Source: a virus. Taken from it: 27,469 nt of DNA. The DNA is taken from positions 1 to 27,469 of the IMG/VR virus record IMGVR_UViG_3300032229_000335. One strand, 5' to 3'. The translations under genes and the position numbers were made by a program. The notes below the pieces were generated by a model that saw only the letters and a list, made by a program, of their open reading frames with translations, had not been told where the DNA came from and did no database searches. The first letter of the stretch is position 1. Every line of letters starts with the position of its first letter. Shown here one piece after another: positions 1 to 27,469 of this stretch.

Positions 1-214
1 GGGTCAGGCATCAATTGCAAGCGGCGGTAGCGGCCTTCGCAGGTGTTCCAGTTGCACAGGGCCACGATCTCGCAGCCGGGCGGTTCAGGCACTCGCGCAT
101 CAGGTTCCCGCTACCGGCGCTGGGCTCAAGGATCGTCTTGCCCCGTAGGTCGAGGCAGTCGAGCATGGTGGCCGCGACTTCGGGCGGGGTCGGGTAGAAG
201 TCAGGGTTGAACAT
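1..214 (-). pseudogene. DNA methyltransferase, N-terminal part, frameshifted and cut by window edge
   Basis: The reading starts at ATG 214-212, three bases after the stop of the upstream coiled-coil gene. It opens with YPTPPEVAATML and then ILEPSAGSGNL, the class I S-adenosylmethionine-binding motif I as found in N6-adenine methyltransferases. After residues CLNRP this frame becomes alanine/arginine-rich and stops near position 11. A second frame starting at about position 77 continues sensibly with GCEIVALCNW and then EGRYRRLQLMPD and stays open to the window edge. Both parts are rejoined by restoring one base near 76-83, so a 1-nt deletion in the GGG/CCC run is the simplest explanation. It may be a real inactivating mutation, a programmed shift or a sequencing error. 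The catalytic DPPY-type motif lies outside the window, so target specificity cannot be judged. It is the last visible member of the leftward early cluster. Confidence 0.65.
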
Positions 215-217
215 TGC

Positions 218-1210
218 TCAGACCTGTGACCAATCAACCCGAACCGCAGGGTGCAGCTGGCCATCAGCAATGGCGGCAGCAGCGGCACCTGGATCCATGG
301 CGGCCAGTGTCTTGGTGAGAGCAGCCACAAAGGCGGCGCGGCGCTGCTGCCTTGCCTCCTCGGCCCTGGCAGCCGCCTCCCGCCGCTCTGCCTCCATCTC
401 GGCCTGCTGCCTGATGCGTGCCTCCTCCCGAGCGGCTGCCTCCTCAGCCAGGCGCTCGGCCTCCTGTTGCGCAAGGCGGGCCGCCTCCACCTGGGCCAAG
501 GCCTGGGCTTCACGGGCCAGTCGATCAGCCTCTACCGCTTCCTGTCGGATCCGCTCAATGCGCTCGGCCTCTTCCCGGGCGGCCTTCTCGGCGCGCAGGG
601 CCTCCAGCTCAATGCGCTCCGCCTCCTGGGCGGCAAGGGTGTCTCGCAGGAACTCAAGCCGCTCAATGGCCTTGGCTTGACGATTGACACCGGCCTGGGC
701 AAACTCCTCAAGGCCGGAGGTGTCGATCGCCAGCAGCTCAGCCAGGCGGGCTTCAGCCTCAGCCGCAGTGGTGATCTCCTCTGCTAGGGCGGCAATGCGA
801 TCGAGCACAGCGCGGTGGGCATCCACGCGGGCCTGCTCCTCGGCTTCGATCGCCTTGATGGCCGTTTCGTGGGGCTCAATCAGGCCTTGAACGGCTGCCT
901 CCAGGCTCTTGGCGGTTTCGTCAACGGCCTTGCCGCGCTGCAGGTGAACAGCCTTGGCGTCCTTCCGGGCTCGCTCGATTCTGCCCTTGAGCTGACGGAG
1001 TTCATGGACCCAGGAGCGGGCCCGCTTGTTGTCCGATTTGTCGTGGTAGTCGAATGTCTTGGTGGGTGCCGTTTGCCCAGCGATCGCAATGTCGTTGGCA
1101 ATGGCCTCCCAGCGGGAGATGGCGACGGCGTCGTTATCGGCCGGGACGATGGCAGCTTGCGGAGGGGTAGTGACCTCCGTGGCAGCAGGCGCCTTAGTGG
1201 TGGTGGTCAT
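218..1210 (-). CDS. Coiled-coil phage early protein (DUF1351-like)
   Basis: This encodes a 330-residue, highly charged protein. I chose the ATG at 1210 (MTTTTKAPAATEV) because the longer reading to 1306 adds a low-quality N-terminus; a GAGACAGG stretch precedes 1210. After a Thr/Pro/Ala-rich leader, a segment with HDKSDNKRARSW and LKGRIERARKDAKA resembles DUF1351-type phage proteins that often sit near RecT and exonuclease genes. From about residue 100 to 300 it is an almost continuous Ala/Glu/Arg heptad coiled coil (EAERIELEALRAEKAAREEA and similar), so it is probably an extended oligomeric rod. The C-terminus (HPAVRVDWSQV) is a short globular tail. Family assignment rests on pattern memory; a role in recombination or nuclease control is inferred only from neighbours. 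It ends three bases before the methyltransferase start, implying one transcript. Confidence 0.75.
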   Translation of the reverse strand: MTTTTKAPAATEVTTPPQAAIVPADNDAVAISRWEAIANDIAIAGQTAPTKTFDYHDKSDNKRARSWVHELRQLKGRIERARKDAKAVHLQRGKAVDETAKSLEAAVQGLIEPHETAIKAIEAEEQARVDAHRAVLDRIAALAEEITTAAEAEARLAELLAIDTSGLEEFAQAGVNRQAKAIERLEFLRDTLAAQEAERIELEALRAEKAAREEAERIERIRQEAVEADRLAREAQALAQVEAARLAQQEAERLAEEAAAREEARIRQQAEMEAERREAAARAEEARQQRRAAFVAALTKTLAAMDPGAAAAAIADGQLHPAVRVDWSQV

Positions 1211-1312
1211 GGCCTGTCTCGTGGGTGGTGGGAACGTCTCCGCCCCCGATGCCCATACCTTAACGCATCCGTGACGCCCTGCCCCTCCCAGCGTGGGCCT
1301 GTTCACAATCCG

Positions 1313-1504
1313 TCACATCAGCGCCGCCCGGACGCGATGGCGTGAGATCCCCAGCCGCTGAGCAATCGCCCGTTGGCTCTGCCCCTCGCGGTGCCAGCGG
1401 CGGATCCGCTCGGGTTGGGTCTCGGTGGCCCAGGCCAGGACGGCCAAGATGATGATCAGCGGAGTCAGCGCCCAGAACAGGACGCATGAGATAGAGGTGA
1501 GCAT
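1313..1504 (-). CDS. Small membrane-anchored helix-turn-helix protein
   Basis: A 63-residue protein. Residues about 3-26 (SCVLFWALTPLIIILAVLAW) form one strong transmembrane segment. The rest (IRRWHREGQSQRAIAQRLGI, then SRHRVRAALM) matches the resolvase/Hin-type helix-turn-helix pattern, with the arginine-rich recognition helix at the very end. A GGGGACAG sequence lies a few bases upstream of ATG 1504, a usable ribosome binding site. The gene is the first of the leftward cluster and diverges from the serine integrase. A membrane-tethered DNA-binding protein this small is unusual. It might tether phage DNA or be a membrane-controlled regulator, but no function is established. The HTH could also be a relic of a recombinase C-terminal domain. 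Confidence 0.6.
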   Translation of the reverse strand: MLTSISCVLFWALTPLIIILAVLAWATETQPERIRRWHREGQSQRAIAQRLGISRHRVRAALM

Positions 1505-1628
1505 TGCTGTCCCCAGGGGCCGATCTGCTGGCCTCGCCTGGGGTGAGCAGACCGTAGCACGGATTGGTGTTCATGGTGTGTGGTGCGTCCATGGCACCAT
1601 ATAAACGCCAACGCCACCACGGCCAGCA
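1505..1628. promoter_or_regulatory. Divergent control region between leftward cluster and integrase
   Basis: This 124-base gap separates divergent genes and must hold promoters for both. Seen: a TATAAA at 1600-1605, a possible -10 element toward the integrase but without a good -35; a perfect inverted repeat ATGGTG (1573-1578) / CACCAT (1595-1600), with GGTGC (1582-1586) / GCACC (1594-1598) nested in it, covering the TATAAA edge like an operator; and a second inverted repeat CCCCAGG (1511-1517) / CCTGGGG (1537-1543) next to the start of the leftward gene. Calling these operators is inference from position and symmetry. Confidence 0.4.
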
Positions 1629-3248
1629 ATGCCCCGCGTCTTCTCCTACGACCGCGTCAGCTCAGGCCAGCAGCTGCAGGGCGGCGGGCTCCGCCGGCAG
1701 GGCGACGCCGCTGCAGCATGGGCCGCCGCTCACGGGATCACGCTGGATCCGCTCACCCTCCGTGATGGCGGCCGTTCCGCATTCCACGGCCACAACCTGA
1801 CCCGCGGCGCTCTCGGCCGGTTCCTGGAGCTGGCCCAGGCGGGGGAGCTGGGGGATGGGCCAATCCTGCTAGTGGAGGCCATCGATCGGCTCAGCAGACA
1901 GGAGCCACTGGACGCAATTGAGGTGATCCTCGGCGGCCTAGTCGGCTCCGGCGTGCGGATCATCACGCTGGAGGACGGCTCGGAATACAGCCGGGAGGCG
2001 ATCCGCTCCGACCCCGCCCGGCTGTTGGTGCTGGTGGTGCGGATCCAGGCGGCGCACGATTACTCCGCCCGCCTGTCGCGTCGCTCGACTGCGGCCTGGC
2101 GGCAAGCGGAGGGCGACCTAGCGGCAGGCAGGCTCCGGCGACCCGCCACCCTCCGCCCCAGGTGGCTCGATTGGGATGGGGAGCGGTTCACATTCAACGC
2201 CCACGCCGAGGCAATCCGCCAGATGGTGGCGATGGTTGGCGATCGGGGATTGTTCGCTGTCGCCCGTGACCTGAACGACCTGGGCCTATTCACCGCCACT
2301 GGCCGGCGGTGGACTGCTGCTGGGGTCCGCCAGGCGGTGGGCCATCCGGCGATCTGGGGCGCCGCTCGGATCCGTGGCGAGCTGCTGCCGGGCGCATTCC
2401 CGCCGATCATGGATCGCGCCGAATGGGAAGCGCTGCTGCTGCGGATCCAGGCGCGGGGCTGGCAGGCCAGCCGGGGGCGGAATGGCCAGACACAATGGAT
2501 CGGGCAGGGCATCACTCGCTGCTGCTGCGGCGCTGCGGCGACCACGAAGGCGACGCGCTCGGCCGGGCGGATGATTCGTTATCTCCTGTGCTCCGATCGT
2601 GGGGCCCGGTTCAGCTGCCATCGGCCAGCGCTGCGGCTGGAGGTGGCGACCGCTCACCTGTTGATTCGCCTCCAGCCGGCGCAACTGGCGGAGCTGATCG
2701 GACGGGGCGGGGATCGATCATCAGCCATTGGTGCGGCGGTGGCCCGCCGCCAGGAGCTGGAGAGCGCCGCCACGGCAGCAGCAGCGGCGAGGGGCCACAC
2801 GGCGGCGGCAGTGAAGTTGGCGGCCAGATCAGGCGCGGGGCTGGCGTTGCTGATTGAGGCGCATCAGGAGGCGGAGGCAGAAGCGGCGCAGGCTGAGCAG
2901 GCGCTGGCCCAGGCCTCGGCTGAGCTGCAGCAGTTGCAGGCGTCGCCGCAGCTGGAGGCGCTGGCGCCGGAGGTGGCGGCCATGCTGAACACGTTCGCGA
3001 TCGGTAGCGCGACGGCGCCACAGCGGCAGGCGGTGAACCGTGGCCTGAGCCGGCTGGGGCTCAGGATCACGATCGATGGCGAGCGCTCAGCGATGGCGCT
3101 GGCGCTCAGCGATGGCGCTCCAGAGTGGCAGCCGGTGCGGCGGGAGCAGCTGGAGGCTCTGGCGCATGGCCTCACCGGCTCCCGGACGACGGCGGAACCG
3201 GACGGGCTGGTGATTGTGGGGGCAGAGGGGGCGATGGTGTGGCTGTAG
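1629..3248 (+). CDS. int: Large serine recombinase (phage integrase)
   Basis: This 539-residue protein would catalyse attP x attB integration by serine-mediated double-strand cleavage. The N-terminal resolvase domain (about 1-155) has YDRVSSGQQ with catalytic Ser11 after Arg9, DRLSRQ at 86-91, and YSARLSRRS at about 145-153 before the long E helix. A recombinase domain follows (about 190-275: AIRQMVAMV, GRRWTAAGVRQAV, HPAIWGAARI, PPIMDRAEWEALL). A zinc ribbon follows with Cys298-300, Cys321 and Cys330. Residues about 355-445 are Ala/Glu-rich coiled coil, as used for synapsis control in this family. Length is normal for a large serine integrase. The start MPRVFSYDRVS places the catalytic motif at the expected distance. 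All key catalytic residues are present, so it is probably active. It marks the element as temperate. A directionality factor is not obvious; the small RHH or HTH proteins nearby are candidates. Confidence 0.93.
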   Translation: MPRVFSYDRVSSGQQLQGGGLRRQGDAAAAWAAAHGITLDPLTLRDGGRSAFHGHNLTRGALGRFLELAQAGELGDGPILLVEAIDRLSRQEPLDAIEVILGGLVGSGVRIITLEDGSEYSREAIRSDPARLLVLVVRIQAAHDYSARLSRRSTAAWRQAEGDLAAGRLRRPATLRPRWLDWDGERFTFNAHAEAIRQMVAMVGDRGLFAVARDLNDLGLFTATGRRWTAAGVRQAVGHPAIWGAARIRGELLPGAFPPIMDRAEWEALLLRIQARGWQASRGRNGQTQWIGQGITRCCCGAAATTKATRSAGRMIRYLLCSDRGARFSCHRPALRLEVATAHLLIRLQPAQLAELIGRGGDRSSAIGAAVARRQELESAATAAAAARGHTAAAVKLAARSGAGLALLIEAHQEAEAEAAQAEQALAQASAELQQLQASPQLEALAPEVAAMLNTFAIGSATAPQRQAVNRGLSRLGLRITIDGERSAMALALSDGAPEWQPVRREQLEALAHGLTGSRTTAEPDGLVIVGAEGAMVWL

Positions 3249-3270
3249 TGGCCTGGGCGGCCAGCTCTAC

Positions 3271-3316
3271 GGCCGCAGATGTGCGGCACTACCGCTAATA
3301 GGCGCATCTGCAGGCC
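3271..3316. repeat. 46-bp inverted repeat behind the integrase (candidate attP or operator)
   Basis: Arms GCAGATGTGC (3275-3284) and GCGCATCTGC (3302-3311) pair over ten positions with one G-T wobble around a 17-base loop. Flanking GGCC on each side (3271-3274 and 3313-3316, with one extra base on the right) extends the symmetry. It starts 22 bases after the integrase stop. Serine-integrase attP sites are about 50 bp, imperfectly palindromic and usually next to int, so size and place fit. No T-run follows, so it is a poor intrinsic terminator. It could instead be an operator for the HTH gene that begins just to its right. Confidence 0.45.
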
Positions 3317-3346
3317 ATGATGCGCAGGCACACGGAACCACGGGCC

Positions 3347-3991
3347 ATGGCCGCCAACGATCACGAGTTGCTCAATCGCCTGGCGGTGGCGCGGGCACGG
3401 TTCGGACGGTTCCTCCGCACCTGGCGGGCCGTCAATAATTGGAGCAGCCATACGACAGCCGAATGGGCCACGGTTCGGCCTGATCTGCTGCCGTTCAAAA
3501 TTACATCGCCGACTTGGGTTACGTTTGAAAATGACCAGAAACCTAGCCCGTATCCCGAGACGTTCATTGCATTGGAACTGCTGAATCGTGCGGTGGCAGC
3601 TGAGGATTATTCAGGTGTGACAAAACGGGCGCTGTTGGATCGGCTGCAGGGGAGCCGCCCGGTGCGCCATGACGACGGGGCGCTGTGGACAGCGGCGGAT
3701 TTTTTTGAATGCTTCCTCGGTGGGCTGGAGCCCCCGGCTGAGTTTGCCGTACCCCGGTTTGATGGCGCCGCAGCGGGTGCGGCCTGGCGGGAGGCGTTCG
3801 CTGCGGCAACGCGCGCGAGGGCCACCACCGGTGGCGCCATGGGGGCATTACTGGCGATGGCCAGGGCGACGGGGCTGGACCAGGAGCTGGCGGGCGCGGC
3901 GGCTGAGGTGGCCCATGGGGCGCCGATGCCTGATGAGGCGACAGCGGCGGCGCTGGGGGCAGCGCTCACGAATTGGAGCGCTGCAGGTTGA
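3347..3991 (+). CDS. Probable XRE-like helix-turn-helix regulator with alanine-rich C-terminus
   Basis: About 214 residues from the preferred ATG at 3347; an ATG at 3317 would add ten residues but begins immediately after the inverted repeat. Residues about 20-85 (FGRFLRTWRAVNNWSS, HTTAEWA, TWVTFENDQKPSPYPETFIA, LELLNRAV) resemble a degenerate XRE/Cro-CI domain: two N-terminal helices, a turn, then a serine/threonine recognition region and the P-x-P-E-x-F segment. The rest is acidic and alanine-rich with no recognised motif. The stretch 3430-3560 is more AT-rich than its surroundings. Lying between the integrase and the recombination operon, it could be a lysogeny or early-gene regulator. The HTH call is by pattern only; a hypothetical protein of other function is possible. 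Confidence 0.6.
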   Translation: MAANDHELLNRLAVARARFGRFLRTWRAVNNWSSHTTAEWATVRPDLLPFKITSPTWVTFENDQKPSPYPETFIALELLNRAVAAEDYSGVTKRALLDRLQGSRPVRHDDGALWTAADFFECFLGGLEPPAEFAVPRFDGAAAGAAWREAFAAATRARATTGGAMGALLAMARATGLDQELAGAAAEVAHGAPMPDEATAAALGAALTNWSAAG

Positions 3992-4009
3992 CGCAATCGA
4001 TCGTGAGCG
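3963..4009. repeat. Inverted repeat across the end of the HTH gene
   Basis: CGCTCACGA (3963-3971) and TCGTGAGCG (4001-4009) are perfect 9-bp inverted arms separated by 29 bases that include the stop codon of the preceding gene. No T-run follows. It may be a regulatory element or part of a control region for the exonuclease gene at 4057; function unknown. Confidence 0.35.
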
Positions 4010-4015
4010 GTTAGG

Positions 4016-4027
4016 CTGCACGTGCAG
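4016..4027. promoter_or_regulatory. Perfect 12-bp palindrome CTGCACGTGCAG, candidate operator
   Basis: CTGCACGTGCAG is exactly self-complementary and lies 29 bases upstream of the exonuclease start in the short gap after the HTH gene. Its place suggests a repressor site for the recombination/sigma operon, perhaps for the adjacent HTH or RHH protein. No clear -35/-10 pair is visible around it. Confidence 0.35.
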
Positions 4028-4056
4028 GTCGGCGCGTTGCCGGCCGCTGAATTTCC

Positions 4057-4971
4057 ATGGCAGAACCGCTCACACGGGCGAATTATCACAGCCATCCGGC
4101 GGTGAGTTCGTCCCAGCCAAAACGCGCCATTACTGGCACCGGCCGCGATTATTGGGCGCATTACGTCAACCCTGATCGAGCGCCATTTGTGCCGTCTGAG
4201 GTTATGCGTCAGGGGTCACTCTGCGACGTATTGATCAGCACTCCCGGCGACTTCCTGGATCTGTATATCGTCATGCCGGACGACGCGCCACGGCGGCCGA
4301 CCGCAAAGCAATTGTTGGATGGCCGCGATAGCAGAGCCGGCACAAAAGCGCATGACGGCTATCTCGATGCTCAGGATCGGGAGACGTGGTGGCAGGCATT
4401 CGAGATGAGGGCCAGCGGTCGGGAGATCATCTCCCGCGGCTGGCATGACCGGGCCTCCACGATCCGCGACACGCTGGTTGATGACCCAATCATTGGGCCG
4501 ATCCTGAGGGATGCAATCGCCAGCAGCCAGCAACCTCACCTATGGGTGGATGATGCTGGCCAGCAGCACCGTTACCTCCCCGACCTAGAGACTGCTTCGG
4601 GTGGGTTGTGGGACCTGAAGAAAGCCCGCTCCGCCAACCCCAGGCTGGCCGCTGCTCAGGCGTGGCAATTGGCCTATGACGTGCAATTGGCGCATTATTC
4701 CCTCGGCTATGAGGACCGCCACGGCAGCACGCCAACCCAGCAGGGCCTGATCACCTACGAATGGGATGCGCCCCACAATTGCTGCCTGATGGTGGCGACG
4801 CCTGAGCTAATCCAGGCGGGGCAGCAGCGCAGACAGGAGGCGCTGGAGCGCATTGCCCGCTGGGAGGCTGAGCAACATTGGCCCAGCTATGGCGAGGCTC
4901 GCTGGGATGAACCGGCATGGCGGAAATCTGGGGGCGAGGCTCCCGCAATTACTGAAATTGTTCTGTTCTGA
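4057..4971 (+). CDS. RecE-like PD-(D/E)XK exonuclease
   Basis: 304 residues. It fits the PDDEXK-like exodeoxyribonuclease VIII (DUF3799) family: a 5'-3' double-strand DNA exonuclease that makes 3' single strands for a partner annealing protein. Visible motifs: an N-terminal RQGSLCDVLISTP block, equivalent to the usual G-x-x-x-H element but with Asp57 where His is common; YLPDLE with Asp176; WDLKKA with Asp186 and Lys188; then WQLAYDVQLAHYSLGYED with Gln210 and Tyr214, the conserved Q-x-x-x-Y helix of this nuclease group. The metal and lysine residues look intact. The start at 4057 has only a weak ribosome site. The gene ends in an A/TGA overlap with the RecT-like gene at 4971, as expected for an exonuclease/annealase pair acting together on phage DNA ends. 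Confidence 0.82.
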   Translation: MAEPLTRANYHSHPAVSSSQPKRAITGTGRDYWAHYVNPDRAPFVPSEVMRQGSLCDVLISTPGDFLDLYIVMPDDAPRRPTAKQLLDGRDSRAGTKAHDGYLDAQDRETWWQAFEMRASGREIISRGWHDRASTIRDTLVDDPIIGPILRDAIASSQQPHLWVDDAGQQHRYLPDLETASGGLWDLKKARSANPRLAAAQAWQLAYDVQLAHYSLGYEDRHGSTPTQQGLITYEWDAPHNCCLMVATPELIQAGQQRRQEALERIARWEAEQHWPSYGEARWDEPAWRKSGGEAPAITEIVLF

Positions 4972-5840
4972 TGACTGATCCAACCTCACAACTCGCGACC
5001 ACTGACGATGCGATCCGGGTATTCTCTGGGATCGCCGCGTTTGACGCCGCGCAGAAAATGGCGAAAGCCCTCAGCAGCTCGACACTAGTGCCAGCCGCAT
5101 ACCAGGGCCAGTCAGGGCTAGCCAACTCACTGATTGCGTTGGAGATGGCTGGCCGGATGGGCCTCTCTCCGCTCATCGTGATGCAGAACCTGCATATCAT
5201 CCACGGCCGCCCCAGCTGGAGCAGTCAGTTTCTCATTGCCACGGTAAACGCCTGCGGTCGGTTTTCCCCGCTGCGATTCAGCTTTGACCGGGAAGATAAT
5301 CCGACATCATGCTATGCCCACGCTACTGACAAGCAGTCGGGTGAGCTATTGAAAGGGCCAGCCATCACGATGGCGATGGCGCAGGCGGAGGGGTGGAGTA
5401 CGAAGTCTGGATCCAAATGGAAGACCATGCCCGAGCTGATGTTGCGCTATCGCGCCGCTGCATTCTGGGTGAGGCTGTACTGCCCAGAGATCAGCCTGGG
5501 GCTCGTCACTCAGGAGGAAGCGGTTGATATCGAGGCCGTCACCATCTCCGAGGTGCCGGCACCTGCCCCGGCGGCGGTGGCCGCTATCGCTCCAGAGCCT
5601 GAGCCTGAGCTGCCGGCCGAAGTGGTGGAGGTGGCCGAGGTGGTGGCCCCGGTCGAGCCTGAGCCCGCTGACCCACTGGCGCGGGGGTTGGAGTCGATCG
5701 CCACCACCACCACCACAGAGGGCCTGGACCGCGCCGCTCAGCGTGTTGCCCAGCTGTTGGGCGATGGCGCCATCAATAAGGCCGGCGCAGCTGAGCTGCG
5801 GGCTGCAATCCGTGCTCGGGCAGCGGAGATTAAGGAATGA
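4971..5840 (+). CDS. recT: RecT-like single-strand annealing protein
   Basis: 289 residues. It anneals complementary single strands made by the neighbouring exonuclease and supports recombination-dependent replication and repair. The family core covers about residues 20-190: LANSLIALEMAGRMGLSPL, VMQNLHIIHGRPSWSSQFLI, CGRFSPLRF, then the signature W-K-T-M-P-E-L-M-L-R-Y-R-A-A-A-F (150-165) and CPEISLGLVTQEEA. Residues about 190-240 are a Pro/Glu/Val/Ala-rich linker (PEPEPELPAEVVEVAEVV), followed by a small helical C-terminal part that may be a protein-interaction module. The start overlaps the exonuclease stop and the end overlaps the next gene by ATGA, so translation is coupled. Confidence 0.9.
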   Translation: MTDPTSQLATTDDAIRVFSGIAAFDAAQKMAKALSSSTLVPAAYQGQSGLANSLIALEMAGRMGLSPLIVMQNLHIIHGRPSWSSQFLIATVNACGRFSPLRFSFDREDNPTSCYAHATDKQSGELLKGPAITMAMAQAEGWSTKSGSKWKTMPELMLRYRAAAFWVRLYCPEISLGLVTQEEAVDIEAVTISEVPAPAPAAVAAIAPEPEPELPAEVVEVAEVVAPVEPEPADPLARGLESIATTTTTEGLDRAAQRVAQLLGDGAINKAGAAELRAAIRARAAEIKE

Positions 5841-6031
5841 CCAACAAATCCTTTGGAGTCTTCATGCGAACCGATGAGTATCAACGGGTAGAGCGCTATG
5901 CCGCCCAGCGGCGGATCACGATCTCTGGGGCAGTGCGGGAGTTGATCCGCACCCACCCCGAGATCGCGATGGGCAGCGTCCTCCCATCGCTCCGGCTCAC
6001 CGCCGCACATCGAGCCAATGGCCAGGTCTGA
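5837..6031 (+). CDS. Small ribbon-helix-helix DNA-binding protein
   Basis: A 64-residue protein starting in the ATGA overlap with the RecT-like gene, preceded by TTAAGGA. The pattern SFGVFMRTDEYQRVERYA, then RRITISGAVRELIRTH, fits a ribbon-helix-helix fold: a short beta strand, helix A and helix B. RHH proteins dimerise through the strand and bind DNA with it, commonly as operon autorepressors. The C-terminus (MGSVLPSLRLTAAHRANGQV) is a short tail. Its end overlaps the sigma-factor start by 14 bases. It may regulate this operon, possibly through the palindrome near 4016, or act as an integrase accessory factor; both are inference. Confidence 0.7.
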   Translation: MTNKSFGVFMRTDEYQRVERYAAQRRITISGAVRELIRTHPEIAMGSVLPSLRLTAAHRANGQV

Positions 6032-7025
6032 TCTCCAGTGGTGGCTCAATCAGGCCGGGCGCCGGCCGTTGCTGACGCCCGCCCAGGAGATCCAGCTAGG
6101 GCATCTGGTGCGGGCTTGGCTGGATCACCCGCCACCGCCACCGCCACCCGCTGAGCGGCGGGGCCGGCGGGCCAGGGATCGAATGGTTGAATCCAACCTC
6201 CGCCTAGTCGCCAACGTGGCGCAGGGCTACAGCTCACGGGTAGCACCCTCGGCACTGCCCGACCTGATTCAGGCGGGCAACATGGGGCTGATCCGGGCGG
6301 CGGAAAAATTCGACCCGGCGCGGGGGTATCGCTTCACGACTTACGCCTACGCCTGGATCCGACAGGCGTTGATGCGACATTGCGAGAACTCAGAGCACAG
6401 CGGCATCAGGCCCCCGCAAACGCTGGCGCCACAGGCGGCCCGGCTGAGGCGCACGACGGCCGACATGACGGCGGAGCTGGGCCGTGCGCCAACGCGGGAT
6501 GAACTGGCGGAGCGGCTGCGGATTGATCCGGCAGAGCTGGATCTGATCCAGTCGAGGGGGCGTCCGGTTGCAAGCCTGGATCAATTGGTGGGCGATGACG
6601 GCGGCGGCACCACGCTGGGTGATCTTGTCGCCGTTGCAGCGCCGGGGGAGGATGACCCATCGCCGGAGCTGAAGCGGTTGCGGGCGGTGCTGGCGGAACT
6701 GCCGGCGCAACAGCGGGAGCTGCTGGAGCTGCGTTGGGGGGTGGCGGGTGAGCCGGTAGCACCGGGGGAGATCGCCGCGCTGTTGGGCCTGACCCAGGTG
6801 GAGGCGATCAGCCGGCTGGCTCGGGCAGTGCTGGAGGTGCGGATCCGGCTGGGGGGCGTAGCGCAGGGGGAGCTGCCGCTGGTGGAACGCTTCGAGGTGG
6901 TGGCGGCGCCGCCTCTGCTGGAGGTGCCCACCGTTGAGCTGAACCGCCCCCGCTCACGAGCGATTGCGCCACCACGAGAGACGGCGGAACCACGGGAGGC
7001 GACGGCCCAGCTGGCGTTGCTGTAG
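6018..7025 (+). CDS. Phage-encoded sigma-70 family RNA polymerase sigma factor
   Basis: 335 residues with a near-complete group-2-like sigma architecture. Region 1.2: DLQWWLNQAGRRPLLTPAQE (5-24). A polyproline stretch (about 38-44) sits where region 1.2 joins region 2. Region 2: NLRLVANVAQGY, LIQAGNMGLIRAAEKFDP, GYRFTTYAYAWIRQALMRH (60-121), with core-binding and -10 recognition helices. Region 3: about 140-190 (TAELGRAPTRDELAERL). Region 4: about 218-276 (LPAQQRELLELRWGV, GEIAALLGLTQVEAISRLARAV), the -35 recognition HTH. A roughly 55-residue Pro/Arg-rich tail has no homology I recognise. The W-L-x-x-A-G-R-x-P-L-L-T start is typical of cyanobacterial sigma factors. It probably redirects host polymerase to phage promoters. 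Promoter targets are not identifiable here; the late operon's promoter is likely off the right edge. Confidence 0.9.
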   Translation: MARSDLQWWLNQAGRRPLLTPAQEIQLGHLVRAWLDHPPPPPPPAERRGRRARDRMVESNLRLVANVAQGYSSRVAPSALPDLIQAGNMGLIRAAEKFDPARGYRFTTYAYAWIRQALMRHCENSEHSGIRPPQTLAPQAARLRRTTADMTAELGRAPTRDELAERLRIDPAELDLIQSRGRPVASLDQLVGDDGGGTTLGDLVAVAAPGEDDPSPELKRLRAVLAELPAQQRELLELRWGVAGEPVAPGEIAALLGLTQVEAISRLARAVLEVRIRLGGVAQGELPLVERFEVVAAPPLLEVPTVELNRPRSRAIAPPRETAEPREATAQLALL

Positions 7026-7232
7026 GTCAGCCGCGAGGACGCATTCGAGTTCGAGGATCCGCCCAATCGCCTGACGGAGCAATTGATCCTGAATCGCGTC
7101 GCGCATGGTGAGCCGCTCGGCGGCTGCCAATAGCTCGGCGTGCGACATGGCCCTGAGTTCGCGGCGATCGGCCTCCAGGGCGAATGCACGCTCAGGGGAG
7201 GGGCTGTAGATCATCCAGGGGGCTAGGCCCAT
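6954..7232 (-). CDS. Small hypothetical protein antisense to the sigma-gene 3' end
   Basis: About 92 residues from ATG 7232; the frame is open further (to 7508) but the upstream part looks non-coding. The sequence is plausible protein: an amphipathic helical run RRELRAMSHAELLAAAERLT, then IQDQLLRQAIGRILELECVL, and a basic, tryptophan-rich C-terminus (RRLPWFRRLSWWRNRS). It probably folds as a helical hairpin or short coiled coil. The last 72 bases overlap the sigma factor tail in antiparallel orientation. No good ribosome binding site is seen. Family unknown. It is the only leftward gene between the early rightward operon and KilA-N. Confidence 0.5.
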   Translation of the reverse strand: MGLAPWMIYSPSPERAFALEADRRELRAMSHAELLAAAERLTMRDAIQDQLLRQAIGRILELECVLAADLQQRQLGRRLPWFRRLSWWRNRS

Positions 7233-7369
7233 GGCGCAGGTGGGGAGGGGTGAGGCAGTCTGAGCAATTCCTAGGATCAGCCGGCTGGGTCGGTCCCACC
7301 CGTAAGGGCGGACGCGGTGGTGGTGTTGTACGGCGCCACCTGAAACCGTATCGGAGGCCCAGTCCCCTA

Positions 7370-7399
7370 TTGACATGCGGCAGGGTGCTGTGCTCTGCT
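7370..7399 (+). promoter_or_regulatory. Possible promoter for the KilA-N gene
   Basis: A perfect -35 hexamer TTGACA lies at 7370-7375. With an 18-base spacer there is only a weak extended -10-like TGCTCTGCT (7391-7399). It lies about 50 bases upstream of the KilA-N start, in the 213-base gap after the leftward small gene. The -35 is convincing, the -10 is not; an activator or alternative sigma would be needed. Confidence 0.3.
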
Positions 7400-7445
7400 G
7401 CAAAGGTCTGGCAGCGATGCCCGGCGTTCGTACATGGATTAAATC

Positions 7446-8204
7446 ATGCGCAAAACCTTTCAGGGTGTCTGCAGTGGCTGCGGCATCACCTATATCAGCG
7501 GCTCGCAATCCAGCACGTGGTGCTCTCAGCGGTGCTCAAAGCGGGCGTATTGGCATCGTCGTCGGGCGCGGGAGCTGCGGCCGATGCAACTCCAACTGAT
7601 GCCAGCAGCCAGCAACGGCTTGGAGGTGCGGGCCTGGCAGGGCACACCGATCCAGCGGCGGGCGGCTGATGGCTACGTGAACGCCACGGCGATGGCCAAG
7701 GCAAACGGTAAGCACCTGCCTCACTACATGGCCAACGGGCGGACCGTTGAGTACCTGACAGCGCTTTCGGGGTCAGTCGGAATTCCGACGGACCAACTGG
7801 CAACATCCATCACCACCGGCACCAACGACCAACGCGGCACCTGGATCCATCCCCGCCTTGCCGTTGACCTCGCCCGCTGGATCAGCCCGGCCTTTGCCGT
7901 GTGGATGGATGGCTGGTTCCTGGAAGCAACCCAACGGCCAACACCGGTAGCGCTTCAGCCGGCAGTTGTGGATCCACTGAAATACGCAGAGACGTTGCTG
8001 TTCACAGTGAACCTCTATGAGAACAACCATTGCACCGCCGAAAGTCTACGCCATGAGATTATTTATCAGGCGCAAACAATTGGCGATTACTACACCAAGC
8101 GGTTAAGCGGTGCTCTCCCGCCGATGCCAGTGGTGTCATTGCGTGGCGCCGCTGACCAGATTGAACGGATCAGCGGCCGCCGCCGCCGGCAGGGGGTTTG
8201 CTGA
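7446..8204 (+). CDS. KilA-N domain protein with N-terminal zinc finger
   Basis: 252 residues. The N-terminus carries C9-x2-C12-x13-C26-x3-C30, a small zinc ribbon, followed by a basic stretch (HRRRARELR). Residues about 63-160 match the KilA-N DNA-binding domain of phages and large DNA viruses: GTPIQRRAADGYVNATAMAK, NGKHLPHYMANG, EYLTAL, GTWIHPRLAVDLARWISPAF, VWMDGWFLE. The C-terminal 90 residues have no recognised domain but include a helical segment (AESLRHEIIYQAQTIGDYY). KilA-N proteins are usually antirepressor-like or toxic regulators in temperate phages. It is the last rightward gene, separated from the late operon by hairpins. GGATTAAATC precedes the ATG, a weak ribosome site. Exact role unknown. 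Confidence 0.85.
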   Translation: MRKTFQGVCSGCGITYISGSQSSTWCSQRCSKRAYWHRRRARELRPMQLQLMPAASNGLEVRAWQGTPIQRRAADGYVNATAMAKANGKHLPHYMANGRTVEYLTALSGSVGIPTDQLATSITTGTNDQRGTWIHPRLAVDLARWISPAFAVWMDGWFLEATQRPTPVALQPAVVDPLKYAETLLFTVNLYENNHCTAESLRHEIIYQAQTIGDYYTKRLSGALPPMPVVSLRGAADQIERISGRRRRQGVC

Positions 8205-8211
8205 GCAATAG

Positions 8212-8246
8212 AAAGGCCCCGGCCACCTGTTGAGGTGATCGGGGCC
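8212..8246 (-). terminator. Hairpin with U-tract toward the minus strand (third of three)
   Basis: GGCCCCG (8215-8221) pairs with CGGGGCC (8240-8246); inside, ACCT (8225-8228) pairs with AGGT (8233-8236), giving a long GC-rich stem with one mismatch. On the minus strand it is followed by TTTCTATT. No T-run follows on the plus strand, so it serves mainly the leftward late operon. Confidence 0.55.
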
Positions 8247-8286
8247 GGAGCGCCACTCGTTGGCAGGCTAGGGAGCTGTTCACAGC

Positions 8287-8318
8287 AAAAGGCCCCAGCC
8301 GTTGACGCGACTGAGGCC
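8287..8318 (-). terminator. Rho-independent terminator candidate (second of three)
   Basis: On the minus strand GGCCTCAG (8318-8311) pairs with CTGGGGCC (8298-8291), with one wobble, followed by TTTT (8290-8287). It lies downstream of the last late gene. Confidence 0.6.
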
Positions 8319-8331
8319 CAGGGGGTCAAAC

Positions 8332-8359
8332 AAAAAAACAACAGGCGGTGCTCACCTGT
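8332..8359 (-). terminator. Rho-independent terminator candidate (first of three)
   Basis: On the minus strand ACAGG (8359-8355) pairs with CCTGT (8345-8341) and is followed within a few bases by seven Ts (8338-8332). It lies 21 bases after the stop of the transpeptidase-like gene. The stem is short but the U-tract is the best of the three. Confidence 0.6.
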
Positions 8360-8380
8360 GAGATCAATCTAGCAGACCCA

Positions 8381-9049
8381 TCACGGCTTCGGGCACGACC
8401 CCAGCTTCCAATCGACGTACAGACCCCTCGGATCCGTCGCCCGCAGCCACGTCATCAGCCTGCGATAGTCGCCCTCACCCGATAGGCCGATGCAGCCGGC
8501 GGTGCCGGGGCTGCCGGCTCGGGCGTTGGAATCGATGTGGACCTCGATATTCCCCCGCTCCGTCCGGCCGGGGCCGACGAACGCCAGAGGGATTGACACC
8601 GGACCCAGGCCAGGCCCCCAGCTGCCCGAGTAGTCATCCCGCACCCCCGTCGCCCATGCCGCATCCCCGACGCGCCAAAGCCCCTCTGGCAACGGCTCCA
8701 GGCTGCCGGCTTTGCTCGCACTTGCGAGCCTGAACGCCTGCCGCCCAGGGGCGCCGCTGACCACCTCCAGGTGGTCGATCTCGACACCGCCGCGCCAGTA
8801 CCCCAGCCACAGCACCCGCAGCCCATCGGCGGTCGTGCGGCTCGTGGCGGTGAGCCGTAGCCAGCTACCGGGGTCCGCTTGTTTGCCGGCCTGGCTCCAG
8901 GTCTCAAACCACGGCCGATCACGCCTCATCGCCACCTCATATCCCTTCAGCCTGATGTCAGCCTCCAGCAGGGGGATTGCTGCCCGTTGGTGCGGCAGAT
9001 CCCGCCAGTAGCGAAACAGCTGCTCCAGCGTGATCGGTGCGTTGTTCAT
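8381..9049 (-). CDS. L,D-transpeptidase (YkuD)-like murein protein, probable lysis enzyme
   Basis: 222 residues. The C-terminal half has VHIDSNARAGSPGTAGCIGL with His171 and Cys186 spaced as in the H...(S/T)-x-G-C-I catalytic signature of YkuD-fold L,D-transpeptidases. The N-terminus (ITLEQLFRYWRDLPHQRAAI) resembles the short helical module often found at the start of cyanobacterial and cyanophage lysis proteins. No signal peptide or membrane segment is seen, so export would need a holin. It is the last gene of the late operon, directly after two small membrane proteins, the classic endolysin place. Fold and active-site call rest on the motif. Whether it cuts or re-links murein cannot be told from sequence; the hydrolase role is inferred from location. 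Starts 2 bases after the preceding stop. Confidence 0.7.
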   Translation of the reverse strand: MNNAPITLEQLFRYWRDLPHQRAAIPLLEADIRLKGYEVAMRRDRPWFETWSQAGKQADPGSWLRLTATSRTTADGLRVLWLGYWRGGVEIDHLEVVSGAPGRQAFRLASASKAGSLEPLPEGLWRVGDAAWATGVRDDYSGSWGPGLGPVSIPLAFVGPGRTERGNIEVHIDSNARAGSPGTAGCIGLSGEGDYRRLMTWLRATDPRGLYVDWKLGSCPKP

Positions 9050-9051
9050 GC

Positions 9052-9261
9052 TCAGGGGGAGGGTTTGCGGTGGTCCTGGGCCAGTAGTCCGGCAAGGAAT
9101 GAGAGGGCATTGGTGCCAAATGTGGTCAGCGCCGCCAGTGCTGCAGCCTGGTGGCCGTCATGGCGAACCACCTCAACAACCACCACGGACGACAGCACAA
9201 TCAGCAGGGCCGTGATGAGTCTGAGGATCGCCCCGACGACACGACTAGACCAACTGTTCAC
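9052..9261 (-). CDS. Small membrane protein, holin candidate
   Basis: 69 residues starting at GTG in a GTGA overlap with the preceding gene. Residues about 9-29 (GAILRLITALLIVLSSVVVV) form a clear transmembrane helix; a second, weaker hydrophobic stretch (about 38-60, AAALAALTTFGTNALSFLAG) could be another. The C-terminus is charged (AQDHRKPSP). Size, two hydrophobic segments and position next to the lysis enzyme suggest a holin, but no named holin family is recognised. Confidence 0.6.
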   Translation of the reverse strand: MNSWSSRVVGAILRLITALLIVLSSVVVVEVVRHDGHQAAALAALTTFGTNALSFLAGLLAQDHRKPSP

Positions 9262-9545
9262 CGGTCACCCTCCAGCACGCTGACGCGGGCCTCGACACCG
9301 CTGATGCGATCGATCACGCCGCGCTCTACCTCAGTGATCCGCTCGAACAATTGCCGGTTTGCCAAGCTCGATTCCTTGCGGTCCTCACGCATCTCCTGAC
9401 GGATCAGGACCAGCTCAGCGGTTATGGATTGCAATCCCGTCGTGAGGCGAGCTGACACCACCTCATTTGATCCGGTACGGCGTCCCCAGCCCAGGAATAA
9501 GCCCAGGCCGGAGGCGATCAGTACAGCGGCAATCTCAGTCGGCAT
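9258..9545 (-). CDS. Membrane-anchored coiled-coil protein, possible lysis accessory
   Basis: 95 residues. It begins with a hydrophobic segment (IAAVLIASGLGLFLGW, about residues 5-20) and continues as a charged helical rod (LVLIRQEMREDRKESSLANR, then ERITEVERGVIDRISGVEAR) with heptad spacing. The layout recalls hemolysin XhlA-like or spanin-like accessory proteins found beside holins, though the order (membrane segment first) fits an i-spanin better than XhlA. It lies 4 bases downstream of the preceding virion-protein stop and overlaps the holin candidate. Function inferred from context only. Confidence 0.6.
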   Translation of the reverse strand: MPTEIAAVLIASGLGLFLGWGRRTGSNEVVSARLTTGLQSITAELVLIRQEMREDRKESSLANRQLFERITEVERGVIDRISGVEARVSVLEGDR

Positions 9546-9549
9546 GGCA

Positions 9550-9987
9550 TCACAGCAGCGTGAGTTTCAGGATCCCCAGGCTCTGGTCCAGGTCGGTCGT
9601 ATAGGTCTGACCGGAAGCAACCGTGATGCTGCTTCCATGGTCGTAGTAACAGATCAGGTTCTTACTGGCGGCCGTATCATTGACCAGATAGCCATAACGA
9701 AACGGCCCGAATCCTGATCCGCTGCCGGTCCATATGGGCGGGTCGCCCAGGATCAGCGTCAACACACCCGCGCTTTCGGTCAGACTGACAATGGAGGACG
9801 TACCACCGCCAGCGGTATACCCACCGCCGGTTGCCAGCTCGCCGGTTACATCAGCCGCCAGGGCAGAGGTCTGAGAAGGTGCAGTATTCGTCAGCCGCCA
9901 CTTGAGGGTATCGGCCGATAAGTCGTGTTTCCTCTGGGCCAGTGCCAGGAGAAACGGGCGGAACACAAGCGGGGTGACAGTTGCCAT
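9550..9987 (-). CDS. Conserved phage virion-associated protein
   Basis: 145 residues. The pattern FLLALAQRKHDLSADTLKWR, LTNTAPS, ADVTGELATGGGYTAGG, GPFRYGYLVNDTA, YYDHGSSITVASGQTYT matches a small beta-rich protein seen in many siphophages, often with late structural genes. I recognise the family by this pattern but know no firm function; a tail tip or adhesin accessory is likely from its place right after the J-like gene (3-base gap). No signal or membrane segments. Confidence 0.6.
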   Translation of the reverse strand: MATVTPLVFRPFLLALAQRKHDLSADTLKWRLTNTAPSQTSALAADVTGELATGGGYTAGGGTSSIVSLTESAGVLTLILGDPPIWTGSGSGFGPFRYGYLVNDTAASKNLICYYDHGSSITVASGQTYTTDLDQSLGILKLTLL

Positions 9988-9990
9988 GCC

Positions 9991-12153
9991 TCAGGTTACG
10001 GAGGAATTCAGGGCCTGAGCCGCCACCGTGACCTGTGCAGTGCCCACCCTGCTAGACCGCTGACTGCTGTAGGTGGACTCCGCTGCCACCACCGACACGC
10101 CGACCCCGGCAGTGCCCACCCGGCTGGATTTCACCAGCGAGTAGGACGACTCCAGCTGCTGCGGTGTCACCCGGACCTGAGCAGTGCCCACCCGTGTCGA
10201 GCGGTTGACCGTGGTAGTCAGCCTGGTCCCGCCCAGCGGCAGGTAGCGCTCCACATAGTCGTATTTCGCCGGGTTGTATTGCAACGCCGTAATAGGATAT
10301 TCATCGCCGTTCTGCTCGCCAACCGTTAGCACCCGCCACAGACTGAACGCATCCGAATAGATATAACAACCGGCCACCAACGGCACAGCCGGCAGAGCGC
10401 TTGCGAGCGTGAGGGTGGACCCCGAGGCGCCGACCACCGCACGGGAGGCCACGGTGCCATCAGCGAGGGCCACCATTGCTACCGGTGAGGTCGTCGCCGG
10501 CAGTGATCCGACAGGCGTATCCAGGACCACGGTGGTGGTGGTGCCGCCCACGATCCGCCCCCCACGGCGTGCTCCAGAGCTGTGCAGCTGATCCTCCGTT
10601 GCGATGATCATCCCCGGCCGCACCGCTACGCCAGCCGACGCCAGGGCCTTGAATGTCACAACGTCGGTCTCGCTGTTCTCCGTCGCCAGCAGCATGAACC
10701 CAACTCGCCGGGCCTGACTCTGAGAGCAACAGCCAAACCCCTCGACGCTGGCAACGATCGCGCCATAGCGGGCGATGCCCTCCCGGTCCTCAATCACCTC
10801 ATAGGCCACATCCTGCTGATCACGATCAAACCAGCTGACGACCGCAACGGTGTGGCGCTGCGTTCGGCTTGAATTGGAATAGGTGAACCCTTCCGCGCCA
10901 ATGTTCGATTGATTGAACACATGCGCCGCGTCTGCTGGCCGGTCCTGGCCGAGGCTCACCCCGCCCGACTGCCAGAACGGCATCGCCCGGAACACTGAAG
11001 CCAGGTCGTTGATTGCTTTATACGCTTCGGTGCTTGATTGCAACGCGACGTGACAGCTAAACCGGGGCTCTGTGGCGCTGCCCACCCCGGTTGGTACCCG
11101 GCCATTGGCGTAGACCGATGCCGCGTAAAACGCCCAGCGGTCCAGGTCGCTGCCGTTGACGTGATCACCGGTCCCGTACCTGGCGGTCGTCAACAGGTCC
11201 CACAGCTGCCAGACCGGATCGGTCGTCCATCGCGGGGTCGAGAACGTCCCATCCCAGACGCCGGCAAACGTCAGCGAGCCATCTGCCGCGCTCACCGTGG
11301 CGTTGCTCGGAACCGCCACCTTCATGGCCCGGATCCGATACGACCGCGCCGGAACCGTGGTGAACGTGCTGGCCGGGGCCTGCAGGAACACCAACGCCGA
11401 GTGCGGATAGCTCAGTTTCGCGTAGGTCAGCTCCGTGTAGCTGGACCAGCTGAACTCGTCGTAATGCCGATCACCGCTGGGGTCCTTCTCGCTGGAGGGT
11501 CGATCGATCGTCTCCCGGACTACCCGCACCCCCACGGGGAACGTCCCAGATAGCGGCACCGTGAGCGTTCGCTGGAAGGGGTCAGCTGAGCGGCCATAGA
11601 CGCTATCACGCGCCGCCATAAAATAAGCGCCGCCGTTATAGCTGAGATGCACTTGCCAGTTTACCTCATCCTTGCGCGTGTCGCCATTCTCTAGGTACTT
11701 CTCCAGCCTGGGGAATGACACCGTAACCCGTACCGCGTCAGTGTCTGGATCGGTGATCGTGCGGCTGACTGGCGTGGCATTGGCGACCGTGACGCCGACT
11801 GACACTTCAGTCTGCACCGCCTCAAAGCCCGGCACATAGGTTTGATCTGCGGTGCCATAGCGCACGGCAACCGTTAGATCTTGGAAGTTGTAATCATCTG
11901 CTGATGGCGCTTCAGGGTTAGCCGATGCTTTAAGGATTGGCGTGCCATCAAGGAAAATATCCTTGAGCATTGCCACGTTATATGCTGCGCTGCCACGGAT
12001 ATAGGCACGGGCGGACGGAAAGCCTTCAACCTCCCCTTCACTGATTAGGTCAATCAGCTGGATGTATTGCGTTGAATTGAGCGAATCCTTCGCAGTCTTC
12101 GGCGTGGTGGTGCCCGTCGCCGCTTGTTGCCCGCCAGAGCCTGAGATGATCAT
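9991..12153 (-). CDS. J: Tail tip / host-specificity protein (lambda J-like)
   Basis: 720 residues, shorter than lambda J (about 1,130). The N-terminal half has the conserved J/TipJ region (DSLNSTQYIQLIDLISEGEV, EGFP, IFLDGTPILK, VRYGTADQTYVPGF, WQVHLSYNGG) and the middle has PVWQLWDLLTTARYG and SVFRAMPFWQSGGVSLGQDR, typical of the hub domains. It forms the central tail tip that contacts the receptor. The C-terminus lacks the long fibre extension of lambda and instead has three 24-residue repeats (see 9994-10206). The start overlaps the I-like stop by ATGA. Order I-J is the same as in lambda. Confidence 0.9.
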   Translation of the reverse strand: MIISGSGGQQAATGTTTPKTAKDSLNSTQYIQLIDLISEGEVEGFPSARAYIRGSAAYNVAMLKDIFLDGTPILKASANPEAPSADDYNFQDLTVAVRYGTADQTYVPGFEAVQTEVSVGVTVANATPVSRTITDPDTDAVRVTVSFPRLEKYLENGDTRKDEVNWQVHLSYNGGAYFMAARDSVYGRSADPFQRTLTVPLSGTFPVGVRVVRETIDRPSSEKDPSGDRHYDEFSWSSYTELTYAKLSYPHSALVFLQAPASTFTTVPARSYRIRAMKVAVPSNATVSAADGSLTFAGVWDGTFSTPRWTTDPVWQLWDLLTTARYGTGDHVNGSDLDRWAFYAASVYANGRVPTGVGSATEPRFSCHVALQSSTEAYKAINDLASVFRAMPFWQSGGVSLGQDRPADAAHVFNQSNIGAEGFTYSNSSRTQRHTVAVVSWFDRDQQDVAYEVIEDREGIARYGAIVASVEGFGCCSQSQARRVGFMLLATENSETDVVTFKALASAGVAVRPGMIIATEDQLHSSGARRGGRIVGGTTTTVVLDTPVGSLPATTSPVAMVALADGTVASRAVVGASGSTLTLASALPAVPLVAGCYIYSDAFSLWRVLTVGEQNGDEYPITALQYNPAKYDYVERYLPLGGTRLTTTVNRSTRVGTAQVRVTPQQLESSYSLVKSSRVGTAGVGVSVVAAESTYSSQRSSRVGTAQVTVAAQALNSSVT
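9994..10206 (-). repeat. Three 72-bp (24-residue) tandem repeats at the C-terminus of J
   Basis: The block GCAGTGCCCACC recurs at 10037, 10109 and 10181 on the plus strand, exactly 72 bases apart. The repeats encode STRVGTAQVRVTPQQLESSY, SSRVGTAGVGVSVVAAESTY and SSRVGTAQVTVAAQALNSS. Periodic S-x-R-V-G-T-A-x-V suggests a repeated beta element at the receptor-facing tip. Confidence 0.85.
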
Positions 12154-12704
12154 GCGACGCTCAACCCAGCCGAGATCACCACACTGCCAACAATTGGCTC
12201 GCCATAGCAGGCCGGCACCGGCACCCCCTGGCGGCTGGTATTCGTCACCCCGCTGAAGACATAGGACGCACCCACCTTTGGGTTGCCCTTGATCCCCTCA
12301 TCAATCCGTGGCGTGGGGGTGAGCAGCTGGGCCACGCCGCCCAACACGAGAGAGGTGCCGATCCCCATCAGTGGCGAGGCCAGCGCCAGGCCAAACAGCT
12401 GCAAACCGGGCACAAACGACAGGCCGATCAGCGCAACGCCGGCAATGATCCGCCCAGTTGCCCCCGCACCCGACACCACCGGCGTAATGGTGATCGTCCC
12501 CACCACAGGGAACGGCAGCAGCTCCGCCTCCAGCAGTTCGCCATCACCCCGCACCTCATAGAATTGCCCCATCATGTGAGCCTCCAGATCAGGCCAATTC
12601 GCCAGCAGCCAACGCACCGCCTCAGCTGGCGATTGCACCATTGCCCGGAACTGCTGCCCCCCGCAATGGTCCGCCAATTGCCCGTAGAGCTTGATAGTCC
12701 GCAT
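12150..12704 (-). CDS. I: Tail assembly protein (lambda I-like)
   Basis: 184 residues. The N-terminus MRTIKLYGQLADHCGGQQFR, AEAVRWLLANWP is the signature start of the phage tail-assembly I family, and the C-terminus SYVFSGVTNTSRQGVPVPAC, YGEPIVGSVVISAGL is equally characteristic. The middle has a hydrophobic glycine-rich region (RIIAGVALIGLSFVPGLQLF). In lambda this protein is needed for tail-tip assembly but is absent from virions. The start overlaps the K-like gene by 83 bases; such K/I overlap is typical, and the family N-terminus supports ATG 12704. Confidence 0.9.
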   Translation of the reverse strand: MRTIKLYGQLADHCGGQQFRAMVQSPAEAVRWLLANWPDLEAHMMGQFYEVRGDGELLEAELLPFPVVGTITITPVVSGAGATGRIIAGVALIGLSFVPGLQLFGLALASPLMGIGTSLVLGGVAQLLTPTPRIDEGIKGNPKVGASYVFSGVTNTSRQGVPVPACYGEPIVGSVVISAGLSVA

Positions 12705-13407
12705 GGCGCAGTATTCGTCCCGTCTGCCGCTGCCACCATTCTGTATAGGGCTCCCGACCCGATAGCCGGCCCCGGATGTGGTGGAGGATCAGGCCGTCCT
12801 CTAGCAGCACAGCGCAATGGTTGAGCTGGCCGGCGGTGGAGCGCAGCGCCATCAGCAGCAAGTCGCCCGGCATGGCCTGGCCGGGGAGGGCCTCGACGAA
12901 TCCGGCCGAGGGCCAGTGCTGATCAAACGTCGGCGCCGCCTCGAATTGCCGAGGCGTGGCGGGCCTCGGGAAATCCGGCAGCCACAGCCCGTGGTCGCCG
13001 TACCAGTCACGAGCCAGCGTCCAGCAGTCGGCCACGCCCCATACCCACGGCCGACCGATCAGTGGCGGGCGGCCGCCCTCCGGCGACAGATGGCACACCT
13101 CACCGGAACGGGCCTGAATGATCAGCCACGGCAGGTTGGAGGCGTTGCAGGCGAGCCGATCGGCCAGCGATGGCGCTGCCGGGGTCGTCGTGTGGCTATG
13201 AATCACGGCGACAATGGTTCCGGCCCTGGACGCCCGCCGCCAGTCCGATGGGTTGATGATGAAGTCTGCCTCGGGATCGTCGGCGATGTTCCCGCAGGGC
13301 CAATACGTCTGCCGGCCGTTGGTTTCAATCACCAACCCGCAGCTCTCGTGAGGGTCCAGGGCCTCGGCGAATGCTGCCGCCACCGTGATCACATCCTGAT
13401 CGATCAT
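12622..13407 (-). CDS. K: Tail tip assembly protein K: JAMM peptidase plus NlpC/P60 domain
   Basis: 261 residues with two enzyme domains. N-terminal JAB/JAMM domain: Glu21 in HESCGLVI, then VIHSHTTTPAAPSLAD with His70, His72, Ser80 and Asp83 in the exact H-x-H-x7-S-x2-D spacing, so the metal site is complete. C-terminal NlpC/P60 domain: WVWGVADCWTLARDWYG with nucleophile Cys128, QLNHCAVLLEDG with His197, and HHIRGR as the third site. The pair is the standard lambda K layout; it processes tail tip proteins and may open murein during injection. Starts in an ATGA overlap with L. Confidence 0.92.
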   Translation of the reverse strand: MIDQDVITVAAAFAEALDPHESCGLVIETNGRQTYWPCGNIADDPEADFIINPSDWRRASRAGTIVAVIHSHTTTPAAPSLADRLACNASNLPWLIIQARSGEVCHLSPEGGRPPLIGRPWVWGVADCWTLARDWYGDHGLWLPDFPRPATPRQFEAAPTFDQHWPSAGFVEALPGQAMPGDLLLMALRSTAGQLNHCAVLLEDGLILHHIRGRLSGREPYTEWWQRQTGRILRHADYQALRAIGGPLRGAAVPGNGAIAS

Positions 13408-14180
13408 CCATTGGTCCCGAACGATGAACCGGCGCCAGGGAATGCGCCGAATGGAAGCTCGCTACCAGCGCCGAACCGGGCCTCGCAGCTGGTCAGGCGT
13501 TTCCCGCAAACATCTTGCGCAGCGCTCCCCACCGCGCCGTCTGCCTCGTTGAAATAGGCGGTGCCGGCATAGGGGCAATCAACGCCGGAATAGTCCCAGG
13601 CGCTGCCGGTCCAACGGCGGTAGCGCCATTGGCAGGTGCTGGCCAACACCTGCCGCTTTGGCACTCGCACACCGGCCAGGTCGAACGCTGACGCCAGCTC
13701 GAATTCCACCACGTCGGCGCTCTCGCCGCTCAGCCGATCGATGTAGTACACCTCCGCCGGAGCGCTGGCGGATGGATCAGCGGTGGCGTTGCCGCCCTCG
13801 AAATTCACCGCGTCCAGGAACCGCCGCAGGGTGCGGATGCGAATTAGCTTTGCGCCGGTGAGGTCGCCGCCTGAGGTGGCCCGTACCTCCAACATGGCTT
13901 GAGAGATCACGCCCCCGCCGTTGCCGATCCGCACCCGTGGCCGGGGCAGCGCACCCTTTCCCTCCCAGCTGAACCCTTCCGCTTCAATCGGCCAGGCGTA
14001 GTAGGGGGCACCTCCCCACACCACATGGCCCGAGATCGTGCGTTCATTCGCCCCAGCGTGAAACCGGTAGATTTGGCAGGCGCCATGCAGCTCCGCCGAG
14101 AGGTGAAGCTCGAATAGCTCCACGACCGCCGACGGGGCCAGCTGGGCCAGCTCGGCGATATAGGCGGGGGTCAGGGCCAT
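13404..14180 (-). CDS. L: Minor tail protein (lambda L-like)
   Basis: 258 residues. The family pattern includes VVELFELHLSAELHG, FHAGANE, PRVRIGN and VYYIDRL. The C-terminal domain carries Cys183, Cys202, Cys225 and Cys232 (STCQWRYRRW, VDCPYAG, AQDVCGKRLTSCEARFG). Lambda L homologues coordinate an iron-sulfur cluster with four C-terminal cysteines, so the ligand set is present here. The protein sits between M and the K/I/J tip proteins in the tail-tip assembly pathway. Coupled to its neighbours by TGATG at the start and ATGA at the end. Confidence 0.9.
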   Translation of the reverse strand: MALTPAYIAELAQLAPSAVVELFELHLSAELHGACQIYRFHAGANERTISGHVVWGGAPYYAWPIEAEGFSWEGKGALPRPRVRIGNGGGVISQAMLEVRATSGGDLTGAKLIRIRTLRRFLDAVNFEGGNATADPSASAPAEVYYIDRLSGESADVVEFELASAFDLAGVRVPKRQVLASTCQWRYRRWTGSAWDYSGVDCPYAGTAYFNEADGAVGSAAQDVCGKRLTSCEARFGAGSELPFGAFPGAGSSFGTNG

Positions 14181-15229
14181 CAGTCGGGGGGGATCATGGC
14201 GGAAGCGGCCGCCGTCGTGACGGGACTAGCGCCGGTGCTGCTTACCACCACACGGGCAAAGACATATTCTGCGCCGTTATATCCCATCAGGTCAAATAGG
14301 TATTTCTTCAACGCATAGACGCCAGTAATTGATAGCGTATTGGTCGTGGCGCCGCTTACGGTGGCGATGATTGTTGCCGTTGAGCATGAGAAGGAGCTGA
14401 AATAGACACCCTCCCCGCTGTAGCCGGGATCCCACGTCGAGGCGGTAGGACTGCACCCGCTGGCTGCTGTTGCGCTGATTGCTCCGTTGCTGATATTCGC
14501 CCAGCTGGCGCCATCGTTGAAGCTCACCTGCCATTGATAGGTGAGCGGCGAGGCGTTGGAACTCACCGCACTGACGCTGAATTGCAACGTCTCGCCGGAG
14601 GTGCCAACGACCACGTTGGGAGCTGCCAGACCCAGCCAGTCGGCGTCGTATTGCGCCACCCAATCCGCCCATGCTGCGGCCTCGCCGGCGGAACCAACGG
14701 CTGCCTGCCAGGCGTCGTAGAGCGCATCACCAGCCCAGTAACCATCATCAGGCAGCGGCACCAATGGATCCGGCGCGGTGAGTTCGCGGCCGTTAAGCCA
14801 GGCGTTCATGAACTGATCTGCCGGTGGCGTGATGATCGTGATCACATTCCCCCCACACGGCACCGCCACCAGCCCAGGGGGCGACACCTCAAACACCCGC
14901 CGGAACGTCGCCTGGAGCATCGCCCGGCCGCCGTTGAATTGGTCCACTGTCCACCGATCGCAGCGCCATGCGGTGGCCGCTGCAGCGCCCGGTGCGGTCC
15001 AGCTGAACGGCTGCCCGTCTGCCGCCCGTGCTGCCAGGAACGCCTCAACCTCGGCGCGGCCTGTGGGCCACAGCTCGAACGTCAGGTCCCAGGCGGGGCG
15101 GACAGGGTTCAGCCCCCAGCGGCGCTCCTGAACCAGGCCATCGCCCAGTTGCGTCAGTCGGGCGCGGCTGCTGATGGCCTGTTCTGCCGGCAGGTTCGGC
15201 CGGTAGTTGGGGAACGCCGGGATCGTCAC
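14180..15229 (-). CDS. M-like minor tail protein with C-terminal Ig-like extension
   Basis: 349 residues. The first 110 residues are an M-like tail domain (WDLTFELWPTGRAEVEAFLA, GQPFSWTAPG, WRCDRW, LQATFRRVFEV) that aligns with the neighbouring 115-residue protein. A middle part contains aromatic short repeats (WLNGRE, DDGYWAGDALYDAWQAAVGS, WADWVAQYDADWLGL). The C-terminal 150 residues look Ig-like: LQFSVSAVSSN, PLTYQWQVSFNDGASWANIS, NTLSITGV, YVFARVVVSSTGASP, with a W in strand C. Ig-like domains on phage tails are usually surface-exposed and thought to bind carbohydrates weakly. The fusion enlarges a normally 110-residue protein threefold. Confidence 0.8.
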   Translation of the reverse strand: MTIPAFPNYRPNLPAEQAISSRARLTQLGDGLVQERRWGLNPVRPAWDLTFELWPTGRAEVEAFLAARAADGQPFSWTAPGAAAATAWRCDRWTVDQFNGGRAMLQATFRRVFEVSPPGLVAVPCGGNVITIITPPADQFMNAWLNGRELTAPDPLVPLPDDGYWAGDALYDAWQAAVGSAGEAAAWADWVAQYDADWLGLAAPNVVVGTSGETLQFSVSAVSSNASPLTYQWQVSFNDGASWANISNGAISATAASGCSPTASTWDPGYSGEGVYFSSFSCSTATIIATVSGATTNTLSITGVYALKKYLFDLMGYNGAEYVFARVVVSSTGASPVTTAAASAMIPPD

Positions 15230-15573
15230 AGCGCCACCACCTCCTCGAATTTTGCTGTGACCTCATGGTGCTCACAGCTGGCCAGGTTTAGGCGCCATTC
15301 CCGGCACCGGACCAGCCGCTGGGAGTCGCCCACTGGAGTCCAGTAGAACGGCTCCCCGGCGGCCTCCCTGGCCTGCAGGAACGCGGTCAGCGCCACGCCA
15401 TCAGCAGGGAGCAGGACGAAGCGCAGGCTGGGCCAGGTGCGTAGATCCTGGGCGCGGCCGATGGTGCCGCCCTGCTCCAGCTGATCAGCCGCAGGGCCCT
15501 GCCGGATCCGTGGCGCCCGTTCAACCGTAAGCGGCTCGGCGGGCACATAGGAGCTGGGGAGCGTCGCGGTCAT
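15226..15573 (-). CDS. M: Minor tail protein (lambda M-like)
   Basis: 115 residues, the usual length of the M family. Pattern: WPSLRFVLLPADGVALTAFL, QAREAAGEPFYWTPVG, VRCREWRLN, EVTAKFEEVVAL. It occupies lambda's M position directly after the tape measure (ATGA overlap at both ends) and probably caps the tail tube during tip assembly. It is clearly paralogous to the first 110 residues of the next gene. Confidence 0.85.
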   Translation of the reverse strand: MTATLPSSYVPAEPLTVERAPRIRQGPAADQLEQGGTIGRAQDLRTWPSLRFVLLPADGVALTAFLQAREAAGEPFYWTPVGDSQRLVRCREWRLNLASCEHHEVTAKFEEVVAL

Positions 15574-18500
15574 GCCAGCAGGCCGCCGGGCCGGCGATGG
15601 TGCGCCAGGCGTGAATCGATCACCTGGCTCAGATCCCGCCCGAGGGCCTCGCTCCGGCTGTTGTCCCCGCTGGCCTGGGTGCCGCGTGCATCGACGTTTA
15701 CTGTCACCGCAGTCCCGCCACCGCCGCCGCCTGAGAGCTGAACCGGGATTGCCCGACCGCGCGACAGCGGCACGATCGCCTCTGTCCCGTGCAGCATCGC
15801 GCCATAGCCGGACCTCGGGCCGGTGCTGATGCCGCCCTCGGCAAACCCTGGCGCCCAGCCGGGGCCAGCGGTGGGGAGCGTGATCTGCGGATTGAACGCA
15901 CCGCCACTGCCGCCACCGATGGCGCCCAGCAATGGCCTGAGCACCATTTGGGCGATGATGATCCGGGTTGTATCACGCAGGATCTGAGCGGCGAACTCTC
16001 GAAAATTCGTCGTCCCCGTGGTGGTCAACTCCGTGAGCGCATCCGTCAGGCTGCCGATGCCATCAGTCGCCAGGCTCTGGAACGATTGGCGCATGGTGCC
16101 AACTGAATCGAGCCAGGAGCTGATTCCATCCATGGCACCCATCCCGATCCTGGAGTCCTGCTGGTTTTTGCCCATCAGGTCCATCCCGGTTGTGAAGGTG
16201 CTATCAGGCAACCGGCCACCAAACGCCAGCTCGGAATAGCGGCGCGTCTCGTCGGCCAGGATGCCGGCGGCGTCGGCCTGTTCGTAGATCAGTTTTACCT
16301 GATTGGTTAATTCTTCCGTCCGCTTTTTATCGGTTTCGGCCTGAGCGCTGGCGAGGTCCTGAGCGTTGCGGTAAGCCTGCTGCTGCATTTCGGCGTTGCC
16401 AGCACCCAGCGCCAGCCGCTTCTCCTGAACTGGTAAATCACTCGCCCAGATGCCGGCTTGCTTGCTGACCAGCTCTAGCATCTTTCGCTCACCATCAAGC
16501 CGTGCTTTCTTGATAAGGTCCTTGTCTTTTTCGGCTTGCATTGATTGCTTTTCGTTCTCCCATAACGCCGCTCTTAGGTCGGCTTCTGATCGAAGATCAC
16601 GGACTCGGGCGGCTTGGCGTTGGGCATCGTCGTAATTGGCAGCAGATGCCTGAGCCACATCGTCCATACCGAATCCGACATTAGTTATTGAGCCGCCAAA
16701 GAATCGTTTTAACGCTGTTGCTCGATGAGGGCCCATTGCAGCAACGCCACTTGCTGGACTGGTCCCAAAAGCATCACGGCCGTTAGGATTTGCCTTTGGA
16801 TTGCCGCCGAGAACTGTCCTGTAAAGGTCAAGCAAGCTGGCGCCTTGGGTAGACATGCCAACAGACTTGAACCTGTCCTCAAAATAACGGACAACAGGGC
16901 CCATGACTTGCTCTTCAAAAGATTGGCCCTGATGCGCCCCATATTGCCGTCGCTCCGGCGGACCAAATTGGATCAATCCTAAATAATTATTTCCGGCGCC
17001 ACCTCGCTGGCTTGGGCTATAGCTACCACCAGTCTCAAAACCAATTATTGTGGCCAGATCAAGTGGGCTTACGCCAAGTTTTTTTGCTGCGGCTACCAAT
17101 GCACGGGCTTGGCTGCCAAGCTGGAAGGATGCGCTCCCCCCACCTCCCCCACCTCCCCCGCCACCAGCCTTAGGCTCTGTGCCCCGCACCTTGGCAATAG
17201 CGGCGGCCACGTTCGGGGGCGTTGCGGTAGTTGGGAGCCGTGGGGGAGCGGCTGGTGTGATCAGGCGTTGTGTCTTGCTGTCGAACGTCCCCACACCAGG
17301 AACGCTGAAAGTAGAAGAGCCGACCGATGGCGCAGGCCCTCCGCCAAACACTGACGGGAACCTCTCTCGCACCGCATTGGCACCCCTGGCACCGGCGACA
17401 ATTGGCCCGCCAATTGAGGTGGCCATTCCCCCCAGGGTTGCTGACGTGGCTGATAGCACGCCTTGGACTGGACCTGAGCCAAGAAACTTGATTAGGCCAG
17501 TAAGGCCTTTCAGTACCTCGGAAATTGCTGGAAGAACCACATCGCCCATTGTGGTAGACAAGTCCTTCCAAGCGTTATCAAATTGCTTCACCGGATCAAT
17601 AGCTTTGCCAGCCGCAATGCCAGCTTCTGTAGTCGCCTTAGCGTTGTTTGCGGTAAATTTATTCAATCGTTCTAGCCTGTCATTCATCAATCCGACGACA
17701 GCCTTATAGCCATCAATATCGCTAAACAGAATCGCCATGGCATCTGTACTCATGCCGGTTTTCTTTGCGACATCTTCCAGGAATCCGGCCATCCCTTTAG
17801 CCGCAAGGGACTGAGCGTTAAACTCCAACCCAAGAGCCTCAGAAAGATCCGCCGCCTCTTTTGTTGGCTTAATAATTGACTTCATCATCTGGTTAATGCC
17901 AGAGAATGTAGATTCAACCGGCACGCCTTGAGCTGTCAGCGCAGAGATTGCCCCGTTGATCTGCTCAAGCGGAATTTTTGCGGCTGCAGCAGTTGGGACA
18001 AGGCGCCCAATCGATTGCGCATATTCGTTAACTTTGATCTTGCCATCATTCTGCGTGACAACCATCTGGGCCACAATCTTATTCACCTGCTCCGCCCTCA
18101 TCCCATATCCGTTCAGGATCGAGGTAGCGGCATCCGCCACGGTTTTGATGTCGCTGAATCCCCCGGCAGCACCCTCAGACGATGCCCGCAAGATCTTCAG
18201 CACGTCATCCGTCGAGCTGAAGCCGCTGGAGAGGATTTCATAGGCAGCGGCCCCCGCAGTGGCCCGGTCCGTGAGGTAGCCCTGCTCCCTCACCAAATCC
18301 TGGATCCGTGCCGTCAGGCCTGCCGCGTCATCGCTCAGCGTCGAAATGGCTCGTGTCTGCGTCGCCACGTCCCTGGCATTGCCGACGCCCGTTCCGATCA
18401 GCGCGCCGCCGGCCAGCAGCCCAGCGCCGGCGATCATCCCGCCAGGGCCGGCCATCGCCAGCGCCCCGGCACCGGCCCCTAGGGCGCCCTGCATTCCGCC

Positions 18501-18875
18501 GCCCATCATCAGCGCCCCAGCCGCCGCACCGCCAGCGCTGTGCATTGCCTGCTGCCGCTGCTGCGTTGCGTTCAGGGATTGCAGCTGCTTCTCATAAGCC
18601 TGCAGATCCTTAGTCAGCACCTTATAGCGGTTAGACGTTGGATCCACCGCATTGCGTAGATTCGTTAGTGCATTGATCTGTTGATTGATGCTGTTGACGC
18701 TATTGCCTGCTGCCTGCCCATATTGTTTCGTGGCAATGTAGAGCTTATCAATTGTCCGCTCTGACATTTGACTTACAGCCGACAAATTCTTAAGTGAATT
18801 GCCGACCTGCTGGATATTATTCGCTCCTGATACTTGTGCCGTCAGCTTTAGGACGGTCTCCATCGAAACAGCCAT
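15570..18875 (-). CDS. H: Tape measure protein with embedded muralytic domain
   Basis: 1,101 residues; sets tail length and is ejected with the DNA. N-terminal helical region (about 1-110), glycine/alanine-rich hydrophobic segments (about 110-165, ALMMGGGMQGALGAGAG and GPGGMIAGAGLLAGGALIG), then the TP901-type conserved core (about 175-400: YLTDRATAGAAAYEILSSGF, GYGMRAEQVNKIVAQM, AQGVPVESTFSGINQMM, SEALGLEF). A ten-glycine linker (plus 17136-17165) precedes a lysozyme/transglycosylase-like domain (about 590-720) with LDLATIIGFETGGSYSP and its candidate catalytic Glu at about residue 614, LGLIQFGPPERRQYG. A long helical part follows and a lambda-type C-terminus (LTELTTTGTTNFREFAAQIL, IIAQMVLRPLLGAIGG). 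The murein domain would open the wall during injection. Confidence 0.92.
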   Translation of the reverse strand: MAVSMETVLKLTAQVSGANNIQQVGNSLKNLSAVSQMSERTIDKLYIATKQYGQAAGNSVNSINQQINALTNLRNAVDPTSNRYKVLTKDLQAYEKQLQSLNATQQRQQAMHSAGGAAAGALMMGGGMQGALGAGAGALAMAGPGGMIAGAGLLAGGALIGTGVGNARDVATQTRAISTLSDDAAGLTARIQDLVREQGYLTDRATAGAAAYEILSSGFSSTDDVLKILRASSEGAAGGFSDIKTVADAATSILNGYGMRAEQVNKIVAQMVVTQNDGKIKVNEYAQSIGRLVPTAAAAKIPLEQINGAISALTAQGVPVESTFSGINQMMKSIIKPTKEAADLSEALGLEFNAQSLAAKGMAGFLEDVAKKTGMSTDAMAILFSDIDGYKAVVGLMNDRLERLNKFTANNAKATTEAGIAAGKAIDPVKQFDNAWKDLSTTMGDVVLPAISEVLKGLTGLIKFLGSGPVQGVLSATSATLGGMATSIGGPIVAGARGANAVRERFPSVFGGGPAPSVGSSTFSVPGVGTFDSKTQRLITPAAPPRLPTTATPPNVAAAIAKVRGTEPKAGGGGGGGGGGSASFQLGSQARALVAAAKKLGVSPLDLATIIGFETGGSYSPSQRGGAGNNYLGLIQFGPPERRQYGAHQGQSFEEQVMGPVVRYFEDRFKSVGMSTQGASLLDLYRTVLGGNPKANPNGRDAFGTSPASGVAAMGPHRATALKRFFGGSITNVGFGMDDVAQASAANYDDAQRQAARVRDLRSEADLRAALWENEKQSMQAEKDKDLIKKARLDGERKMLELVSKQAGIWASDLPVQEKRLALGAGNAEMQQQAYRNAQDLASAQAETDKKRTEELTNQVKLIYEQADAAGILADETRRYSELAFGGRLPDSTFTTGMDLMGKNQQDSRIGMGAMDGISSWLDSVGTMRQSFQSLATDGIGSLTDALTELTTTGTTNFREFAAQILRDTTRIIIAQMVLRPLLGAIGGGSGGAFNPQITLPTAGPGWAPGFAEGGISTGPRSGYGAMLHGTEAIVPLSRGRAIPVQLSGGGGGGTAVTVNVDARGTQASGDNSRSEALGRDLSQVIDSRLAHHRRPGGLLA

Positions 18876-19267
18876 CAGCCTCTAGCCTCCGCGAGTTCCA
18901 TCAGCACACCAGTCTCAATCAATCGCACGTCGTCATAGAGCACCCTGATTGGATCACCCTCCGCCAGTTCCGCCAGGCCGCGACCGCCCAGCAGCACCAA
19001 CAGATCCAGCCCAACCACGCCGCCCATGCTGGTGCGCCATTGTGTATCCATTCTGAGGAACATCTTCAACGCCTCAGCATTTTCTGGCCACACATCAAAC
19101 ACCTCAGGATTCTTCGGCTTGATCTGCGCCTCCGCAGGCAGGCCGAACAGCTCAGCCTGCTTATTCGCCACGCTCACATCCTCGCGCCGGCCGGTCTGAA
19201 CCTTGGCCCAATGCCGGCCAGCGCCAATCAGTTTTTTGCCCTGGCATCCTGCAGGCTCTCGCGCCAT
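18875..19267 (-). CDS. Tail chaperone T extension, made as G-T fusion by -1 frameshift
   Basis: The frame contains NPEVFDVWPENAEALKMFLR, MDTQWRTSMGGVVGLDLLVL, a DUF1799-type tail-chaperone second domain. The ATG at 19267 lies inside the G reading frame, and its first residues (MAREPAGCQG) look non-native. The true product is probably G residues 1-126 joined by -1 slippage at 19231-19237 to LIGAGRHWAKVQ and on, about 244 residues, spanning 18875-19608. In lambda the equivalent GT protein bridges tape measure and major tail protein. The stop overlaps the tape-measure start as TGATG. Confidence 0.8.
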   Translation of the reverse strand: MAREPAGCQGKKLIGAGRHWAKVQTGRREDVSVANKQAELFGLPAEAQIKPKNPEVFDVWPENAEALKMFLRMDTQWRTSMGGVVGLDLLVLLGGRGLAELAEGDPIRVLYDDVRLIETGVLMELAEARG

Positions 19268-19608
19268 GCAGCAGTGATTGCCGAGGCAACCTTCGCAACG
19301 GCCAGCAATTGCGCACGAGCAGCCACAGAGTAGGCCATCGGCACCGCCTCACCCTTGACCGTCTCCGTGATCTCACCCTCAGGCCAGCCGGCCAGCACCC
19401 GCTCTGCCAGCATCTGATCATTGATCAGCACCGGGGCATCAGCAGCCTGGAACCGCTGGCGATCAATCAGCGCTTGCACCTCATAGATCTCCGCCTGATC
19501 CAGCCGGCGGAAAAATACCTTGAACGTAGATCGATCATTCTTGCTATTGCCTGGCACCTCCAGTTCAACGGGCCATTCGTAGCTGTCGCTCAGGGTAATG
19601 TTGAACAT
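19228..19608 (-). CDS. G: Tail assembly chaperone (lambda G-like)
   Basis: 126 residues, close to lambda G (140). Starts at MFNITLSDSYEWPVELEVPG, typical of tail chaperones: a small beta domain (TFKVFFRRLDQAEIYEVQAL) followed by helices (ALIDRQRF, ARAQLLAVAKVASAITAAW). It binds the tape measure during tail assembly and is not in the virion. The position between major tail protein and tape measure, and the slippery site at its stop codon, support the call. No Shine-Dalgarno sequence is seen upstream; it starts 8 bases after the major tail stop, so coupling is likely. Confidence 0.85.
   Translation of the reverse strand: MFNITLSDSYEWPVELEVPGNSKNDRSTFKVFFRRLDQAEIYEVQALIDRQRFQAADAPVLINDQMLAERVLAGWPEGEITETVKGEAVPMAYSVAARAQLLAVAKVASAITAAWRESLQDARAKN
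19231..19237 (-). other. Slippery heptamer A AAA AAC for programmed -1 frameshifting
   Basis: On the minus strand the G frame reads GCA AAA AAC TGA, so a canonical X-XXY-YYZ heptamer (A AAA AAC) immediately precedes the G stop at 19230-19228. Slipping back one base gives AAA AAA CTG ATT and enters the T frame. Downstream GC-rich sequence (GGCGCTGGCCGGC) could form a stimulatory structure. Lambda uses GGGAAAG at the same gene position. Confidence 0.82.
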
Positions 19609-19616
19609 GAATCAGA

Positions 19617-20801
19617 TCAGGAAAGAACAAGTCTCCACTCATCGTTACCGACAGTAGGGACGGAATCAAACGGTGCATTGAGCATCTCAATCCCCTGCGA
19701 GCTGGAGCGGGTGAGTTGCCCGAGGTGGCAATTAGGGGCCAGCAAGGTGACGGTCCGACCGGCCGCACCGTTCAGGCTCACTGTAAAGATTCCATCGCTG
19801 GCGCCGCTGTTATCTTGGGCGGCCGCAAAATAGTTTTTCTGCGCAATCGTCGGCATCTCAAACATCACTGACCCGCTACTGGCGCGGCCGGTAGCGAGGA
19901 CTTTCCGAGTGCAGCCCACCAGATTGCGATGCGCCAGGCTCACGCCAGCATCGAACGTGAATGATTCCACGCATGGGGAGTACCCCAGGAAAGAGACAGC
20001 GCCCGCACCGTCACGATCGAACAGCAGCGCGTCCACCTGATTGGTGTAGCTGGTGGGCGGTACTGCGCTGGTGTCGGTGACCGGGTTGATAATGCCCTCC
20101 ATCGTGAACGTGAGCGTTGGCCGGTCGCTGGAGGGGCCAGCGCCGCTCCAGGTGCCGCGGCAGCCGGTTGCCTTAAACAAAATGTTGTCGTCGTAGAAGT
20201 AGATTGTGCAGCTGGTATCCGTCACCCCATCAGTTTGGGTGATAGGAGAGTAGAGCACATTTGCGCCGATAGAATAGGCCGTGGCCGACGCAGCCGTATA
20301 GGTTCCGGCATACGGCTGAACTGTTGCAACCTTCGTGCTGCCCACATATCCGGTGATCACCCCATAACTGCCGTTGCCGGTGCCGCTGGTGTTGGCGATC
20401 CTCGACCCCAGGTAGAACCCATCCACAGCGCTAGCAGTGTTGGCCAGCGTGATCGTATTGGTGCCGCCAGCGGTAGCAGAACCGGTCACGGCCGAGGCGG
20501 TAACGGTCTGCGCGCTTGCGCACGAGAGCATGAGCGGCGACCACGACGGAGCGGTGCCAGCGGTGCCGCTACCGGTGAATTCAACCGTGACTGTGATCAC
20601 ATGGCGCTGATTCGCCATCAACTTTTTGAACCCACCAAACGATGGGCGGATCCTGGTCTGCTCCACTGAATCGCCAACCAATGGCTGAACGTCCAGGCTG
20701 ACGCACTGGATCCCATTGGCAGACGTTGGGCTGCTATCAGTCGCGTAATTTGCTCCCTCCAGTTTTGCCAGGATCCACTGTCTCTGAGTTACTGCCACCA
20801 T
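19617..20801 (-). CDS. V: Major tail tube protein (lambda V-like role)
   Basis: 394 residues. Starts with a GAGGAA ribosome site seven bases upstream of ATG 20801. The N-terminus (WILAKLEGANYATDSSPTSA, SVEQTRIRPSFGG, HVITVTVEFTGSG) and later parts (CTIYFYDDNILFKATGCRGT, PTLTFTMEGII, VESFTFDAGVSLAHRN) match phage tail tube proteins. Residues about 105-175 (NTITLANTASAVDGFYLGSR, GTGNGSYGVITGYVGSTKVA) form an inserted glycine/serine-rich beta module known from other phage structural proteins, so the protein is longer than lambda V (246). Location directly before G/GT and the tape measure supports the role. Confidence 0.82.
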   Translation of the reverse strand: MVAVTQRQWILAKLEGANYATDSSPTSANGIQCVSLDVQPLVGDSVEQTRIRPSFGGFKKLMANQRHVITVTVEFTGSGTAGTAPSWSPLMLSCASAQTVTASAVTGSATAGGTNTITLANTASAVDGFYLGSRIANTSGTGNGSYGVITGYVGSTKVATVQPYAGTYTAASATAYSIGANVLYSPITQTDGVTDTSCTIYFYDDNILFKATGCRGTWSGAGPSSDRPTLTFTMEGIINPVTDTSAVPPTSYTNQVDALLFDRDGAGAVSFLGYSPCVESFTFDAGVSLAHRNLVGCTRKVLATGRASSGSVMFEMPTIAQKNYFAAAQDNSGASDGIFTVSLNGAAGRTVTLLAPNCHLGQLTRSSSQGIEMLNAPFDSVPTVGNDEWRLVLS

Positions 20802-20910
20802 CGCTCAGTTCCTCGGGAGCTGAAAGGTCATTTTCACGACGCCGGACACCATCAGCCCCAACGACGTAACAACCGCCCAGGCCGGCGTATTCGTCATGGA
20901 GATCAGGCAT
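20737..20910 (-). CDS. Small conserved-looking phage protein in the tail operon
   Basis: 57 residues, starting at ATG 20910, 19 bases after the tail-terminator stop. MPDLHDEYAGLGGCYVVGAD, GVRRRENDLSAPEELS resembles small phage proteins with a G-L-G-G-S-Y-V-x-D-x-x-G-x-R pattern that sit in head or tail operons. Its last 65 bases overlap the start of the major tail gene in another frame and also contain that gene's ribosome site, so the C-terminal third is under dual coding. It fills what would otherwise be an unexplained 128-base gap. Function unknown. Confidence 0.55.
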   Translation of the reverse strand: MPDLHDEYAGLGGCYVVGADGVRRRENDLSAPEELSDGGSNSETVDPGKTGGSKLRD

Positions 20911-20929
20911 CAGGAAACCGCTGATAGTG

Positions 20930-21355
20930 TCACGCTACCGACTCGAAATCAGCCACGCTCGTGCGATAACGCACCCGGTAGCGCATTAGGAACCATCCCG
21001 ACGTTGCGTCGCCCTGCTCCATTGCTGGCGTCCACCCCAGGTACGTCAGGCCGTTGCAGAGGCCCCCCAGCCGGCGGTCAGCCATCAGCCGGCGGTGGAC
21101 GTTACAGACAATTGGATCCGCCGTCTGATCCGGCACCGCACCAACGGCGAACACTTCAATCTGCAGCGTAAGGTCATGATCGATTTTGCAGATACTAAAC
21201 TCCGTCGCCGGATCATCGCCGGGGGTGATCACCAGCAGCGGCGCTTCCGTTCGATCCGCTGAATCCTGACGGCTGCGATACACCCCTGTCACCCCTGCCG
21301 TAGGGGCCAGCAGCGTCGCCACATAGGCCAGGATCCGCTCTCGCTGTGATGCCAT
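20930..21355 (-). CDS. Tail terminator / minor tail protein (U-like position)
   Basis: 141 residues from ATG 21355, which has TGGAGAA at a proper distance and overlaps the preceding stop as TGATG; the longer reading to 21382 adds nine unlikely residues. Pattern: RERILAYVATLLAPTAGVTG, VYRSRQDSADRTEAPLLVIT, LTLQIEVFAVGAVPDQTADP, FLMRYRVRYRT, an alpha/beta layout usual for tail terminator proteins that cap the tube. Placed two genes before the major tail gene as in lambda Z/U/V. Assignment is by fold-like pattern and order. Confidence 0.7.
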   Translation of the reverse strand: MASQRERILAYVATLLAPTAGVTGVYRSRQDSADRTEAPLLVITPGDDPATEFSICKIDHDLTLQIEVFAVGAVPDQTADPIVCNVHRRLMADRRLGGLCNGLTYLGWTPAMEQGDATSGWFLMRYRVRYRTSVADFESVA

Positions 21356-21654
21356 CAGATTTTCTCCAGGGCGATCGTCCACAGGGCGCCATCGCCCATG
21401 GGTTGGGGTGCCATCCGCGACACGAATGCCACTCCGTCAACCGTGATCGCGGTCCCTCGCGGCGTGCCGGCCGCATCCTCAGCCGCCACCTCCAGCACAT
21501 AGTCAGTCGTCATGACCTGCCCATCCAGGATCGCCTCAGTCGGATGATGGAGCACTCCCTGATAGACCGTCTCATCGCCGGTGATCAGGTAGGAGTTTCC
21601 ACAGCGGCGGTTTGTGATCGCCATTGCCCTGCGGCTCATGTCCATGAACGCCAT
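21355..21654 (-). CDS. Head-tail connector protein (FII-like)
   Basis: 99 residues with a strong GGAGGC ribosome site (21661-21666) six bases before ATG 21654. The sequence (YQGVLHHPTEAILDGQVMTT, VDGVAFVSRMAPQPMGDGAL, WTIALEKI) has the beta-barrel-like pattern of small head-tail joining proteins, ending in the usual G-x-L-W-x-I-x-L strand. It would plug the connector and bind the tail terminator. Order between capsid and tail genes fits; similarity is weak, so the role is inferred. Confidence 0.65.
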   Translation of the reverse strand: MAFMDMSRRAMAITNRRCGNSYLITGDETVYQGVLHHPTEAILDGQVMTTDYVLEVAAEDAAGTPRGTAITVDGVAFVSRMAPQPMGDGALWTIALEKI

Positions 21655-21657
21655 TGC

Positions 21658-22119
21658 TCAGCCTCCAGATGCTGGGCCAGGGATCAGCTGGTCCCCGTTC
21701 ACGTACCAAACCCTGGCGCGGGCATTCACGGCCGAGCGATCAAACAATTTCACGCCCTGGGGGCTTAGGTAACCCGGTGGCTCACCCTCGTTGCTCATGG
21801 CCGACCATTCCAGGCCAGGGATTAGGGCCAGGATATGGGTCCGCTCGAAAATCGTGCCGGTCTGCGGTAGGCCAGCGGTGAGCATTGCGGCAACCGCACC
21901 TGTAGCCGCGATATTTACATGATGACCACCGATCGTGGTTGCTTCGTCGCGCTGAATGGCGCCGATCTCATCGATGTGGACATCGAGAGCGGGGATCAGC
22001 ACGTTGCCCTCCAGCGTGGCCAGCGGGGTGCCATCGGGGAACACCTGAGACGTAATGCCCTGCCGGAAGCAGGCTCGATCAGGGCACCAGCAGAGCACCT
22101 CGATGACACTGAACGGCAT
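21658..22119 (-). CDS. Hypothetical protein in head-tail junction region
   Basis: 153 residues from ATG 22119, which overlaps the preceding stop as TGATG; a GTG one codon earlier is possible. The sequence begins MPFSVIEVLCWCPDRACFRQ with three cysteines near the N-terminus (CWCPDRAC) and continues as a mixed alpha/beta protein (GNVLIPALDVHIDEIGAI, THILALIPGLEW, ARARVWYVNGDQLIPGP). No family recognised. In lambda this place holds FI, Z and similar connector genes, so a head-completion role is possible. Confidence 0.6.
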   Translation of the reverse strand: MPFSVIEVLCWCPDRACFRQGITSQVFPDGTPLATLEGNVLIPALDVHIDEIGAIQRDEATTIGGHHVNIAATGAVAAMLTAGLPQTGTIFERTHILALIPGLEWSAMSNEGEPPGYLSPQGVKLFDRSAVNARARVWYVNGDQLIPGPASGG

Positions 22120-23093
22120 CACATTAAGCCCCGGATGGTTGCCACCTGATCAGCTGAATAGGTGCCCGGCAACACCATTATTCGACCAATGGTGTAGCCG
22201 GGGTTGAGAGTGAGGGTGCCGGCTGATAGGGTTGCGCAACCGGCTGGTTTCTCGATCAGCGTGACGCCAGCGGTTGGGAGGCCGGTCATACTGGCGGAGT
22301 CGGCAAAGCGGGTGGCGGTCGCGCCGGCGGTTGGGATATACGAGTCAACTCGGTCGGTTTGCAGTTGCAGCCCCCAAATATCAATAGTCACCGCAGAGTA
22401 CGGACCAGCAATAGCTTTTCCATTTAGGCCAAACTGATATTGCATAAAATTAGACTTGGTTCCAGTTAAAGCCTTTGCAAAACTGTATCGGGCCCAGCTG
22501 TCTGTAATTGTAAAAACTTCTCCAGTATATGCTCCACCAAGGTCTGGCGCTAGGCCTGAATTTACTGCATAAATGCCTACGTTATTAGCGCCGGAGACTC
22601 TTTTTATCCAGGCTGAGGCTCCAACAACGCCCGAAGTAAACGAGGCTTGAGTCAAGCCAGAATTGCCATAAACATATGATTGACCCGTTGTCGCAATAGC
22701 CGCAATAGCCGCTCGTTCGACTGTCCCCGTTGATCCATCCGGCAGCGTCCCGCTGTAGGTTGATCGGACTGGCCCGCCGATCTGCGCCCAGCCAGTCGTT
22801 AGCGCTTCGCTACGTTGCAACCCATTTGTCGCTTGCCCCTCAAACAGCAATCCTCGCCGCGTCAGTGACACGGGATCAAAATCAAACCTCGCAACGTTTG
22901 TGCTGGCTGTTTGCAATAGGCCGTTGCTGCCAATAAACGTACCATTGCCGGAGCGAGTATGTGTAAGCGATCCACCAAGGCTGCCGTAATTTGTCAGCGT
23001 TCCTTGCAACCGAAACTGATAATCAACCAGTGCAGAGGGCTGGACAAATGCCAGCAGATCAACCGTCCCACCAAACAAAAAAGCGCTTTTCAT
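22119..23093 (-). CDS. Virion spike/fibre-like protein with lectin-like domain
   Basis: 324 residues from ATG 23093 (TGATG overlap with the previous stop). The segment ARFDFDPVSLTRRGLLFEGQ, ATNGLQRSEALTTGWAQIGG is the hallmark opening of phage head-spike/fibre domains, followed by a jelly-roll-like beta region (SAWIKRVSGANNVGIYAVNS, SWARYSFAKALTGTKSN, DIWGLQLQTDRVDSYIPTAG). It probably decorates the capsid or tail and may bind glycans. The centre of the gene (about 22440-22640) is clearly more AT-rich than the rest of the window, suggesting recent exchange. The C-terminus (AGTLTLNPGYTIGRIMVLPG) may be a separate small domain. Confidence 0.7.
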   Translation of the reverse strand: MKSAFLFGGTVDLLAFVQPSALVDYQFRLQGTLTNYGSLGGSLTHTRSGNGTFIGSNGLLQTASTNVARFDFDPVSLTRRGLLFEGQATNGLQRSEALTTGWAQIGGPVRSTYSGTLPDGSTGTVERAAIAAIATTGQSYVYGNSGLTQASFTSGVVGASAWIKRVSGANNVGIYAVNSGLAPDLGGAYTGEVFTITDSWARYSFAKALTGTKSNFMQYQFGLNGKAIAGPYSAVTIDIWGLQLQTDRVDSYIPTAGATATRFADSASMTGLPTAGVTLIEKPAGCATLSAGTLTLNPGYTIGRIMVLPGTYSADQVATIRGLM

Positions 23094-23485
23094 CAATACG
23101 ACTCCCGCACCTGGGCGGTGCTGGTGCCAGACGCCAGCAGGCCGTACCATGCTCCAGCTACGCCCGTGAAATCTGCCTGATCCAGGAACACCCCATTCCC
23201 GGCGGGGATTGTCACGAACGTGTTTGCAGTCGTCACCGGTGTGGCGCTGCCAATGCTGAGCGCCGCCCCTCCTGATGGGTTGAAAATTAGCAGCCTCTTC
23301 CTGCCCGCCCTCGCGGCCAGCAGCTGCACCGTCGTGGTCGAGGTTGCCACTGAGGTCTGAGCGTCAGCCGTTGGCAGGCCTAGCGCTGTGCCGCTACTGC
23401 TGCCGTCAAGCATAATTACCGGCAATGGATCCGCCGCGCTGACAGTCACGCCAACGTTGTTTTTCAGAAAATTCAGCAGACCCAT
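23093..23485 (-). CDS. Small virion protein of fibre/decoration type
   Basis: 130 residues. The first part (MGLLNFLKNNVGVTVSAADP) is an amphipathic helix and linker; the rest (TTVQLLAARAGRKRLLIFNP, ALSIGSATPVTT, NTFVTIPAGNGVFLDQADFT) has the beta-strand pattern of small phage decoration or fibre-attachment proteins with the R-x-x-L-x-I-x-N-P core. It directly precedes, and is coupled by TGATG to, the spike gene, so it may be the spike's anchor. Function inferred. Confidence 0.6.
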   Translation of the reverse strand: MGLLNFLKNNVGVTVSAADPLPVIMLDGSSSGTALGLPTADAQTSVATSTTTVQLLAARAGRKRLLIFNPSGGAALSIGSATPVTTANTFVTIPAGNGVFLDQADFTGVAGAWYGLLASGTSTAQVRESY

Positions 23486-23544
23486 AGCATCGACCTGAAG
23501 ATAAAGAATGTGGGGCCATAAGCTGACCCCGGGCTATCAAAGCG

Positions 23545-23886
23545 TCAAACGGTGATGCCGTTTAATACCACCACGCAGGTGGCATCGCCATCAGCGCAGG
23601 TGTTCAAGAACGCACCAATCAGGCTGTTGCCAGACGCTGAAGCGGTGACGTTTTTGTTGGTGTTGTTCCAATAAGCCTTTGCCCCCTGGCTGCCGCCGGT
23701 GCTGGCGCCCGTGGCCTTGGGCAGGGTGCGAACACCCTCCAGGCCGAACGTGCCCACCTCACCATTGGCCAGGGCCGTCACGGCGACACCAAACAGCGAC
23801 CCCACCAACGCACCACCACCAGAGGCAACGGCGTAAGGGGCGGCCAGGGAGACATAACGCCCCTCTTGGACAAGATTCGTGGCCAT
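23545..23886 (-). CDS. Capsid decoration protein (DUF2190)
   Basis: 113 residues. MATNLVQEGRYVSLAAPYAV, ASGGGALVGSLFGVAVTALA, GEVGTFGLEGVRTLPKA and AYWNNTNKNVT match the DUF2190 capsid-cement family. It follows the capsid gene in the lambda D role: trimers that stabilise the expanded shell. It has the strongest ribosome binding site in the window (23894-23901), fitting a protein needed in hundreds of copies. Confidence 0.85.
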   Translation of the reverse strand: MATNLVQEGRYVSLAAPYAVASGGGALVGSLFGVAVTALANGEVGTFGLEGVRTLPKATGASTGGSQGAKAYWNNTNKNVTASASGNSLIGAFLNTCADGDATCVVVLNGITV

Positions 23887-23893
23887 TAAACTA

Positions 23894-23901
23894 ACCTCCT
23901 T
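23894..23901 (-). promoter_or_regulatory. Consensus Shine-Dalgarno AAGGAGGT for the decoration protein
   Basis: AAGGAGGT on the minus strand ends seven bases before ATG 23886. Most other late genes rely on overlapping stop/start codons with weak sites, so this full consensus stands out and suggests boosted translation of the cement protein. Confidence 0.75.
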
Positions 23902-23922
23902 GAAGGTGAATTAGGGTTTTGA

Positions 23923-25974
23923 TCAGGTGCCGCTAGAGCGGTAGATGAAGCGATAATCGGTAACTGCGCAGCCAAAGTCGAAGCGGCTGAGCAGCGTTAC
24001 GCCATCAGGATCACGCTCGGGCACGTTCGTGATGCTCGGGCCGGGCTCATCTGCCAGGTAGCCATAGACCAAGCCATCGGTCTGGCCGGTAGCAGCGGCG
24101 TACCACTGAGTGGCGGAGCCGTCCAAGCGGGGCTCCACTATCAGCTGCATTGCACCCGCGTATGGGTTGGGGCCGGCAGCGCCGGTCAGCGCAGCCGGGG
24201 CGTAACCGTTCGGATACAGGAACTGCTGAGCCGTGCCCTCCAGGTCGCTGGGAACGATCAGGTAGTTAGGCACCAAATTGATTGCAACCCCGCTGATGTC
24301 GGTTTGTTTGCGCATGGCCTTCTTGGCTGCATTGACCCCAGCCACGCCAATAGCGCCGGTGCCGGTGTTGTTATGGCCAGCGGCAAAAAGCGCCAATCCA
24401 TCAACAGAGGTGGTGGCATTGCCGCTGATCAGTGCCCACACCAGATTGGACTCCAGCCGGCGGAAGCCGCGTCCCATGTAATTAGGGATGCGATTTAGGA
24501 AGCTCAGATCATCGTTGATGATCATCTGACGCGAGAAGAGAATTTTCTTCGCGTAGGTGGTGAGCTTCCAGGTGGCCGATGCTTCCTTGAGTGTGGCTTG
24601 GGTGTATTCACCTCCCTCAAGAAGTTGACTGGGGAGCATATCGGCAGCCATGATTACCCGCGTTGCGGACTTAAAGTCCGGCAGGTTCTGCTGGGATGAA
24701 ATCGCCTTCCAGGTGTGGGGCTCCTCCTCGTAAGCGGCCTGAAGGGTTTTGTTGGCCACATTGCTCAGCAGCAACGGAATGTCGCTGGTGCTGTGCATGG
24801 CGAACGAAATCAGATCGTTCCGGCTGCGCCCTCGGGGATTGAAACCGCGCGATTCCGCATACGTGCGGATCATGTCCATCATCGACCAACCGCGATAGTC
24901 AGCGGCCAGCGCGCGGTCTTCATCGCTGAATTTCATCCCCGGCGACGCCTTGGCCAGCACCGCACAACCGAGGGCCTTCACCAAGGTGTCGCCAGCGTCA
25001 CGGGTAACACTGACCTGCGCAGGGTGGCCGGCGGTGGTGGTGGTGAGCGTGGCGGCGTGGGCCCTCACGATCTCCACAGCGGCTTGAGCGAACGGCAGGC
25101 CGCCATCCACCAGGGCCTGGACACGATCAGCCGGCAGGCCAGCTTCAGCGGCACAGCGGCGGATCTGCGTCTCTCGCAGCAGGGCGGCGGCATCAAGGCG
25201 CTCAGGCTCGGGAGCGCTAGCAGCAACGGCAACAGGCGCAACGGGCGCAGCGGTCACCTCAGGAGTTGGAGTGGTGGCCGGGGGCGCCCCGGCCTGTGCC
25301 TGGTCAGTCATGGATTCATTCTCAGCAGGGGGGAGGATTTCTGCTCCTGCCGTCAACCTACCGACCGCACTCCATACCCTCAGCTCATCAGGAATACCGC
25401 TAAATCGTCCATTTGGCATTGGCGGCACACTGGCCCGCACATCCGCCGGAGCCGTCACCTCGTCCGCCAGGCCAACCGCTACAGCGGCCTCAGCGGTGAA
25501 CCACGTCCCGGCGCCGCTGTTGTTGTCCATCCATTGGGTAACCAGCTCAGGCGATTGGCCCGACCGCTTGGCGTAGGTGGCTCGGTAGCTCTCGGAATAG
25601 GTGTCGAGCATGTCCGCTCGGCTGCGCATCGCCGCCGCGTCACCCTGGGCGCCACCCCAGCAGTTGTGGACCATCATTAGGGCATTACTGGGCATGACAA
25701 TCTGGTCGCCCGCCATTGCAATCATTGATCCGGCCGACGCCGCCACGCCATCAATGACGACGGTTTTTTGCCCCTGATACCGGGCCAACATGCCGTGAAT
25801 TGCAACCCCGGCACCAGCATCCCCGCCATAGCTGAAAACGTTGACCGTCAGGTCACCGCTCAAGCCATCAAGCGCTGTTGCTACATCTTCGGCAAGAATA
25901 TCAATCCCAACATCCCCATAAAGCCTTAGCGACTGCTTCCCAGCAGCGGCTAATACTTTCACGCCCAGCATCAT
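23923..25974 (-). CDS. ClpP-like prohead protease fused to major capsid protein
   Basis: 683 residues. The N-terminal domain (about 1-170) is a ClpP-type serine protease: VNVFSYGGDAGAGVAIHGML, GVAASAGSMIAMAGD with Ser80, ALMMVHNCWGG with His103, WFTAEAAVAVGLADEV; the third catalytic residue is not clear. A Pro/Ala-rich linker and helical delta/scaffold-like segment (about 215-310) follows. The C-terminal 340 residues are an HK97-fold capsid subunit (FAMHSTSDIPLLLSNVANKT, MLPSQLLEGGEYTQATLKEA, GLALFAAGHNNTGT, YRFIYRSSGT). In one chain, the protease would cleave itself and the scaffold from the capsid part after assembly. Such fusions are known in some siphophages. Two adjacent ATGs (25974, 25971) overlap the portal stop. 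Confidence 0.9.
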   Translation of the reverse strand: MMLGVKVLAAAGKQSLRLYGDVGIDILAEDVATALDGLSGDLTVNVFSYGGDAGAGVAIHGMLARYQGQKTVVIDGVAASAGSMIAMAGDQIVMPSNALMMVHNCWGGAQGDAAAMRSRADMLDTYSESYRATYAKRSGQSPELVTQWMDNNSGAGTWFTAEAAVAVGLADEVTAPADVRASVPPMPNGRFSGIPDELRVWSAVGRLTAGAEILPPAENESMTDQAQAGAPPATTPTPEVTAAPVAPVAVAASAPEPERLDAAALLRETQIRRCAAEAGLPADRVQALVDGGLPFAQAAVEIVRAHAATLTTTTAGHPAQVSVTRDAGDTLVKALGCAVLAKASPGMKFSDEDRALAADYRGWSMMDMIRTYAESRGFNPRGRSRNDLISFAMHSTSDIPLLLSNVANKTLQAAYEEEPHTWKAISSQQNLPDFKSATRVIMAADMLPSQLLEGGEYTQATLKEASATWKLTTYAKKILFSRQMIINDDLSFLNRIPNYMGRGFRRLESNLVWALISGNATTSVDGLALFAAGHNNTGTGAIGVAGVNAAKKAMRKQTDISGVAINLVPNYLIVPSDLEGTAQQFLYPNGYAPAALTGAAGPNPYAGAMQLIVEPRLDGSATQWYAAATGQTDGLVYGYLADEPGPSITNVPERDPDGVTLLSRFDFGCAVTDYRFIYRSSGT

Positions 25975-27350
25975 GCAGTTGCAGCTTGCTTCAAACTACC
26001 GAAGGCTGACAGCTGCATCCCCTCCCACTTCTGCCGGTCCTGCTGATATTCAGCAAACACTTCCTCGGGATCCCTGCCTAACATCCGCTGCGCTTCGCTC
26101 AGGCTCATCAAGCCGCCCTGAATTGCCTCAATCATCATCGGGATTTCCTTCGTCGGGTCGATCATTTCCCGCCGTGGTGGTGTATGAATCCAGCTCACAC
26201 TTCCGCGTAACGCCCCCGTCATCCGCGCCAGGTCGTCATGCCAGCGGCACACTGGATTCAGCAGCTGCGGAACTGTGACCTTGCCCTGTAGGTACAGCAC
26301 CCGCCGCGCAAACTCCAGCCAGCCACCCCGAAAGCTGGAGTAGTTCACATTGGATAGATCACCCGTCAGGCTTTCGTATGTCACGTCATAGGCAACCGCC
26401 ACAGCACGCGCATATTCTTTATGGGTAGCAACAAAGTCGCCCGCGCCAGGTGGTGACGCAAACCTTATATCCTTCCCCGGCGGCAGGTGTTCAACGGCTC
26501 CAGGCTCCAGGCTGTCAAAATCAATTCCGGTTGTGCTACCAGCCTCAGAGGATTCGGTATCAACAACAAACGCAGCAAAACATGCAGCGATCTTTTCCCG
26601 CATCTGCATGGCTTCCCTGATTGTCCCCATATCCCGCAACGTCAGAATGGCCGCCGTTCCAAACGGGATCCCCATCCGCTGCCCCGGCCGGCGGCAATCA
26701 AAGTGCAAGATGATTTCATCCTTTGGTACAAACGTCGATGTGATCCTTACCCCATTACTCATTACCGTTTCGCCTGGGTGGCTATCGCGCAGCCAATAAC
26801 CCATCAGCCGCCCGTCGCTATCAAACTGCTGGCCGAACAGAATATTTGTTCCATTGTCCTTGTTGAAATCAAGCCAGTCCGGCTCCAGCACTTGCAGCTG
26901 CAGCGGCACCAGGCCCTTATCCATCAGCGGCGCATGGATCCGCTTGCGCACAATGCACGCACCGCGCACCGCTGTTGTCCTTGCAATAATTGATTGCAGG
27001 CCATACCAGTCACTGATGCCGTAGAAATCGCAATCTGTAGACTCCGCCCAATTTTTGAACGTTCGCTCATACTTCTTTGTTGCCCCTAGCGGTTTCGACA
27101 TAATGCCGTCACCGATCCAGTTCTGAACAATTACACTCACCGCTCTGCTCGCCAGGGGCTCATCATCCACCAACGACTGATGGCGTTTTACCAGCCACCA
27201 CCAGGCGGCCTTCAGGTCAGAATTAGGCCCTGAACTTGTCGCCCACCATCCTTCAGTTCTGCGCGTTTGCTTTGCGGCCTCAAACGCCTTGATCCGCAGC
27301 TGGGTCACCTCATCCCGCAGCCGTGCCAGCTCGCCGCCTTTCTTCGTCAT
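25971..27350 (-). CDS. B: Portal protein (lambda B family)
   Basis: 459 residues, near the usual length for lambda-type portals (about 500). Family features: AAWWWLVKRHQSLVDDEPLA, VIVQNWIGDGIMSKP, VLEPDWLDFNKDNGTNI, RPGQRMGIPFGTAAILTLRD, and the conserved YDVTYESLTGDLSNVNYSSF, RGGWLEFARRV. Twelve copies would form the DNA entry ring, docked by the terminase and head-tail connectors. It starts in an ATGA overlap with the gpW-like gene and ends in one with the protease/capsid gene. The GC content is lower than in the left half of the window. Confidence 0.93.
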   Translation of the reverse strand: MTKKGGELARLRDEVTQLRIKAFEAAKQTRRTEGWWATSSGPNSDLKAAWWWLVKRHQSLVDDEPLASRAVSVIVQNWIGDGIMSKPLGATKKYERTFKNWAESTDCDFYGISDWYGLQSIIARTTAVRGACIVRKRIHAPLMDKGLVPLQLQVLEPDWLDFNKDNGTNILFGQQFDSDGRLMGYWLRDSHPGETVMSNGVRITSTFVPKDEIILHFDCRRPGQRMGIPFGTAAILTLRDMGTIREAMQMREKIAACFAAFVVDTESSEAGSTTGIDFDSLEPGAVEHLPPGKDIRFASPPGAGDFVATHKEYARAVAVAYDVTYESLTGDLSNVNYSSFRGGWLEFARRVLYLQGKVTVPQLLNPVCRWHDDLARMTGALRGSVSWIHTPPRREMIDPTKEIPMMIEAIQGGLMSLSEAQRMLGRDPEEVFAEYQQDRQKWEGMQLSAFGSLKQAATA

Positions 27351-27469
27351 GTGCAGCGGCTCACGCTGAAATAGGTCCGCCGGATCCGTTGATTCGTGCC
27401 GGTCTCCTCCAGCTCGCCCGCCATGATCCGCTCCAGCTGCAGCATCTCCGCCAGGCTGCGATATTCCAC
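27347..27469 (-). CDS. W: Head-tail joining protein gpW-like, C-terminal part
   Basis: The frame open from the window edge reads VEYRSLAEMLQLERIMAGEL, then RIRRTYFSVSRCT and stops at 27349-27347, overlapping the portal ATG as ATGA. The R-S-L-x-E-M motif followed by a helix and a basic S-R-x end is the pattern of small gpW-type joining proteins, which sit between large terminase and portal in lambda-like phages. The N-terminal half is outside the window. Confidence 0.65.
   Translation of the reverse strand: MEYRSLAEMLQLERIMAGELEETGTNQRIRRTYFSVSRCT

Follow-up and report, generated by a model that had tools for sequence, protein, structure and literature searches.

A widespread clade of cyanophage sigma factors with a diverged region 4 and a C-terminal motif like those of sliding-clamp ligands

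What is a sigma-70 factor doing at the end of a phage recombination operon, where it faces the genes for lysis and tail proteins, and which genes would it turn on? We addressed this question for IMGVR_UViG_3300032229_000335, a viral fragment of 27.5 kb, and by the window we mean this whole stretch of 27,469 nucleotides. The sigma gene, which opens with ATG and runs for 335 codons, is the final link of a chain of overlapping genes, in which the RecE-like and RecT-like genes share 1 nt, the RecT-like gene and a small ORF 4 nt, and the small ORF and the sigma gene 14 nt (Table 1). L024, a close relative, keeps this gene order in full, and L003 keeps it for the final pair of genes, so that the small ORF and its overlap with the sigma gene recur in both. 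While Pfam and PHROG bear out the RecE-like and RecT-like genes named in a preliminary description of this DNA, the ribbon-helix-helix (RHH) family that it proposed for the small ORF finds no match in either collection. Its suggestion that the sigma factor is co-expressed with the recombination genes agrees with synteny, as in upwards of 30 related uncultured contigs the gene closes the early operon and faces lysis and tail genes, on the border between early and late functions. The phage is probably temperate, as had also been assumed, because the window encodes a large serine integrase (1629-3248; Pfam, PHROG), and from its relatedness to S-LBS1 we infer a cyanobacterial host. Two further genes of the window deserve mention in their own right: a KilA-N gene (7446-8204) with a TTGACA-like box upstream, which lies between the sigma and lysis genes and was not found in L024 or L003, and a single ORF (23923-25974) in which a ClpP-type protease is fused to the major capsid protein.

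The protein is a sigma-70 factor by several lines of evidence. The Pfam models for regions 1.2, 2 and 3 all score over their cut-offs, the region 4 model falls slightly below its own (23.7 against 24.1 bits, E=3e-5), and the PHROG sigma factor match reaches E=2e-47. The AlphaFold model resembles regions 1.2 to 4 of solved sigma factors over residues 2-280, near the end of which those structures stop. Region 2, responsible for core binding and -10 recognition, and region 3 are thus supported by both Pfam and fold match, and region 4 by predicted helices that align with solved sigma factors up to residue 280. As first proposed, the protein is therefore no small late sigma of the T4 type, in which gp55 has a region 2 homology domain only and the partner gp33; it has regions 1.2 to 4. 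The description of it as a complete sigma-70 factor holds for the presence of these regions, but not for a 'full' region 4, which lacks the standard -35 contacts. A polyproline stretch after region 1.2, taken at first for an unusual insert, turned out to be one form of a short linker, HPxPxPP(x)RRG, found across the clade. In region 2, alignment shows that the subclade of the window has A in place of the first W of the WW pair (AW) and M at the position that we take to be equivalent to T440 in E. coli numbering.

Table 1. Features of the sigma gene and its surroundings in the window
Feature	Position	Strand	Evidence or remark
RecE-like exonuclease (DUF3799/PDDEXK, exonuclease VIII)	4057..4971	+	Pfam, PHROG
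RecT-like single-strand annealing protein	4971..5840	+	Pfam, PHROG
64-aa ORF, family not confirmed	5837..6031	+	overlaps RecT and sigma genes; conserved in L003, L024
Phage sigma-70 factor, 335 aa	6018..7025	+	Pfam, PHROG, AlphaFold model, tree
Sigma region 1.2, residues 7-34	6036..6119	+	Pfam PF00140, 22.3 bits (cut-off 22)
Sigma region 2, residues 56-122	6183..6383	+	Pfam PF04542, E=1e-16
Sigma region 3, residues 141-205	6438..6632	+	Pfam PF04539, E=5e-12
Sigma region 4, diverged, residues 224-275	6687..6842	+	Pfam PF04545, 23.7 bits (cut-off 24.1); helices predicted
Position of -35 recognition helix, LTQVEAIS in place of (I/V)SRER(V/I)RQ	6789..6812	+	alignment
C-terminal tail, residues 281-335	6858..7022	+	predicted disordered, pLDDT <50
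Clamp-binding-like motif QLALL, residues 331-335, extreme C-terminus	7008..7022	+	motif scans; consensus PMC11139829
Endolysin-like gene; begins the convergent, presumably late block of lysis, tail and head genes	8381..9049	-	PHROG, synteny

In the phylogenetic tree, the window protein falls into a clade made up of phage proteins only, here called clade A, which comprised 25 clusters with support 97/89 and, after later-fetched sequences had been added, 39 clusters with support 100/99. Host sigma factors and other phage sigma factors fall outside it, and the common descent with the sigma factor of S-LBS1, apart from host proteins, carries the same support values. Matches to host proteins reach 174-204 bits, compared to about 270-650 bits within clade A. 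A recent acquisition from a host, the outcome against which a phylogeny had originally been suggested, was rejected, since there is no close cellular relative and the tree sets the hosts apart. One apparent phage match, Efs 1-1-1, was discarded as an ordinary bacterial RpoD in an unverified record. Clade A is widespread, and sigma genes at this site are already known from cyanosiphoviruses: S-LBS1, S-CBS1, S-CBS3 and KBS2A all carry one here, so the gene alone is not new. What changes the reading of this known gene, judging from the sequences, is the diverged region 4 together with the clamp-like end of the tail.

At the -35 recognition helix, members of clade A have STRALES, TQVEAIS and similar sequences where sigma factors of hosts and of the KBS2A type have SRER(V/I)RQ, and the conserved -35 contacts of group 1 and 2 factors (SRERxRQ in region 4.2) are accordingly missing from the window protein. 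The positions concerned, which we take to be the -35 contacts R584, E585 and R588 in E. coli numbering, hold Q, V and I in the window protein and are substituted throughout clade A; proteins of the KBS2A/S-CBS1 type, and most of those from hosts, retain the helix residues. No other part of the folded protein evolves as fast as region 4.2, whose mean identity across 11 divergent lineages is only 26%, compared to 63% for region 2, and between the window and L003 36 of 63 codons have changed in meaning in region 4 versus 7 of 67 in region 2. This pattern suggests that region 4 of clade A is altered in function or is losing one. Elsewhere, P-SS2 carries two sigma genes, and its group 2 sigma factor has a diverged region 4 and no clear clamp motif, while a separate phage clade without the -35 residues (L081-L102, for example L083 9989-10909) ends in an invariant SSLIWGWG.

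Beyond region 4, clade A proteins continue for typically 40 residues, compared to 13 in hosts, and two models predict this tail to be disordered. The preliminary description had singled out the tail as unusual for its proline and arginine content; it is indeed informative, but through its end, which resembles ligands of the bacterial sliding clamp, and not through that composition. The last six residues are AQLALL in the window protein and AQLSLL in the L003 protein, with QLSLF, QLALF, QMELF, QLSMF, QLVLPL and QLSLL recurring among clade members behind linkers too diverged to align. The published clamp-binding consensus is Q-aliphatic-x-[LM]-[FL] or a six-residue form (PMC11139829), and the sliding-clamp idea had been recorded before the wider sequence searches were made. 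Because clade A clusters share ancestry, the counts that follow are not fully independent. All 25 first clusters have the loose pattern Q[LM]x[LMF] in their tails, whereas shuffled tails give an expectation of 1.15 clusters, and the 14 host sigma factors checked all lack it. When no pattern was chosen beforehand, QL.L ranked first of all three-residue patterns, being found in 10 of 11 lineages (maximum in 500 shuffles, 7 of 11). Out of sample, 9 of the 14 clade A clusters fetched later carry the motif (0.84 expected), with forms that include QLSLFAA, QLALF, QLVLPL, QLALPL, QLSLL and QLELL, and the strict published consensus is matched in 10 of 21 lineages, with 0.77 expected. Among ORFs of at least 100 aa at 19 clade A loci, only the sigma genes terminate in the motif, and on host contigs it ends none of 134 long ORFs.

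The motif is not uniform. S-LBS1-type tails carry V or E at position 5 (QLVLV, QLVLE) and not F or L, which puts them off the strict consensus, and have a second copy directly after region 4; L277, L292 and L282 have loose versions only, and the motif is missing from half of the KBS2A-type tails. Short motifs of this kind can arise without function. Nevertheless, the motif makes it quite probable, in our judgement, that the tail of the window protein would bind a clamp. Two elaborations were dropped: a beta-hairpin formed by two motif copies, as no strands are predicted, and a C-terminal motif common to the sigma factor and phage replication proteins, as in T4, which was not found at clade A loci. 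As separate observations, the annealing protein of S-LBS1 (L229 26105-26974) contains QLPLLT at a distance of 43 residues from the C-terminal end, which may be a second clamp motif in this phage, and L242 and L241 encode two tandem sigma factors (1920-2978 and 2947-3933), of which the first lacks a clamp motif and has a canonical region 4 and the second belongs to clade A and ends in QLSLFAA, possibly a two-step cascade.

Which clamp might the tail contact? No DnaN-type clamp was found in the window, in the complete genomes of S-LBS1, S-CBS1 and S-CBS3 or in four related contigs by a search whose control was positive, so the ring would be that of the host. A gp45-type clamp was not found either, in a search that had no positive control and, for the window, covered a fragment. 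DnaE, the host replication polymerase, carries QGNLF in two picocyanobacteria, so a reader of Q-x-x-L-F is present in likely hosts.

Taken together, these data led us to a model in which the sigma factor would join the host RNA polymerase core via regions 2 and 4 and read chiefly the -10 end of promoters through region 2, the standard -35 element no longer being read. The flexible tail would dock on host DnaN through QLALL, and since clamps are loaded at replicating DNA, polymerase bearing the phage sigma factor would gather on phage DNA under replication, become active there and then transcribe the genes for lysis, tail and head proteins, which are arranged convergently. We assign a probability of roughly 0.55 to this reading, in which a late sigma factor, held on the host clamp, acts as a replication-coupled switch. 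Of the two roles first envisaged, the late programme is the likeliest, and the lysogeny-to-lysis switch lacks direct support. For clade A as a whole, we consider it an even bet that its members are clamp-tethered late factors in which region 4 serves as a polymerase contact only while the tail sits on host DnaN.

With respect to promoters, S-LBS1-type phages carry, some 40 nt ahead of the sigma gene, a conserved promoter-like block, CACCC-TATRRT-GGG (L018 11603-11689; relatives L053, L069, L045 and L028), and a similar block upstream of their primase-polymerase operon; nothing similar was found in the window. A search for late promoters revealed no motif at late genes; the window itself ends before the terminase. 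In S-LBS1 (L229), repeated TGCCTAACCT units that look iteron-like lie near the genome end (34236-34641).

Three other explanations were weighed against this model. The protein could be an ordinary group-2-like sigma factor that serves phage or host genes and competes for core polymerase, its tail having nothing to do with replication coupling. S-CBS1, S-CBS3 and KBS2A do carry factors with a canonical region 4 at the same gene position, and according to a review, Synechococcus elongatus showed altered growth and acetyl-CoA levels when RpsD4 of S-CBS3 and RpoD of S-CBS2 were expressed in it (PMC10452541). However, this explanation, which we regard as rather unlikely, does not account for a motif conserved behind an unalignable linker, for the exact clamp consensus in new lineages or for the loss of the -35 residues.

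Alternatively, the hydrophobic tail end could be a degradation signal, or bind an anti-sigma factor or a part of RNA polymerase, and so restrict the duration or location of sigma factor activity. The last three residues of many S-LBS1-type tails are EVA, AVA or VVA, which somewhat resemble protease tags. Yet the window protein ends in LALL and others in SMFT or ELL, or have the motif internally, and what they share is Q-hydrophobic-x-L, the pattern that clamps read (PMC11139829), which renders this proposal improbable. Finally, a tail that binds the host clamp so that host replication is slowed or diverted, or so that the clamp is brought to phage DNA, and that does not act on transcription directly, would suit a gene coupled to recombination genes and has parallels in the C-terminal host-clamp motifs of transposases from other mobile elements (PMC4549789), but it would be odd on a sigma factor, and the motif ends no other long ORF of the clade A loci, so that we hold it to be very doubtful.

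If the clamp-tethered late factor exists, its late genes would be fired only on replicating phage DNA, which would also explain why the sigma gene sits with recombination genes. Clamp-activated transcription has been described as peculiar to T4-related phages (PMC2988020); our model would mean that replication-coupled transcription in the manner of T4 was invented a second time, independently and with the host ring, and a single full-length sigma-70 factor working with a host clamp would show that the principle arose again. In largely openly accessible papers we found no report of a phage sigma factor with a bacterial clamp motif, and in the literature no account of late-gene timing in cyanosiphoviruses. 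For a test of the clamp-binding idea, a single peptide and a single purified clamp would be enough.

Among known systems, the closest are the sigma factor A33 of S-LBS1 and its uncultured relatives, which belong to the same clade, are about 41% identical to the window protein, likewise face lysis genes and have lost the same -35 residues. The window differs from S-LBS1 in the clean QLALL end, compared to a tail with QLVLV motifs, in having a serine instead of a tyrosine integrase, and in the absence of a divergent gene and the promoter-like block upstream of the sigma gene. RpsD4 of S-CBS1 and S-CBS3 and RpoD of KBS2A are likewise cyanosiphovirus sigma-70 factors at the early/late boundary, but they belong to other clades and keep the -35 residues; those of S-CBS1 and S-CBS3 have no motif, and that of KBS2A ends in QLPLIP. 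Transposases that bind the host clamp, such as that of IS1634, are also mobile-element proteins with C-terminal QLxLF-type motifs (PMC4549789), but they are not transcription factors. In T4, contacts with the clamp gp45 are made by the late sigma gp55 and by gp33, each through a short C-terminal motif that follows a divergent linker; gp33 mimics region 4 without reading any DNA sequence, late promoters have no -35 element, and gp55 fused to gp33 is active, with an almost complete dependence on the clamp (PMC2988020, PMC7892883). The outline is alike, with a core-bound sigma factor, a flap-binding part that does not read the -35 element and a C-terminal clamp motif. Whereas gp55 is a small protein separate from gp33, the T4 clamp is phage-made and its motif is a different one, the window encodes one full-length sigma-70 protein that would use host DnaN. 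It thus lies outside the gp55 family and would work like gp55: the parts of a clade A protein, namely core-binding regions, a region 4 that does not read the -35 element and a clamp-like tail, with the motif in two copies within the tail of S-LBS1-type proteins, correspond to those of the gp55-gp33 fusion.
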